From positions 1-64,000 of the forward strand of contig NZ_FOSL01000016.1 in assembly GCF_900114255.1 (NCBI RefSeq): a stretch of 64,000 nucleotides of DNA, given 5' to 3'. Every line of letters begins with the position of its first letter. Positions within the stretch are counted from its first letter, which is position 1. The position numbers and the translations under genes were made by a program. A model generated the notes under the pieces. It was not told the DNA's origin, did no database searches, and saw only the letters and a list, made by a program, of their open reading frames with translations. The DNA comes from Neomesorhizobium albiziae. GTDB taxonomy: Bacteria > Pseudomonadota > Alphaproteobacteria > Rhizobiales > Rhizobiaceae. Below, piece after piece: positions 1-64,000 of the stretch.

Positions 1-94
1 CCTGCAATCAGCCAGCAGGGGTGGGTTCAAACATGGGTCACTTCTCAATGGAAAAACTACCTAATCCAGGGTCAGCTCCTGGCGGAAATCAACA
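1..94 (-). mobile_element. Terminus of an IS21-family-like insertion sequence (partial)
   Basis: Two imperfect repeats beginning GGGTCA and ending GGAAA lie at about 35-57 and 69-94, and the right-hand one ends in ATCAACA. Read on the minus strand the end starts TGTTGATTTCC, the form known for IS21-family termini, which carry several internal copies of a GGGTCA-type repeat. The element would extend leftwards out of the window, so no transposase is visible. Family assignment is by recognition only; no target duplication could be checked. Confidence 0.5.
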
Positions 95-267
95 CGCTCA
101 GCTCTGCCGCTTCCTGAAAGCCGACATCGTCGGGGTCCGCGCGGGAGGATCACGTCGATGGTGTTGAACCCAGCGGCCCGTCGACCCGCGCCCGCGTCTC
201 GCGCCGCCGCGCATTAGCGTTCTTCGCCTCCTTCAGAATCCCGCGTATATCCATCACCAGCAGTTAC
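95..267. other. No gene seen; spacer between IS end and promoter
   Basis: GC-rich, no reading frame with a ribosome binding site and no recognisable product. It probably contains remnant sequence displaced by the neighbouring insertion element. Confidence 0.4.
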
Positions 268-307
268 TTGACAACCCTTGCGCTTAATTTATCATATAAA
301 ATGATAA
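268..307 (+). promoter_or_regulatory. Promoter with operator-like inverted repeat for the sugar ABC operon
   Basis: A TTGACA box at 268-273 and TATCAT at 290-295 are separated by 16 bases, matching a housekeeping sigma promoter. Overlapping the -10 box is an inverted repeat, TTATCA (289-294), seven bases, TGATAA (302-307), well placed for a repressor. No regulator gene is next to it in the window; a GntR- or LacI-type repressor is a guess from context. Confidence 0.55.
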
Positions 308-350
308 TCATAAAATATTTGCTCGCAGTTTGGCGACTGGCAGCGATTCC

Positions 351-1886
351 ATGGCGGATCAGGCATCGATGAACCAGGCTGTGCCGATCCTCGAGATGCG
401 CGGCATCGAAAAGCGCTTTACCGGGGTCACGGCACTTCACGATGTCGATCTCCATGTCGGCCGCGGCGAGGTGCTCGGGCTCATCGGCGAAAACGGCGCC
501 GGCAAATCGACGCTGATGAAGATCCTTTCCGGCGCGTACCAGGCAGACGCGGGAGAGGTCGTTGTCGATGGTGAAAAGATCGCCCGGCCGACACCGCAGC
601 GCATGCTGGAGCTTGGGATCTCGGTCATCTATCAGGAGATGATGCTGGCGCCGCATTTGACGGTCGCCGAAAATCTGAACCTCGGGCGTCTGCCGAGGAA
701 CCGCTATGGGCTGGTCGACTGGCCTGCGGTGCAACGCAACAGCCTGGAGGTCATGGCCCGTCTAGGCTTCAATGTTGATCCCGGTGCCCGGCTTGACAGC
801 CTGAGCGTCGCGCACCGGCAGATGGTGGAGATCGCCAGCGCCCTGTCCCGCAACGCGCGGCTGGTCATCCTTGATGAGCCCTCGGCGGTGCTTGGCGGCA
901 CCGAACTCGAAAGTCTGTTCGACGTCATCCGCCACCTCTCTCTCCAGGGCGTGAGCTTCATATACATCTCGCATCGGCTCCAGGAGGTGTTTCGCATCTG
1001 CGATCGCGTCACCGTACTCCGTGACGGCGAGGTTGTGGGTACGCGCATGGTTGGCGAAGTCGATCCGCCTGCGCTGATCCGGATGATGGTAGGCCGGCAA
1101 CTGGCCGACATTTACCCGCAGCGGGTCCGGCGGCCGGGCGGCGAAGTCCTTTCAGTTCTCGGGCTTGGCCGCCCGGGTGTTCTTCACGACATCGATCTCG
1201 ACGTACATGCCGGCGAAATCTTGGGCATATGCGGCATGGCCGGTTCCGGCCGCACCGAATTGCTGCGCGCGCTGGTTGGCGCCGACCCTGCGTCCTGCCG
1301 GGCCTATCGCCTGCGCGGCAAGGAAGGGCGCCCGGCCGATCCACGCGCGGCGATCGCCGCCGGGATCCTGCTTCTGCCCGAGGATCGCAAGACCGAGGGA
1401 TGCTTTCTGCCTCAGAGCGTGGCTTTCAACATTACTGTCTCCCGGCTCGGCGGTCTGCGCAGAGCGGGATTCCTGAGCGAAAATCGCGAGCGCGATATCG
1501 TTTCGAAACTGGTGCGCCAGCTCGGCATCCGAACGCCCGGTCCGGACGCCGAGATCAGGAACCTCAGCGGTGGCAACCAGCAAAAATGCCTGATCGCGCG
1601 AAGCCTGAACGCAGGTTCCTCCATTCTGTTGATCGACGAACCGACCCGCGGCGTCGATGTGGGCGCCAAGCACGAGATCTATCAGCTCTTGGCAGCACTC
1701 GCCGACGAACAGGGTGCTGCGGTGGTGATCGTCTCTTCCGAACTGCCGGAAATCCTCGGGCTCTGTGACCGTATCGTCGTCATGCGTGACGGCCACATCG
1801 CAGGCCGTTTCCAGGGGGCGGATGCGAGCGAGGAAATTTTGCTTCGCGCGGCTGTCGGAGCGGTCGAAGCGTCACGAGCCGCCTAA
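351..1886 (+). CDS. Sugar ABC transporter ATP-binding protein (RbsA/XylG/MglA type)
   Basis: Tandem-ATPase subunit that powers import of a monosaccharide or related polyol. The first half has Walker A GENGAGKST near residue 47 and Walker B VILDEPS. The second half has the degenerate P-loop GMAGSGRTE, a canonical LSGGNQQK signature and Walker B LLIDEPTRGVD. The signature in the first half is degenerate (LSVAHRQ), which is usual for this subfamily. About 511 residues is the normal length. Start chosen at ATG 351; an in-frame TTG at 330 and an ATG at 369 are alternatives, none with a strong ribosome site. First gene of an operon with the permease (1960) and binding protein (3005). Substrate cannot be told from sequence. 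Confidence 0.93.
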   Translation: MADQASMNQAVPILEMRGIEKRFTGVTALHDVDLHVGRGEVLGLIGENGAGKSTLMKILSGAYQADAGEVVVDGEKIARPTPQRMLELGISVIYQEMMLAPHLTVAENLNLGRLPRNRYGLVDWPAVQRNSLEVMARLGFNVDPGARLDSLSVAHRQMVEIASALSRNARLVILDEPSAVLGGTELESLFDVIRHLSLQGVSFIYISHRLQEVFRICDRVTVLRDGEVVGTRMVGEVDPPALIRMMVGRQLADIYPQRVRRPGGEVLSVLGLGRPGVLHDIDLDVHAGEILGICGMAGSGRTELLRALVGADPASCRAYRLRGKEGRPADPRAAIAAGILLLPEDRKTEGCFLPQSVAFNITVSRLGGLRRAGFLSENRERDIVSKLVRQLGIRTPGPDAEIRNLSGGNQQKCLIARSLNAGSSILLIDEPTRGVDVGAKHEIYQLLAALADEQGAAVVIVSSELPEILGLCDRIVVMRDGHIAGRFQGADASEEILLRAAVGAVEASRAA

Positions 1887-1959
1887 GCGAGGCAGTGAAC
1901 CGGATGATGGTCGAGTGAGTATTGGAGCAAGGCCGGTGGCAGACAGTGAGGGACAGGCG

Positions 1960-2961
1960 ATGAAAGCCAGCGGCATCGGCGCCACGCTCCTGTCCCCGCT
2001 GCGCAAGCTGCATGTCGGCAAGGCGCTGCGCGCTTCCGGCTTGCTCTGGGTGCTGCTGGCGATGTGCATTGCCGCGGCGCTGATTTCGGATGCCTTCCTC
2101 AATCCGTTCAATCTGATCAATGTCGCCCGCCAGATAGCGTTGTTCGGCATCGTATCGGTCGGCATGACCTTCGTCATCCTGACTGCCGGCATCGACCTGT
2201 CTGTCGGTTCGATCGTCGCCGTCACCGCGGTGGTCGCGGCGCTTCTCCTCAACGCCGACGCCCCCGTCGCGCTGGTCATTCCGGCGGGTCTCGCAGTGGG
2301 CCTCGCGCTTGGCGCCGTCAATGGCATCGGCATCACGATCGGGCGACTGCCGCCGTTTATCATGACACTCGGCATGATGGTCATGGGCCGCGGCCTTGCG
2401 ATGACGATTTCCGACGGCCATCCAATCCATTTTCAGAAGGCCTCAGCCGATTTCGCATGGCTGGGCCAAGGCTATCTGCTTGGTCTTCCGGTGCCGGTCT
2501 GGATCTTCGCTGTAGTCGCCGCAACCGCCTATGTCGTGCTGCGCTACACGCCCTTCGGACGCAGCATCTATGCCGTCGGTTCGAACCCGGAGGCTGCGCG
2601 GCTTTCCGGCATCAACGTGCAGCTGACCGTCTTTTCCGTCTATGCGATCAGCGGCTTCCTTTCGGCACTGACGGCGCTCATCTTCGTGTCGCGGCTGACC
2701 GTTGGCGAACCCGTCGCCGGTGTCGGGCTCGAGCTCGAAGCGATCGCCGTCACAGTGATCGGCGGCACCAGCCTCTTCGGTGGTGAGGGTGGCATTGTCG
2801 GTACCGTTATCGGCGCAGCGATCTTCGCCGTACTCGCCAACATTCTCAATCTCGCCGGCGTATCGCCGTTCACGCAGCAAATCGTCAAGGGCGCCATCAT
2901 CGTCGTCGCGGTGCTGTTCGAGACCCAGCGCCGGCGACGCAGCAATTCCGCGCAGGGATAG
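1960..2961 (+). CDS. Sugar ABC transporter permease (RbsC type)
   Basis: About 333 residues with 8-10 hydrophobic segments. It carries the BPD_transp_2 family pattern: TAGIDLSVGS in the early part and a late GGTSLFGGEGG segment typical of ribose/xylose-type permeases. Inner-membrane channel partner of the ATPase encoded just upstream (74-base gap). An open frame reaches back to 1765 but overlaps the ATPase gene; ATG 1960 is preceded by GAGGGACAGG and gives the normal family length. Family is secure, substrate unknown. Confidence 0.92.
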   Translation: MKASGIGATLLSPLRKLHVGKALRASGLLWVLLAMCIAAALISDAFLNPFNLINVARQIALFGIVSVGMTFVILTAGIDLSVGSIVAVTAVVAALLLNADAPVALVIPAGLAVGLALGAVNGIGITIGRLPPFIMTLGMMVMGRGLAMTISDGHPIHFQKASADFAWLGQGYLLGLPVPVWIFAVVAATAYVVLRYTPFGRSIYAVGSNPEAARLSGINVQLTVFSVYAISGFLSALTALIFVSRLTVGEPVAGVGLELEAIAVTVIGGTSLFGGEGGIVGTVIGAAIFAVLANILNLAGVSPFTQQIVKGAIIVVAVLFETQRRRRSNSAQG

Positions 2962-3004
2962 CACGGGATGAGCGGGGAGGACCCGCCAACGCAAGGAGGA
3001 AGCG

Positions 3005-3949
3005 ATGAGTGTGAGGACAAGATACACGGCCGCGGCCGCATGCGCTGTGGCGATGACGATTGCCGGCCTCGGGACCGGTTTCGCCGAAGAGAAGGTGAAG
3101 ATCGGCTTTTCACAGGGCACCATGGAAAGTTCGTGGCGCGTCAACATGGTGGAGGGCAACAAGAAATACGCTGAAGCGAACCTGCCCGACGTCGACCTGA
3201 TCGTCACCAATGGCGAGAACCAGGCCTCGAAGCAGGTTTCCGATGTCGAGAGCCTGATCTCGCAGGGGGTCAAGACGCTGATCATCAGCCCGGTGACGGC
3301 CGATGCCCTGACGCCCGTCGTGAAGCAGGCCATGGACGCCGGCATTCCGGTGGTCACGCTCGACCGCAAGGTCAACACGGACGTGACGCTTCATATCGGC
3401 GCCGACAATGTCCTGATCGGCAAGACGGCCGGCGAATTCGTCTGCCAGACGCTTGGCGGCAAAGGCAATGTCATCGAAATCCAGGGCACGGCGGGCGCCT
3501 CGGCCACCGTCGACCGGCACGACGCCTTCCACAAAGTGCTGGCGGAGAAATGCCCGGACGTAAAGGTGGTTGCCGACCAGGTGGCCAACTATGTCCGCGA
3601 ACCGGCGATCAAGTTCATGGAGGACATGCTGCAACGCTTCAAGCCCGGCGAGATCCAGCTGGTTTACGCGCACAACGACGACATGGCGCTCGGCGCGGTG
3701 ACGGCGCTGGAAGCCGCCAACCGGCTGTCGGAAGTAAAGGTGGTCGGCATCGACGGCGAAAACGCCGCCTATGACGCCATCAAGGCCGGCAAGATGGTGG
3801 CGACGTTCACCTACCACTTCGTCGCGCCGGAAGGTGTCCAGTACGGCTACAAAGTTGCCAAGGGCGAGAAGCTCGACAAGGAGATCGTGCTGCCGACCCA
3901 TCAGGTCGATGCGACCAATGTCGACGACTGGATCGGCAAGGGCTTTTGA
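3005..3949 (+). CDS. Periplasmic sugar-binding protein (RbsB-like, Peripla_BP_4)
   Basis: 314 residues. A cleavable signal peptide occupies about residues 1-27 (positive start, alanine-rich core, ending GFA). The mature part starts KVKIGFSQGT and has the type I periplasmic-binding fold features VESLISQGVKTLIISP, GIPVVTLDR and an AHNDDMALGA segment near the hinge. Ribosome site AGGAGG six bases before ATG 3005. It delivers substrate to the permease and ATPase encoded upstream. Ribose-type family membership is firm; the ligand is not determinable. Confidence 0.93.
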   Translation: MSVRTRYTAAAACAVAMTIAGLGTGFAEEKVKIGFSQGTMESSWRVNMVEGNKKYAEANLPDVDLIVTNGENQASKQVSDVESLISQGVKTLIISPVTADALTPVVKQAMDAGIPVVTLDRKVNTDVTLHIGADNVLIGKTAGEFVCQTLGGKGNVIEIQGTAGASATVDRHDAFHKVLAEKCPDVKVVADQVANYVREPAIKFMEDMLQRFKPGEIQLVYAHNDDMALGAVTALEAANRLSEVKVVGIDGENAAYDAIKAGKMVATFTYHFVAPEGVQYGYKVAKGEKLDKEIVLPTHQVDATNVDDWIGKGF

Positions 3950-4109
3950 CATCGGCTGGCCCGCCGGACATCAACGGCTGGAGGGGCAACCGCCGTGGAA
4001 CGGCATTTCGTGAAATCGCCAGCAGGCACGGAACGTTGAAGCAATGAGAATTCCGGCGGCCGTGCCTGCGTATTGATTTGATAAAAATACCAATTTCAGC
4101 GAGCATGGC

Positions 4110-5195
4110 ATGGATATCAGGCACGACCCGATGCTGGCGGCTGCAGGCGATCTCGACACGCCGTGCGTGACGATTCTCCTCGATCGGCTGGAAGACAATA
4201 TCGCCCGTGTCCAGCACATGATCGCCGCCGCCGGCAGGGCCAATCGCCCTCATATCAAGACCCACAAGATTCCGGCGATCGGTGCCTTGCAGATCGCCGC
4301 TGGCGCCATCGGGCTGACCTGTCAGAAACTCGGCGAGGCCGAGACGTTCATCGATGCCGGCGTCACCGACGATATGCTGATCACGTTCAACATCGTCGGC
4401 GATGCCAAGACCGGCCGCCTGATGGATCTGGCCGAACGCGTGAAGCGGCTGGCCGTCGTCGCCGACAACGATATCGTGCTTCGGGGCCTTTCCGATGCCG
4501 CTCGTCGCCGCGGTCGCAGCCTTCCCATTCTGATCGAGTGCGATGCAGGCTTCGGCCGCAACGGTGTTCAGTGGCCGTCAACGGCGCTCGACCTCGCCCG
4601 GCTTGCTGACAGGCTGCCAGGTGTCGTGTGCGAGGGGCTGCTGGTCTTTCCCAACAATGCACCGCGCACGCTGGAGTTCTTTGCTGAGGCCGTCTCCCTG
4701 TTTCGCGCGGCAGGGATGCCGCTTCCGGTCCTCTCAGGAGGCGGCACGCCTTCGCTGAACTCGCTGGCCGACTACCCGATGATGACGGAGCACCGCGCCG
4801 GCACCTATGTCTATAACGACGTCATGATGGTGCATTCCGGCATCGCCACCTGGGAGAATTGCGCCATGCATGTCCGCACCACGGTGGTCAGCCGGCCGAC
4901 CGAGGACCGTGCCATCGTCGATGCCGGCTCCAAGGTGCTGACCCGCGAGCAATATTACGTGCAAAACTTCGGGCATGTCGTGGAGTATCCCGAGGCGGCC
5001 GTGATCAACCTTTCGGAAGAACACGGCATCATCGACCTCTCGGCCTCGGCCGAAAAGCCGCGCGTCGGTGAGATCGTCAACATCATCCCGAACCATTGCT
5101 GCGTTGTCTCCAACATGGTCGACGAGGTTTACGGCCTGCGTGACGGCCGGGTCGAGATCGTCTGGCCCGTGGCCGCACGCGGCAAGGTACGGTAA
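4110..5195 (+). CDS. D-threonine aldolase-type PLP enzyme (alanine racemase N-terminal fold)
   Basis: 361 residues. The N-terminal PLP barrel has the PHIKTHK segment near residue 50, whose lysine is the expected Schiff-base residue. The C-terminal domain is the D-Ser dehydratase-like domain, with conserved metal-ligand-type residues in the NHCCVV segment near residue 329. Enzymes of this family cleave D-threonine or other D-3-hydroxyamino acids to glycine and an aldehyde, or dehydrate D-serine. It lies 160 bases after a sugar-binding protein and 35 bases before an amino-acid-binding protein, suggesting co-expression with the latter. AT-rich sequence at 4070-4095 may carry its own promoter. 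Exact substrate is inferred only from family. Confidence 0.83.
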   Translation: MDIRHDPMLAAAGDLDTPCVTILLDRLEDNIARVQHMIAAAGRANRPHIKTHKIPAIGALQIAAGAIGLTCQKLGEAETFIDAGVTDDMLITFNIVGDAKTGRLMDLAERVKRLAVVADNDIVLRGLSDAARRRGRSLPILIECDAGFGRNGVQWPSTALDLARLADRLPGVVCEGLLVFPNNAPRTLEFFAEAVSLFRAAGMPLPVLSGGGTPSLNSLADYPMMTEHRAGTYVYNDVMMVHSGIATWENCAMHVRTTVVSRPTEDRAIVDAGSKVLTREQYYVQNFGHVVEYPEAAVINLSEEHGIIDLSASAEKPRVGEIVNIIPNHCCVVSNMVDEVYGLRDGRVEIVWPVAARGKVR

Positions 5196-5230
5196 ATAGA
5201 ACTAGCTGCGTTCAAGAATGGGAGGAAGAC

Positions 5231-6064
5231 ATGAACAAGCATACGAAGACATTCATCCTCTGCGTCGGAAGCTTGATCCTGGGTTCGGGGGCCGTCCAGG
5301 CCGATAAGCTTGCGGATGTGCTAGCCCGTGGCAAGCTGATCGTCGGCACCGGCAGCACCAACCCGCCCTGGCATTTCCGTGACGAGGCGGGCAATCTCGC
5401 CGGTTTCGACGTCGACGTGGCCAAGATCGTCGCCAAAGGCCTGTTCGACGACGCAGAAAAGGTTGAGTTCGTCATCCAGGCATCCGACGCGCGCATCCCG
5501 AACGTCGTCACCGACAAGGTAGACATCACCTGCCAGTTCATGACGGTGACAGCTGCCCGAGCGCAGCAGGTCGCCTTCACCCTGCCTTACTATCGCGAAG
5601 GCGTCGGCTTCCTCCTGACGAAGGATGCCAAGCACAAGACCTATGACGAACTCAAGGCGGCGGGCGCTGCGGTCACCGTTTCGGTTCTGCAGAACGTCTA
5701 TGCGGAGGAGATGGTGCATCAGGCCCTGCCGGAAGCCAAGGTCGACCAGTATGAGAGCGTCGACCTCATGTACCAGGCGCTGAATTCCGGCCGTGCCGAC
5801 GCAGCCGCGACTGACATGTCCTCGCTCAAATGGTTCATGAAGCAGAATCCGGACAAATACCTCGATGCCGGCTATGGCTGGAATCCGCAGACCTACTCCT
5901 GCGCCATAAAGAAGGGTGATGCCGACTGGCTGAATTTCGTCAACATCGCGCTGCGCGAGGCGCTTTCAGGCGTCGAATTCGCCACCTACAGCGCGTCCTT
6001 CGAAAAATGGTTTGGCGAGGCGCCTCCCGCGCCGAAGATAGGCTTCCCGGCCGAGTTGCGTTGA
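5231..6064 (+). CDS. Polar amino-acid ABC transporter substrate-binding protein
   Basis: 277 residues with a signal peptide (about 1-24, ending VQA). It is a type II periplasmic-binding protein (SBP_bac_3): GKLIVGTG.TNPPWHF at the start of the mature chain, FDVDVAKI, and a DARIPNVVTDKVDI segment matching the family ligand-binding region. Ribosome site GGGAGGAAG before ATG 5231. It is followed at once by two permease genes, so it is the binding component of that importer. A role in bringing in the substrate of the adjacent D-threonine-aldolase-type enzyme is an inference from gene order. Confidence 0.92.
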   Translation: MNKHTKTFILCVGSLILGSGAVQADKLADVLARGKLIVGTGSTNPPWHFRDEAGNLAGFDVDVAKIVAKGLFDDAEKVEFVIQASDARIPNVVTDKVDITCQFMTVTAARAQQVAFTLPYYREGVGFLLTKDAKHKTYDELKAAGAAVTVSVLQNVYAEEMVHQALPEAKVDQYESVDLMYQALNSGRADAAATDMSSLKWFMKQNPDKYLDAGYGWNPQTYSCAIKKGDADWLNFVNIALREALSGVEFATYSASFEKWFGEAPPAPKIGFPAELR

Positions 6065-6082
6065 GGCCGGTTTGCTGGCGCC

Positions 6083-6742
6083 ATGACCTACACATTCAAC
6101 TTCAATGTGATCTGGGCCAACCTTGACCAATTGCTAAGCGGTTTGGCCCTGGGTCTGGCGCTCGCCTTTTTCTCGATATTGATCGGCGCCGCGATCGGCC
6201 TCGCTGCAGCCTTCGCGGCGACCGGCGGATCGCGGTTTCTGCGCGGCGCGGCGAGTGTATACGTCACCGCGATCCGCAACACGCCGCTCCTGGTCATCGT
6301 GCTGATCGCCTATTTCGCTCTGCCTGAACTCGGCATCCGCATGGGCAAGCTGGAAAGCTTCGTTGCCTCGCTGGCGATCTATGCGGGGGCTTATCTGACG
6401 GAAGTGTTTCGAGCCAGCCTGATCGGCATTCCGGCGGGGCTGATCGACGCCGGGCTGTCGATCGGCCTGACGCGATTCCAGGTGGCGCGGTTGGTGCGCT
6501 TCCCGATCATGTTGCGCAATGCCCTGCCGGCGCTCGGCTCGACCTTCATTTCGCTCTTCAAGGACACTTCAATTGCAGCTGCCATCGCCATACCTGAGCT
6601 CACCTTTCAGGCGCGTCGCATCAATGTCGACACATTCCGCGTGGTCGAGGCCTGGATGGCGGCCAGCATCCTCTACCTCGGTACCTGCCTGGTGATTGCT
6701 GCGGGGCTGCGACGGCTCGAGCGGCACTTTCCGAAGTTCTGA
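6083..6742 (+). CDS. Amino-acid ABC transporter permease (HisM/GlnP family), first subunit
   Basis: 219 residues, about five membrane segments. It contains the HEQ-family signature regions: AIRNTPLLVIV early, and AYLTEVFRASLIGIPAGLIDAG, the cytoplasmic coupling loop that contacts the ATPase. It starts 18 bases after the binding-protein stop. It pairs with the second permease at 6750 to form the channel. Family assignment secure. Confidence 0.92.
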   Translation: MTYTFNFNVIWANLDQLLSGLALGLALAFFSILIGAAIGLAAAFAATGGSRFLRGAASVYVTAIRNTPLLVIVLIAYFALPELGIRMGKLESFVASLAIYAGAYLTEVFRASLIGIPAGLIDAGLSIGLTRFQVARLVRFPIMLRNALPALGSTFISLFKDTSIAAAIAIPELTFQARRINVDTFRVVEAWMAASILYLGTCLVIAAGLRRLERHFPKF

Positions 6743-6749
6743 AACGGCG

Positions 6750-7403
6750 ATGGGTGAATTCTTCGCGGAAATCTGGACGGCGCGGGCGCAACTGGCCGAA
6801 GGCCTGTTGGCCACGATTGAAATCTCTGCCGTCGCAATTTTCACCGGCTCGGCGCTCGGCCTTTTTACCGGCATCGGTCTCGTTTACGGCTGGCGTCCGC
6901 TGCGATGGCTGTTGCGCTTCTACGTCGACGTCGTGCGCGGCACGCCTGTCCTCGTGCTGATCCTCGCCACCTTCTACATTCTTGCCGTTTTCGGGGTGCA
7001 GTTCACCGCGGTCGGGTCGGGCATGTTCGCGCTGTCGCTATTCTGCGGCGGCCATTTGGGCGAGATCGTACGCGGCGCGCTGCAGACGATCCCGGCAACG
7101 CAAATCGATGCGGGAAAAAGCGTCGGGCTGAGAATGCCACAGATTCTTCTGCTCGTGCTTTTGCCGCAGGCGCTCCGCCAGATATTGCCAGTGTGGATCA
7201 ATACCGCCGTCGAGATCGTCAAAGCGTCGACCTTGCTCTCAATCATCGGCGTCGGCGAGTTGCTGCTGAAGACACAGGAGATCATCGGCCGGAATTTCCT
7301 GACGCTCGAATTCTACACATTTGCCGGGCTTCTCTACTTCCTGGTCAATTTTTCCATCGAGCGGTTCGGCCGGATTGTGGAGCGCCGTCTTGCTTTGGCG
7401 TGA
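6750..7403 (+). CDS. Amino-acid ABC transporter permease, second subunit
   Basis: 217 residues, HisQ-like. VRGTPVLVLI and the coupling-loop pattern HLGEIVRGALQTIPATQIDAG are clear. Start chosen at ATG 6750, seven bases after the preceding stop; an upstream in-frame codon at 6696 would overlap the first permease. Normally a GlnQ-type ATPase gene follows; here the next 240 bases hold no gene, so the importer lacks its motor in this window and must borrow one or be encoded elsewhere. Confidence 0.92.
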   Translation: MGEFFAEIWTARAQLAEGLLATIEISAVAIFTGSALGLFTGIGLVYGWRPLRWLLRFYVDVVRGTPVLVLILATFYILAVFGVQFTAVGSGMFALSLFCGGHLGEIVRGALQTIPATQIDAGKSVGLRMPQILLLVLLPQALRQILPVWINTAVEIVKASTLLSIIGVGELLLKTQEIIGRNFLTLEFYTFAGLLYFLVNFSIERFGRIVERRLALA

Positions 7404-7647
7404 AGGAGCGCCGCTTCCGTACGACCGTTTTAGGCAGAAGATTCGTCGGCGGCCGAGGCGCCGGTCAAGGCCAAGCCTGTCAACGCAAATGCGGTCAAGA
7501 ACCTAGTCGTTGCGAGGCCTCCTATCTTGACAGCGCGACCCTGCGACCGGGCCGGATGTCGGTTCCTGCTCGATGGAAGTTGTTATCCGGCTTTTCAGTC
7601 AGGCCGCCGCCGCACGGGACCGTGTTGCCCTCACGGCATGCCGCATG
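7404..7647. other. No intact gene; likely junction of decayed sequence
   Basis: A plus-strand frame here can be read as Lys/Val/Ala-rich and then Cys-rich, but it has no start with a ribosome site and is overlapped by the ends of frames from both sides. No recognisable product. It marks the passage from the ordered transport operon to the accessory region. Confidence 0.4.
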
Positions 7648-8010
7648 TCACTCGTCCCACGCCTGAACCACAGTCTGTCTAACGATCTTGCCGTCGCGCA
7701 GTTCGAGGGTCGCGATGCAGAACACCTTCGTTCCGTCAGGATAGGCGCAGTCCTGCGTAAAGGCCAAGCGCTCGCCATCGGCGATGCTGGTCTCTACCTT
7801 GTGCGTCATGGCGCGGCCGCAGATGTCGTCCCAGAAGGTAGTGATCGCCGCCCGGCCGCGGACTTCGCGCGGCTTGCTCGGCGGGTTGTTGCGGTCGATC
7901 ACACGGACGACCGCATCGTCGGCATAAAAGCTCGACAGCATGCGGGCGTCGCGGCCTTCGATCGCCTGCTTGATGGCGGCGCCCGTCACAGCCTTAAACG
8001 CGGTTAACAT
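7648..8010 (-). CDS. NTF2-like / SnoaL-like family protein
   Basis: 120 residues of the small cone-shaped NTF2-like fold: helical start (AIKQAIEGRDARMLSSFYADDAVVRVID), central RGRAAITTFWDDI, then beta strands ending ATLELRDGKIVRQTVVQAW. Such proteins are ketosteroid-isomerase-like enzymes or ligand binders; no catalytic assignment can be made. AAGGAGG lies six bases before ATG 8010, a strong ribosome site. It is oriented the same way as the LuxR-type gene at 8687-10246, which may regulate it. Confidence 0.8.
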   Translation of the reverse strand: MLTAFKAVTGAAIKQAIEGRDARMLSSFYADDAVVRVIDRNNPPSKPREVRGRAAITTFWDDICGRAMTHKVETSIADGERLAFTQDCAYPDGTKVFCIATLELRDGKIVRQTVVQAWDE

Positions 8011-8686
8011 TTTAACCTCCTTGTGGCCGCTCGCGGCGGGCCCTGGCCGGCCGGCAGCGGATTGCGGCGAGGTTCTCGCCGTTCATAGCTTGATCGGTGC
8101 CACCAAGCATAGCACCGGTTTGCTTCTTGAAGGTGGCGAGGTCGACCTGCATGCTCGACCGGTGCCGGACAATCGCGGCCTTGCGACGGCTTGCTTGATC
8201 TCCTCCTCCGTGTCGCCGGGACGGTGGCGAAAATAGATGCGATACTTGCAGGGACACCGTGAGGCCGGAGAGTTCCTTGGTGTTGGCGTCAAGCTTTGCT
8301 CGAGCGACCTCATCATCTCCCCAACCAGTAACTATTGCGCCAATCCGGGTATGCATCCGTTGAGCGGATGCGTCGGCGTTCATGCTCGCAACGCCGACGC
8401 TCCAGCCTTTCCTCCTCCGTCAGTTCGGGTTCGCGTTTGACCCGGCGGTAAACCGTCATCACAAGAGCTATGGCGCTGCCGAAGCTGACCCGGGAATGTG
8501 TTGTTTTGAGCGCATGGGAGGCGCTCGACGGCTCGATGCTGTCGATCATGGCACCCATCCTTTGTAAGACGTGCACTTTTCCGGCAGCAGCAGCGCCGCG
8601 GCGGATCAGTCACCATCGGCATGATGACTGATGGCGGAGATGCTCGCTTCGCCCGAAAGCACCAGCTGTGCGATGGCCCGATTGGG
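8011..8686. other. Gene-poor spacer with possible decayed small ORFs
   Basis: Between the NTF2-like gene and the LuxR-type gene only short overlapping minus-strand frames are open, none with a convincing ribosome site or recognisable domain. The composition and the mosaic of partial frames look like decayed coding sequence. One frame (8313-8576) is listed separately. Confidence 0.4.
8313..8576 (-). CDS. Hypothetical small protein, basic (doubtful)
   Basis: 87-codon frame. The N-terminal half contains a short hydrophobic stretch (FGSAIALVMTVY) and the C-terminal half is very rich in Arg/Glu (ELTEEERLERRR), ending DWRNSYWLGR. The hydrophobic-then-charged layout could be a small single-span membrane protein. 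No family recognised and no clear ribosome site; the frame may be chance. Confidence 0.25.
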   Translation of the reverse strand: MHVLQRMGAMIDSIEPSSASHALKTTHSRVSFGSAIALVMTVYRRVKREPELTEEERLERRRCEHERRRIRSTDAYPDWRNSYWLGR

Positions 8687-10246
8687 CTACTGCCGCGGCT
8701 GCCGGGCGGCAACTGCAGCCGCGGCAGTGCGAGTGGGCAAGTCGAGCTTGAGCAGGATGTTGGCCACATGACGTTTGACCGTGTGCTCGCTCAGCCTCAA
8801 TTGCGCTGCGATTGCTGGATTGCTCAGGCCGTCGGCTACGAGTGTCAGCACCTCGCGCTCGCGCGCGCTGAGCTTGTCCAGGTCAGGCTGCGTCGGCTTG
8901 CGGGTTACCGGTTCCAGATGCCTCTCCATCGCGAGTGCCATGCACGTCAGTGGACGCTCCAGCCCCTCAACGCTGATCCAATCCCGCTCGATGAACTGCA
9001 GCCCCGACCCAGTGGAAAGCTCGGAAAAGATCGCCGAGGCGAGAATGTCGTCCCCTCCTGCATGTTCGGCGATCCGCTCTGTCACATGAACCGCTATTCC
9101 CGCCACGCCGTGGCCGGCGATTTCCACCTCGCCGGCATGCAGGCCTTGGGCGAGGCGCAGGCCGAGTGCTGCGGCCGCCTCTCGCAGTGCCACCGCGCAA
9201 CCGGCCCCTCGCGCGGCTCCGTCGAACCAGGCAATCATGGTCTGCCCATCCGACGGTGCCAGATGGCCACCGACGTGGCGCACGGCCTTGGTCGCGACCG
9301 CGTGGAACTGTTCTAGCGCCTCCAACCATCGGCGGTCGCCGAACGCTGCGCCGTGCCCTTCCGACCTGACGGCTCGAAACGCGAGCAAGGCGGCGAGTAT
9401 GCGCCGCGCTCCCGGGTGCGGGTGCGCGCCGGTTAGGAACTCCTCAATCACGTCTGCAACCCGATCGACATCGCCAGTCCAGATCGGATGGTCGCGACCG
9501 GGAATTTCGACGAACTTCGCGTCGGGGATGTTCCGCGCCAGAGAGCGGCCGGCTTCCGGATCGACGCGGGCGTCGTCGGTACGGTGGATAACCAGCGTCG
9601 GAACGTGAACGTCTGGCAGCACGTTACGGACATCGATTTTCGCGTCGATTCGCGCAAGCGCGAATGCCTCCGTGGGGCTCGCGGAAAGTCGTTCGAAGCG
9701 CGCCCACCAATTGCTGAAATGCGGATCGCTCACCCGCCCAGGCGCAAAATAGCGAAGCGTGGCGCCTGTGCCCCAGCTTTTCTCGACCTCCACGGCGAAG
9801 CGCTCCACGGCCTCGGGGATCTGCACCGCACTGTAGAAATGGGCATAACCGCCGTAGAGGACAAGGCAGCGCGTCCGCTCCGGATAGGTGGCGGCGAACA
9901 GCATCGAGATCGCCGCGCCTTCTGACACGCCGAGCAGGGCCGCGCGACCGCAGCCGGCCGCATCCATGACCGCATGGACGTCTTCCATACGCGTTTCCAG
10001 GTTCGGCAAATGCGCGGGATCGATGCGGTCGCTCAGCCCCGTGCCGCGCTTGTCGAACTGGATCAGCCGCGAGAATGAAGACAGTCGGCGCAGCAACCGG
10101 CTGTAGCCGGGCTCCTCCCAGTGAAGTTCAAGGTTGGAGATGAAGCCCGGTACGAAGATCAGGTCCAACGAACCATGTCCCACAACCTGATAAGCGATGC
10201 GGGCGTCGCCGCTTTTAGCATATCTCGTCACAGGCGGCTTAAGCAC
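8687..10246 (-). CDS. Three-domain protein: alpha/beta hydrolase, degenerate class III cyclase domain, LuxR-type HTH
   Basis: About 519 residues. The N-terminal third is an alpha/beta hydrolase: [15 protein letters not shown] start, nucleophile elbow GVSEG, acid in RTDDARVD and histidine in GRDHPIW. The middle part aligns by eye with adenylate-cyclase catalytic domains of hydrolase-cyclase fusions ([47 protein letters not shown]). The first metal-site motif, normally FTDIVGST, reads AFRAVRSE, so a metal-binding Asp is missing. The last 65 residues are a GerE/LuxR HTH ([22 protein letters not shown]). Start chosen at GTG 10246, which gives the [12 protein letters not shown] beginning; the frame is open to 10318. 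Probably a transcription regulator with a ligand-binding hydrolase domain. Confidence 0.85.
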
Positions 10247-10843
10247 TGTCGTCCCCAACCCCAGGTGCAGACGCAAGCATAGCACAGATGGGCGCGTGGT
10301 GGTGTGAATCAGCACCAAAGGCTCATACCGCAGCTGATCCGGAGCTGTTGGTGAAGATGCGGGATCGACTGCTCGCGATCACATACGGCAGACGGTCAGC
10401 GAGTGCGGCTGGGACAGGCAGCCCGTCACCCGATTGGAGACATCCCCTCCGCAGGATGGCACCGGCTGAAATGGGTCACGTCACGACGATGCCCGCAGCG
10501 GACTCAAGGTCCGCTTCTAAAAATCCGAGCCTCGGAAGCCGACCGACCGCTTCCGGCCCATATTCTGCCGGTCAGCCTTGCGCCGCATGTCGGCCGTAAA
10601 GACCAGCTTTGCCGCGTTCTGAAAGCAGACATTGCCTGGAGGTCTCGGTTGCGCCACCGGTTGACGTTCGGCTTTGGACGCGTCGGGGCGCCGCCAACCA
10701 TCGAAGCGAACATCGCGCGATCGGCAGGTACTTCGTATTTTGGTGGTCGAGTGTGTGCCCGCCAACGCGGATTTGCAGAGGAAGACAGGAGTCCGTAACC
10801 TCCTGCGATCGAACACCTTCAATCCCTGGTCGCCGAGGAGAAA
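10247..10843. other. Intergenic, divergent promoters expected; no gene seen
   Basis: This stretch separates the leftward LuxR-type gene from the rightward cyclase gene, so both promoters should lie here. Frames on both strands are overlapping shadows without recognisable products. No clear operator was identified by eye. Confidence 0.45.
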
Positions 10844-12640
10844 ATGGCATCCATCGTGGAACGTCGGTTGGTCGCGATCCTCGCGGCTGACGTCGTCGGC
10901 TACTCGCGCTTGCTGGAAGCGGATGAGGCTAGGACGCTCGGCGACCTCAAAATCATTCGGCAAGAGATACTTGAGCCTCTGCTCACCGAGAACCGCGGAC
11001 GCATTGTCAAGCTCATGGGCGACGGCGTCATTGTCGAATTCAGCTCCGTCGTGGCCGCGGTTATCTGCGCCGTGGCGATCCAGTCGCGGCTGACGACAAC
11101 ACACGAGGGTATCAAGCCTGATCGTCAAATCGTCCTGCGCATCGGCGTGCATGTCGGTGACGTGATTGTCGAGGGAGAGGACCTCCTGGGGGACGGCGTC
11201 AACATCGCCGCCCGCCTTGAGCAGATTTGCCCTCCCGGTGGGGTGTTGATCTCAGGTTCAGCCCATGAACAACTAGCAGGCAAAGTCGACCTTCCGTTCG
11301 TGGACAAAGGCGAACAACGCCTCAAAAACATCGCGCGGCCGGTTCGCGCGTTCGAACTGGCATTCCAAGGCACTCAGGTTCGACAACCGCTTGAACCTCC
11401 CCTGGGCGACCAACCCGTTGTCGCCGTTCTGCCCCTCCAGAACGTCAGCGACGATCAGGATCAGGTCTATTTTAGTGACGGAATCACAGAGGATGTCATC
11501 ACCGAGCTGTCCCGTTTCCGCGAACTCCGGGTCATTGCTCAGAACTCATCGTTTAGCTTCCGTGGGAAGAACGTCGACGTGCGCGAAATCGGACGCGCGC
11601 TCGGGGCAAGCCATGTGATTGAGGGCAATGTGCGGCGGGCCGGAGACCGCGTGCGCATCAACGTCCAACTTGTGGACGCCTCTACGGGCATGTACCTTTG
11701 GACAGAGCGCTACGACCGCGCACTAGCGGATGTTTTTGCCGTCCAGGAAGAGATCGCGCAAAGCATTGTTGCGAGGGTCGCCGAACGGGTCATCGACGAG
11801 CGCGAGATGGTCGCCCGGAGGCGCCCACCCCAGGACCTGCGGGCGTATGACCTATTCTTGAGAGCCCTTCGATTTGGCGGCACGTCCTTCACCCCGGAAG
11901 TTCTTGGGCAGCTCGAGGCTCTTTATAAGCAAGTCATTGCCATCGATCCCACGTTCGCTCGAGCGTATTCGGGCCTCGCGTTCATACATCGCGATCGCTC
12001 CATGCAAGTCATCGCCGGGGTCCAAGTTCAGCCGGACGAAGAGATGCAATTGGCCCTGGAGCTCGCGGCGAAGGCGTTGGCGCTCGACCCCAACGATGCG
12101 CGCATTCAATCTGCATTTGGCTGGATTCGTGCCTATGCGCGCGATTTTGACCGAGCCGAGCAGCACTTCGACCTCGCTCGGTCGATGAACCCGAACGACG
12201 CCGCCATCCAGATCCTGTATGCTGCCCTGCAGTGCATGAGGGGCAAGCCCGAGCGAGGTTTGGCCGCGGTCGAGATCGCCTGTCGGCTCAATCCCCGCCA
12301 CCCGCCCTGGTACAACGCTACTCGGGCGCGACTGCTGTTCCAACTCGAGGACTATGGTCGAGCAGCGGTCCTCCTTGAGAAGGGGATGTGGGACGACCGC
12401 GCGCGCCACCTGAGAGACCTTGGTTGGCGTGTGGCGGCATACGCACACGACGGCCGTGTCGAAGAGGCAGCACGCTGGGGTAGGGAACTCACGCGCGAGA
12501 TTGCTTCCCACTGGCAGGGCGATCCTGGGGCAGCCGCTTCCGACTACATTGACTGGATCATCTGGTTTTCGGTTCTTGAGCAATCAGTTGATAGGGATCG
12601 TCTCCGAGTGGGGTTGCGTCTGGCAGGCTTGCCGGCCTGA
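10844..12640 (+). CDS. Class III adenylate/guanylate cyclase with TolB-like and TPR regions
   Basis: 598 residues. The N-terminal cyclase homology domain (about 5-180) has both metal-binding motifs intact: ILAADVVGYSRL and KLMGDGVIVEF, followed by RIGVHVGDVIVE and GDGVNIAARLE. Residues about 195-320 form the TolB-like segment (VAVLPLQNVSDD, YFSDGITEDVITELS, VIEGNVRRAGDRVRINVQL). The remainder is helical TPR-like repeats (LDPNDARIQSAFGW, LNPRHPPWYNATRA). This architecture is abundant in rhizobia and makes cAMP as far as is known. No membrane segment. Ribosome site GAGGAGA before ATG 10844. The signal sensed is unknown. Confidence 0.9.
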   Translation: MASIVERRLVAILAADVVGYSRLLEADEARTLGDLKIIRQEILEPLLTENRGRIVKLMGDGVIVEFSSVVAAVICAVAIQSRLTTTHEGIKPDRQIVLRIGVHVGDVIVEGEDLLGDGVNIAARLEQICPPGGVLISGSAHEQLAGKVDLPFVDKGEQRLKNIARPVRAFELAFQGTQVRQPLEPPLGDQPVVAVLPLQNVSDDQDQVYFSDGITEDVITELSRFRELRVIAQNSSFSFRGKNVDVREIGRALGASHVIEGNVRRAGDRVRINVQLVDASTGMYLWTERYDRALADVFAVQEEIAQSIVARVAERVIDEREMVARRRPPQDLRAYDLFLRALRFGGTSFTPEVLGQLEALYKQVIAIDPTFARAYSGLAFIHRDRSMQVIAGVQVQPDEEMQLALELAAKALALDPNDARIQSAFGWIRAYARDFDRAEQHFDLARSMNPNDAAIQILYAALQCMRGKPERGLAAVEIACRLNPRHPPWYNATRARLLFQLEDYGRAAVLLEKGMWDDRARHLRDLGWRVAAYAHDGRVEEAARWGRELTREIASHWQGDPGAAASDYIDWIIWFSVLEQSVDRDRLRVGLRLAGLPA

Positions 12641-13157
12641 CGCTGTGTGGGTCAGAGGCTCCGGGGTGTGCACAGTGCTCTCCGAACTATTGTCTCGTGC
12701 GCATCGCGTATGGAAGGCCGCTATCCCTGCCGCCGGGGCGAGTATCCACTTCCAGTTCGCTAACCGGCGATCGGATAGCTCAAGAGCGAACGTCGCAATA
12801 GAGTCGATGCAGACGCCGAGCTGGATGTCCGCTTTCCTACCTTGGCAAACACAAAGCTTTCAGTCCGCTCTCGACCCATTCCAGTAGTACAGGTTCGAGC
12901 ACACTATGGCGCAAGTCGGATTTATTGCCGACTTTCCCGCCCCCAAACGCCTTGAGGGGCGGAAAGACCCATCATTAATGGCCTATCGGCCATGAAGGGA
13001 CAGCGGACGGTTCTTCGAGCCATCGGTCAACAGCGCACTGAACTCCTCGCGAGCAAAGTCGCTGTCCGGACCCATTGCGGACAAAGTCTGGTAGGCATCA
13101 TTACGTCCCCTCGCGTCCACAGTGGAGAGACTTTCCGCCCGATAGAGGAGAGCCGCG
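12641..13157. other. Intergenic, no gene seen
   Basis: Open frames here are short shadows. Two small hairpins are visible: CCGCCCC/GGGGCGG around 12940-12962 and ATGGCC/GGCCAT around 12979-12994. Neither is followed by a U-run, so they are not called terminators. The promoter of the downstream membrane-protein gene should lie near 13080-13140. Confidence 0.4.
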
Positions 13158-13568
13158 ATGACAGCCCTATCAACCACAGGCCTACTTGCCATTTTGATCG
13201 GCCTGATGTCGATCGCGACAGGCATCGGCGGCCTGCTTCGCCCGAACGATTGGCGGCGCATGTTCGATGAATTTGAAGCCTCACCAGGCCTCAGCCTGGC
13301 GATCGCCCTTATCGCCATCCTGTTCGGCTCCCTCGTCATCTCAATCCATCCACGGTGGGACACGCCGTTGCAAATCGTCATCTCGGTGATCGGCTGGGCT
13401 TCCTTCATTGAGGGGCTCGCCCTACTGAGCATTCCCCGCTCCTACATCGGAATGGCGAAGCCGCTACTCGCGTACACGCGGGCCTGGACGATCTTTTCGC
13501 TGCTGCTTGGCGCGGTGCTTCTGATTGTCGGATTCGGCGAGCGAACCGAAACCCTCCCGCTTCCATAA
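13158..13568 (+). CDS. Small integral membrane protein of unknown function
   Basis: 136 residues with four strongly hydrophobic segments at about 7-27, 45-64, 70-92 and 110-130, giving a compact four-helix inner-membrane protein. A ribosome site GAGGAGAG precedes ATG 13158. A charged loop (RPNDWRRMFDEFE) follows the first helix. No family recognised with confidence. It stands alone, with no clear operon partner. Confidence 0.7.
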   Translation: MTALSTTGLLAILIGLMSIATGIGGLLRPNDWRRMFDEFEASPGLSLAIALIAILFGSLVISIHPRWDTPLQIVISVIGWASFIEGLALLSIPRSYIGMAKPLLAYTRAWTIFSLLLGAVLLIVGFGERTETLPLP

Positions 13569-14263
13569 AGGAAAGCCTCTGCCTACCTGGATGGCGTCAC
13601 GTGGTTCCCCATACGGGAGAGGAAGTTCCGGCTGGCCCCGCCGACCGCAATTTTCCTATCGTCTGATAATGTCACACTTTCCGCTTCCGCGACGTTGCTG
13701 CCCGTCAGCGGCAATGACTGAATCCGGTCAGATCTTACCTGCTTGAATGCCTGGTATCGTGTTCTGGAGGCCAGAAGCTGACGGGCGGCTTACGGCCCGA
13801 GCTACCGGCAACACTCGAAACGACCGGGCGGCGCGACCGCAAATCGGCTGTAGCGGCACCCGCCATGCCGCTACAGCCGCCCCCCGCAGACTTGGAACCC
13901 CCGGTGCAGTCCACGCCGGGTACTTGACCGTGTCGTGCGGGACCAGGCGCAAACGCTCTTGGCGATACCAATCAGTCCACACATTCGTCTCACGATGCGG
14001 CGTTCTTTGAGGGAATGGCCAATGGCAGAGGATGACTCCAGACGGCAGCGGAGTCCCGAAGACGTGGCAAAATCAGACTAAATTTTAACGAAATATTAGC
14101 GTAACCCCACGGTTCAACTGCTTACAAGGCGCTTGCCGATGCGGGCATCGGTATCCGGCCTGAGTCTTCCTTGAAATCGGGCGGCGGCGAAGCAGCGGCT
14201 TACCGACGAATATGACGCGGCGCAGGAAGGCGGTTGAACTGAGAAAGGCTCTCGCTTGGGGGC
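13569..14263. other. Long non-coding stretch between convergent genes
   Basis: About 700 bases between the rightward membrane-protein gene and the leftward Gly-rich gene. No frame has a believable start and no product is recognised. It contains the 13-bp perfect hairpin at 13846-13878, listed separately, and a short AT-rich patch near 14065-14100. Confidence 0.45.
13846..13878. repeat. Perfect 13-bp inverted repeat (hairpin)
   Basis: GGCTGTAGCGGCA at 13846-13858 is exactly complementary to 13866-13878, with a seven-base loop. No T-run follows on either strand, so it is not a standard terminator. Function unknown. Confidence 0.7.
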
Positions 14264-15139
14264 CTATGTCACGGTGATGACTCTGCCTTTCGCATCGAGG
14301 CGACAACTGATCTGCGCCTGACGGACCTCTTTCCCGTAGTCGATGCGCACCGACAGCGGGGCGGTGAGGCCGTTGGGTTGCCGGCGCATGGGCCCTGCGC
14401 TGGCGGCATGCACCCCCACGGCGCCGAGCGGCCTGGCCGCCGAGAAGATCGCCTGCTGGCAGGCCTGGACCACCGCGTCTGACGTGCCGGGCTTCTGCGC
14501 GATTTTGGGCAACATCGGATAGCCCCAAGTTCCCTGCACCGACGCCGCCGGTGTGTTGCGATCGGAAGGTGCCAGACTGCGCGGCAGGACGATGCGGGCG
14601 TGAGGCATAAGTGCGCCTGGCAGGGCCACGATGATATTTCGCCCGCGTTGGCTCTGGCCGATGCCGGCCGACGCACCGGAACTGTTCGTGCCATTAACTG
14701 AACCTGCGCCTCTGCCGGTCGAGCTACCCGCCGAGGGGCCTGAACCTGCAGACAAGCCGCTAGAAGAACCGGCAGACGAACCGCCTGCAGACCCCCCGGT
14801 GGAGGCGCCCGAGCTGCCGCCATCGCTTGCGCTCGGTGCTCCGTTCCCCGTGCCAACCGATCCCCCAAGGTTTGCTCCACCAACCCCGTCGACATTACCA
14901 CCAGCCCCGACACTTGCGCTCGGTGCTCCGTTCTCCGTGCCGACCGATCCTCCAAGGTTTGCTCCACCAACCCCGTCGGCGCTGGCACCACCGCCCAAGG
15001 AAGCGCCTTCCCTGCCGACGCCCGCATCTGCACCGACCCCGATACCGGCGGCTTTGCCGCCAACACCGACGTCAAGAGCCTGGGCAGGCCCGATCGCAAC
15101 CGCGATCGACAATGCGGCAAACACGTACTTGTTCATCAT
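14264..15139 (-). CDS. Secreted glycine/serine-rich protein, unknown function
   Basis: 291 residues. The signal peptide is about residues 1-21 (MMNKYVFAALSIAVAIG, cleavage after AQA). Residues about 22-160 are low-complexity Gly/Ser/Ala with repeats built on GVGGANLGGSVGT. From about residue 170 there is a more ordered domain containing NIIVALPGALMPHARIVLPR, two Cys (in QACQQAIFSAA and AQISCRLD) and a final RVITVT, looking like a small globular anchor. GGAGGAG precedes the start. It lies 50 bases downstream of the CadC-like gene on the same strand, so the two probably form an operon. Function not known; a surface or periplasmic filler/adhesin-like role would be speculation. Confidence 0.72.
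   Translation of the reverse strand: MMNKYVFAALSIAVAIGPAQALDVGVGGKAAGIGVGADAGVGREGASLGGGASADGVGGANLGGSVGTENGAPSASVGAGGNVDGVGGANLGGSVGTGNGAPSASDGGSSGASTGGSAGGSSAGSSSGLSAGSGPSAGSSTGRGAGSVNGTNSSGASAGIGQSQRGRNIIVALPGALMPHARIVLPRSLAPSDRNTPAASVQGTWGYPMLPKIAQKPGTSDAVVQACQQAIFSAARPLGAVGVHAASAGPMRRQPNGLTAPLSVRIDYGKEVRQAQISCRLDAKGRVITVT
14826..14978. repeat. Two 66-bp direct repeats within the Gly-rich gene
   Basis: Copies at 14826-14891 and 14913-14978, period 87 bases, differ at only a few positions by eye. They encode the repeated VGGANLGGSVGT.NGAPSAS block. Such in-frame repeats can expand or contract by slippage and alter the length of the low-complexity region. Confidence 0.8.
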
Positions 15140-15189
15140 TATCTTTCTCCTCCAATGTGCAATTCGACACCCTTTCGGCTCAGTCTTCG

Positions 15190-16521
15190 CTACTGAACCG
15201 GCAACAGGGCATCGGGCAGCGAAATCGTCGTCACGCGAACGGGCCGCGATGGCTTGCGGACCTCCACTTTACGAATTTCCTGCGACCCCAATTGACGGGC
15301 TGGTCGAGCGCCCACAGGCACAGATGCAGTTGCACGTCGACTTGGACTATAGGTGTCGCGTGCCTTCGATGCACCGATCTGGTTTCGAGCCGCAGTGAGT
15401 TCGCGCGCGAGGCCGGCGGTCCTGGCACGCTCTTGCTCCAACGCCTCGCGAATAGCCGTCGAAACCCGGGCCACGTTGTCCTTTGCCGCATCATGCTCCT
15501 GGCGAGCGGTGTCTAGTTCGCGCGTAAGTGCGTCAGCTTTGTTGCGTTCCAATGTGAGCGTTTCGCCTGCGCGCATCAGCGCGTACTCGGCTGCCTGCCG
15601 TCGCTGCGTGGTCGTGGCCTGCACGGTCGCCGCCGCCTTCGCGCTTGCTTCCAGAGCATTGATGGATTGATGCGCCACCGCGAGACTCCGTTCGAGGAGT
15701 CCGACCTTCTGCCGCTCCGCATCAAAGGCTCGCTTCGCCAGAGCCAATGAAGTCTCCGCAGCCTCCCGCCTGCGCACTGCTTCGGCCTTCAATCGTTCGA
15801 CTTCGCGCTGCGCGAGCGCCAGGCTGCCTGCCAGCTGATCGGCTCTTTGCCAGGCTCGGCCCTGTTCTCTGCGCGCCGCCAGCTCACGGCGGAGAGCTTC
15901 CTCGCGTGTACTGCGCGCGGTTTGCACGCTGCTCCTGAGCGTGTCGATTTCCCTGCGCGCCGCGAGGAGACCTTCTTCCAGCGCGGCGACTTTGACGCGT
16001 TCGCGCGCTGTCATTTCGTCCAACTTTCCGGCCGGGTCGCCATTCGTCTTCTCGACGGGTAGAACTGCGATCGCCTGACGATCGACTTCCGGTTCCGGAA
16101 TCGGCCAGAAATACGCCGTAGCCCCCATGACAAGCACCGCCAGTCCAGCGGCGAGGCCAATCCACGAGCCCCGGCGATGCGTTGTCAAGGACCTGCCAGC
16201 AGTATCCCTGCCATCGTCGATCGCTTTCGTTTCGAGGACATAGCCACGCTTCGGCAAGGTACGAACAACCCGATGCTTGTCGTCACCAAGCGCTTTCCTG
16301 ATCTCAATAACGCATTGCACCAGGCTGTCGTCGGAGACGGCGATATTTCCCCATACCGTCTGCATCAGCTCGTCCTTGGTGACGATCTCTCCGGGTTTGG
16401 CGGCCAGCGCTTTCAGTGTTTCCGCCGCCTGCGGTCGCAGGGTGGTTATTGAGCGCCCGCCGTCATCTGTCACAGAGCCGCGCCGAAGATCGACCACGCG
16501 GCCATTCAGGCGAAGCAGCAT
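15190..16521 (-). CDS. CadC/ToxR-like membrane regulator with periplasmic coiled coil
   Basis: 443 residues. Residues 1-100 are an OmpR/PhoB-type winged helix (LRPQAAETLKALAAKPGEIVTKDELMQ... with IRKALGDD and LPKRGYVLET at its end). One membrane segment lies at about 119-138 (IGLAAGLAVLVMGATAYFW). Next comes IAVLPV, the start of the TolB-like domain usual in such proteins, but it breaks off. Instead about 230 residues of Ala/Arg/Glu-rich heptads (TARERVKVAALEEGL onward) predict a long coiled coil, ending with VRVTTISLPDALLP. It is a one-component membrane transcription factor, probably sensing an envelope signal and controlling the adjacent secreted-protein gene. Family of the DNA-binding domain is secure; the coiled-coil sensor is not recognised. 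Confidence 0.82.
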   Translation of the reverse strand: MLLRLNGRVVDLRRGSVTDDGGRSITTLRPQAAETLKALAAKPGEIVTKDELMQTVWGNIAVSDDSLVQCVIEIRKALGDDKHRVVRTLPKRGYVLETKAIDDGRDTAGRSLTTHRRGSWIGLAAGLAVLVMGATAYFWPIPEPEVDRQAIAVLPVEKTNGDPAGKLDEMTARERVKVAALEEGLLAARREIDTLRSSVQTARSTREEALRRELAARREQGRAWQRADQLAGSLALAQREVERLKAEAVRRREAAETSLALAKRAFDAERQKVGLLERSLAVAHQSINALEASAKAAATVQATTTQRRQAAEYALMRAGETLTLERNKADALTRELDTARQEHDAAKDNVARVSTAIREALEQERARTAGLARELTAARNQIGASKARDTYSPSRRATASVPVGARPARQLGSQEIRKVEVRKPSRPVRVTTISLPDALLPVQ

Positions 16522-16786
16522 CGTTTTCTCCGTGCTGTGTGTACGGCCACGAATTGCGGACCGGGACCGGAAGCAATCCTGGCGGACACTTCTCTTCCAT
16601 GTCCGTCAACGCTGACGCGGCAGAGTCGTTCCCTTCCAACAGAACTGACTCCAGTCCCCGCGCGGTTGGCTTGGTGGGGTTCCACCAGTACCAAAATCGC
16701 AAACGTTCGCCGCGGGTCGTTTATGGCCGATCTAGAGCATGCGGCCATTTTCAGGCGCTGATTGAAACGATTCTTGCGCAATGTTC
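16522..16786. other. Intergenic upstream of the CadC-like gene
   Basis: No gene seen. It should contain the promoter of the CadC-like gene (reading left) and lies just beyond the end of the thermonuclease remnant. Confidence 0.4.
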
Positions 16787-17125
16787 TCACTTGTCTTTGC
16801 GGTGCCCACGCGCTTCCCACGGCGCTACAAACTGCCCTGCCGCATGCCAAGTCGATCTGCAGGAGCCGTAGCTTGATCCAGAGCAAGGCCCCTTTCTGTA
16901 GCGCGGCCAATCCAGCGCAAAGTCATGGCTGACGAGCCAGACAACGACAGCTATGCCGCCGGCGCGGTAGCAGTCGCCGACGTAGCGGCCGTACCTGTCA
17001 CGTTCGATGAACTCGCAGCGTGCCTGGATTGCAAGAACCACATCCAGTGCGTCCGCGGACGCCTTTCCGCAGGCGTACAACTTCAAAAGCGGACGTTCGC
17101 GGTGGACACGAAGGATCCCCTTCAC
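16787..17125 (-). pseudogene. Remnant of a thermonuclease (SNase-like) protein
   Basis: The minus-strand frame contains CEFIERDRYGRYVGDCYRAGG, WLVSHDFALDWPRYRKG and QFVAPWEARGHRKDK. This is the recognisable C-terminal half of a staphylococcal-nuclease-like domain protein, where CEFIERDRYGR and the closing PWE(W)R motif are typical. The N-terminal part, with the signal peptide, the DGDT/DTPE metal site and the first catalytic Arg, is missing: the frame begins only some 33 codons upstream of the motif, next to the FMN-reductase stop. The region between ALDWPRY and QFVAPWE is also diverged. Judged a decayed fragment rather than an active nuclease. Confidence 0.7.
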
Positions 17126-17128
17126 TCA

Positions 17129-17701
17129 TCAGCGCTGTCGTGGCAGCACGGTGAGGACCCGTTCAATAAAGACACGGAATTCCGCCATGAAGGTCTTCAG
17201 GAATTCGGCTGTGGATTCCCGCGACACCTCGCCGTCATCGCTGATGAGATCCGGCGTGAATTGGATGTAGGCTTCCGGCGCATTCATCTGCGGGGAATTG
17301 CAAAAGCCCAGGACGCTACGCAAGTGCTGCTGGCCGACGGCCGTTCCGATCAAACCGGGGGACGTTCCGATCACCGCTGATGGCTTCCTCGTGAACGCGT
17401 TCTGCCCATAAGGCCGGCTCGCCCAGTCTATCGCGTTCTTGAGCGCGCCGGGCATCGACCGATTGTATTCCGGCGTGACGAACAGGACCGCATCGACATC
17501 GGCTATGGCGTCCTTGAACCGCTTGGCGACCTCTGGATAGTCGGAATCGTAGTCGTAGCTGTAGAGTGGCAGGTCCCGGATGGGGATTTCCCTGAGCTCC
17601 AGTTCCGGAGGAGCGAGCTTGACAAGGGCGCGCGCCAGCCGCCGGTTGATGGATTGGGACGCAAGGCTGCCGATAAGGTAGCCGACCTCAAACTTGGTCA
17701 T
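17129..17701 (-). CDS. NADPH-dependent FMN reductase family protein
   Basis: 190 residues, flavodoxin-like fold. The phosphate-binding loop is GSLASQSINRRLA near the N-terminus, and the family signature TPEYNRSMPGALKNAIDW lies at about residue 76 with the flavin-contacting YN. Further conserved parts are AVIGTSPGLIGT and the QHLRSVLGF helix. Cytosolic; such enzymes reduce FMN, quinones, chromate or azo compounds with NAD(P)H. It is preceded on the same strand by a broken alpha/beta hydrolase gene (17746-17953). Confidence 0.9.
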   Translation of the reverse strand: MTKFEVGYLIGSLASQSINRRLARALVKLAPPELELREIPIRDLPLYSYDYDSDYPEVAKRFKDAIADVDAVLFVTPEYNRSMPGALKNAIDWASRPYGQNAFTRKPSAVIGTSPGLIGTAVGQQHLRSVLGFCNSPQMNAPEAYIQFTPDLISDDGEVSRESTAEFLKTFMAEFRVFIERVLTVLPRQR

Positions 17702-17745
17702 GGGACGATCCTTTCGAGTTCACTGACACCACAGCGGCGGGTCGA

Positions 17746-17953
17746 CTATGGACTTGCGTTACGCATGTCACAGACTTCCCAGGACACTTGTCCGGGCGAA
17801 ATGGGGTTCCGGGACGCACGTAGCTCGGCCGGGGAGCGGTCGTCGACCGGCGAGGATTGGGTGACGATGGTGTAGCCTATGGCTTCGTAGCGAGCCTCCC
17901 CAACTATGGGCGTTCAACCAAGCGCCATGGGTCAGCATGATGGTCTTGGACAT
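17746..17953 (-). pseudogene. Frameshifted, truncated alpha/beta hydrolase gene
   Basis: From ATG 17953, after GGGAGAGACC, the frame reads MSKTIMLTHGAWLNAHSW, the standard start of a small alpha/beta hydrolase with its oxyanion HGAW motif. Downstream, the coherent protein continues in another frame as ARYEAIGYTIV and DDRSPAELRASRNP, which match the next strand and helix of the same family, until a stop at 17746-17748. The serine, acid and histidine of the triad are absent. A frameshift near 17905 plus loss of the 3' three quarters makes this a pseudogene. Confidence 0.75.
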
Positions 17954-18645
17954 GGTCTCTCCCTCGGTTCTGCTTGTTAGCCGGGTAGCGTCCATTGCGT
18001 GGCGCCATCATTAATCGTGCTGGACTGACTGTCGGTGCACGAAATGCGCGTGTTCCTCATTTGCTCGATCGACCAGCGCGCCGACCAGAGACATGCAGAG
18101 AACGCTATGTGGAGGGCGCGTGTTCAGTCGACTGTATCAAGGCCGAGGACGATTGATACTCAGGCATAGGATCTCCCACGCGCTAGGTGTGGCGCGACAG
18201 ACAAGAGGCACAGCCGCTGTTCGCTGCCCAAACGGCGCCTTCCGACGATTGTGCGAGATCACCCATACTCGCAACGGGTCCGCCATGGATCTTCGCATAA
18301 CCTGACCAACGCTTCGGTTCGATGGCCGTGCAGGCCGACGCGGCGCAACCTCCTCCGCAGACGCCAGGTGCTCCTCATGGAGGCGCGAGCCAACCCTTGG
18401 GGCCGCTGGCGGAGGTGGCGGTACGGCCGTGGTCAGCAGGAGACAAACATGAGTTTGGGGAACATCTCACAGCCCCCGGTCAAATACTGCGCAGACAAGC
18501 CGGACACCTCAGCATGCCTCACCCTCGATGATATTGGGAGGCCGCTATCGGCAATGCATCGGCATACCGCAACGGCTCTACGACGTCGGCGCCCACGCCG
18601 CCTGTTGCGAGCAAGATTCTGCAATCCTCATGGAGGAGAACAACC
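17954..18645. other. Gene-poor stretch, no intact gene
   Basis: Only short overlapping frames with no recognisable product. A plus-strand ATG at 18449 follows AGGAGACAAAC and starts a 90-codon frame (MSLGNISQPP...) that runs into the next gene; its leader resembles that of the MBL gene at 24181, but no domain is seen. Interpreted as decayed sequence plus the promoter region of the oxidase gene. Confidence 0.4.
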
Positions 18646-19992
18646 ATGGAACCTGAGCGCACGGCAGGAACTCATGACCCAGACCCATCGCAAGCGGCTG
18701 GAAGTGCCGAGCCCAGAATGATCGCGCGGCGCAGGTTGCTGAAGTTCCTCGCAGCAAGCCCTCTCGTTGCGACGCCGACGGTCGCCTCCGCCATCGCCAG
18801 CTTGCTTGCCTCCGCACCGGGCCAGGCGCTCGCGCAAAACTACGACGTGCTGCGCGCCTCTCGAAGAGCGCTTGGCCCGGACGGCATCATCACAGCGCCT
18901 GGTGATGCGCTCAACGTGTTCGAGTTCGAGCCGGCGGCGAAGAAGGCCGTGCTCAGCCAGGACGCGCCGGCGCACTGGGGCTATCTGGAGAGCGGCGTCG
19001 ACGGCGACGTGACGCGCGACGCCAACCACACCGCCTACCAGCGCTACAGCCTCCGCGTGAAGCGCCTCATCGACGCGCGCAAGGTCGACTCCAGTGTCAA
19101 GGTCTTCGGCGAGACCTGGGGCAGCCCCATCTTCATCTGCCCGGTCAGCAGCCTCGGCGCCTACGAACCCGAGGCGGGGGTCGCTGTGGCGCGTGCGGTC
19201 GGCAAGCGCAAGCACCAGATGATCCTCTCGACCGTCGACAACGCGAGCATCGCCGACGTGAACAAGGCGCTCGGCTCGCCAGCTTGGTTCCAGCTTTATC
19301 CGACCGACGACTGGGCCGTCACGCAGGCGCTGGTGAACTGCGCCGAGGCGGCGGGCTCTCCGGCGATTGTCCTCACGGTCGACCGGCAGGGCGGCCGCAA
19401 CACCGAGGATCTGTTCCGCGCGCGGCGCCTGGACCAGCGCGACTGCACGGCCTGTCACACGCCGGGCTTCGCCAACGACGTCAGCCGCAAGGCCAACTTC
19501 TTCGATATCGATGTCTCGAAAGTCACCAACCTCTACGGCACCGGCATGACGTGGGAATCCGTCGATCGCCTGCGCGGGATCGTCAAGGGCAAGCTCCTAC
19601 TGAAAGGTATCATGACCGGCGACGACGCCAAGCAGGCGCTGAGCCATGGCGTGGACGGCATCTTGGTTTCCAACCACGGCGGCCGCGCCGAAGAGAGCGG
19701 ACAGGCGACGATCGGTGTTCTTGCTGAGGTCGTGGACGCGGTGGACGGCCGTATTCCAGTACTCGTCGACGGGGGCGTACGCCGCGGCACCGATGTGTTG
19801 AAAGCGCTCGCCCTGGGTGCAACTGCCGTCGGCATTGGCCGGCCCTATGTGTGGGGCCTCGCTTCATTCGGAGAAGCCGGCGTGGACCGCGTGCTGGAGA
19901 TTCTAGGCGCCGAGTTCGTCACGATCATGCGGCAGGTGGGAGCGCTGAACATCAAGGAGATCACGCGGGGCAACGTGACCAGCGCCCTTTAG
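18646..19992 (+). CDS. Tat-exported FMN-dependent alpha-hydroxy-acid dehydrogenase/oxidase
   Basis: 448 residues. A twin-arginine leader (ARRRLLKFLA, then a hydrophobic stretch ending ALA) occupies about 1-60, so the folded flavoprotein would go to the periplasm. The FMN-barrel family features are present: WFQLYPTDDW, LTVDRQGGRNTEDLF, the FMN-contacting lysine in LLLKGIMTGDDA, the catalytic His and Arg in SNHGGR, and the phosphate loop VDGGVRRGTDVLKALALGATAVGIGR. Unusually, residues 267-271 form CTACH, a c-type haem attachment motif, in the variable loop. It oxidises a 2-hydroxy acid (lactate, glycolate or mandelate type) to the 2-oxo acid. Ribosome site GGAGG before ATG 18646. Confidence 0.88.
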   Translation: MEPERTAGTHDPDPSQAAGSAEPRMIARRRLLKFLAASPLVATPTVASAIASLLASAPGQALAQNYDVLRASRRALGPDGIITAPGDALNVFEFEPAAKKAVLSQDAPAHWGYLESGVDGDVTRDANHTAYQRYSLRVKRLIDARKVDSSVKVFGETWGSPIFICPVSSLGAYEPEAGVAVARAVGKRKHQMILSTVDNASIADVNKALGSPAWFQLYPTDDWAVTQALVNCAEAAGSPAIVLTVDRQGGRNTEDLFRARRLDQRDCTACHTPGFANDVSRKANFFDIDVSKVTNLYGTGMTWESVDRLRGIVKGKLLLKGIMTGDDAKQALSHGVDGILVSNHGGRAEESGQATIGVLAEVVDAVDGRIPVLVDGGVRRGTDVLKALALGATAVGIGRPYVWGLASFGEAGVDRVLEILGAEFVTIMRQVGALNIKEITRGNVTSAL

Positions 19993-20156
19993 AGGCGTGT
20001 TGATCATCCAACGGTACCTCCCTTGCTGGGCGCCTACGGCCTGACTTGAGAAGTACTCCTCCCACGCAAGCGGGTTGTGTTGAGCAACGGAACCTTCGTT
20101 GATCCAGACCTCAACCAAGCTCTCGCCGAGGAAGGTTTCAGCCTCGATCCGTCGCT
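19993..20156. other. Spacer; possible minus-strand gene fragment
   Basis: On the minus strand a frame reads ETFLGESLVEVWINEGSVA and then HNPLAWEEYFSSQ, which looks protein-like, but it has no start and degenerates after about 50 codons. No family recognised. It lies just beyond the stop of the hydrolase-like gene and may be the tail of a lost gene. Confidence 0.35.
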
Positions 20157-21092
20157 CTATCTACTTCCGAGCGTTTTCGTCGTGCAGTCGCGCCGGATGA
20201 TCTCGATCACGGTCTCGGTGGTGCGGTCGAGATAGCTCCGCCCGTCGGCGAGCCGCGCCGTCGGGCTGATGTAGCTCTGCGGGCCGACGTGGGTTGCCGG
20301 GTCGAGCGAGTGCACTGTGATCTTACCGGCGTCCAGGGCCCGGTTCCAGGCGCTGCGCCGCCACAGGCGCCAGCGCTGGGGGAAGAGTCCGATGCCCACC
20401 CGCTCGATCCAGTCGTTCGCGCTGGTGAGCCGGTACAGATGGAGCGCATGCATGAGGTCGTTGGCGCCGTTGTGGAACCCGCCGAGCGTGATCAGCCACA
20501 GCGGAGCGCGGAGCTGGGTGAAGAGCTCCTCGACGGCGCCGGTGGCTACCTGGGCGCCGCCGCTGTAGCAGAGCAGGACGACCGGCATGCCGCTGGCGGG
20601 CTCGTAACCCGCGAGTCGGAGCTGGTCGGCGATCTGGGCGCCCACTGCCCGGTTGTACAGCGGGCGGTACCGGCGGTCGGCCGCCACAAAGGTCTGCATG
20701 ACGTTGTGCAGGAACAGCGTGATGCCGACGTGCCGCCGGAGCCAGTCCCACACCGGGCGCCCTACAAGCGGGTACGCCAGGGGCGAGTAGGGCTGGACCT
20801 GGCCCAGCACGCGCAGCTCCGGTGCTCCGGCGATGACGGCCTTGACGAGCTGGCCGCCGTCGCGCGTATCGGTGAAGCGGCGCTTGCCGATCCCGTCCAG
20901 GTAGACCACGTAAGCGTCCGGCGGTCGCCCTGGATCTGCACCTCTGGCGTAGGGCACCTCCGGTGGGAGCGTGGCGGCCGGTGCGCGCCGGCCGATGGCG
21001 TAGACCATCAGCTCGTAGCGGGCGAGCAAGCCCTCGGCGAGTAGGAACGGGCCGAGCGCCAGGAGGGCGACGAACAGGAGGAGCTCGCTCAC
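20157..21092 (-). CDS. Alpha/beta-hydrolase-like protein with N-terminal membrane anchor
   Basis: 311 residues from GTG 21092, which overlaps the upstream stop as GTGA. Residues 3-22 are hydrophobic (ELLLFVALLALGPFLLAEG), an anchor or uncleaved signal. The soluble part has YVVYLDGIGKRRF, resembling the oxyanion strand of hydrolases, and the nucleophile-elbow-like VVLLCYSGGAQVATGAVEEL near residue 172, with Ser in CYSGG. A later WLITLGGFHNGAND and ITVHSLDPATHVGPQSYIS could contribute acid and His. No exact family recognised. Strong GC-rich, actinobacterial-looking codon use sets it apart from its surroundings. Third gene of a cassette with 21089-22819. Confidence 0.7.
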   Translation of the reverse strand: MSELLLFVALLALGPFLLAEGLLARYELMVYAIGRRAPAATLPPEVPYARGADPGRPPDAYVVYLDGIGKRRFTDTRDGGQLVKAVIAGAPELRVLGQVQPYSPLAYPLVGRPVWDWLRRHVGITLFLHNVMQTFVAADRRYRPLYNRAVGAQIADQLRLAGYEPASGMPVVLLCYSGGAQVATGAVEELFTQLRAPLWLITLGGFHNGANDLMHALHLYRLTSANDWIERVGIGLFPQRWRLWRRSAWNRALDAGKITVHSLDPATHVGPQSYISPTARLADGRSYLDRTTETVIEIIRRDCTTKTLGSR

Positions 21093-21601
21093 ACGATCGC
21101 CTCCGGCTCCCGCGCGCCGGCGATGATCCTCGCGATCAGCCGCCGGACCACCTCGACCGTAGCAGCGAGCCCGACAGCCGCGACCGCGATGCACCCGGCC
21201 GCGGTCCACCAGCCCAGTCCCGACGCCGCGGCGAGCGGGCCGGCCAGCCCTGCCGCGACGCCGGCCACAAGCAGGAGGTGCAGGAACGGCCCGAGGAGCG
21301 GGAACGCGAGGACGGCGGCCAGGAGCAGCGGGGCGACCAGGGCGGGTGTCCAGGCCATCCCGGTCGTGCCGGGCGGCGAGGCCGCGTCAGGCGCCACGAC
21401 CGGCTGCACCAGGTCGGCGACGGTCCATGCGGCGAGGGGCCACAGCGCGATCACCGTGCCCTCGACGACGGTGCCGGTCACCATCAGCCCGGCCACGAGC
21501 CGCGGGGACAGCTTGGGCCTGCGCGCCACCAGGGGCAGCACCCGCCCGGCACTCTCGGACAGCCCGGCGAGGACCAGCAGGACGACGACGGTCGCCGACA
21601 T
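21089..21601 (-). CDS. Integral membrane protein, unknown function (cassette member)
   Basis: 170 residues with about four hydrophobic segments (start to 17, about 36-65, 85-122, 128-150), rich in Ala, Leu and Val. It begins three bases after the glycosyltransferase stop and its own stop overlaps the start of the hydrolase-like gene, so the three are almost certainly translated from one message. No family recognised. GC-rich codon use as in its two neighbours. Confidence 0.7.
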   Translation of the reverse strand: MSATVVVLLVLAGLSESAGRVLPLVARRPKLSPRLVAGLMVTGTVVEGTVIALWPLAAWTVADLVQPVVAPDAASPPGTTGMAWTPALVAPLLLAAVLAFPLLGPFLHLLLVAGVAAGLAGPLAAASGLGWWTAAGCIAVAAVGLAATVEVVRRLIARIIAGAREPEAIV

Positions 21602-21604
21602 GGT

Positions 21605-22819
21605 TCAGCGCCCCTGTGCTCGATCGGTCGCGGTGCCTCCGCGCGCGTCGTCGAGGTACCGCTCGAGCTCGTCGGCAGCACGCCGGGCGCCGCCGGCCTG
21701 CTGATGTGCGGCGCGCTGTGCGGCCGCCGCCTCGCGGAAGCGCGGCTCGTCCAGAAGACTCCGGGCGAGCGCGTGCACCGTCTCCGCAGTGGCGTCGTCC
21801 GTGCGGAGCGCGAGGCCGGCACCGAGCTCGACGACCCGGCGTGCAACCAGCGGCTGGTCCGCACCCTGTGGCACAACGAGCGTCGGCACGCCGGCTCGCA
21901 TCGCCTCGTTGACACTGTTCATGCCGCCGTGCGTCACGAAGAGCGCTGCCCGGTCCAGCACCTGGAGCTGCGGCACGGATCGTCGGGCCAGCACGTTGGC
22001 CGGCAGCGGACCCAGGTCTGCCGGTTCCGTGTGCCCGGTCGAGACGACAACGGTGCCGCCCAGCGGTGCCAGCGCTGTCGCGAAGGTCCGCAGCAGGGCG
22101 GGCCCCGCATCGAACACAGTGCCCAGCGACGCGTACAGCACGGGGTCCTCCAGCCGGACGGCGTCGAATCCCGGATCGGTCAGGCGGGAACCGACGCTCG
22201 CCCCGACGAACCGGTATGAGGAGTCGAACGCGTCGGCTCCGGGCTGGAACGCGCTGGAGGTGAAGACCAGGTTCAGCGGCTCACGCGCGTTCATAAGGTC
22301 GGTCAGGGGCAGGCTGCCGGTGTCGTAGCCGCGGTGCAGGGCCCAGCGCGCTCGGACGTAGCCCCAGCCGATGCGAGGACGGGCCGCCGCGGCGACCATC
22401 AACTCGCGGGAGATGCCGGTGGGGCTAGGTACCTGCCTGTTGAACGCGAACGTGGTGAACGTGGCCGCCGCCGGCACACCGAGCTCACCCGCGGCCACCG
22501 CGCCCCATGGACAGGCGGCCCCGTGCACGACCAAGTCGGGCCGAGTGCCGCGGAGGTCCGAGAGCACTCCGGGCAGCAGGCCGAGGGCGGTGCGCGCGAG
22601 CTCTTCCAGCAGCGCGAGGGGGATCGGCGGATCCGGCAGGGGCAGGTCGCCGCCGGAGTGGAGGTGGACCTTCGCACCAGCGGCCTCAATCTGGGCCGCG
22701 AACGTGGGGAAGGTGTGGTAAGTCACCGTGTGACCCCGCCGGACGAGCTCTGCCACGACCGGGAGCGTCGGATTGATGTACCCGTGCATGCCGATGTTGA
22801 GGAACGAGACGGTGCTCAT
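21605..22819 (-). CDS. GT1-family glycosyltransferase (macrolide glycosyltransferase type)
   Basis: 404 residues from ATG 22819, with GGAGG six bases upstream; the frame is open further but the extra residues look non-coding. The N-terminal domain has GMHGYINPTLPVVAELVRRGHTV, the family's acceptor-domain start. The C-terminal domain has VLYASLGTVFD and the nucleotide-sugar signature LFVTHGGMNSVNEAMRAGVPTLVVPQGADQP. These enzymes transfer a sugar from UDP- or dTDP-donors to macrolides, sterols, carotenoids or lipids. High GC and codon use point to an actinobacterial origin. First gene of a three-gene operon reading left. Confidence 0.9.
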   Translation of the reverse strand: MSTVSFLNIGMHGYINPTLPVVAELVRRGHTVTYHTFPTFAAQIEAAGAKVHLHSGGDLPLPDPPIPLALLEELARTALGLLPGVLSDLRGTRPDLVVHGAACPWGAVAAGELGVPAAATFTTFAFNRQVPSPTGISRELMVAAAARPRIGWGYVRARWALHRGYDTGSLPLTDLMNAREPLNLVFTSSAFQPGADAFDSSYRFVGASVGSRLTDPGFDAVRLEDPVLYASLGTVFDAGPALLRTFATALAPLGGTVVVSTGHTEPADLGPLPANVLARRSVPQLQVLDRAALFVTHGGMNSVNEAMRAGVPTLVVPQGADQPLVARRVVELGAGLALRTDDATAETVHALARSLLDEPRFREAAAAQRAAHQQAGGARRAADELERYLDDARGGTATDRAQGR

Positions 22820-23245
22820 CGACGGCCTCCGCGCGGTCGGTTCAAGGCGTCGGTGGTTGGACGCACCCCGCCTGCCAATCCGGCAAGGGCCACCTTCCGA
22901 TGCAGGCAATGTTCGCGAAACCCGGAGCGCGAGCCTATCGAACGGTAGGATCGGTTGGACTATGCCGAAGTATGAGGCCTATGACCCCCTGTACGATCTC
23001 TATATTCGCGGCTACGAGTTGACTTACGAGACGGCTCCGGCATGCGATTTGACGCAGCCGGCAGCATCGGCTGTGCCTCATGGCCCCAGCGTCACCAGCT
23101 CGCGTGCCCGGCACCCGCGGGCTTCCATGCCGATCAGACAAGCGTCAGTTTGGCGAAAAAGGGCAGGACCTGCCGACGTCGCAGCGCCTTGCACATGACG
23201 ACATCTCCCGTCCGCCCGGAGTTCGGGCCCTTACCTGGCAAGCGG
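22820..23245. other. Spacer; one doubtful plus-strand ORF (22962-23198)
   Basis: The promoter of the glycosyltransferase cassette should lie here. A plus-strand frame from ATG 22962 begins MPKYEAYDPLYDLYIRGYEL, which looks coding-like for about 25 residues and then turns into low-quality sequence; it may be a fragment of an unknown gene. Nothing else recognised. Confidence 0.35.
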
Positions 23246-24181
23246 TCAGTAGTCCCACCAGGCCGGTACCCAACGATAGAGGTCGCCGGCGGCCGCCACA
23301 CGGCCGACGGACGGGAACGGCAGGTGCGTGGACACCAGCCACGCGCCGGTCTCCGCCAGCTCCCGCATCAGGCGGAGCCGAACGCGGGTCGCCTCCTCGG
23401 GGTCGTGTTCGAAACCATTGTGCCATTCGGGATGGTCGAACGAGACCGGGAACAGGGCGTCGCCGGCGAATATCAGCCGGTCGCCACCGGATGTCAGGCG
23501 GACCACACTGTGCCCGGGGGTATGGCCGCCTGTGCGGGCGACGACCACTCCCGGCGCCACCTCCTGCTCCTCTTCGAAGGTGCGCAGCTGGCCGCGGTAC
23601 GCCTTCAAGAACCGCTTAGAGGCACTTCGGGCCACCTCCGCCAGCGCCGGCGGCATGCCCGTGCGAGAGAAATCAGGCGCTTCCCAGAACTTGGCCTCAG
23701 CGGCCGACACGTGGACCCGCAGGTCCGGGCGCAGCCGTTCCTTCACCCCGTCGACGAGCAGCCCGCCGACGTGATCAAAGTGCATGTGGGTCAGCACCAC
23801 GTCGGTCACGGACGCAAGATCGATGCCGGCGGCCTCCAGTCGATGGACCAAATGCCCAGCCCGGGGGAAGTCGGGGACCTCCACCCCTAACCCGCTGTCG
23901 ATGAGTATGGTTTGGCCGCCGCTGCGCACCACGACCGCGTTCAGCGCCCAATCGAACGCGTCCCGCGACAGGAACATATCGTCCAGCCAGGCCCCACGGA
24001 CGGCCGGGTCGGCGTTGGTGGCCATTGATTCGGCTGGCGGCGTTACCACGCCATCGCTGATAACCAGCACTTCGATCTCGCCGACCATTACCGCGTAGCG
24101 CGACGGAACCAGCTCGTCGGGCCCCTGCGTACCGAGGCGCGAGGTATTGTCCAAGCTCATGTTTGTCTGGTGCTGTCCCAT
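23246..24181 (-). CDS. MBL-fold metallo-hydrolase
   Basis: 311 residues. The di-zinc motif THMHFDHVGG lies at about residue 131, followed by further ligands in GGHTPGHS and in FAGDALFP, and a late His in VSTHLPFPS. It resembles the lactonase/quorum-quenching and glyoxalase-II-like branch. No signal peptide. ATG 24181 follows GGAGACAAAC; a second in-frame ATG at 24160 has a near-identical leader (AGACAAAC), so either may be used. Stand-alone gene reading left, adjacent to the glycosyltransferase cassette. Substrate not determinable; lactone hydrolysis is a family-based guess. Confidence 0.88.
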   Translation of the reverse strand: MGQHQTNMSLDNTSRLGTQGPDELVPSRYAVMVGEIEVLVISDGVVTPPAESMATNADPAVRGAWLDDMFLSRDAFDWALNAVVVRSGGQTILIDSGLGVEVPDFPRAGHLVHRLEAAGIDLASVTDVVLTHMHFDHVGGLLVDGVKERLRPDLRVHVSAAEAKFWEAPDFSRTGMPPALAEVARSASKRFLKAYRGQLRTFEEEQEVAPGVVVARTGGHTPGHSVVRLTSGGDRLIFAGDALFPVSFDHPEWHNGFEHDPEEATRVRLRLMRELAETGAWLVSTHLPFPSVGRVAAAGDLYRWVPAWWDY

Positions 24182-24541
24182 GTTTGTCTCCTACGGATTA
24201 CCTTTCCACGGCCGTATCGGCCAAATCCGCCCTGGACCCAAGGTTTGGCACGTGCACCTCCATGGATAGCCAACTGGCGTCTGCGGAGACAGATTGCGTC
24301 GCCGCGGCCTGCGCGACCATCGAACGGAAGCACCAGTCATGCCATGCGAAGGTTCATGTCAGGCCCGTTACGAGCATGGGTAATCTCGCGCAAACGTCGG
24401 CAGGCCGCACTTCGAGCAAACAGCAGTTGCGCTCTTGCCTGTTGGCGTTACACCAGCGCGTGCGAGATTCCATACCGTGGTATCAGTCGCCCACGGCCTT
24501 GATGCAGTCAACGCGAGCGCACTCGACATAGCGTTGTCGAA
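24182..24541. other. Intergenic, no gene seen
   Basis: Upstream region of the MBL gene. The open frames are short and unrecognisable. It may contain remains of the gene to which the pirin fragment belonged. Confidence 0.4.
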
Positions 24542-24710
24542 GCGATCGAACTTCTGATCGTGCCGCGCGCCGTCGATCTCGGTGAGATGGAGGTGCGCCG
24601 CGCTCTGCCCTCGACGAAGCGCCAGATAGTGGGTCCCGTCATCTTCTTCGACCGGATGGGGCCCTGCCGAGTTCCTAACCGACCACGGCATAGACATGCG
24701 CCCGCACCCA
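24542..24710 (+). pseudogene. Remnant of a pirin-family gene
   Basis: Plus-strand translation gives [20 protein letters not shown] then [20 protein letters not shown], the characteristic beginning of pirins. After MGP the matching sequence continues in a different frame as [15 protein letters not shown], again exactly the pirin pattern that leads to its metal-binding His. Beyond about 24710 similarity is lost. A frameshift near 24662 plus loss of the rest of the cupin make it non-functional. Confidence 0.75.
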
Positions 24711-24895
24711 ACAGCAACCCCCGGCGCCCCGACAGTCGCCCTAGCCTTTCAATCAGCAAACCATAGGCCAAGGTATCGACCGCATGCGTCCTGGGCATAA
24801 TGGTTTGCACCTCGGGTGGTTTGGCATAGTCGGGTTCCCCGCAACTCGAAGGCCCATCAAGTTCAAGTTCCAAATCGACAGAGAAGGAGGAGTCC

Positions 24896-25204
24896 TTGAG
24901 ACGGATGGCTACGCTTCTTGCAATGGGCGTTCTTGCCACTCATGCAGTAGCAATCGAGCGGCACGACATCTCGCAGATGTCGTGCGAGGCGGTCGGCAGA
25001 GCCCTTCGATCGGAGCGACGGTCGATCCTTCGATACCAGTCACAACGCCTCGACAAAATGACGTTCTACGACAATTGGGTGCCTGATCATCAGTCGTGCA
25101 AACCCGGCGAAGCAGCCGTGTTGGCGCGTCCACGGGCTGCGGATGGCCCATGCAGAGTCTTCCGATGTGCAAGGCTGGGACCCAGAACGTCTTCGCGCCT
25201 TTGA
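24896..25204 (+). CDS. Small secreted protein with conserved cysteines
   Basis: About 102 residues. Start TTG 24896 is favoured because AGGAGG lies five bases upstream; ATG 24905 is the alternative. A short signal peptide (MATLLAMGVLATHAVA) is followed by SQMSCEAVGRALRSE, ILRYQSQR, YDNWV and CKPGEAA, then CRVFRC. By recollection this layout fits a family of small periplasmic rhizobial proteins of unknown function with paired Cys. The last 12 residues look degenerate, so the C-terminus may be altered. Confidence 0.6.
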   Translation: MRRMATLLAMGVLATHAVAIERHDISQMSCEAVGRALRSERRSILRYQSQRLDKMTFYDNWVPDHQSCKPGEAAVLARPRAADGPCRVFRCARLGPRTSSRL

Positions 25205-25260
25205 AAACTTTCCCCCAACGCTTTTGCCTTCGGTTACGGGCAAGCGGGCTGCGGGGAAGC

Positions 25261-26573
25261 ATGGAACAGGTCGGATCAACAATTTTTTGGCGGGCCATGG
25301 CAGGGTTTGCCTTGCTTGTCTCCCTTTCAGGCTGTGCCACGCAGCTCGCGGAGATTGCAACGCTGCCCGTTAATGCGTCGCCGGCGATGCAAAGCACCCA
25401 GACCGTTCGATCCCCCCAAAGTTCCGAAGCCTTCGATCTCCTCTACATTACCAACCGAACCCCTGTCACTTCGGACAGTACGTTGTCTTACAGTGCCGAA
25501 AGGCCAGCTCTTTGAGCTTCGGTTCGGTGTCGATCACCCCGACACGCAAGTCTCCCACCAGCAAAAGTGGGTTGCGTGTCGGGTTGATTTCCGAGACCGG
25601 ACGGTTTCCCGCGACACCTTACGGCGTGGTGGCAACCGGGAACGGGCTACGCCGCATGCCGGCGACAGTCGCTGCACATGAACAGGCGGCCGCATCGCTG
25701 CAGGCCGATGTCGCTCGTCGTCTCACACTGGCTAGTCGCAAGGAAGTCGTGGTCTTTATTCACGGATATAGCGCCAGCTTCCACGACGCCGCGCTCACCA
25801 CAGGCGAGATTTGCAGGTCGCTGCAGAACCAGTTTGTCTGCATTGTTCTGACATGGCCTGCAGGGGGCTCCGGCGGCATGTTCTTTGGCTACAATATCGA
25901 CCGCGAGTCGAGTGAGTTTGCAGTCGCGGACCTCAAGAAAGCCATTCGCATCATCGCCGAATCTCAGGGTGTCGAGCGGCTTCACCTCCTGGCGCATAGC
26001 CGCGGAACCGATGTGCTTGCGAGTGTGGCCCAGCAACTCGCCATCGAAGCTTATGTTAGCCGATCCTCGCTTTGGCGGCGCTACAAGATCGCGAACGCGG
26101 TGTTTTTCGCTCCCGATATTGATCTCGATGTGGCTGCTTCCAAGATGTTCGCGTGGGTATCGGATCCAGACCTTGTTTTCGGCAGCAAATCAAGGTCAAG
26201 CGCGTTCCCGCCTCAAGGCCCTATGCATCTCACGGTTTATTCGTCTCGCGAGGACAAAGCGTTGATGGCATCAACGCTGCTCTTCGGCAGCGCCTTGCGG
26301 CTAGGGCAACTCACTGTTGGCAAGCTCAGGGAAAGGAGCCAAGCGGCGTCCCAATGGGAAGGGTCTCATATGGGCGGGCTGGTCGATTTCATCGAATTTT
26401 CAGGCAGCGGCGGCTTCATCGGCCATAGATATTTCTTGTCCAATCCGGCTGTTAAGGCAGACCTGGTTGCGCTTATCCGTGACAGAGTGAAGGCCGGTGA
26501 TCCTCGCCGCCAACTCGTCGAAATAAAACGCCCTTTCTGGCGAATATCGGACGTCCAGCAGGCCTCTCGATGA
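25261..26573 (+). pseudogene. Lipoprotein alpha/beta hydrolase (DUF900-like), frameshifted
   Basis: ATG 25261, after GGGGAAG, starts a lipoprotein-type leader with LSGCA lipobox, then LLYITNRTPVTSD and LSYSAERP, and stops at 25513-25515. The family's continuation, SLSFGSVSITP, GRFPATPYGV, VVVFIHGYSASF, RLHLLAHSRGTDVL (nucleophile Ser in HSRG) and FFAPDIDLDV, is in a second frame that opens before 25512 and runs to 26573. A single-base change around 25500-25510 would restore one protein of about 437 residues. Either a real inactivating frameshift or a sequence error. Everything else, including catalytic Ser and late His, looks intact. Confidence 0.78.
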
Positions 26574-26880
26574 TTGTCCCCAAATGATCCTATCGCCGCG
26601 TTCGTTAAGAGCGAACACCTCATCAAGGAAACGAGCGTCGATGCATGTGGTTGCTTATGTCAGCTCAATTCCAACCGTCTACGCCCGACCGGTAGGACGA
26701 GGTTTTCGACCTGGTGCCTTCGCAGTCCCATCCGCCCGTGCTCCGCTCGTCCAGGGCGGATAGACACCACCTGTGGACATCGGTTGTGGGCACCACTTGG
26801 GCAAGGCCGATTCGGCGCAGAACGGCGACCTGATCGGAGAGCTTGAATCCCGCGGATTTCAAGGATTTTTGGGGGCGGCT
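26574..26880. other. Spacer between the hydrolase gene and tRNA-Gln, no gene seen
   Basis: No convincing gene on either strand. This stretch touches the 3' end of the tRNA gene, where an integrated element's attachment core would be expected, but no copy of the tRNA 3' end was noticed elsewhere in the window. Confidence 0.4.
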
Positions 26881-26954
26881 TGGCTGGGGAACCTGGATTC
26901 GAACCAGGACTAACGGAGTCAGAGTCCGTGGGTCTACCGTTAACCTATTCCCCA
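26881..26954 (-). tRNA. tRNA-Gln (anticodon CUG)
   Basis: 74 bases including encoded CCA. The acceptor stem TGGGGAA pairs with TTCCCCA and the discriminator is G. The anticodon arm is ACGGA / CTCTGAC / TCCGT with anticodon CTG, reading the glutamine codon CAG. The T arm carries GGTTCGAATCC and the D arm has AGGTTAACGG. All helices can be drawn without mismatch in the anticodon and T stems. Confidence 0.97.
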
Positions 26955-27018
26955 GCAGGCGGCGTCGACCGATGGCCTTGCCGCTGCTTCGGCGCTCAAA
27001 AGCGCGTTCGCGGCCTGC

Positions 27019-27046
27019 CTTTTAGCCATGACCCGGAAATAGTCAA
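27019..27046 (-). promoter_or_regulatory. Candidate promoter of tRNA-Gln
   Basis: On the minus strand TTGACT (27046-27041) and TAAAAG (27024-27019) are 16 bases apart, about 65 bases upstream of the mature tRNA 5' end. The -35 match is good, the -10 match moderate. Confidence 0.4.
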
Positions 27047-27098
27047 GGGATTGTTCGGCTTTGGTGCCGGGTAATATTGGCGCGGGTAATGCGGGCAG

Positions 27099-28076
27099 TC
27101 ACGGAAGCTCCGACGGCTTGGTCTTGGTGTCCGCGCCCAGCGGGCGCGACCATTGCCGCGCGAACTGCGAGCGCTCGAAGATCAGGACGACGATCAGCGC
27201 CAGCGCCAGCGGCACGATCAGGTAGAACAGGCGGAAGACGAGCAGCGCGGCCAGCACCGCCGCCGGGTCCATTTCCGGAAGGCCGAGCAGGAAAACATAT
27301 TCGAGCACGCCCAGCCCGCCCGGCGCATGCGAAATCTGCGCCACCGAAAACGAGGCGATGAAGACGCCGAGCACGGCGATGAAGCCGGGATTGCCGGCGT
27401 CCGGCAACACGAAATAGATGATCGAGGCGGCCGCCAGCAGCTCCAGCGGGCCGATGATCAGCTGCCGCATGACGATCGGCAGGCGCGGGTAGTGGATGGA
27501 GAGGCCGCGAATCGAAAGCGGCCTCAGGTGCAGCCAGCTGCAGAAGACGTAAATCGCGACGAGGCCGACGAGGAGGAGGCCGGCGGCGAAGGAGAGCCCG
27601 ACCGGGGCGCCTTCGATGTAGCGGTGGATCAGCGACGGTTCGAGGATGAGCACCACGCCCGCCAAGAAGACCGTCGCCAGGATGAAGGTGAACCAGCAGA
27701 TGGCGACGAGGATGCCGACTTCCGCCGCTGTCAGCCCCTTCGACCCGTAGGCCCGGTAGCGGATGACCGCACCCGAAATGACCGAGCCGCCGATGTTGTG
27801 GGAAAGCGCGTAGGTGGTGAAGGAGCAGGCCGAGATGAACAGCCACGGCACTTTCTTGCCGATGTGCAGAAGCGCGATGTGGTCGTAGCCGGCAAGTGCT
27901 GCATAGGCCACGATCGACCCGAGTGCTGCCAGAATCCATTGATGCCACTGGATGGCGGCAAGCCCGTCGCCGACGTCGTCGAGCGAAATTCCGCGCAATT
28001 CCTTGTAGAGCAGCCACGCCGAAAGCACGACCGCGATAAGGCCGATGGCGGGCCAGACATAATCCTTCCACTTCAT
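27099..28076 (-). CDS. YbhN/LPG-synthase-type membrane protein (UPF0104)
   Basis: 325 residues from ATG 28076; the frame is open further but the upstream part is unlikely protein. About eight membrane helices. Family landmarks: TTYALSHNIGGSVISGAVIRYRAY near residue 88 and a late SHAPGGLGVLEYVFL. This is the flippase-like membrane half of MprF or the free-standing YbhN type, in the inner membrane; a lipid- or polyprenol-linked transport role is suspected for the family. First core-type gene after the accessory region. Confidence 0.85.
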   Translation of the reverse strand: MKWKDYVWPAIGLIAVVLSAWLLYKELRGISLDDVGDGLAAIQWHQWILAALGSIVAYAALAGYDHIALLHIGKKVPWLFISACSFTTYALSHNIGGSVISGAVIRYRAYGSKGLTAAEVGILVAICWFTFILATVFLAGVVLILEPSLIHRYIEGAPVGLSFAAGLLLVGLVAIYVFCSWLHLRPLSIRGLSIHYPRLPIVMRQLIIGPLELLAAASIIYFVLPDAGNPGFIAVLGVFIASFSVAQISHAPGGLGVLEYVFLLGLPEMDPAAVLAALLVFRLFYLIVPLALALIVVLIFERSQFARQWSRPLGADTKTKPSELP

Positions 28077-28154
28077 TCCGTGCGGGCCGCTCCTTTTGCC
28101 TGGAGTTGCGCACGCCATTGCGGCGCGCAAAGGACACTCCGGGTTTTGAATTTT

Positions 28155-28295
28155 GAGGCGGTTTGAAAATCCGTCAGGGCGGGCTGCAAATGGCGATTTC
28201 TGCGCTTCCGGTGCTCACGTACCCAAATGTACGCTGCGCGCCGGTTCTCGAAATAACCATTTTCGCCACGCCCTGACGGATTTTCAAACCGCCTC
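28155..28295. repeat. RIME-like palindromic intergenic repeat, copy A
   Basis: A perfect 27-base inverted repeat (28155-28181 against 28269-28295) encloses 87 bases with further internal symmetry, including CTCACGTAC and GTACGCTGC around a six-base loop. The core TTTCTGCGCTTCCGGTGCTC recurs at 40569 and, with one extra base, at 44304. Rhizobia carry such Rhizobium-specific intergenic mosaic elements; assignment is by resemblance. Confidence 0.8.
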
Positions 28296-28589
28296 TTACA
28301 CATCGTGCTTTCCAAAAATCGTTTTGCCGATTTCCTGGGCAGATGCCGTGTGTGACCGAATCGTTGGCACGCTGGATAAACGCACCATGGCGCAGATAGA
28401 ACCGTTTTCTTTGCTGGCAATCAAATCCGAATTTCCCTTCCGTTGAATTCCGGCCCGGCCAACGGGGCGATTGTTCCAAAGCGGGGCTTGGTGATTGCGG
28501 CCGGCGCTGTTAGTCTGATCCCAACGAAAAAGATAAAGCGCGTGCAGCGTCCGTTCACCGGTTCGCGCGGCGCCAGAAGGATAGACAAG

Positions 28590-29948
28590 GTGGAAGACCC
28601 CGATGCCGGCGTTTTGACGCCGGGTGGAGGGGCGTCACAGGGCTTCCAGCCGCCCAGCGGCGGGAGACCGTCCGCCAACCCGGCGCCAGGCCGGCAGGCG
28701 GAAGGCCGGTCCGGCAACGGGCAGGCGCCAGACGCAGCTCCGCATGACAAGCCGAAATGGAAGAAGCGCCGCAAGCGCAGGCGGGGCCGCAAGGTTTTCG
28801 CACGCGACGGTGTGCAGCAGGCGCCTCCTCCCCAGCAGGCAAAGCAGGCCCCGGCGGGCGGCGAAGCGCAACCTGCCACGGAGCCTGTCGCGCCGGCGCC
28901 GCAGGCAGTGGCCGAGGCAGCGCGCCGTCCGTCCTTCCAGGACCTGCCCGTCTACGCCGCGCTCGACCTCGGCACCAACAATTGCCGGCTGCTCGTCGCC
29001 GTTCCCGGGCGTCCGGGCCAGTTTCGCGTGGTCGACGCGTTCTCGCGCATCGTGCGCCTGGGCGAGGGGCTTTCGGCCACCGGCAGGCTGAGCGATGCGG
29101 CGATGGACCGGGCGGTCGAGGCGCTGAAGGTGTGCGCCGACAAGTTGCGCCAGCGCACGGTGCGGCGCGCCCGCCTGATCGCCACGGAAGCCTGCCGGTC
29201 GGCCGCCAACGGCGCCGAGTTCCTGGCGCGAGTGAAGGCCGAAACCGGGCTGTCGCTGGAAATCATCGACCGGCGCACCGAAGCGCGGCTGGCGGTTTCG
29301 GGCTGCGGTTCGCTGGTCGAGCGCGACACCGACGGCGTCGTGCTGTTCGATATCGGCGGCGGTTCTTCCGAAATCGCGCTGGTCGATGTCTCGCGCCAAC
29401 GCACGCCGCGGCTCGCCAACCATATCGTTTCCTGGACATCGCTGCCGGTCGGCGTCGTCTCGCTGGCCGAGCGTTTCGGCGGCCGCGACGTGACGCCCAG
29501 GGTTTTCCAGGCGATGGTCGAGGAGGTGACGGACATGCTCGGCCGCTTCGACGGGCGCCACCGCCTTGCCCATGTGACGTCCGGCGAGCGGTTCCACTTG
29601 CTTGGAACCTCCGGCACGGTGACGACGCTGGCCGGCGTGCATCTGGGGCTCGAACGCTACGACCGGCGCCGTGTCGACGGACTGTGGATGGATCGCCCGA
29701 ATGTCGATTCCATGATCGAAAAGCTGCTCGGCTGGGATTTCAACGCCCGCGTCGCCAACCCCTGCATCGGCGCGGACCGCGCCGACCTGGTGCTGGCCGG
29801 CTGCGCCATACTTGAGGCGATCCGCGGCATCTGGCCGTCTGAGCGGCTGCGCGTCGCCGACCGCGGCCTGCGCGAAGGCATCTTGAGCGAACTGATGGCC
29901 GACGACGGCGTGTGGCGCCGCAACTGGCGGCCGGAAATACGGCAATGA
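28590..29948 (+). CDS. Ppx/GppA-family phosphatase with long basic N-terminal extension
   Basis: About 452 residues from GTG 28590 (AGAAGGA eight bases upstream); the frame is open back to 28443, so the start is uncertain. The first 120 or so residues are Pro/Gly/Ala-rich and contain [17 protein letters not shown], a probable RNA- or anion-binding stretch. The sugar-kinase-fold domain follows: [54 protein letters not shown] and [14 protein letters not shown]. These enzymes hydrolyse polyphosphate or pppGpp. Its stop overlaps the RlmE start as ATGA. Confidence 0.9.
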
Positions 29949-30652
29949 CCAAGAAACCAACAAGCACAGGTCCGGGCGGCGCGCGCGTCCTCAGAACGAA
30001 GGTCAAGAAGAAGCGCGGGCTGAAGGATTCATCGCGCCGCTGGCTAGAGCGCCACCTCAACGATCCCTACGTGCAGCGCTCGAAGGCGGACGGGTTCCGC
30101 TCGCGCGCCGCCTACAAGCTGATCGAGATCGACGATAAGCATCATCTTTTGAAGCCCGGCATGCGGGTGATCGACCTGGGTGCGGCACCCGGCGGCTGGT
30201 GCCAGGTGGCGGCAACTCGCATCAAGTCGACCGAAGAGGATCCGCGCGTGGTCGGCATCGATTACCTCGAAATGGACGCCGTGCCGGGTTCGGCCTTCCT
30301 GCAGATGGATTTCCTCGACGATGCGGCACCGGCAAAGCTTGTCGAGACGCTCGGCGGCGAGCCGGACATCGTGCTCTCGGACATGGCGGCGCCGACGACC
30401 GGCCACCGGCGCACCGACCACATCAGGACCATGCATCTGTGCGAAGTGGCGGCCGATTTCGCGATCTCGGTGCTGAAGCCCGGCGGGCACTTCCTGGCCA
30501 AGACGTTCCAGGGCGGCACCGAATCCGGCCTGCTCGACCTTTTGAAGCGGAATTTCCGCTCGGTCCACCACGTCAAGCCGCCGGCGTCGCGCGACGAGTC
30601 GGTCGAGCTTTATCTGCTGGCCAAGGATTTCAAGGGACGCACCGGCACGTGA
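29945..30652 (+). CDS. rlmE: 23S rRNA (uridine-2'-O-)methyltransferase RlmE (FtsJ)
   Basis: 235 residues, the usual bacterial RlmE size plus a basic N-terminal tail. The SAM site is [13 protein letters not shown]. The K-D-K-E catalytic tetrad is visible in [22 protein letters not shown] and SVELYLLA. It 2'-O-methylates U2552 of 23S rRNA in the large subunit. Start at ATG 29945 overlapping the Ppx stop implies coupled translation; the frame's 33 upstream bases belong to ppx. Confidence 0.95.
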
Positions 30653-30984
30653 ACATCATCGAAAAGGTGTTTTCCGTATCGCCGGCGGTTCGCTACGTGG
30701 CGGTTTATCGCAGCGGCGAACTGGCCTCGCGCCAGCGCGACGGCGCCGAGGGCGCCTCTTCGTCGGAAAGCGACAGATATGAAGAACTGCTGGTCAATCC
30801 GACATTGCTGACGCTGGCGCGCCAGCGCGGCAACATCGACTGCGGCGGCGGCAAGTTTGTCGTCGTCGGCTACGGCAACTTCTATCAGCTCGTCATCGAC
30901 CTGCCGGACGGACATGTCTCCGTGTGCTTCGACCTCGGTTCCAATCCGCTCGCCTATGCAGAAGAGATACGCGCGCTTTTCTAG
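30649..30984 (+). CDS. Conserved hypothetical protein downstream of rlmE
   Basis: 111 residues from GTG 30649, which overlaps the rlmE stop as GTGA. Mixed alpha/beta composition: a strand [15 protein letters not shown], a helix [16 protein letters not shown] and strands [26 protein letters not shown]. The layout resembles small roadblock/profilin-like folds. No family assigned. Tight coupling suggests a role with RlmE or the phosphatase. Confidence 0.75.
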
Positions 30985-31038
30985 GGTGAGATTCAGGTGA
31001 TGCCGGCCTGCACTTAGACTCAGCCGGCCCGCAGCAGA

Positions 31039-32508
31039 TCAAACCGGCTGTCGCGGCTCTTCCGGATCGGCGAGCCGGTGTCCCGACACAGCATTGCCGG
31101 CGGTGGGGGCGAGCTTGAGAAGCGGGACCACCGAAAGCGCCGAGATGAGGGCGATGGCGAGGAACGCCACGGTGAAGGAATCGGCGCCGATGGCGTGGCC
31201 CGAGAAATAAGCCGCCATCTCCAGCACGCTGCCGCCAACGGCGACGCCGAGCGCGATGCTAACCTGCTGTGCGACAGCGCCGATGGCGGTTGCCTGGCTG
31301 ACCTCGGCGGGCTCGATATCGGCAAAGGTCAGCGCGTTGGTGGAGGTGAAGAACAGCGAGCGCACGAAGCCAGCCACCACAAGGATGGCGATGATCAGCC
31401 ATGGCGGCGTCTGAGCCGTGAATAACGCGTTCACAGCGATCAGGCAGGCGCTGAGCAGGCCCGAGGCGATCAGGATGTTGCGGAAGCCACCCAACCGGAG
31501 CGTTGTCGGGGCCAGGAACTTCATGGCGAAGGCGCCGATGGCCGATGCGAAGGTGAGCATGCCGGACTGGAAGGGGCTGAGCCCGAAGCCGAGCTGGAAC
31601 AGCAGCGGCAAAAGGAAGGGCACCGCGCCGATGCCGATGCGGAAGATCGACCCGCCGATGATGGCCGTCCTGAACACCGGATTGGCGAAGAGTTTCAGGT
31701 TGAGCAGCGGGTTGGTGCGGGTGCGGGCGTGCCTCACATAGAAATAGCCCGACACCAGGCCGGCGATCACCGCCGCGATGCCGACGGAAGGCGGCAGCGC
31801 CGGCAGGCTGACCACCGAGAGGCCGAAGACGACGCCGGACGCCGCGATGGCAGACAGGAAGAAGCCGGGAAAGTCGATCGGACCGGCTCCCTCGGCGGGA
31901 ATGTCGGGCAGGAAGCGGCCGGCCAGCCAGATGCCCAGCATGCCGATGGGCACGTTGATGAGGAAAATCCAGTGCCAGGTGAAATAGGTGGTGATGAAAC
32001 CGCCGACAGGCGGCCCGATCATCGGGCCGATGAGCGCGGGGATGGTGAGCCACGCCATCGCCGAAACAAGCTCGCGCTTCGGCGTCGAACGCACCAGCAC
32101 CAGGCGCGCCACCGGCGTCATCATGGCGCCGCCCATACCCTGGACGAAGCGCGCCGCCACGAAGCCACCGAGCGAACCCGCCGCAGCACAGGCGATTGAG
32201 CCGAGCGCGAAGACGGCGATAGCGGTGCGAAACACCCGCTTGGCCCCATATTTGTCGGCCATCCAGGAACTGATCGGAATGAAGATGGCGAGCGACACGA
32301 GGTAGGCGGTGAGCGCCAGTTTCAGGGCGACGGGGCTGGTTCCGATGTCTTTGGCGATCGCCGGCAGCGAGGTCGCGATCACGGTCGAATCCATGTTCTC
32401 CATGAACAGGGCGACCGCGAGGATGAGCGGGATGGTGCGGTTCAAGGCCAGATCCGGAATTGCGCTCCCGACGGACGCGGGAACGCCGACATCTTCGGCG
32501 GGTAGCAT
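31039..32508 (-). CDS. DHA2-family MFS multidrug efflux transporter
   Basis: 489 residues from ATG 32508; a TTG at 32541 is an alternative. Fourteen-helix DHA2 topology with the first-helix motif LFMENMDSTVIATSLPAIA, motif A DKYGAKRVFRTAI, motif C IGPMIGPPVGGFI and HWIFLINVPIG. Proton-driven export of drugs or related compounds; substrate unknown. It lies about 70 bases downstream of the M48 protease gene on the same strand. Confidence 0.9.
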   Translation of the reverse strand: MLPAEDVGVPASVGSAIPDLALNRTIPLILAVALFMENMDSTVIATSLPAIAKDIGTSPVALKLALTAYLVSLAIFIPISSWMADKYGAKRVFRTAIAVFALGSIACAAAGSLGGFVAARFVQGMGGAMMTPVARLVLVRSTPKRELVSAMAWLTIPALIGPMIGPPVGGFITTYFTWHWIFLINVPIGMLGIWLAGRFLPDIPAEGAGPIDFPGFFLSAIAASGVVFGLSVVSLPALPPSVGIAAVIAGLVSGYFYVRHARTRTNPLLNLKLFANPVFRTAIIGGSIFRIGIGAVPFLLPLLFQLGFGLSPFQSGMLTFASAIGAFAMKFLAPTTLRLGGFRNILIASGLLSACLIAVNALFTAQTPPWLIIAILVVAGFVRSLFFTSTNALTFADIEPAEVSQATAIGAVAQQVSIALGVAVGGSVLEMAAYFSGHAIGADSFTVAFLAIALISALSVVPLLKLAPTAGNAVSGHRLADPEEPRQPV

Positions 32509-32580
32509 GGTTTGTGGTTGCTTGTCGCTGGTTTTCCGCAACTGGACCGTGCATTTGCCGCGGCAATACCAATTGGCGGA

Positions 32581-33678
32581 TCATTTCCCGGGGTTGGATA
32601 TCTCTTCGGCATAACGCCTGGTTTCTTCGATTCGTTCCGGCGTCGCGGGATGGCTGGAGAGGAAATCATTCTTGCCGGTATCGCCGAGCTTGTCGCGCAG
32701 CAGTTCGAAGAAGCGCGCAATCGCGGCCGGATCGTGGCCGACCTTGTGCATGAGCTCGACGCTATAGCGGTCGGCCTCCGCCTCGGCGCCGCGCGAATAG
32801 GACAGCGAAGCCAGCGCCGATCCCTGGACCAGGATGTCCCCGGTGCCTGAACCGATGTCGCCGCCGATCAGCATGATGAGCGCGGTGACACCGGCGGCGC
32901 GGTAAAGCTGCCTGAGGCTGTGCTGGCGTTCGACATGGCCGATCTCATGGGCGAGAACGGCGAGCACCATCTCGTCGTCATCCGCCAGCTCCACGAGTTC
33001 GTCGGTGAGCACGACCGTTCCGTCGGGAAGCGCAAAGGCGTTGGGCCCGATCGTGCCGCCGGCGCGGAAATTCAGCGTATAGGCCGGAGCGTCTTCCGGG
33101 GACGCCGGCGCCGCGGAGCCGCGCAGCGTCAGCTTTGCCATCGCGGCAAATTGATCCGAAAGCGCCTTCTGCCGCTCGATGCTGAGCTTAGTCTCCTCGA
33201 AGAAAGTCTGGTCGAGGGAGACCAGGGCGCCCTGGCTGAGCAGTTTCGGCACGACCGGCGGCGTGACCGCGACCGCGACCTCGACCAGCACCGGCACGGC
33301 GAAACGGTAGAGCACGAAGCAGAAGGCGACGACCAGGGCGGCGAAGAGGATGAGTCGCGGGTGGAACTTTTCGAGGCCGTGAACGAAACCGAAATGCCGT
33401 TTGCCGCGCGGCCGCACCATGTTGTCGATGGTATCGTTGTCGCTGGTCTCGAAGACGCTTCCATCGGGGAAGGTGACGGTGCGCGGGATCGACCCGACGC
33501 GGTCGGATATGGTGAGGGAGGCAAATGGCGCGGAGGCAAGGACCGCGCCGCTGTCGCGGTCGGCGGCGACGACTGTCGCGTCTTGAGAGATGGTCAGCGA
33601 CGCCGCCTTGGCGCGGCCGACGGCTGGCGGACGCCACTGGCCTTCGGCTGAAAGCGGCGGACGGGCTTCAGAAGCCAA
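32581..33678 (-). CDS. M48-family zinc metalloprotease, membrane-anchored
   Basis: 365 residues. TTG 33678 is taken as start because it overlaps the DUF898 stop and follows GGAAGGG by seven bases; further upstream the frame is antisense-like. One membrane segment at about 107-130 (LILFAALVVAFCFVLYRF). The catalytic HEIGH lies near residue 263 with the third zinc ligand in EAEADRYSVELM, and SSHPATPERIEETR is typical of HtpX/YcaL-type proteases. It likely degrades misfolded envelope or membrane proteins. Coupled to the DUF898 gene. Confidence 0.88.
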   Translation of the reverse strand: MASEARPPLSAEGQWRPPAVGRAKAASLTISQDATVVAADRDSGAVLASAPFASLTISDRVGSIPRTVTFPDGSVFETSDNDTIDNMVRPRGKRHFGFVHGLEKFHPRLILFAALVVAFCFVLYRFAVPVLVEVAVAVTPPVVPKLLSQGALVSLDQTFFEETKLSIERQKALSDQFAAMAKLTLRGSAAPASPEDAPAYTLNFRAGGTIGPNAFALPDGTVVLTDELVELADDDEMVLAVLAHEIGHVERQHSLRQLYRAAGVTALIMLIGGDIGSGTGDILVQGSALASLSYSRGAEAEADRYSVELMHKVGHDPAAIARFFELLRDKLGDTGKNDFLSSHPATPERIEETRRYAEEISNPGK

Positions 33679-34768
33679 GGTCGAACCCTTCCAAATCCAT
33701 ATATTCCGACCCGAACGCGCCGCCTTCGTCGCGGACGGTGCCGACATACTCATCGAGCGAACCGGTGGTGTCGAGGGCGGTGACGGTCGCGAGGTATGAG
33801 GCCATGCGGATCGCCGCCCATGGCCGCGCGAAGCCCAGCGTCGCCAGCGTGGCGATGAGGTTGGTGATCGAAATCCAGGCATAGCGACGGCGTCCGATTG
33901 ACGATGCCATGACGTGCCTGCCGTCGATGATGGTCGCGTTAAGGGCGACGTTGCGCGTACCTGCCTGATAGAACAGGCTCGCCACCGCGAAGAGGATCCC
34001 GAGCGGGATCAAGACGATGTAGAGCAGGAAAATCAAGTGAAGCGGCGGAGCCGCGTTTTGTAAATCGATCTGGTTCAGTTGATCATTCATGGCGTAGCCG
34101 ACGACAGTCAGCCACACGAAAATTGCGAGTAAGGTGCCGACTATCATGAAAGCCGGGAGCCACCACTGGCCGTAGAGTTTTCCCAGCCGCGGGTCGCTGG
34201 TGATGGGACGGTCGCCGTAACGCAAATTGCCCAGCGTGTAAGTCCACATCCACCGTGAGGCGAGCGGCAACAATATGCCGAGCGTGCCGTAGGCCAGCGC
34301 GGTACCTAGAATATAAGCCCGGAATGCGCCCCAGTAACCGCCGGTGAAATCGAACCGCACGTTGCGGTAGCTGGTCACCCGCGCGCTGAAGCGCATGCCG
34401 CGCATGACCAGCCAGGGCAGCACGAACAGGAATGCAACGGCGAACAGCAGGCTGGCCAGCGGCGCGAAGGTCGCCAGAAGGTTGTAGGCGACCAGAAGCA
34501 CGACAACGAGGATGCGGCCGATCAGGATCTGCTTTGGCCGGGCGTGATAGTCGAAGGTGGCGCCGGCGAGATGGGTGTTGCCGTAGAAATAGCGCTGGCG
34601 GCGGACTTTCGCCCAGGCCGAATAGATGCCCAGCGTGACGATCGTCAGAAGCACGTTGACGATCCAGATGCCGAAATACTCGCGCACCGTGCCGGTGAAG
34701 GAAAAATTCTCCCGCTGCATATGAATGGCGCGCGGCGCGGCCGCCGGCGCTGTTTCTGTGTCTGCCAT
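33668..34768 (-). CDS. DUF898 (YjgN-type) membrane protein
   Basis: 366 residues from ATG 34768 with GAGGGGG upstream. Several membrane helices; family motifs FSFTGTVREYFGIWIVNVLLT near residue 22, GIYSAWAKVRRQRYFYGNT, FTGGYWGAFRAYI and, late, ARPWAAIRMASYLATVT. DUF898 proteins are inner-membrane proteins of unknown function, often next to an M48 protease as here, suggesting the protease and this protein work together. The last codons overlap the protease start. Confidence 0.88.
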   Translation of the reverse strand: MADTETAPAAAPRAIHMQRENFSFTGTVREYFGIWIVNVLLTIVTLGIYSAWAKVRRQRYFYGNTHLAGATFDYHARPKQILIGRILVVVLLVAYNLLATFAPLASLLFAVAFLFVLPWLVMRGMRFSARVTSYRNVRFDFTGGYWGAFRAYILGTALAYGTLGILLPLASRWMWTYTLGNLRYGDRPITSDPRLGKLYGQWWLPAFMIVGTLLAIFVWLTVVGYAMNDQLNQIDLQNAAPPLHLIFLLYIVLIPLGILFAVASLFYQAGTRNVALNATIIDGRHVMASSIGRRRYAWISITNLIATLATLGFARPWAAIRMASYLATVTALDTTGSLDEYVGTVRDEGGAFGSEYMDLEGFDLGF

Positions 34769-34976
34769 GTTCCCCCTCGTGGCGTTGCGGGCGATCGGCG
34801 CACCGCAACCGCAACTTTGCCGAGAATGCGAACACCCGCAAGGCATGGACGGCACAGCGATCGTCTTTTCAAACGCCAAGATACATGTTACCAGCCCGTG
34901 CCAATCCTGAAAGGGAACTTACGAGTCGGCGCTGCCCAACGGGCCAGCGCCCCTTTTGCATTATTAGGGATAGGCA

Positions 34977-36476
34977 ATGGCAAAGATCATCGAGACCGCA
35001 ACCGGCGCAATGGCGCTGACCTTCGACGACGTGCTCTTGCAGCCCGGTCATTCCGAGGTGATGCCGGGGCAGACCGATGTCTCGACGCGCATTGCCGGCG
35101 ACATCGACTTGAACATCCCGATCCTTTCGGCGGCGATGGATACTGTCACCGAATCGCGCCTTGCCATCGCCATGGCGCAGGCCGGCGGCATCGGCGTCAT
35201 CCATCGCAATTTCTCGCCGGCCGAGCAGGCCGAGCAGGTGCGCCAGGTCAAGAAGTTCGAATCCGGCATGGTCATCAACCCGGTGACGATCGGGCCGGAT
35301 GCGACGCTGGCCGACGCGCTGTCGCTGATGCGGACCTATGGCATTTCCGGCATCCCGGTGGTCGAGAACGGCGGCACAGGCGGCCAGACGGTGGGGCGGC
35401 TGGTCGGCATCCTGACCAACCGCGACGTGCGTTTCGCTTCCGACCCGGCGCAGAAGGTCTACGAGCTGATGACGCGCGAAAACCTGATCACGGTGAAGGA
35501 GAACGTCGACCAGGGCGAGGCCAAGCGCCTGCTTCACCAGCACCGCATCGAAAAGCTGGTGGTGGTCGACAAAAAGGGCAACTGCGTCGGGCTGATCACC
35601 GTCAAGGACATCGAGAAGTCGCAGCTCAACCCGCATGCCTCGAAGGATGCGCAGGGGCGGCTGCGCGTCGCCGCCGCCACCAGCGTCGGCGATGACGGTT
35701 TCGAGCGGGCCGAGCGGCTGATCGAGGCCGGCGTCGACCTGCTCGTCATCGACACCGCTCACGGCCACTCGCAGCGTGTGCTTGACGCGGTGACGCGGGC
35801 GAAGAAGCTTTCCAATTCGGTCCGCATCATGGCCGGCAATGTCGCAACGTCCGCCGGCACCCAGGCGCTGATCGACGCCGGCGCGGACGCCGTCAAGATC
35901 GGCATCGGGCCGGGCTCCATCTGCACCACGCGCATCGTCGCGGGCGTCGGCGTGCCGCAGCTTTCGGCGATCATGTCGGCGGTGGAGACGGCGCAGAAGT
36001 CCGGCGTTTCGGTGATCGCCGACGGCGGCATCAAATATTCGGGCGACCTCGCCAAGGCGCTGGCCGCAGGAGCAAGCGCCGCGATGATCGGCTCGCTGCT
36101 GGCCGGCACCGACGAAAGCCCGGGCGAGGTCTATCTGCACCAGGGCCGCTCGTTCAAGGCCTATCGCGGCATGGGTTCGGTGGGCGCCATGGCGCGCGGC
36201 TCGGCCGACCGCTATTTCCAGGCCGAAGTGCGCGACACGCTGAAACTGGTGCCGGAAGGCATCGAGGGACAGGTGCCCTACAAGGGACCGGTCTCGGGTG
36301 TGCTGCACCAGCTGGCCGGCGGCCTCAAGGCGGCGATGGGTTATGTCGGCGCGCGCGACCTCGCGGATTTCCGCAATCGCGCGACCTTCGTGCGCATCTC
36401 CAACGCGGGCCTGCGCGAGAGCCATACGCACGACGTGGCGATCACCCGCGAGAGCCCGAACTACCCCGGCGCCTGA
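34977..36476 (+). CDS. guaB: IMP dehydrogenase
   Basis: 499 residues, full length. It converts IMP to XMP with NAD, the first step to GMP. The N-terminal [11 protein letters not shown] and [11 protein letters not shown] are invariant. Two CBS domains lie at about 95-215. The catalytic loop [11 protein letters not shown] carries the active-site Cys, and the flap has [10 protein letters not shown]. guaA follows 8 kb downstream on the same strand. Confidence 0.97.
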
Positions 36477-36486
36477 CGCTTTCGCA

Positions 36487-37020
36487 ATGCGCTTCCTGCG
36501 GCATAGCTACGCCTATGTCTTGACCGCGGCGCTGCTGCTGGTGGCGATGACCGCGCTCGAGCATCTGTATTTCCGCAGGCTGAGCGGCGGCATTCCCGCC
36601 CTCGACATGCGCTTTGCGGGTTTCTCGGACGAGGACGTCACGAAATGGCTGATGGGGCTCGGCGCGCACGGCCGCGAGGCCGTGCTTGTCTGGCACTACC
36701 TGACGCTGGACATGGTGCTGCCGGTGGTGCTCGGACTGGCGCTGGCGAGCCTGATCGCCGCAGCCGGCAACCGCTTGCCGGGCTTTGCCCGCCTTGGCGA
36801 AACGGCCAAAGCCGCATTCGCCGTCGGCCTGGTGATGCCTTACGTGGTTGCCGATTATGCGCAGAATTTTGCGGTGGTGCGCATGCTCGACGACCCGACC
36901 ATGGCCACGCCCGCCGCGATAGCGCTTGCTTCCGGCCTGAATGTTGCGAAATTCGCGCTTGCCGCCGTACCGGTGGCCGTTCTTCTGACGCTGTTCCTGG
37001 CAGGCCGGAGGAAACGCTGA
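36487..37020 (+). CDS. Small membrane protein after guaB, unknown function
   Basis: 177 residues, four likely membrane helices (about 10-24, 75-92, 109-127, 148-170), ending in a basic RRKR tail. It begins 10 bases after guaB, so probably co-transcribed. No family recognised; a periplasmic loop between helices 1 and 2 contains DMRFAGFSDEDVTKWL. It converges with oxyR with a three-base gap. Confidence 0.72.
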   Translation: MRFLRHSYAYVLTAALLLVAMTALEHLYFRRLSGGIPALDMRFAGFSDEDVTKWLMGLGAHGREAVLVWHYLTLDMVLPVVLGLALASLIAAAGNRLPGFARLGETAKAAFAVGLVMPYVVADYAQNFAVVRMLDDPTMATPAAIALASGLNVAKFALAAVPVAVLLTLFLAGRRKR

Positions 37021-37023
37021 CGT

Positions 37024-37930
37024 TCACCCCGCCATCAGCACGCCGCGCAGGTCGCGGATGATCCTTGCGAGTTCCAGGCATTCGTGGTGGCGCGGACTGT
37101 TGCGCCGCCAGGCAAGGCAGATCGTGCGCGAGGGCATCGGCTCGGCGAATGGCACGATCTTGAGATCGGGAATGACGCCGGACGGCCGCGCCGCCATTTC
37201 GGGAATGAGGGTGATGCCCAGCCCATGCGCAACCATCTGCAGAAGGGTGGTCAGGCTGGTGGCGCCGTAATTGGCCATGGCGACGGGCTTGACGCTGCCG
37301 CAGAGCGCCAGCGCCTGCTCGCGCAGGCAATGGCCTTCTTCCAGCAGCATCAGCCGTTCGAGCGCCGGGCTTTCCGGCGGCACCGGCGGCGATGCGAAGC
37401 CCGGATCGCCAGCGGGAACTGCGAGGAAGAAGCGGTCTGGGAAGAGTTCTTCCGTCACCAGGCCGGGAAAATCGAGGGGCAGGGCGGCGACGAAACCGTC
37501 GATGCGGCCGCTCGCCGTTTCCTCGACCAGCGACGCGGTGACCGCCTCGCGAAGCTCCAAAAGCAAGGCCGGGAAGCGCGATTTCAGTTCCGGCAGCAAT
37601 TGCGGCAGGAGGTAGGGCGCAACCGTCGGGATGATGCCCAGCCGAAAGCGTCCCTCCATGGCCAGCCGGCCGCGCCTGGCGACGGATTCGACGTCTCTTA
37701 TTTCGCCGAGGATGCGTTCGATCCTGGGCTGCAGCGCCTGCGCCTCGTCGGTCATGCGCACCGATTTTCCGCTGCGGTCGAAGAGCTTGCAGGCAAGCCG
37801 CTCTTCCATCTCGGCGATCTGCGAGGAAAGCGCCGGTTGCGACACGCCCGCAAGGGCCGCGGCACGGCCGAAATGCAGAGTCTGCGCCAACGCATCGAAA
37901 TATTGCATCTGGCGAATGGTCAAGCGGATC

Positions 37931-37932
<2 letters not shown>
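37024..37932 (-). CDS. oxyR: Hydrogen-peroxide sensor and regulator OxyR
   Basis: 302 residues from ATG 37932 (a TTG six bases upstream is also in frame). N-terminal LysR helix-turn-helix (QMQYFDALAQTLHFGRAAALAGVSQPALSS, split here as read) and substrate-domain fold. The redox pair is visible in GHCLREQALALC, Cys202 and Cys211, spaced as in E. coli Cys199/Cys208, so peroxide sensing by disulphide is expected. Divergent from katG, its usual target. Highly confident on the Cys motif. Confidence 0.94.
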
Positions 37933-40421
<2,489 letters not shown>

Positions 40422-40465
40422 GAGCCCCGTTTGCAAACTCTACTGCGGCGGCCACTGCATCGGCC

Positions 40466-40670
40466 CGAAAATCGGAATCGATTTTCGGAAAGCACGATGC
40501 AGCGATTCAAAGTCTTAGAGCGTCCTTTGCGTGTCCCAAGGGACACGCGGCGCTCTAATGACGGCGTTTTCTGCGCTTCCGGTGCTCACGGACTTGAATG
40601 TCCGCTCCGCTCCGGTTCTCGAAACCACCGCCATTTGACTCGCCGCAGCGAGTTATCAAACGGCTTCTGA
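40466..40670. repeat. Composite intergenic repeats including RIME-like copy B
   Basis: Two palindromic blocks. The first, 40466-40560, holds GAAAATCGGAATCGATTTTC and a long hairpin in which TTAGAGCG...GCGTGTCCC pairs with GGGACACGC...CGCTCTAA. The second, 40561-40650, has the core TTTCTGCGCTTCCGGTGCTC and the complementary GAGCGG..CGGTTCTCGAAA arm seen also at 28155 and 44283. Non-coding. Confidence 0.75.
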
Positions 40671-40695
40671 CAAGCAAACGGATCACTTCTCAAAG

Positions 40696-40730
40696 AACAG
40701 GCGCGGAGCGATCCGCGCCTGTTTTCTTTT
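40696..40730 (+). terminator. Intrinsic terminator after katG
   Basis: Perfect 12-bp stem AACAGGCGCGGA / TCCGCGCCTGTT with a four-base loop GCGA, followed by TTTTCTTTT. About 275 bases after the katG stop, beyond the repeats, and before the next gene. It probably ends katG read-through. Confidence 0.9.
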
Positions 40731-40846
40731 GAAGCGCCGTCCGAATGCGGATTGTTTTTCACGATCCCGTTTGAGCGCGCTTGCCTGCGAGCGCCTGGCC
40801 GGATAGTCAGGCGTTTCTCGGGTAAGCCGACATAGGGATCACCGAC

Positions 40847-42136
40847 ATGCGACTTGGCGGACGGCTGGCTGCAGCCATCGAAGTTCTCGAAGACATTGAA
40901 AAGCGCCACCGGCCCGCGGCCGATGTGCTGCGCGACTGGGGCCTTTCCCATCGTTTTGCCGGCGCGGGCGACCGGGCAGCGATCGGCAACATCGTATATG
41001 ACGCGCTGCGGCGCAAACGTTCGGCCGCCTGGCTGTTCGACAGCGATACGCCGAGGGCGCTGGGCTTCGGCGCGCTTGTGCTCGAATGGAGCGAGACGCC
41101 GGAGAGCCTGAACGCGGCAATCGATGGTGACAAGTTCGCTCCCGAACCGCTGAGCCAGGACGAGGCCAGGGCATTGACGTCGCGCGCGTTGACCGAGGCG
41201 CCGGACGCGACGCGGGCGGACTGCCCCGACTGGTGCGCGCCGCTGCTTGAGGAAACATATGGCGATGGCTGGGTTGCCGAAGGGCACGGGCTTTCGCAGC
41301 GCCCGCCGCTCGATCTTCGGGTCAACACGCTGAAGGCCGACCGCGGCCGGGTGCTGGCCGAATTGCTGGGCACCGGGGCCGAAGCATCGCCACTTGCGCC
41401 GCAGGGCATCCGAATTCCGCCGATTGCCGGCCACGGCCGGCACCCGAACGTCCAGGCCGAACCCGCCTTCCAGAAAGGCTGGTTCGAAGTCCAGGACGAG
41501 GGGTCGCAGGTGGCCGCGCAGCTTGCCGGCGCCGAACCCGGTATGCAGGTGCTCGACTATTGCGCCGGCGCCGGCGGCAAGACGCTTGCGCTCTCCGCAT
41601 CGATGGAGAACCGCGGCCAGATCTTCGCCTACGATTCCGAAAAGACGCGGCTGGCGCCGATCTTCGACCGCATCCGCCGCTCCGACAACCGCAACATCCA
41701 GGTCGTCGCGCGGCTGCCGGAATTGTCGGCGCTGGAGAACCAGATGGACCTGGTGCTGATCGACGCTCCGTGCACGGGGTCGGGCACCTGGCGCCGGCGG
41801 CCCGACGCCAAATGGCGGCTGACGCAAAAGCAGCTCGACGTGCGCATCGCCGAGCAGACGGCGATCCTCGATGCGGCGAAGGCCTTCGTGAAACCCGGCG
41901 GGAAGATCGCCTACATCACCTGTTCGGTGTTCCAGCCGGAAAACGCCGGCCAGGTCGAGGCATTCCTGGCGCGCAACGAAGATTTCGAGCCGCTCGATCA
42001 CCGTGCTCTTTGGGACGGAAGCTTCCCGGGCAAGGCGGGCAAGGCGAGGATCGACGAAGGGCGGGGCGTGTCGCTTTCGCCGGCCGGAAGCGGCACCGAC
42101 GGATTTTATTTCGCCGCACTTTCACGGAAAACCTGA
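40847..42136 (+). CDS. RsmB/NOP2-type rRNA (cytosine-C5-)methyltransferase
   Basis: 429 residues. The N-terminal NusB-like helical region (AAIEVLEDIEKRHRPAADVLRDW) is followed by the Rossmann methyltransferase: SAM site YCAGAGGKTLAL, then VLIDAPCTGSGTWRR containing the PC motif, and the catalytic Cys in YITCSVFQPENAGQVE. It methylates a cytosine of 16S rRNA (C967 in RsmB). Start ATG 40847. Genes of this type commonly sit near guaA in rhizobia. Confidence 0.92.
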   Translation: MRLGGRLAAAIEVLEDIEKRHRPAADVLRDWGLSHRFAGAGDRAAIGNIVYDALRRKRSAAWLFDSDTPRALGFGALVLEWSETPESLNAAIDGDKFAPEPLSQDEARALTSRALTEAPDATRADCPDWCAPLLEETYGDGWVAEGHGLSQRPPLDLRVNTLKADRGRVLAELLGTGAEASPLAPQGIRIPPIAGHGRHPNVQAEPAFQKGWFEVQDEGSQVAAQLAGAEPGMQVLDYCAGAGGKTLALSASMENRGQIFAYDSEKTRLAPIFDRIRRSDNRNIQVVARLPELSALENQMDLVLIDAPCTGSGTWRRRPDAKWRLTQKQLDVRIAEQTAILDAAKAFVKPGGKIAYITCSVFQPENAGQVEAFLARNEDFEPLDHRALWDGSFPGKAGKARIDEGRGVSLSPAGSGTDGFYFAALSRKT

Positions 42137-42182
42137 ATGAAGTAGCGCTGGCCGCCGCGCCCGCCGCGCGGGAGGAGTTTTC

Positions 42183-42986
42183 ATGGATGTTCTGATCGAC
42201 CAGTTGACCAATTTCAACAGCCTGGTTGGGCACCTCAACTACGTCCTGGTCATCCTTTCCGTTTCGATGAGCAGCATGCGCTGGCTGCGCATTTTCGCCA
42301 TCGCCAGTGGAGTTGTCGGCGTCTTCTATTACGGCTTGCTCGTAAACGACAGGATCAGCGCCGGCTGGGAATTCATCTTCGCGGCGGTGAACGCCGTGCA
42401 ACTGGCGATCGTCCTTCTGGCGGGCCGCCGGCGCGCCACAGGCGACGACGAAAAGTTCCTGGTCGAAACGGTGATGCCGACGATCGAGCCCAATCTGCGG
42501 GCCCGCATGCTGAAGCTGGCGCGCTGGCAGACGCGCGAGCCCGGCGACCTGCTGGTCGAGGAGGGGGAGGCGACGCCCGACCTGGTGTTCATCGCCAGGG
42601 GCGCTGCCAGCGTCGAGCGCGGCGGCAAGATCGTCGGTGTCTGCGGGCCGGGCGATTTCCTCGGCGAGATGAGTTTTCTGAGCGGCCGGCCGGCGTCGGC
42701 GACCGTACGGGTGGCCAACGAGGTGCGCTGCTGCATCTTCGATCCCGCCGTGCTGAAGGCTGTCAGCAAGAAGCATCCGGGCATCCGCCAGGCACTGGAA
42801 TACAGCTTCAACCGCAACCTCGTCGGCAAGCTGGAGCGTATGAACGATGCGAACCACGCGCACGCCCCGGACAAGCCCTCAGCCGCGCCCGCCGACGAAA
42901 AAGCCGAGCCGGCGCCGCCGATCCTGACCGGCGAAGAGCCGACGATACTGACAGGCGAGGAGCCGAGGCCGCTTCCCGGCTCTTGA
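42183..42986 (+). CDS. Popeye-like membrane protein with cyclic-nucleotide-binding-type domain
   Basis: 267 residues. Residues about 15-85 form three membrane helices (YVLVILSVSMSSM, IFAIASGVVGVFYYGLLV, IFAAVNAVQLAIVLLAG), a bacterial Popeye-like layout. Residues about 95-215 form a cNMP-binding-type beta barrel with GDFLGEMSFLSGRPASATVRV at the phosphate cassette position. In canonical cAMP binders an Arg sits where Ala-Ser stand here (GTPRAATV), so binding of cAMP is uncertain. The tail is Pro/Glu-rich with ILTGEEP twice. Ribosome site GGAGG before ATG 42183. Likely a membrane-attached sensor. Confidence 0.83.
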   Translation: MDVLIDQLTNFNSLVGHLNYVLVILSVSMSSMRWLRIFAIASGVVGVFYYGLLVNDRISAGWEFIFAAVNAVQLAIVLLAGRRRATGDDEKFLVETVMPTIEPNLRARMLKLARWQTREPGDLLVEEGEATPDLVFIARGAASVERGGKIVGVCGPGDFLGEMSFLSGRPASATVRVANEVRCCIFDPAVLKAVSKKHPGIRQALEYSFNRNLVGKLERMNDANHAHAPDKPSAAPADEKAEPAPPILTGEEPTILTGEEPRPLPGS

Positions 42987-43169
42987 TTTTGCGGTGCGTC
43001 GAGCAAACCAAACAGTCGAGTTTGCGCTGCAACATAACAATTGCGTGCCAACCGTCGCTTTGCGATAAGCGGCAGGAGCATTTTGCAGCACAAATGCGGC
43101 TAACAAACAGATAGAGCGGAATGCCCGAAGCACTCCACTCTAGTCTCGATGCGGAGATAGACCGGGCCG

Positions 43170-43631
43170 ATGGCAGAGGCAAAGATCACAGCGGATCCGA
43201 ATTTCGAAGATCGCGTGCGCTCCTCGTTTGCAAGGCAGAGCGCCATGATGACGCTGGGGGCCGAACTGACGCTGGTGACGCCGGGCATCATCGAGATCGA
43301 GATGCCCTATTCGATGGCGCTGACCCAGCAGCACGGTTTCCTGCATGCCGGCATCATATCGACCGCGCTGGATTCGGCCTGCGGATACGCCGCCTTTTCG
43401 ATGATGCCGGCCAACGCGGCGGTGCTGACGATCGAATTCAAGGTCAACCTGCTGGCGCCGGGCAGGGGCGAGCGCTTCCTGTTCCGCGGCTCGGTGACCA
43501 AGCCCGGCCGCACCATCATCGTTGCCGACGGCCAGGCCTATGCGTTCGGCGCCGACGGCGAGGCCAAGCTGATCGCCACCATGACCGGCACCATGATGAC
43601 GGTGGTGGGCCGCGACGGCATCGAAGGCTGA
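43170..43631 (+). CDS. PaaI-type hotdog thioesterase
   Basis: 153 residues, single hotdog domain. The helix after QQHGFLHAGIISTALDSACGYAA is the PaaI signature (HGG..A.LAD type), followed by VLTIEFKVNLLAPGRGERFLF. It hydrolyses acyl-CoA thioesters, often aromatic; natural substrate not known. ATG 43170 gives the usual length. The nucleosidase gene starts 11 bases after its stop, so these two are an operon. Confidence 0.9.
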   Translation: MAEAKITADPNFEDRVRSSFARQSAMMTLGAELTLVTPGIIEIEMPYSMALTQQHGFLHAGIISTALDSACGYAAFSMMPANAAVLTIEFKVNLLAPGRGERFLFRGSVTKPGRTIIVADGQAYAFGADGEAKLIATMTGTMMTVVGRDGIEG

Positions 43632-43642
43632 TAGATACGCCA

Positions 43643-44281
43643 ATGATCCCTCTCACCTCGCTTGCCGGCAAGAAGGTTCTCTTCGTCATGGCGGCCGAAG
43701 CGGAATACGGCCCGCACCTCCGGCATCGGTTCGTGCCGTTGATGACCGGCGTCGGGCCGGTGGAGGCAGGCGTCGTGCTGGGCGCCGAACTCGGCCGGCG
43801 CGAAACGAACGGCACGCTGCCGGACCTTATCGTTTCGCTGGGGTCGGCCGGCAGCCGCAGCCTCGAACAGACGGAAATCTACCAGGCGGTGTCGGTGTCA
43901 TACCGCGACATGGATGCCTCGGCCCTGGGCTTCGAGAAGGGGGCGACGCCGTTCCTCGACCTGCCGGCGACCGTTCCCCTGCCGCACCGCATTCCGGGCA
44001 TCCGCGAGGCGAGCCTGTCGACGGGCGCGACCATCATTTCAGGCGAGGCCTACGGGGCGATCGCCGCCGAGATGGTCGATATGGAAACCTTTGCCTGCCT
44101 GCGCGCCTGCCAGCTCTTCGGCGTGCCCTTGATCGCGCTGCGCGGCATTTCGGATGGCGCGGCCGATCTCAAGCATGTCGGCGACTGGACCGAATACCTC
44201 CATGTCATCGACGAGAAGCTGGCGGCGGCGGTGGACAGGCTGGGAGCGGCGATCGCGGAGGGCGCGTTGATATTCAGGTAA
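43643..44281 (+). CDS. 5'-methylthioadenosine/S-adenosylhomocysteine nucleosidase-like protein
   Basis: 212 residues, PNP_UDP_1 fold. The start is the nucleoside-phosphorylase-like VLFVMAAEAEYGPHL, then MTGVGPVEAGVV; the ribose-binding Glu lies in MVDMETFACLRAC, and the catalytic Asp in LRGISDGAADL. It cleaves adenine from MTA/SAH or a related nucleoside. Shorter loops than E. coli Pfs; other purine nucleosidases of the family are possible. It lies upstream of guaA behind a palindromic repeat. Confidence 0.82.
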   Translation: MIPLTSLAGKKVLFVMAAEAEYGPHLRHRFVPLMTGVGPVEAGVVLGAELGRRETNGTLPDLIVSLGSAGSRSLEQTEIYQAVSVSYRDMDASALGFEKGATPFLDLPATVPLPHRIPGIREASLSTGATIISGEAYGAIAAEMVDMETFACLRACQLFGVPLIALRGISDGAADLKHVGDWTEYLHVIDEKLAAAVDRLGAAIAEGALIFR

Positions 44282-44282
44282 G

Positions 44283-44395
44283 GCCGGCCTGCAAATGGCG
44301 GCTTTCTGCGCTTGCCGGTGCTCACGTACCCGAATGTACGCTGCGCTCCAGTTCTCGAAATCCGTCATTTTCGACTCGGCCTGACCTGAATCTCA
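44283..44395. repeat. RIME-like palindromic intergenic repeat, copy C
   Basis: The arms AGGCCGGCCTG and CGGCCTGAC and the core TTTCTGCGCTTGCCGGTGC, CTCACGTACCCGAATGTACG and CAGTTCTCGAAAT match copy A closely. A shorter related fragment, GGTGAGATTCAGGT, lies at 30986-30999 just after the small protein gene, in the opposite sense. Confidence 0.75.
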
Positions 44396-44558
44396 CCACA
44401 CCCTTCGCCCGGCCGGCTCCCATTTTCCCGGTGGATACGCCGCGCGGTTGAATCAAAGTGTGAGGCAACTGATGCGGTGGATTATCCACCCGATTCAAAA
44501 TGCGATGAGAGCGCTCCAACCCATTGCGCCGACTCGTTTCTTTCTTTAAACGCCCGCC

Positions 44559-46121
44559 ATGACGAACCAAGCTCATCCCGACACCGTCCTCATCATCGAC
44601 TTCGGCAGCCAGGTCACCCAGCTGATCGCCAGGCGCGTTCGCGAAGCCGGCGTTTTCTCCGAAATCGTTCCCTTCCAGTCGGCCGACGAAGACTTCCGGC
44701 GTATCAAGCCGAAAGCCGTCATCCTTTCCGGCAGCCCCCACTCGACCGTCGACATCGGCAGCCCGCGGGCGCCGGACGCGATCTTCGATGCGGGCATCCC
44801 GGTGCTCGGCATCTGCTACGGCGAACAGACGATGTGCGCGCAGCTCGGCGGCAAGGTGGAGGCAGGCCACCACCGCGAATTCGGCCGCGCCTATCTCGAG
44901 ATCGAGGATGACAGCGCCCTCTTCGACGGCGTCTGGGCCAAGGGCACCCGCCATCAGGTCTGGATGAGCCACGGCGACAAGGTGACGGCCATTCCCGACG
45001 GCTTCCATGTGATCGGCACTTCGAGCGGCGCGCCCTTCGCGGCGATCGCCGACGAGGCCCGCAAGTTCTACGCCGTGCAGTTCCACCCCGAGGTGGTGCA
45101 TACGCCAGACGGCGCGAAGCTGTTGCGCAACTTCGTCCACAAGATCGCCGGCATCGAGGGCGACTGGACCATGCGCGCCTATCGCGAGCATGCGGTGGAG
45201 GCGATCCGCAAGCAGGTCGGTGACAAGAAGGTCATCTGCGCGCTGTCGGGCGGCGTCGACTCCTCGGTGGCAGCACTGTTGATCCACGAGGCGGTCGGCG
45301 ACCAGCTGACCTGCATCCTCGTCGACCACGGGCTGATGCGGAAGGACGAGGCCAGGAACGTCGTTTCCATGTTCCGCGAGCACTACAACCTGCCGCTGAT
45401 CCTGGTCGACGCGTCCGAGCGCTTCATCACGGCGCTTGAAGGCGAGGCCGATCCGGAAACCAAGCGCAAGACCATCGGCCGCCTGTTCATCGAGGTGTTC
45501 GAGGAGGAGGCCAAGAAGCTCGGCGGCGCCGATTTCCTGGCGCAGGGCACGCTCTATCCCGACGTCATCGAAAGCGTGTCGTTCAGCGGCGGCCCCTCGG
45601 TGACGATCAAGTCGCACCACAATGTCGGCGGCCTGCCAGAACGCATGAACATGCAGCTGGTCGAGCCGCTGCGCGAACTGTTCAAGGACGAGGTCAGGGC
45701 GCTGGGCAAGGAGCTCGGCCTGCCGGACAGCTTCATCGGCCGCCACCCGTTTCCGGGACCGGGCCTTGCCATCCGCTGCCCCGGCGGCATCACCCGCGAA
45801 AAGCTCGAAATCTTGCGCGAGGCCGACGCGATCTATCTCGACGAGATCCGCAAGGCCGGCCTCTACGACGCCATCTGGCAGGCCTTCGCCGTGCTGTTGC
45901 CGGTGCAGACGGTGGGCGTCATGGGCGACGGCCGCACCTACGAGTTCGTTTGCGCGCTGCGCGCGGTGACCTCCATCGACGGCATGACCGCCGATTTCTA
46001 CCACTACGACATGAACTTCCTCGGCCAGGCAGCCACCCGCATCATCAACGAGGTGAAGGGCATCAACCGCGTCGTCTACGACGTTACCTCGAAACCGCCC
46101 GGCACCATCGAGTGGGAATGA
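44559..46121 (+). CDS. guaA: GMP synthase (glutamine-hydrolysing)
   Basis: 520 residues. The N-terminal class I glutamine amidotransferase has the nucleophile in VLGICYGEQ and the His/Glu pair in VQFHPEVVH. The ATP-pyrophosphatase domain has [13 protein letters not shown], and the C-terminal dimerisation domain ends [10 protein letters not shown]. It makes GMP from XMP, following guaB. Its last 34 coding bases are duplicated at 51712-51745, marking an insertion of the thiamine cluster here; the gene itself is intact. Confidence 0.97.
46084..46117. repeat. Direct repeat (attachment-site-like), left copy in guaA 3' end
   Basis: The 34 bases TTACCTCGAAACC ... GAGTGGGA in the guaA coding end are identical to 51712-51745; after one mismatch TGA follows at both places. 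Two copies bracketing one gene cluster are the mark of site-specific integration into the 3' end of guaA. Confidence 0.9.
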
Positions 46122-46141
46122 TTTTTGGCGGCCTTGGCGGC

Positions 46142-46990
46142 CTATCGCGGATCAGGAGAATCCCACGACAAGTCTGCAGTGGCGGGAGTAGCGACAATAT
46201 TAGTGTCATCCGCCTGATTAGTGTCATCCGCCTGCCAGCATGTTTTCGTCAAAGCTTCGAAAACAAGCTGTTTGCCATGGAGCACGGCATCTTCAAGCGA
46301 GCGTGCGTTAGCCAAATGCGCGGCAATGGCGCTGGCCAGCATGCAGCCCGTCCCGCGCTTCGATCCACCAAGGCGGGGCGCATCGAAGCGGATAGCCTTC
46401 TGGTTTGAGCGTAACAGTATGTCCGTGGAGCTAGGTCCCGCGCCGTGGCCACCCTTGATCAGCACGGCTTGCGATCCGGCAGCCAGCAATTTTTGACCTT
46501 GTTGCAACGCACTGCCTTCGTTCACCGCAACGGGTGAGCCGACGAGAGCCGCCAACTCGATGAGGTTGGGTGTGACGAGCCGGCAAAGCGGCATTAAATC
46601 ACGACTCATCACGTCGATCGCGCCTGCTTCCAGGAGCGGCCTGCCCGAAGTGGAGGCCAGTATGGGGTCGAGCACTGCCGGGATATGCCGATTTTCGCGC
46701 AGCACAGCGACAACGCCAGCGATGATCTGCTCTGTCGCGAGCATGCCCATCTTGATGGCCGCCACCTCGTTGGCCTGCAGCGCCGCCCGCATTTGATCGG
46801 CCACCAGACTGGGTTTAATAGGGTGGACTTCCAGTACGGCTTCGTGCGTCTGCACCGTCAGCGCGGTGACAGCAAGGCAGGCGCGTACGCCGATGGAAGA
46901 GATCGTCTCGATATCGCGTGCAATTCCGGCGCCACCGCTGGAGTCCGATCCACCAACGACAAGCACATGCGGTTCTCCCCTCAGCGCCAT
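46142..46990 (-). CDS. thiD: Hydroxymethylpyrimidine (phosphate) kinase ThiD
   Basis: 282 residues from ATG 46990, overlapping thiE by 10 bases; the open frame extends upstream antisense to thiE. Ribokinase-like fold: VVGGSDSSGGAGIARDIETI binds the pyrimidine, VLDPILASTSG and the anion hole/catalytic Asp region GGSKRGTGCMLASAIAAHLA. It phosphorylates HMP to HMP-PP for thiamine. The C-terminal tail has a tandem QADDTN repeat (18-bp DNA repeat at 46199-46234) and an extra 30 residues beyond the usual end. Last gene of the thi operon. Confidence 0.9.
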   Translation of the reverse strand: MALRGEPHVLVVGGSDSSGGAGIARDIETISSIGVRACLAVTALTVQTHEAVLEVHPIKPSLVADQMRAALQANEVAAIKMGMLATEQIIAGVVAVLRENRHIPAVLDPILASTSGRPLLEAGAIDVMSRDLMPLCRLVTPNLIELAALVGSPVAVNEGSALQQGQKLLAAGSQAVLIKGGHGAGPSSTDILLRSNQKAIRFDAPRLGGSKRGTGCMLASAIAAHLANARSLEDAVLHGKQLVFEALTKTCWQADDTNQADDTNIVATPATADLSWDSPDPR

Positions 46991-47586
46991 CGTTCTGTCC
47001 TTTCGATCCATTCTCGTGTGCGCGCTTCCGGGTCGGCATTCAATGTAATGTCGGTCACGACAGCGGCGCTGTCTGCGCCGGCGCCGAAGACGCCCTCGAT
47101 CCGGCCAGGGTTGAGGCCGCCAATGGCGACCAACGCGATCGGCGCGACCCGGCGCTTCCATTCGCCAATTCGTTCAAGCCCCTGTGGCGACCATTTCATC
47201 TGCTTCAGTATGGTCGGGTAGATCGGGCCGAGCGCGATATAGTCCGGTCTGGCGGCCAGGGCCGTTTCCAGTTCGGCGTGGTCATGCGTGCTGAGGCCGA
47301 GGCGAATACCAGCTACCCTTATGCGAGGAAGGTCCGCCGCCTGCAGGTCTTCCTGGCCGAGGTGAACGAAGTCGCAGCACTCTTCGATCGCCAGGCGCCA
47401 GTGGTCGTTGACGATGAGTTGGCATCGGTGCCGGGCGCACAAGACCTTGGCTTTTCGGATCTCGGCACGCAACCCAGCCTCGTCCTGGTCCTTGATGCGA
47501 AGCTGCACCAGCTTGACGCCAAGCGGCACTAGCCGTTCGATCCAGGCGGCGCTGTCGACGATCAGGTAGAAGGGATCGAGCTTCAC
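46981..47586 (-). CDS. thiE: Thiamine-phosphate synthase ThiE
   Basis: 201 residues, TIM barrel. Key parts: QLRIKD early, [10 protein letters not shown] with the pyrimidine-binding Asn-Asp, [18 protein letters not shown] and [11 protein letters not shown], then [11 protein letters not shown] for phosphate. It joins HMP-PP and thiazole phosphate to thiamine phosphate. It overlaps thiG by four bases (ATGA-type) and thiD by 10, so translation is coupled. Confidence 0.92.
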
Positions 47587-48356
47587 GAGAAGACCGCCCT
47601 GCCGAACGTCGGCGTCGACGGCACGGCGACCTCGCGCGGTTCGAGCATTCCCGACTTGAAAGCTTCACGACCGGCTTCGACCGCCTTGCCGAATGCGCGC
47701 GCCATGCCGACCGGATCAGCCGCTCTCGCCACCGCCGTGTTCAGCAGCACGGCGTCAAAGCCAAGCTCCATGACCGTTGCCGCGTGCGACGGTCGCCCCA
47801 GCCCCGCATCCACAATAAGTGGAACGCCAGGGAAATGTGCGCGCATCGAGCGCAGCGCCGGGATGTTAATCGGTCCGAGGGCGGAACCGATTGGCGCGCA
47901 CCACGGCATCAGGACCTTGCAGCCCGCCTCGAGCAGCCGCTCCGCAACGACAAGATCGTCGGTGGTATAGGGAAATACCGAAAAGCCGTCCTCGCACAGG
48001 ATGCGGGCGGCTTCGACCAGGCCGAACACGTCCGGCTGCAGCGTATCCTGGTTGCCGATCACTTCGAGCTTGATCCAGGACGTGCCGAACAACTCGCGCG
48101 CCATTTTCGCGGTTGTGACCGCTTCCTTGACGGAGTGGCAGCCGGCACTGTTGGGCAGGATTCTTACGCCGAGCGAGCGGATCAACGACCAGAATTTTTC
48201 GCCGGCCCTGCCGCCTGCCATTTCACGGCGCAAGGAGACGGTTACCACCGACGTGCCCGACGCCTCGACCGCATCGGCAAGGATAGCCGGCGAAGGATAT
48301 TGAGCCGTGCCGAGAAGCAGGCGCGAGGGAAGGTTCGTACCGTAAAGGTCGAGCAT
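47583..48356 (-). CDS. thiG: Thiazole synthase ThiG
   Basis: 257 residues from ATG 48356. Family landmarks: [21 protein letters not shown], the Schiff-base Lys in [10 protein letters not shown], and the phosphate loop [27 protein letters not shown] (as separate blocks). It assembles the thiazole phosphate from DXP, dehydroglycine and the ThiS thiocarboxylate. It lies two bases after thiS and four bases into thiE, as in other thiCOSGE operons. Confidence 0.94.
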
Positions 48357-48526
48357 CGGGTCACCCGCCTTGCATGGGCGAGAGGATTTCAATCCGATCG
48401 CCGTCGCTCAGCTGGAACTGCGCCCGATCGGCCACATGCACGAGGTCGCTGTTGACGGCCGTTGCGAGCCAATCGCCCTCATAGTCGAGCGCAGCAAGCA
48501 GCTCGGCCAGCGTGGTGGCGGCAACT

Positions 48527-51375
<2,849 letters not shown>

Positions 51376-51475
51376 TCATGCATTGGAGACCCAGTTCTGT
51401 GCCGGAAGGATGAAAAGACGCTTTTACCTGCCTGTTTGCCGGTTTTCGGGCATGGAGTCCCGCAAAGCGCTTGCA

Positions 51476-51572
51476 CCGTCCCTACGCCAGTATGAACTGG
51501 ATCAGGTTCAACGGGTCACTGCGCCGCGAAAGCCAGCAGTATCTCAGCCTCTTGCCGGGACTCCCCTGGTGA
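51476..51572 (-). promoter_or_regulatory. TPP riboswitch (THI element) upstream of thiC
   Basis: On the minus strand, P1 5' side ACCAGGGGAGTCCCGGC (51570-51554), then CTGAGAT (about 51546-51540), then ACCC and GAACCTGATCC (about 51515-51497), and the 3' closing GCGTAGGGA (51487-51479). These are the invariant blocks of the thiamine-pyrophosphate aptamer. Expression-off on TPP binding is expected; the expression platform between it and thiC was not resolved. Confidence 0.96.
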
Positions 51573-51708
51573 ATGAATCGAATTGAACGGGCGAGCGTCA
51601 TTTTGTCAAGCGCATTTGGCCGATCAGAGGCTTGCTCAAGCCTGACGGAAGAACTGGCGCCCGCGGGCAAGTTACTCGCCGGAGGGGAGCGCGGGATAGT
51701 CGAGGCCG

Positions 51709-51749
51709 ATATTACCTCGAAACCGCCCGGCACCATCGAGTGGGATTGA
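51709..51749 (+). pseudogene. Duplicated guaA 3' end (right copy of the attachment-like repeat)
   Basis: The frame reads [13 protein letters not shown] then stop TGA, the guaA C-terminus. 51712-51745 is identical to 46084-46117, with only the next base differing. No other guaA sequence is upstream. It is the distal half-site left by integration of the thi segment. Confidence 0.9.
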
Positions 51750-51897
51750 CCCGGTGTCCTTCAGAGCTTAATCGCGAACTTTCGGAAAATGCCGTAAACC
51801 ACAGAAGTAACTGATTATTCGTGACCATGTAGTCAGCTGAACGCTTCGCGCGAAGGGCGTCCAAGCGCGACGGCTCTATTCGGGGCGCAGACAGATA

Positions 51898-52599
51898 TCA
51901 AACGCCCAGATAGGCGGCGCGGATCCGTTCGTCGGCGATCAGTTCCTCGGCCGTGCCTTGCATGGTCACCCGCCCGGTCTCCATCACATAGCCACGGTCG
52001 GCAATACGCAGCGCGGCATAGGCGTTCTGCTCGACCAGAAGCACGGTGACGCCCAGTGTCTTCAAATTCCTGATGACGTCCATGATCTGCGCAACCAGGA
52101 TCGGCGCCAGCCCCATGCTCGGCTCGTCCAGGAGCAGGCAGGCAGGGCGCGCCATCAGCGCGCGCGATATCGCCAGCATCTGCTGCTGGCCGCCCGAAAG
52201 GCCGCCGGCCGCGAGATTGCGTTTTTCCCTGAGGATCGGGAACATGGCGAAAGCCTCTGCCATATCCGTGTCGACGCGTGCATCCGCGAACAGATAGGCC
52301 CCCAGCCTGAGATTTTCCTCCACGCTGAGGCTGGTGAATATCTGCCGGCCCTCGGGCGATTGCGCCAGGCCGAGCGCCACGCGCCGGTGCGCCGGCATCC
52401 CCTGCAGCGGTTCGCCCTTGAACACCAGATTGCCGCCGCTGATCGGCTGCACGCCGGAAATGCAGCGCAGCAGCGTCGTCTTGCCGGCGCCGTTGGCGCC
52501 CACCACAGTGACGATTTCACCCGAACGCACCTGCAGGTCGACGCCGTGCAGCACCTCGATGCGCCCATAGCGCGAGCGCAGGTTCTCAACCGAGAGCAT
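51898..52599 (-). CDS. livF: Branched-chain amino-acid ABC transporter ATPase LivF
   Basis: 233 residues. Walker A GANGAGKTTLLR, signature LSGGQQQMLAIS, Walker B CLLLDEPSMGLA and H-loop VLLVEQNAY are all intact. Last gene of a five-gene Liv operon transcribed leftwards; its start overlaps the livG end by 14 bases. Cytoplasmic motor of an importer for Leu/Ile/Val or related ligands. Confidence 0.95.
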   Translation of the reverse strand: MLSVENLRSRYGRIEVLHGVDLQVRSGEIVTVVGANGAGKTTLLRCISGVQPISGGNLVFKGEPLQGMPAHRRVALGLAQSPEGRQIFTSLSVEENLRLGAYLFADARVDTDMAEAFAMFPILREKRNLAAGGLSGGQQQMLAISRALMARPACLLLDEPSMGLAPILVAQIMDVIRNLKTLGVTVLLVEQNAYAALRIADRGYVMETGRVTMQGTAEELIADERIRAAYLGV

Positions 52600-53368
52600 G
52601 GCCGCTCCCTTCCTGAACGCCGAGATAGGCTTCGATCACCTTGGGATCGCGCGAGACTTTTTCCGGCTTGCCTTCGGCGATCTTCTCGCCCCGGTCGAGC
52701 ACGACGATATGGCTGGAGATGCGCATCACCATCTTCATGTCGTGTTCGACCAAGAGGATGGCGACGCCCGACTTCGCCACGTCGGCGATGAGGTGGTCGA
52801 TCTCCTCGGTCTCAACCGCATTGCAGCCGGCCGCCGGCTCGTCGAGCAAAAGGATGCGCGGCTCCAGCGCCAGCGCGCGCGCGATCTCCAGCCGCTTCAG
52901 CGCGCCGTAGGACAGCGACGAAGCCTGCTGATCCGCCGCGCGGTCGAGCCCGACGCGCGCCAGAAGCCCGCTCGCCACAGTACGCGCCTCGGCAGTGCGA
53001 CGGCGCGATGCCGGCGTGGAGAACAGGTCGGCGACCAGGCTGCCGCGCGCCTTCAGGTGCCGGCCGGTCATCACATTCTCCAGCACGGACATCTTCTGGA
53101 AGATCTGCAGGTTCTGGAAGGTGCGCGACAGGCCGCGTTCAGCCAGCTGGTTCGGGGCCATGCCCGTGACCGCTTCACCGTCGAGGCTCACCTTGCCGCG
53201 CGCCGGCCGGTAAGCGCCGGAGATCATGTTGAACAGCGTCGTCTTGCCGGCGCCGTTCGGCCCGATCACCGAGACGATCTCACCCGGCTCGACCCCGAAG
53301 CCGACATCGTTGACGGCCCGCAAGCCGCCGAAATCGATACCCAGCCCCTCGACGGAAAGCAGCGGCAT
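52586..53368 (-). CDS. livG: Branched-chain amino-acid ABC transporter ATPase LivG
   Basis: 260 residues. Walker A GPNGAGKTTLFN, signature SYGALKRLEIARAL (LSYG form usual for LivG), Walker B ILLLDEPAAG, and the H-loop LLVEHDMKMVM. Its start overlaps the livM stop by one base (TGATG). Pairs with LivF. Confidence 0.95.
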   Translation of the reverse strand: MPLLSVEGLGIDFGGLRAVNDVGFGVEPGEIVSVIGPNGAGKTTLFNMISGAYRPARGKVSLDGEAVTGMAPNQLAERGLSRTFQNLQIFQKMSVLENVMTGRHLKARGSLVADLFSTPASRRRTAEARTVASGLLARVGLDRAADQQASSLSYGALKRLEIARALALEPRILLLDEPAAGCNAVETEEIDHLIADVAKSGVAILLVEHDMKMVMRISSHIVVLDRGEKIAEGKPEKVSRDPKVIEAYLGVQEGSGHALG

Positions 53369-54321
53369 CAGCCCCTCCCGCGCAAGGCGCGCGACAGGGT
53401 CGGCACCAGTCCGTCACGCATGAAGATCATGACCAGCATCATGATCAGGCCGAGGATCATGTGCTCATATGCCTGCAGCGCTGTCAGCGCTTGCGGCAAC
53501 AGCGTCAGCAAAGTTGCCCCGGCGATTGCGCCGGGCACCGAGCCGGCGCCGCCCAGCACCGTCATCGTCACCAACTCGACCGAATGCAGGAAACCGGCGA
53601 CATCGGGCGTGATGAACTTGTTCATCAGCGCAAGCAGCGAGCCGGACAGCGAGGCGTAGACGGCCGACAACACGAAGGCGGAGAGCTTGTAGCGCGCGAC
53701 ATCGACGCCGACAGTGCCGGCAGCGATCTCCGAATCGTGCAGTGCCCTGAGCGCCCGCCCGGCCGCGCTGTCATGGAGGTTCGAGGCGACCCAGGCGCCG
53801 CCGAGCAGGAACAACGCGGTGAAGGCGTACCAGAACTGTGCGTTGGAGAGATCGATACCGATGAACTTCAGCGCCGCGCGCAAGCCCAGTTCCGGCACTT
53901 CGCGCCCGTCGGCGCCGCCGGTGATCGGCACTTCATTGGCAAGCACCATCGACACCAGAATGCCGAAGCCAAGTGTGGCCACCCCCAGATAATAGCCTTT
54001 CAGCCGCAGTATCGGCCCGCCGATCAGCCAGGCGATCCCAGCGCTGATGACGGTGCCAAGGAGCATGGCCAACGCCGGATGAAGTCCCAGATAGATCGGC
54101 GCCAATGCACAGGTATAGGCCCCGATGCCTGCAAAGCCGGCATGCCCGAGACTGACCTGGCCGGCGAAGCCGATCAGGATGACGAGGCCCGTGACGGCAA
54201 GCCCATTGACGAAGGCGAGGGCGCCTATGCGGTAGTAGAAGTTGGACGGAAAGGCGAGCGGCGCCAGGGCGACGATGGCCAGCAGGATCAGCAGCGTCAG
54301 ATGCTTCGACGACAGGCGCAT
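53368..54321 (-). CDS. livM: Branched-chain amino-acid ABC permease LivM
   Basis: 317 residues from ATG 54321, two bases after the livH stop; the open frame upstream of it is livH antisense-frame. About nine helices. Family blocks GQVSLGHAGFAGIGAY and, late, VTMTVLGGAGSVPGAIAGA. Channel half partnering LivH. Confidence 0.94.
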   Translation of the reverse strand: MRLSSKHLTLLILLAIVALAPLAFPSNFYYRIGALAFVNGLAVTGLVILIGFAGQVSLGHAGFAGIGAYTCALAPIYLGLHPALAMLLGTVISAGIAWLIGGPILRLKGYYLGVATLGFGILVSMVLANEVPITGGADGREVPELGLRAALKFIGIDLSNAQFWYAFTALFLLGGAWVASNLHDSAAGRALRALHDSEIAAGTVGVDVARYKLSAFVLSAVYASLSGSLLALMNKFITPDVAGFLHSVELVTMTVLGGAGSVPGAIAGATLLTLLPQALTALQAYEHMILGLIMMLVMIFMRDGLVPTLSRALRGRG

Positions 54322-54323
54322 GG

Positions 54324-55196
54324 TCACACACGCTCCATCGACTTGCGGCCGAACAAACCTTGCGGCATCCAGAACAGCACGACCAGAATGACAATGAACG
54401 CGACGGCGTCCTTGTAGGTCGAACTGACAAGCCCGGCCGTCAGCGCCTCGATCAGCCCCAGAAGCAGGCCGCCAACCAGGGCCCCGACCGGCACGCCCAT
54501 GCCGCCCAGCATCGCGGCGGCGAACCCCTTGAGCGCAAAGGGTACTCCAAGATCGTAGCTGGTCAGGCTGATCGGCGTCATGAGAATACCGGCCAGCGCG
54601 CCGATCGCCGCCGACAGCGCGAAGCTCAGGCTCATCATGTAGTCCGTGTTGATGCCGACCAGTTTCGCGGCGACGCGGTTGTTGGCCGTGGCGAGGATGG
54701 CCTTGCCCGTCAAAGTGCGCGTGAAGAAGACGTAGAGAAGCACGAACACCATGACCGCGACGGCGACGACCCACAGGCCCTGCGGCAGGATCGTCACCCC
54801 GCCGACGTTCATCGGCTCGTCGCCGCTGAAGCCCGGAAAGCGGTGCAACTGCTTGTCGAAAACCAGTTGTGCGCCGCCGCGCAGGAAAATCGAGGCGCCG
54901 ATGGTGATGATGATGAGGCTGACCACCGGCGCGGCGCCTGCGCGCTCGATGGCCAGTTTGTTGAGGAGCACACCAATGACGGCGGCTGCCACGATTGCCA
55001 GCAGCGCCGCCAGCGGCAGGGGCACGCCCGCCTGCCAGGCGAAGAACGTCACCATTCCGCCGAGCATGACGAACTCGCCTTGTGCGAAGTTCACCACGTC
55101 GGAGGCGTTGTAGATGATGGTGAAGCCAAGCGCGACCAGCGCGTAGGCGGCTCCGACAGTCGTTCCCGACACCAGATATTGCAGCAGTTCCGTCAC
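54324..55196 (-). CDS. livH: Branched-chain amino-acid ABC permease LivH
   Basis: 290 residues from GTG 55196. YALVALGFTIIYNASDVVNFAQGEFVMLGG near the N-terminus (in parts) is the LivH hallmark, and AAMLGGMGVPVGALVGGLLLG the later one. Eight or so helices. It begins 60 bases downstream of the binding-protein gene. Confidence 0.94.
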   Translation of the reverse strand: MTELLQYLVSGTTVGAAYALVALGFTIIYNASDVVNFAQGEFVMLGGMVTFFAWQAGVPLPLAALLAIVAAAVIGVLLNKLAIERAGAAPVVSLIIITIGASIFLRGGAQLVFDKQLHRFPGFSGDEPMNVGGVTILPQGLWVVAVAVMVFVLLYVFFTRTLTGKAILATANNRVAAKLVGINTDYMMSLSFALSAAIGALAGILMTPISLTSYDLGVPFALKGFAAAMLGGMGVPVGALVGGLLLGLIEALTAGLVSSTYKDAVAFIVILVVLFWMPQGLFGRKSMERV

Positions 55197-55256
55197 CGCG
55201 TACCCCTCCCTTGCAACTGTAAGGTTGCGATCGGCTCGTTGGCTGGCGGTTCGATG

Positions 55257-56393
55257 CTACTGGAGCAGCACCCAGTTGCCGTCCTTGATCTCCAGCATGC
55301 GGAAAGCCGAAAGATCGAGGCCGAGGTGATCGGTCGCCGACATATTGAATGCGCCGGTGACGCCAACGAAGCCCTTGGTTTGCTCGATCGCATCGCGGAT
55401 TGCCTGCGGCTCCGCCGCGCCGGCGCGGTTGATCGCATCGACCAGCAGGCGCAGCGCGTCATGCGCATAGCCGCCGAAAGTGGAGGCGGGCGAACCGGCC
55501 TTCTCCTCATAGATCTTCCTGTAGGCGGTCACGACGGCATATTGCGGATCGTCTTGGCTGAGCTGGTCCGCAATCAGGATTGCCGTGCCGGGGATCTTGA
55601 CCCCGTTCGACGCTGGTCCGGCGAGCTCGATGAAGGCCTTCGAGGCGACGCCATGCGACTGGTAGAGCGGCGTCTTGATGCCAAGCTGTCCGTAGTTGCG
55701 GGTGACGATGGCAGGGCCCTGGCCAAAGCCGGCGTTGAGAATTGCCTGGACGCCTTCCTTGGAGCGCAGATTGGTCAACTGCGGCGTCATGTCGGCGTCG
55801 GTCGGTCCATAGATCTCATCGGCCAGGATTTCGATGCCGTAGTCGCCGGCAATGTCCACGCAGTGCTTGCGCATTGAGGCGCCAAAGCCGTCCGAGCCGG
55901 AAATCAGGCCGATCTTGGTAAGGCCGCCGGCCTTCATGTTCTCGAAGATCTTGCCGCAGGCCATGCGGTCGGTATGCGGTGTCTTGAACGTCCATGGCTG
56001 AACCGGGTCGACAATCTCAAGTGCACCGGCAAGCGAGATGAACGGGATCTCGGCATCGGCTACAACCTGCATGATCGACATCGTCGTGGCCGTGGTCGAA
56101 CCACCTACGATGGCGACCACCTCGTCATCCTCGATTAGACGTGTTGCGAATGTGCGCGCCTTGTTGGGGTCGCCCGCGTCGTCGTAGCTGACCAGTTCGA
56201 TCTTTTCGCCGAGCACGCCGCCAGCGGCGTTTATCTCGTCGACCAGCATCCGCAGGGTCTTCGCCTCCGGGTCGCCCAGCGACGATGCCGGGCCAGTTTC
56301 CGAGACGGTCGAGCCAATCTTGATATCGGCCAGGGCAGGCGATGCCACGCCGATCATCAAGGCTGCGACCGCAGCCTTCAATACAGACTTCAT
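55257..56393 (-). CDS. Branched-chain amino-acid-type ABC substrate-binding protein
   Basis: 378 residues with a signal peptide (about 1-22, ending ALA). Type I periplasmic-binding fold (Peripla_BP_6): IKIGSTVSETGPASSLGDPE for ligand contact at the start, VVAIVGGSTTATTMSIM for the next loop. First gene of the Liv operon. ATG 56393 follows GGGAGGAA. The operator-like palindrome 56510-56521 lies upstream. Ligand specificity is not readable; members bind amino acids, amides or small aromatic acids. Confidence 0.92.
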   Translation of the reverse strand: MKSVLKAAVAALMIGVASPALADIKIGSTVSETGPASSLGDPEAKTLRMLVDEINAAGGVLGEKIELVSYDDAGDPNKARTFATRLIEDDEVVAIVGGSTTATTMSIMQVVADAEIPFISLAGALEIVDPVQPWTFKTPHTDRMACGKIFENMKAGGLTKIGLISGSDGFGASMRKHCVDIAGDYGIEILADEIYGPTDADMTPQLTNLRSKEGVQAILNAGFGQGPAIVTRNYGQLGIKTPLYQSHGVASKAFIELAGPASNGVKIPGTAILIADQLSQDDPQYAVVTAYRKIYEEKAGSPASTFGGYAHDALRLLVDAINRAGAAEPQAIRDAIEQTKGFVGVTGAFNMSATDHLGLDLSAFRMLEIKDGNWVLLQ

Positions 56394-56509
56394 GAATTCC
56401 TCCCGAGGTTGAAAACGCCGTTTTGGCCCGGCCCTCCCAAGCCAAAATGCAGAGATCGTCTTGAACGTGCTTGCCAGCCAAATCCGGTTTAGCGGCAGGT
56501 TATTATTAA

Positions 56510-56521
56510 CCGACCGGTCGG
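56510..56521. promoter_or_regulatory. Perfect 12-bp palindrome CCGACCGGTCGG upstream of the Liv operon
   Basis: A perfect palindrome flanked by AT-rich sequence, about 117 bases before the binding-protein start. Such sites are typical TetR-family operators. No TetR regulator is next to it in the window. Confidence 0.45.
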
Positions 56522-56704
56522 ATTATGCAACTATTTTTTGATGATGCTATTGGCGGCTCGAAGATCGGCAAGGTGACGGCGTGAAGATCCCCGATACACG
56601 CGCAATGTCCTGTGACCCGCCCTGGCATGCCGGCACGGCTTCTGCTGTATGCGTGCGCAGGTGTGGAAGGCGGCGCGCCCGGGCCGTTCACGGGGAATGA
56701 AGAA

Positions 56705-57610
56705 TCAGACCGGAAGCTCGCCCGCGAGCTTGGGTATCATCTGAAGCGCGAAGTCCCTGAACATTCGCACCGGCCGGGATATGTTGCGATTGCCGAGATA
56801 CACGATCGAAAGATCGCGCGTCGCGAAGCGCCACTGCGGCATGACCTCGACCAGCCGCCCGCTGGCGAACAGAGCGGGCGCGACGATGGGCGGTAGCTCG
56901 CCGATTCCCCCACCTCCCGCCAGCAAGGTCGCCAGCCCCGTAAAGTCGTTCATCGTCACCCTCGGCCTGAAGTTCACCGTCTCGTGCACGCCGTCCCGTT
57001 CCAGTATCCAGCGGTGCTGCCGCGACCAGTAGGCGAAGGCGAGCAACTGGTGATCGCGCAACTCACGAGGATGAGTGGGAGCGTCCCGCCCCTCCAGATA
57101 GTCCGGGCTTGCGACAAGCCTATGGCGGTAGCGCAGGACCGGGCGTGCGACCAGGCTCGAATCCGCGAACGGGCCAAGGCGCAACGCCAGATCGATCCCT
57201 TCCGAGATGTGATCCAGATGGCGATCGGCGATGATCAAATGCACCTCGACTGCCGGATAGGAGACCCGGAACGTGCCGATCAGTGGCGCCAGCAGATTCT
57301 CGGAGATGCTGGGGGGCGCCGAGAGCCGCAGCGTGCCGCGGACCTCCGAAAGCCGGTGCGAAACAATGCTGTCGACTGCCTCGTTCACCTCCGCACCGCG
57401 CTGAGCCTGCTCAAGAATCTCCATGCCGATGTCGGTGAGCCTCAGGCTGCGCGTGGAACGCTCGAACAAGCGGACGTCGAGCTGGTCCTCCAGCTCGGCG
57501 ACCCTGCGGCTGACGGTCGAGACAGGCATGGCCATACGGCGCGCCGCCTCGGAAAAGCTGCGTGTTTCGGCAACACGGGCGAAGATCACGAGGTCGTTCA
57601 GGTCGATCAT
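56705..57610 (-). CDS. LysR-family transcriptional regulator
   Basis: 301 residues from ATG 57610. N-terminal helix-turn-helix: DLVIFARVAETRSFSEAARR and STVSRRVAELEDQLDVRLFER. Then the substrate-binding domain of the LrhA/DmlR-like group. It is divergent from the SnoaL-like/small ORF/oxidoreductase genes at 57715-59365, which are its likely targets; the 105-base gap would hold the shared operator. Inducer unknown. Confidence 0.92.
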   Translation of the reverse strand: MIDLNDLVIFARVAETRSFSEAARRMAMPVSTVSRRVAELEDQLDVRLFERSTRSLRLTDIGMEILEQAQRGAEVNEAVDSIVSHRLSEVRGTLRLSAPPSISENLLAPLIGTFRVSYPAVEVHLIIADRHLDHISEGIDLALRLGPFADSSLVARPVLRYRHRLVASPDYLEGRDAPTHPRELRDHQLLAFAYWSRQHRWILERDGVHETVNFRPRVTMNDFTGLATLLAGGGGIGELPPIVAPALFASGRLVEVMPQWRFATRDLSIVYLGNRNISRPVRMFRDFALQMIPKLAGELPV

Positions 57611-57714
57611 CGATTTTCCCAAATTCAGGAAAGTGACTACCAAAAAACCTATCTAATCCCAAAAATGGAAATGATCTACAACTCTCACGAGAACTTTACT
57701 ACCGGGAGCCTGGG

Positions 57715-58185
57715 GTGCCGGGGATTGCGACCACAATACTGGCAGGTGCGATTTTGGCCCTGTCGAATGCGGCGGTAGCCACTGAAAGCAACGACACGGC
57801 GGCAATCGAACAGGTGCTTGAGGCCTATGAACAGGCACTGAACAGCTCCGATACGGACGCAGTCCTGCGGCTTTATGCGCCCGACGGCGTGTTCATGCCG
57901 CAGTACATCCCGTCGAGCATCGGCGCCGATGCGGTGCGGAACGCCTATTGGAACGTGTTCAGCGCCGTCAAGCTGTCGTTTCGTCTCGACATCGCCGAAA
58001 TCGTCCAGGTGGCCCCCGAGTGGGCGTTCGCACGGACCAATTCGGCCGGCACAGTCACCGTCCGGACCAGCAACCATACGCTGGCCGAAGCAATTCAGCA
58101 GTTTTTTGTCCTGCAAAAGCTCGCAGCAGGCGGATGGAAGATCGCGCACTACAGCTTCGCCTCCACCACTCCGCCGCGTGAATAG
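57715..58185 (+). CDS. SnoaL/SgcJ-like NTF2-fold secreted protein
   Basis: 156 residues from GTG 57715 (GGGAG upstream). A probable signal peptide spans about 1-22 (PGIATTILAGAILALSNAAVA). NTF2-like body: AIEQVLEAYEQALNSSDTDAVLRLYAPDGVFMP (in parts) and QQFFVLQKLAAGGWKIAHYSFAS. Such proteins bind or isomerise small ligands. First gene of the operon divergent from the LysR gene. Confidence 0.82.
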   Translation: MPGIATTILAGAILALSNAAVATESNDTAAIEQVLEAYEQALNSSDTDAVLRLYAPDGVFMPQYIPSSIGADAVRNAYWNVFSAVKLSFRLDIAEIVQVAPEWAFARTNSAGTVTVRTSNHTLAEAIQQFFVLQKLAAGGWKIAHYSFASTTPPRE

Positions 58186-58196
58186 GGAGGATCATC

Positions 58197-58382
58197 ATGC
58201 TCGAGAAGCTGATTACTTTCCTAGTTTCGACCGCCGCGATCCTTCGCGGCGACTTCGGCGATTGGACGGGAATGATCGTGTTCCCAAACATGACCATGGC
58301 CGGCGGCCTCCTGTCGATCGCGGCTCGCGCCGCCACGGGGTCGAGCCTCGACCGTCCGATCGCCGCACTGAGGTCGCCGTGA
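58197..58382 (+). CDS. Small hypothetical protein between SnoaL-like and oxidoreductase genes
   Basis: 61 codons from ATG 58197 with AGGGAGGATCATC upstream, an unusually good ribosome site. Its stop overlaps GTG 58379 of the next gene, so translation may be coupled. Hydrophobic start (KLITFLVSTAAILRG) then FGDWTGMIVFPNMTMAGG. No family recognised; it could be a fragment left by a deletion. Existence as a protein is moderately supported by the ribosome site. Confidence 0.5.
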   Translation: MLEKLITFLVSTAAILRGDFGDWTGMIVFPNMTMAGGLLSIAARAATGSSLDRPIAALRSP

Positions 58383-59365
58383 CCGTGCCGAAGACCATGA
58401 GGGCGGTGGTCATCCATCAGGCTGGAGGGCCCGAGACCCTTCGGATCGAGACCCGGCGCGTGCCGAAGCCCGGCGAGGGGCAGGTGCTCATCAGGGTGAA
58501 GGCGTTTGGGCTCAATCGCTCCGAGTTGTTCACGCGCCGTGGCCTTTCGCCAATCGTGGATTTTCCACGCGTCCTCGGGATCGAGGCGGTTGGGACGGTG
58601 GCGGAGGTCCCATGCGGAGCCTTTACGCAAGGCGACATCGTGGCGACGGCGATGGGCGGGATGGGACGCCAGTTCGACGGCGGGTATGCGGACTATGTCT
58701 GCGTGCCCACCGGTCAGGTGCAGAGACTGCGGACCGTGCTGCCATGGGACTTGCTGGGCGCCATGCCCGAAATGCTTCAGACAGCATGGGGATCCTTGTT
58801 CACATCGCTGCAGCTTAGGCAAGGCGATCGGCTGCTGATCCGCGGCGGCACAAGCTCGATCGGGCTTGCCGCCACCATGATCGCCAAGGCACATCGCGCC
58901 GTCGTTATCGCGACCACCCGCAACCCCGATCGAGAAAGGCTGTTGCGCGAAAGGGGTGTCGACCAGGTGCTGATCGACACAGGCGAGATCGCGAGCCAGG
59001 TTCGCGAGGTCTGTCCGAATGGCGTCGACAAGGTGCTCGAACTGGTCGGCGCCACGACGCTCAGGGATTCGCTGCGCTGCGTGCGCCCGCGCGGCATACT
59101 ATGCATGACCGGCATCGTCGGCGACCAATGGTCCTTGGACGGGTTCAATCCACTGGATGACATCCCGACGGCGGTGTCGCTCACCAGCTATTCGGGTGGC
59201 GTGGAGAACTTCATGCGCACGCCGCTTCAGGCGCTCGTGGATGAGGTCGAGGACGGTGAGCTGCGGCTGCCGATCGGACGGGTTTTCAAGCTCGACGAGA
59301 TCGTCGAGGCGCACCGCGTCATGGAGGCGAACGCGGCGGGCGGAAAGGTCGTTGTGCTGACATGA
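58379..59365 (+). CDS. Zinc-independent MDR quinone/alkene reductase (NADPH:quinone reductase-like)
   Basis: 328 residues. The start is likely GTG 58379, coupled to the preceding stop; ATG 58397 (MRAVVIHQAGGPETL) is the alternative. GroES-like domain with FGLNRSELFTRRG, then the NAD(P) Rossmann loop GGTSSIGLAATMIAK (GG.SSIG.AA). No structural-zinc Cys cluster, so it belongs to the quinone oxidoreductase branch. Role probably reduction of quinones, enones or electrophiles. An intrinsic terminator follows at 59433. Confidence 0.88.
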   Translation: MTVPKTMRAVVIHQAGGPETLRIETRRVPKPGEGQVLIRVKAFGLNRSELFTRRGLSPIVDFPRVLGIEAVGTVAEVPCGAFTQGDIVATAMGGMGRQFDGGYADYVCVPTGQVQRLRTVLPWDLLGAMPEMLQTAWGSLFTSLQLRQGDRLLIRGGTSSIGLAATMIAKAHRAVVIATTRNPDRERLLRERGVDQVLIDTGEIASQVREVCPNGVDKVLELVGATTLRDSLRCVRPRGILCMTGIVGDQWSLDGFNPLDDIPTAVSLTSYSGGVENFMRTPLQALVDEVEDGELRLPIGRVFKLDEIVEAHRVMEANAAGGKVVVLT

Positions 59366-59432
59366 CGCGAGATTGATCGGACGTCTATTTCAGCCATTCA
59401 ACTGCGCGCGTGGGGGGATACACGCGCCCAGG

Positions 59433-59477
59433 CCGGGGTGGTTAATCCCTTTGGATCAACCACCCCGGTACTTTTTT
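59433..59477 (+). terminator. Intrinsic terminator of the oxidoreductase operon
   Basis: Stem CCGGGGTGGTT (59433-59443) / AACCACCCCGG (59458-59468) with a 14-base inner part that itself pairs TCC/GGA, followed by TACTTTTTT. A smaller GC hairpin, GCGCGTG/CACGCGC, lies just before it at 59406-59427. Confidence 0.9.
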
Positions 59478-59510
59478 CGCTTCCCAAACGGAAAACCGAT
59501 ATCCAGGCCG

Positions 59511-59534
59511 GGCCGCCCCCCGCGGCGGTTTTTT
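59511..59534 (+). terminator. Second terminator-like hairpin before nasT
   Basis: CCGCC (59513-59517) pairs with GGCGG (59524-59528), loop CCCCGC, followed directly by TTTTTT. It lies 38 bases before the nasT start. A second terminator or an attenuator in the nasT leader; no ANTAR hairpins were found next to it. Confidence 0.55.
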
Positions 59535-59571
59535 GCATTGCACAATCGAAGCCGGCAGGCAAAATGCGGGC

Positions 59572-60174
59572 ATGAAGCCGGCTCCCCTCGATGTACTCGT
59601 CATTGACGAAAACCGCATACGCGCGGCCGTCATCGAGGAAGGATTGCGCGAGGCCGGATATACGGACGTGACGATCATCCACGATATGGCCGGCATCGCC
59701 GCGCGCATCGCCACGCTGGAGCCGGACGTCATCGTGATCGATCTCGAAAACCCCAACCGGGATATGCTGGAGAACATGTTCCAGCTGTCTCGCGCGGTGA
59801 AGCGGCCGATCGCGATGTTCGTCGACCGATCGGACACGGCCTCCATCGAGGCGGCGGTGGAGGCGGGCGTGTCGGCCTACGTCGTCGACGGGCTGCGGAA
59901 GGAACGCGTCAAGCCGATCCTCGACATGGCTATCAGCCGTTTCAACGCCTTCTCGCGCATGGCGCGCGAACTCGAAGATGCGCGCACGGAGCTGGAGAGC
60001 CGCAAGCTGGTCGACCGCGCCAAGGGCATTCTGATGAAGTCGCGCGGGCTTTCGGAGGAGGAGGCCTACACGCTGCTGCGCAAGACCGCGATGAACCAGA
60101 ACCGCAAGATAAGCGAGATTGCGCAGAGCCTCGTCACGGCGGCCGGACTGCTTGGACCGGAGGATGCGTCATGA
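59572..60174 (+). CDS. nasT: Nitrate-responsive ANTAR antiterminator NasT
   Basis: 200 residues. N-terminal pseudo-receiver domain (VLVIDENRIRAAVIEEGL), a coiled linker and a C-terminal ANTAR domain, KLVDRAKGILMKSRGLSEEEAYTLLRKTAM (in parts), which binds paired hexaloop RNA hairpins. NasT holds back the terminator in nas leaders; NasS sequesters it when nitrate is absent. Start ATG 59572 is chosen from homologous starts; no strong ribosome site is visible. Overlaps nasS as ATGA. Confidence 0.93.
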   Translation: MKPAPLDVLVIDENRIRAAVIEEGLREAGYTDVTIIHDMAGIAARIATLEPDVIVIDLENPNRDMLENMFQLSRAVKRPIAMFVDRSDTASIEAAVEAGVSAYVVDGLRKERVKPILDMAISRFNAFSRMARELEDARTELESRKLVDRAKGILMKSRGLSEEEAYTLLRKTAMNQNRKISEIAQSLVTAAGLLGPEDAS

Positions 60175-61400
60175 GCCACCTGGTGACGGCCGGTTTTCTG
60201 CCGCTGCTCGACAGCGCCTTGCTGGTCGCAGCACGCGAAAAGGGATTTGCCAGGGAGGAGGGCGTCGAACTGCTGCTGGTTCGCGAAAACTCCTGGGCGA
60301 GCATTCGCGACCGGTTGGCCGTCGGCCATTTCAACGTGGCGCACATGCTGGCGCCGATGCCGATTGCCTGCAACCTTGGCCTGACGCCGCTCGCCACACG
60401 CACCATCGCACCCATGGCGCTGGGTCTCGGCGGCAACGCGGTCACCGTGTCGCAAACCCTGTGGGACGAGATGCGCGGGAATGGCGCGGCCTCCGATTTC
60501 GAACCACGCTCGGCCGGCGAGGCGCTGGCGGCGATCGTGACGCAGCGCGCGACGCAAGGCTTGCCGCTTCTGCGTTTCGCGGTCGTGCACCCTCATTCCG
60601 GCCACAACTACGAACTGCGCTATTGGCTGGCGGCCTGCGGCGTCGATCCGGACAGCGATATCGAGATCGTCATCGTACCGCCGCCTTTGATGGCTGATGC
60701 GCTCGGTTCGCAGCGCATCGACGGCTATTGCGTCGGCGAGCCGTGGAACACCGCGGCCGTGGTGAAGGGGGTGGGGCGCATCGCCACGGCCAAGGCTGCG
60801 ATCTGGCGATCCAGTCCCGAAAAGGTGTTGGGCGTGGCCGCCGACTGGGCCGAAGCCAATCCGGAAACGCTGACGGCGCTGTTGCGCGCGCTGCACCGTG
60901 CGGCCGTCTGGTGTGGCGACCCCGCAAACCATGGCGAGCTGGCAGCCATGCTGGCAGGCCCGGCCTATGTCGACCGTCCGGCTGACTGGCTGCTGCCGGC
61001 GTTGAGCGGGACGATCCGGACCGGCGATGGCGGCGAAGTGACGACGCGCGACTTCTTCTTGCCGCATGCGAAGGGCGCCACATTCCCCTGGAAGAGCCAC
61101 GCGCTGTGGTTCTACAGCCAGATGGTGCGGTGGGGGCAGGTCGCGGCCAGCGCCCGGAATGAAGCGATCGCCCGCGACACCTACCGGCCCGATCTCTATC
61201 GGTCGGCGCTGCGTGAACTCGGCGTCGCGCTGCCGGGCGCGAACGCCAAGGTCGAGGGCGCGCTGAGCGCCGCGACGCCGGTTGGTTCGGCGGGCGCGAG
61301 CCTGGTGCTTGGTCCCGACGGCTTCTTCGACGGCGTTACCTTCGACCCGGACGAGGTTTCGGCTTACATCGAGCGGCAGAAGCGGCTGCCCAGAGTGTAG
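60171..61400 (+). CDS. nasS: Nitrate/nitrite sensor NasS (NrtA-like, no signal peptide)
   Basis: 409 residues. NrtA/NMT1-like fold: VTAGFLPLLDSALLVAAREKG at the start and GYCVGEPWNTAAVVKGVGR in the second half are the nitrate-binding family blocks. It lacks a signal or Tat leader, unlike the periplasmic NrtA, so it is cytosolic and fits the sensor NasS. It binds nitrate or nitrite and then releases NasT. ATG 60171 overlaps nasT stop. Confidence 0.93.
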   Translation: MSHLVTAGFLPLLDSALLVAAREKGFAREEGVELLLVRENSWASIRDRLAVGHFNVAHMLAPMPIACNLGLTPLATRTIAPMALGLGGNAVTVSQTLWDEMRGNGAASDFEPRSAGEALAAIVTQRATQGLPLLRFAVVHPHSGHNYELRYWLAACGVDPDSDIEIVIVPPPLMADALGSQRIDGYCVGEPWNTAAVVKGVGRIATAKAAIWRSSPEKVLGVAADWAEANPETLTALLRALHRAAVWCGDPANHGELAAMLAGPAYVDRPADWLLPALSGTIRTGDGGEVTTRDFFLPHAKGATFPWKSHALWFYSQMVRWGQVAASARNEAIARDTYRPDLYRSALRELGVALPGANAKVEGALSAATPVGSAGASLVLGPDGFFDGVTFDPDEVSAYIERQKRLPRV

Positions 61401-61414
61401 GCGGCCTTGTGCGC

Positions 61415-61431
61415 TGCATCATTTTTGTGCA
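61415..61431. promoter_or_regulatory. NtrC-type binding site upstream of nasA
   Basis: TGCATCATTTTTGTGCA matches the consensus TGCACCATTTTGGTGCA at 15 of 17 positions and retains the dyad halves. Its distance of about 126 bases from the -24/-12 promoter is typical of an enhancer. Confidence 0.7.
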
Positions 61432-61540
61432 TCGCAAGACGATGCCTGCCGGAGTTTTCGCCAATCCATATCAGCGCGCCTCACGGCGAGCATGACGCTG
61501 GCTATTGATTTCCTTTCAAAATTTCGCGTGGCGGGCCAAC

Positions 61541-61556
61541 TGGCACGCTTCCTGCT
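61541..61556 (+). promoter_or_regulatory. Sigma-54 (-24/-12) promoter of nasA
   Basis: TGGCACGCTTCCTGCT matches TGGCACG-N4-TTGCT with one mismatch, and the GG and GC are separated by exactly 10 bases. The start of the transcript would be about 61567, immediately before the first leader hairpin. Confidence 0.85.
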
Positions 61557-61569
61557 TTATAGTTGGTGA

Positions 61570-61613
61570 GACCCACAGACGGGTCACGAAATTTGCGTCC
61601 AACGCCGGGCGCA
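61570..61613 (+). promoter_or_regulatory. ANTAR-target RNA: two hexaloop hairpins in the nasA leader
   Basis: P1: GACCC-ACAGAC-GGGTC (61570-61585), five base pairs and a six-base loop. P2: TGCGTCC-AACGCC-GGGCGCA (61594-61613), seven pairs including one G-U, also a six-base loop. Both loops have A at position 1 and G at position 4, the two bases ANTAR proteins read, and the spacer is eight bases. NasT is the evident ligand. Confidence 0.85.
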
Positions 61614-61668
61614 TCAGGCAAGGCCGCCAATCAGATCTGGACGCGATCCCGGATGTACGGACGCGAAC

Positions 61669-61689
61669 GGACCGGTTGGCGGTCTTTTT
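61669..61689 (+). terminator. Leader terminator of the nas operon
   Basis: GGACCG / CGGTCT-type hairpin: GACCG (61670-61674), loop GTTGG, CGGTC (61680-61684), followed by TTTTT. It lies about 50 bases before the nasA start and is the expected target of NasT antitermination. Confidence 0.85.
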
Positions 61690-61740
61690 GTTTCAGCCAC
61701 AGAGCGGCGCTTCTCCCACGCCGATCATGGAGCGAGGAAA

Positions 61741-63033
61741 ATGAGCAAGAGCCTTCCATCAATGTCCAGCGGCAACGCGTCGGCGACGCGCGCGCTGTCG
61801 ATGTCCACGATCGCCTTTACCGTCTGCTTCGCGGTGTGGACGATCTTTTCGATCATCGGGGTGAAGATCAAAGCCGAACTCGGGCTTTCCGAGACCCAGT
61901 TCGGGTTGTTGATCGGCATGCCGATCCTGACGGGTTCGCTCGTCCGCATCGTGCTCGGCGTGTGGACCGATCGCTTCGGCGGCCGTCTCGTCTACACGGC
62001 GACCATGCTTGCGGCGGCAGCGGCAACGTTCCTGCTCGCCTTCGCCACCACCTACGCGCAGATGCTGCTCGCCGCGCTCGGCGTCGGTCTGGCCGGCGGG
62101 TCCTTCGCGGTCGGCGTTGCTTATGTCTCGCGCTTTTATTCCGCCGACAGGCAGGGCACGGCGCTCGGCATCTTCGGCGTCGGCAATGTCGGTGCCGCTG
62201 TCACGAAGTTCCTGGCGCCGTTCGTGCTGCTGGCCGGCGGTTGGCAGGATGTCGCGCTGATCTGGGCATCCGCCCTGGGCTTCATGGCCTTGATCTTCTG
62301 GTTCGGGACGCAAGACGATCCGGTCATCCGCGACCGGCGCGTCAACGGCGCCAAGCCGAAAAACTTCTGGACCGAGTTCGCGCCGCTGAAGGACATGCGC
62401 GTCTGGCGCTTCGCCCTCTATTACTTCTTCGCCTTCGGCGCCTTCGTGGCGCTTGCGCTGTGGCTGCCGCGTTATCTGATCGGTGTCTACGGTTTCGACA
62501 TCGCTACCGCCGGCATGCTCGGCGCCGCCTATTCGATCCCGGGCAGCGTCTTCCGCGCCTATGGCGGCGTGCTATCCGACAAGATCGGCGCCCGTACGGT
62601 GCTCTACTGGACGTTCGCGGTGTCGGCCGTTGCCTGCGCGGTGCTGGCGCTGCCGGCAACCGACTACACGGTTCGCGGCATCAACGGTCCGATCAGTTTC
62701 CATTTCGAGATCGGGCCGGTCGCCTTCATCGCGGTGGCGTTCGTGCTCGGCTTCTTCATGAGCCTCGGCAAGGCGGCAGTCTACAAGCACATTCCCGTTT
62801 ACTATCCGCAAAACGTTGGCGCGGTCGGCGGCCTTGTCGGCATGATCGGCGGCCTCGGCGGTTTCATCCTGCCGATCGCTTTCGGGGCGCTCAACGACCT
62901 GACCGGCGTCTGGTCGAGCTGCTTCATGCTGCTTTTCCTGATTGTCGCTGCCTGCTTCGCCTGGATGCATTTCGCAATCCTGCGGATGGAGCGGGCCATC
63001 GCCGACGAGGCTGTCGCCTCGCCCGCCGAATAG
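61741..63033 (+). CDS. Nitrate/nitrite MFS transporter (NarK/NasA type)
   Basis: 430 residues, twelve membrane helices. Nitrate signature blocks: GLLIGMPILTGSLVRIVLG in helix 2, and GMIGGLGGFILPIAFG in the second half; DRFGG follows the first. It brings nitrate into the cell, or exchanges nitrite. Ribosome site GAGCGAGGAA before ATG 61741. The 340-base leader carries the NtrC, sigma-54, ANTAR and terminator elements. Followed 17 bases on by nirB. Confidence 0.94.
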   Translation: MSKSLPSMSSGNASATRALSMSTIAFTVCFAVWTIFSIIGVKIKAELGLSETQFGLLIGMPILTGSLVRIVLGVWTDRFGGRLVYTATMLAAAAATFLLAFATTYAQMLLAALGVGLAGGSFAVGVAYVSRFYSADRQGTALGIFGVGNVGAAVTKFLAPFVLLAGGWQDVALIWASALGFMALIFWFGTQDDPVIRDRRVNGAKPKNFWTEFAPLKDMRVWRFALYYFFAFGAFVALALWLPRYLIGVYGFDIATAGMLGAAYSIPGSVFRAYGGVLSDKIGARTVLYWTFAVSAVACAVLALPATDYTVRGINGPISFHFEIGPVAFIAVAFVLGFFMSLGKAAVYKHIPVYYPQNVGAVGGLVGMIGGLGGFILPIAFGALNDLTGVWSSCFMLLFLIVAACFAWMHFAILRMERAIADEAVASPAE

Positions 63034-63050
63034 ATCGGAAGGATCCTGCC

Positions 63051-64000
63051 ATGACAGAGAAACTGGTCATCATCGGCAACGGCATGGCGCCCGGGCGCAT
63101 GCTGGAGCACCTGCTGGAAGCCGCTCCCGACCGCTACCAGATCACCATCTTTAACGCCGAACCGCGCGTGAATTACGACCGCATCATGCTGTCGCCGGTT
63201 CTTTCGGGCGAGAAGGCGTTCGAGGAAATCGTCATCCACGGCGACGGCTGGTACATCAAGCACGGCATCACCCTCTACAAGGGGCACAGGATCGCCGCCA
63301 TCGACCGCGACGCCAAGACCGTCACCTCCGATCACGGAGTGACCGAAAGCTATGACAAGCTCGTCATCGCAACCGGCTCGGTGCCGTTCATCATTCCGGT
63401 GCCGGGCAGGGATCTGCCGGGCGTGCTGAGCTACCGCGATCTCGACGATGTCAGCGCCATGCTGCTGGCCGCGCAATCGCGCGACAGGGCCGTGGTGATC
63501 GGCGGCGGCCTGCTCGGCCTCGAAGCCGCTGCCGGTTTGAAGGAGCGCGGCATGGACGTGACCGTGCTGCATGTCATGCCGACCCTGATGGAGCGTCAGC
63601 TCGATCCCGCCGCCGGCTATCTTTTGCAGAAGGCGGTCGAGGCGCGCGGCATCAAGGTGATCACCAAGGCCAACACCAAGGCGATTGTCGGCAACGGCAA
63701 GGTGGAGGGCGTCGAGCTCGCTGACGGCGAGATCATCCCCGCCACACTGGTGGTGATGGCCGTCGGTATCCGGCCGAATATCGGACTGGCAAAGGATGCA
63801 GGACTGGAGGTCAATCGCGGCATAGTCACCGACGATCACATGGTCACCTCCGATCCGTCGATCTTCGCGCTCGGCGAGTGCGCCGAAGTCGGCGGCCACG
63901 TCTATGGGCTCGTCGCGCCGCTCTACGAGATGGCGCGCGTCACGGCAGCACGGCTCTCCGGCGGCGAGGACAAGCGTTTCGTCCACTCCGACACGCCGAC
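63051..64000 (+). CDS. nirB: Nitrite reductase large subunit NirB (5' part, cut by window end)
   Basis: The first 316 codons are present. VIIGNGMAPGRMLEHLL starts the FAD-binding fold; LVIATGSVPFIIPVPGR, then the NAD(P)H-binding VVIGGGLLGLEAAAGL follow, then VMAVGIRPNIGLAKDAGL. This is the pyridine-nucleotide disulphide-oxidoreductase half; the iron-sulphur/sirohaem half must lie beyond 64000. It reduces nitrite to ammonia in the cytosol. Ribosome site GGAAGGAT before ATG 63051. Confidence 0.95.
   Translation, partial: MTEKLVIIGNGMAPGRMLEHLLEAAPDRYQITIFNAEPRVNYDRIMLSPVLSGEKAFEEIVIHGDGWYIKHGITLYKGHRIAAIDRDAKTVTSDHGVTESYDKLVIATGSVPFIIPVPGRDLPGVLSYRDLDDVSAMLLAAQSRDRAVVIGGGLLGLEAAAGLKERGMDVTVLHVMPTLMERQLDPAAGYLLQKAVEARGIKVITKANTKAIVGNGKVEGVELADGEIIPATLVVMAVGIRPNIGLAKDAGLEVNRGIVTDDHMVTSDPSIFALGECAEVGGHVYGLVAPLYEMARVTAARLSGGEDKRFVHSDTP

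Follow-up and report, generated by a model that had tools for sequence, protein, structure and literature searches.

A conserved CXXCH motif suggests a haem c built into the oxidase fold of an alphaproteobacterial FMN_dh family

Why would a flavin-dependent oxidase carry a motif for the covalent attachment of haem? In the stretch of Neomesorhizobium albiziae DNA analysed here (64,000 nucleotides, hereafter the window), one open reading frame encodes a 448-residue protein with the sequence CTACH at residues 267–271 (codons tgc acg gcc tgt cac; Table 1). The original prediction, made from the letters of the window, had placed this motif in an exported FMN alpha-hydroxy-acid oxidase and had offered two readings of it, a covalent haem or a metal or disulphide site. 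Translation of the reading frame and a match to PF01070 (FMN_dh; E = 2e-100, 336.7 bits, above the curated cut-off of 24.9) confirm both the motif and the family. Our analysis suggests that this is an alphaproteobacterial family in which a haem has been built straight into an ordinary oxidase fold, for the delivery of electrons to the respiratory chain. We put at roughly two in three the probability that the protein is an exported 2-hydroxy-acid dehydrogenase of flavocytochrome c type, carrying a covalent haem c on its own loop 4 and passing electrons to cytochrome c. That a haem c is present, in the role of either electron carrier or sensor, we judge more probable still from the patterns of conservation described below.

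By sequence, the closest solved proteins to the window protein are lactate, glycolate and hydroxyacid oxidases; by fold, they are hydroxyacid and glycolate oxidases. Y218, D246, K320, H344 and R347 are identical in all 37 proteins of our alignment, motif-bearing and motif-free alike, in agreement with the earlier claim that all FMN-site residues are present. We take Y218 and D246 to be active-site residues, K320 to belong to the FMN site, H344 to be the catalytic base and R347 to bind substrate. Y113 is likewise kept in the window protein; in two distant motif-bearing proteins (L022 and L057) it is replaced by H or S, so the chemistry may differ within the motif-bearing clade. The pre-mycofactocin synthase MftD (TIGR03966) is another FMN_dh relative that the window protein matches, but with a score of 184.4 bits, below the cut-off of 470.85. 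No cytochrome domain appears among the five Pfam matches at E 0.001, and the cytochrome b5-like domain PF00173 was absent from the window protein in the same search. With no Pfam match, a fused cytochrome domain as the source of the haem was rejected.

Table 1. Positions in the window of the gene and of the residues discussed in the text
Feature	Position	Strand	Basis
Homologue of FMN-dependent 2-hydroxy-acid dehydrogenases, Tat-type, 448 aa, with CXXCH	18646..19992	+	ORF, PF01070, nearest folds
Signal region, residues 1–62 (cleavage site assumed)	18646..18831	+	R28-R29 at 18727–18732, invariant in 28/28
H110, proposed distal haem ligand	18973..18975	+	His in 28/28 motif-bearing and 0/9 motif-free rows
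Y218, family active-site residue	19297..19299	+	37/37 rows
D246, family active-site residue	19381..19383	+	37/37 rows
Loop 4 region, residues 247–302, carrying the motif	19384..19551	+	Alignments, low pLDDT; named by family analogy
D263, clade-specific invariant of loop 4	19432..19434	+	Alignment
CTACH, proposed haem c attachment site (C267, C270, H271)	19444..19458	+	C, C and H in 28/28
D289, clade-specific invariant at the end of loop 4	19510..19512	+	Alignment
K320, family FMN-site residue	19603..19605	+	37/37 rows
H344, family catalytic base	19675..19677	+	37/37 rows
R347, substrate-binding arginine	19684..19686	+	37/37 rows

Relatives were gathered from GTDB contigs (13 loci), from plasmids (one record) and from viral contigs (2 loci), with ORFs identical under two locus identifiers counted once. 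In genome sets searched at E 1e-60, genomes with matches numbered 6 of 385 (class), 14 of 397 (order), 7 of 398 (phylum) and 7 of 149 (one family); matches were also obtained in one of the two genomes of the genus (the window's own) and in the single genome of one more set. These sets overlap, all but the family and single-genome sets include the window's genome, and some of the matches are motif-free. The nearest relatives found belong to two Mesorhizobium species (93% identity). CXXCH is present in 28 of the 37 distinct aligned proteins, the window protein included, and always at the same place; nine lack it. The 27 motif-bearing relatives are 45.6–94.5% identical to the window protein and the motif-free ones at most 42.1%. 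Compared in pairs, the 27 intact motif-bearing rows, without the truncated L017, share 68% identity on average and 44% at the least. Across this range the first X is T, S, K, A or N and the second D, G, A, S, M or L; positional entropy is zero at both cysteines and the histidine and about 2 bits at the XX positions, a pattern expected where only the two cysteines and the histidine matter. The original prediction had named conservation of CTACH in homologues as a check; the two cysteines and the histidine are kept in all 27 relatives found, down to 46% identity, and XX varies. Shuffling the window protein yields a CXXCH in 8 of 20,000 trials; a chance origin was rejected because the motif is kept at one place in 28 of 28 rows, and this conservation outweighs the shuffle figure.

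Three other FMN_dh proteins of the window's genome (6.27 Mb in 92 contigs) that were found with the query (L002, L003/L005 and L004/L006) are 30–51% identical to the window protein over the matched pieces, and CXXCH is absent from all three. The named motif-bearing relatives among the GTDB loci are all alphaproteobacteria. A search of 229 genomes from another class in the phylum gave no match at E 1e-80; for want of a positive control, this carries no weight against a wider spread. Some individual copies deserve mention. The Phyllobacterium copy (L017, about 5950–7104) has a frame change after SNHGGR, possibly a sequencing error, and is truncated with its motif intact. A relative with 64% identity and the motif CAACH (L058, 5001–6128) lies near the end of a contig from the viral collection, which may be host DNA beside a prophage. 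One genome (G1157) has two motif-bearing copies, L055 and the distant L057, the latter with Ser in place of Y113 and DHGGR in place of NHGGR.

The original prediction had also named a distal Met or His ligand as something to look for. We set 27 FMN_dh proteins with CXXCH against 24 that lack it, 51 in all; among the 24 are PF01070 proteins from 31 genomes of the order. L057 carries both the motif and H110 but has DHG where selection required NHG, so it is part of the 28-row set and absent from the 27-row set and the tree. Invariants were counted from residue 63 on, again leaving out L017 (26 motif-bearing versus 24 motif-free rows). The 26 motif-bearers all share seven residues that none of the 24 others has, namely I82, H110, D263, C267, C270, H271 and D289; as "motif-free" here means lacking CXXCH anywhere, only the counts for I82, H110, D263 and D289 are informative. 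Five of the seven (D263, C267, C270, H271 and D289) fall in loop 4.

H110 lies far from that loop in sequence, 157 residues before C267, and is present in 27 of 27 motif-bearing rows and in none of the 24 motif-free rows of the larger set. The only other invariant histidines of the motif-bearers are H271 and the catalytic H344, and their only invariant cysteines are C267 and C270. By conservation, H110 fits the part of distal haem ligand. The methionine named beside a histidine in the original prediction fares worse. M428, the sole invariant Met in the 27 intact motif-bearing rows, is also found in 17 of the 24 motif-free rows, which marks it as a feature of the family and not a special ligand, and a methionine in that role was rejected. 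The other invariant residues that could bind iron (K320, H344, K386, Y401, Y218 and M428) are each common to between 11 and all 24 of the motif-free rows; among them M428, K386 or Y401 may serve as an alternative haem ligand. H110 stands three residues before Y113, which pairs in the alignment with Y24 of glycolate oxidase, an active-site residue there. The matching tyrosine of flavocytochrome b2, Y143, is one that we take to lie at the haem-domain interface; a haem bound between loop 4 and H110 would then occupy roughly the docking place of the haem in b2.

When the loop-4 columns and the stretch around H110 are removed before tree building, all 27 motif-bearing rows fall on one side of a single branch (support 100/99), and one change of motif state suffices. 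With a single gain, the link between H110 and CXXCH amounts to one event held over the whole clade, with no independent repeats. Two proteins that have twin arginines and no motif (L023 and L024; support for the pair 100/97) adjoin the motif clade (100/99). The tree has a midpoint root, from which we infer the direction of change; the simplest history would then be that the export signal came first and the haem motif second.

The motif-bearing enzymes are apparently exported. The N-terminus of the window protein reads ARRRLLKFLA, and R28 and R29 are invariant in all 28 motif-bearing rows, window protein included, which is good sequence evidence for a Tat-type signal. The machinery for haem attachment is also at hand: CcmF_C is found in the window's genome, and CcmF in all 19 genomes searched, of which 17 have a motif-bearing copy and 2 have relatives that lack the motif; this makes attachment possible and says no more. 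Gram-negative cytochromes c are normally exported unfolded, by Sec (PMC3601427), so a haem on a Tat substrate would be unusual, as the original prediction had objected. In passages of PMC4683180, PMC8105010 and PMC12780646 we found no clear precedent for a Tat-exported haem c protein. The objection is nevertheless weaker than it was made out to be, since a lactate oxidase structure shows loop 4 in two conformations (PMC7039449) and Ccm could reach so mobile a loop after Tat export. Altered versions of loop 4 also mark other members of the FMN_dh family (PMC8491902).

Two AlphaFold models, computed from 13 and 15 sequences (mean pLDDT 74.8 and 80.7), have a well-modelled barrel. It had been considered that the motif might be buried in a beta-hairpin with no room for haem; instead, in both models it falls within, or borders on, a low-confidence stretch (pLDDT <50) between two helices. 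The H110 stretch has pLDDT <50 in the first model and lies near a helix start in the second (model residue 25; helix 24–31). At such confidence in the motif loop, AlphaFold neither places a haem nor excludes one.

In the mechanism that we infer, C267 and C270 would form thioether bonds to a single haem c, with H271 as proximal ligand and H110, beside the active-site tyrosine, as distal ligand. The substrate, presumably a 2-hydroxy acid, would be oxidised at the FMN, by analogy with glycolate oxidase, and the nearby haem would pass the two electrons singly to a soluble periplasmic cytochrome c, by analogy with flavocytochrome b2. Such an exit would make the enzyme a dehydrogenase rather than an H2O2-making oxidase. 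Acceptors described for the FMN_dh family are oxygen, cytochrome c and quinone (PMC8491902); of these, cytochrome c is the one that a haem c next to the flavin would suggest. As for maturation, FMN loading and folding would take place in the cytoplasm, to be followed by Tat export and, in the periplasm, by attachment of haem to the exposed loop by Ccm.

Could the same residues serve another purpose? C267, C270, H271 and H110 might together bind a structural metal such as zinc, with no haem, and so order loop 4 over the active site. Two cysteines and two histidines, all clade-specific invariants, do make up a C2H2 set, and D263 and D289 could also bind. We consider this unlikely, however: haem c is recognised by exactly this C-X-X-C-H spacing with a free XX, CcmF in every genome searched makes attachment possible, and a single zinc is seldom bound by adjacent Cys and His residues. 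It is also conceivable that a haem c is present but binds or senses a small molecule (NO, CO or H2O2) and gates the active site, in place of carrying electrons. Its site on the loop that covers the active site would suit such a role, and some haem Cache proteins, whose fold is not that of a cytochrome, use a c-type haem motif that they have gained to bind NO (PMC12889525). Against this, the kept H110 suggests a six-coordinate haem, and the haem next to FMN in a member of the same family, flavocytochrome b2, feeds cytochrome c (PMC8491902); a sensor strikes us as rather improbable. We give still less credence to a disulphide or thiol switch at C267 and C270 by which loop 4 would be locked or opened in the periplasm. 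The motif-bearers have no other invariant cysteines, and a disulphide can form between those of an exported CXXCH (PMC3601427), but the invariance of H271 and H110 would be left unexplained. Of the two readings first offered, we favour haem over a metal or disulphide site.

The window protein can be set beside several characterised enzymes and domains. Flavocytochrome b2 (L-lactate:cytochrome c oxidoreductase, EC 1.1.2.3) belongs to the same FMN_dh family, has a haem beside the FMN that feeds cytochrome c, and holds that haem by two histidines (PMC6472588), as proposed here. The b2 haem, however, is of type b and sits in a domain of its own, the cytochrome b5-like PF00173, whereas the window protein has no such domain and would carry a covalent haem c in barrel loop 4; the window protein is, moreover, bacterial and bears a Tat-type signal. 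Glycolate oxidase/hydroxyacid oxidase 1 (EC 1.1.3.15), a peroxisomal enzyme with, to our knowledge, no haem motif, is among the closest solved proteins by sequence and fold and shares the catalytic set. We also know of no CXXCH in loop 4 of S-mandelate dehydrogenase or lactate 2-monooxygenase, where the loop differs from that of the window protein in being lengthened. Flavin and haem c are combined in p-cresol methylhydroxylase, flavocytochrome c sulfide dehydrogenase and the fumarate reductase flavocytochrome c3, but these have other flavoprotein folds and separate cytochrome domains or subunits. Oxygen is the acceptor of glycolate oxidase (PMC8491902), in contrast to the acceptor proposed here; S-mandelate dehydrogenase and lactate 2-monooxygenase resemble the window protein as FMN_dh members with an altered loop 4 (PMC8491902, PMC7039449), and the three flavocytochromes named above join flavin and haem c in one enzyme (PMC6472588), as proposed here. 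The nearest idea that we found is the haem c Cache domain (DUF3365/Tll0287), in which a non-cytochrome fold has gained a short CXXCH stretch (PMC12889525), although that is a sensor domain and not a flavoenzyme.

Flavocytochromes are sorted by their attached cytochromes in section 6 of PMC6472588, and none named there has a haem c inside the FMN_dh barrel; our literature search, which mostly covered work outside subscription journals, likewise found no published case. We propose, tentatively, that a TIM-barrel flavoenzyme may have become a flavocytochrome c without acquiring a cytochrome domain. A small number of residues in its mobile active-site loop would have become the haem c site, and the distal ligand would come from the part of the chain ahead of the barrel, beside the flavin. 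Closing of the loop, capture of the substrate and exit of the electrons would be a single movement, and the haem would be added after Tat export of the folded, FMN-loaded enzyme. If true, this would be a short route from flavin oxidase to cytochrome-coupled dehydrogenase, without domain fusion, and a case of haem c attached to a folded Tat substrate. A flavocytochrome free of a bulky cytochrome domain could also serve in direct electron transfer to electrodes.

Finally, we compared gene neighbourhoods (ORFs of at least 70 aa) at 24 loci, of which L053 is motif-free and L016 and L045 are the same place. The surroundings of the motif-bearing copies are unlike each other, and outside the oxidase itself no ORF cluster covers more than 6 of the 24 loci. 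A partner cytochrome gene next door was considered and rejected, none being conserved beside the oxidase across these loci. With no linked acceptor gene, electrons probably go to a general cytochrome c of the periplasm. Two CXXCH-bearing ORFs within 5 kb of the oxidase are candidate genes in their own right (L017, 8731–9069, minus strand, CEKCH; L040, 9990–10766, minus strand, CAACH).

In two Mesorhizobium species, a gene of the metallo-beta-lactamase fold lies directly upstream of the oxidase; such upstream genes are at 4747–5736 in one genome (L008) and at 3158–4123 and 4706–5716 in the other (L009). The window itself encodes at 18434–18499 a stretch like residues 6–27 of a metallo-beta-lactamase-fold protein, and its DNA from 18202 on is 74.5% identical over 263 columns to the DNA before a full copy at 23249–24175 on the minus strand (23249–24437 with the DNA before it). 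The oxidase thus seems to stand behind a truncated copy of this gene and its upstream region (18202–18499). On the opposite strand, about 950 bases before the oxidase, is a gene for an NADPH-dependent FMN reductase (PF03358; 17129–17701, minus strand).
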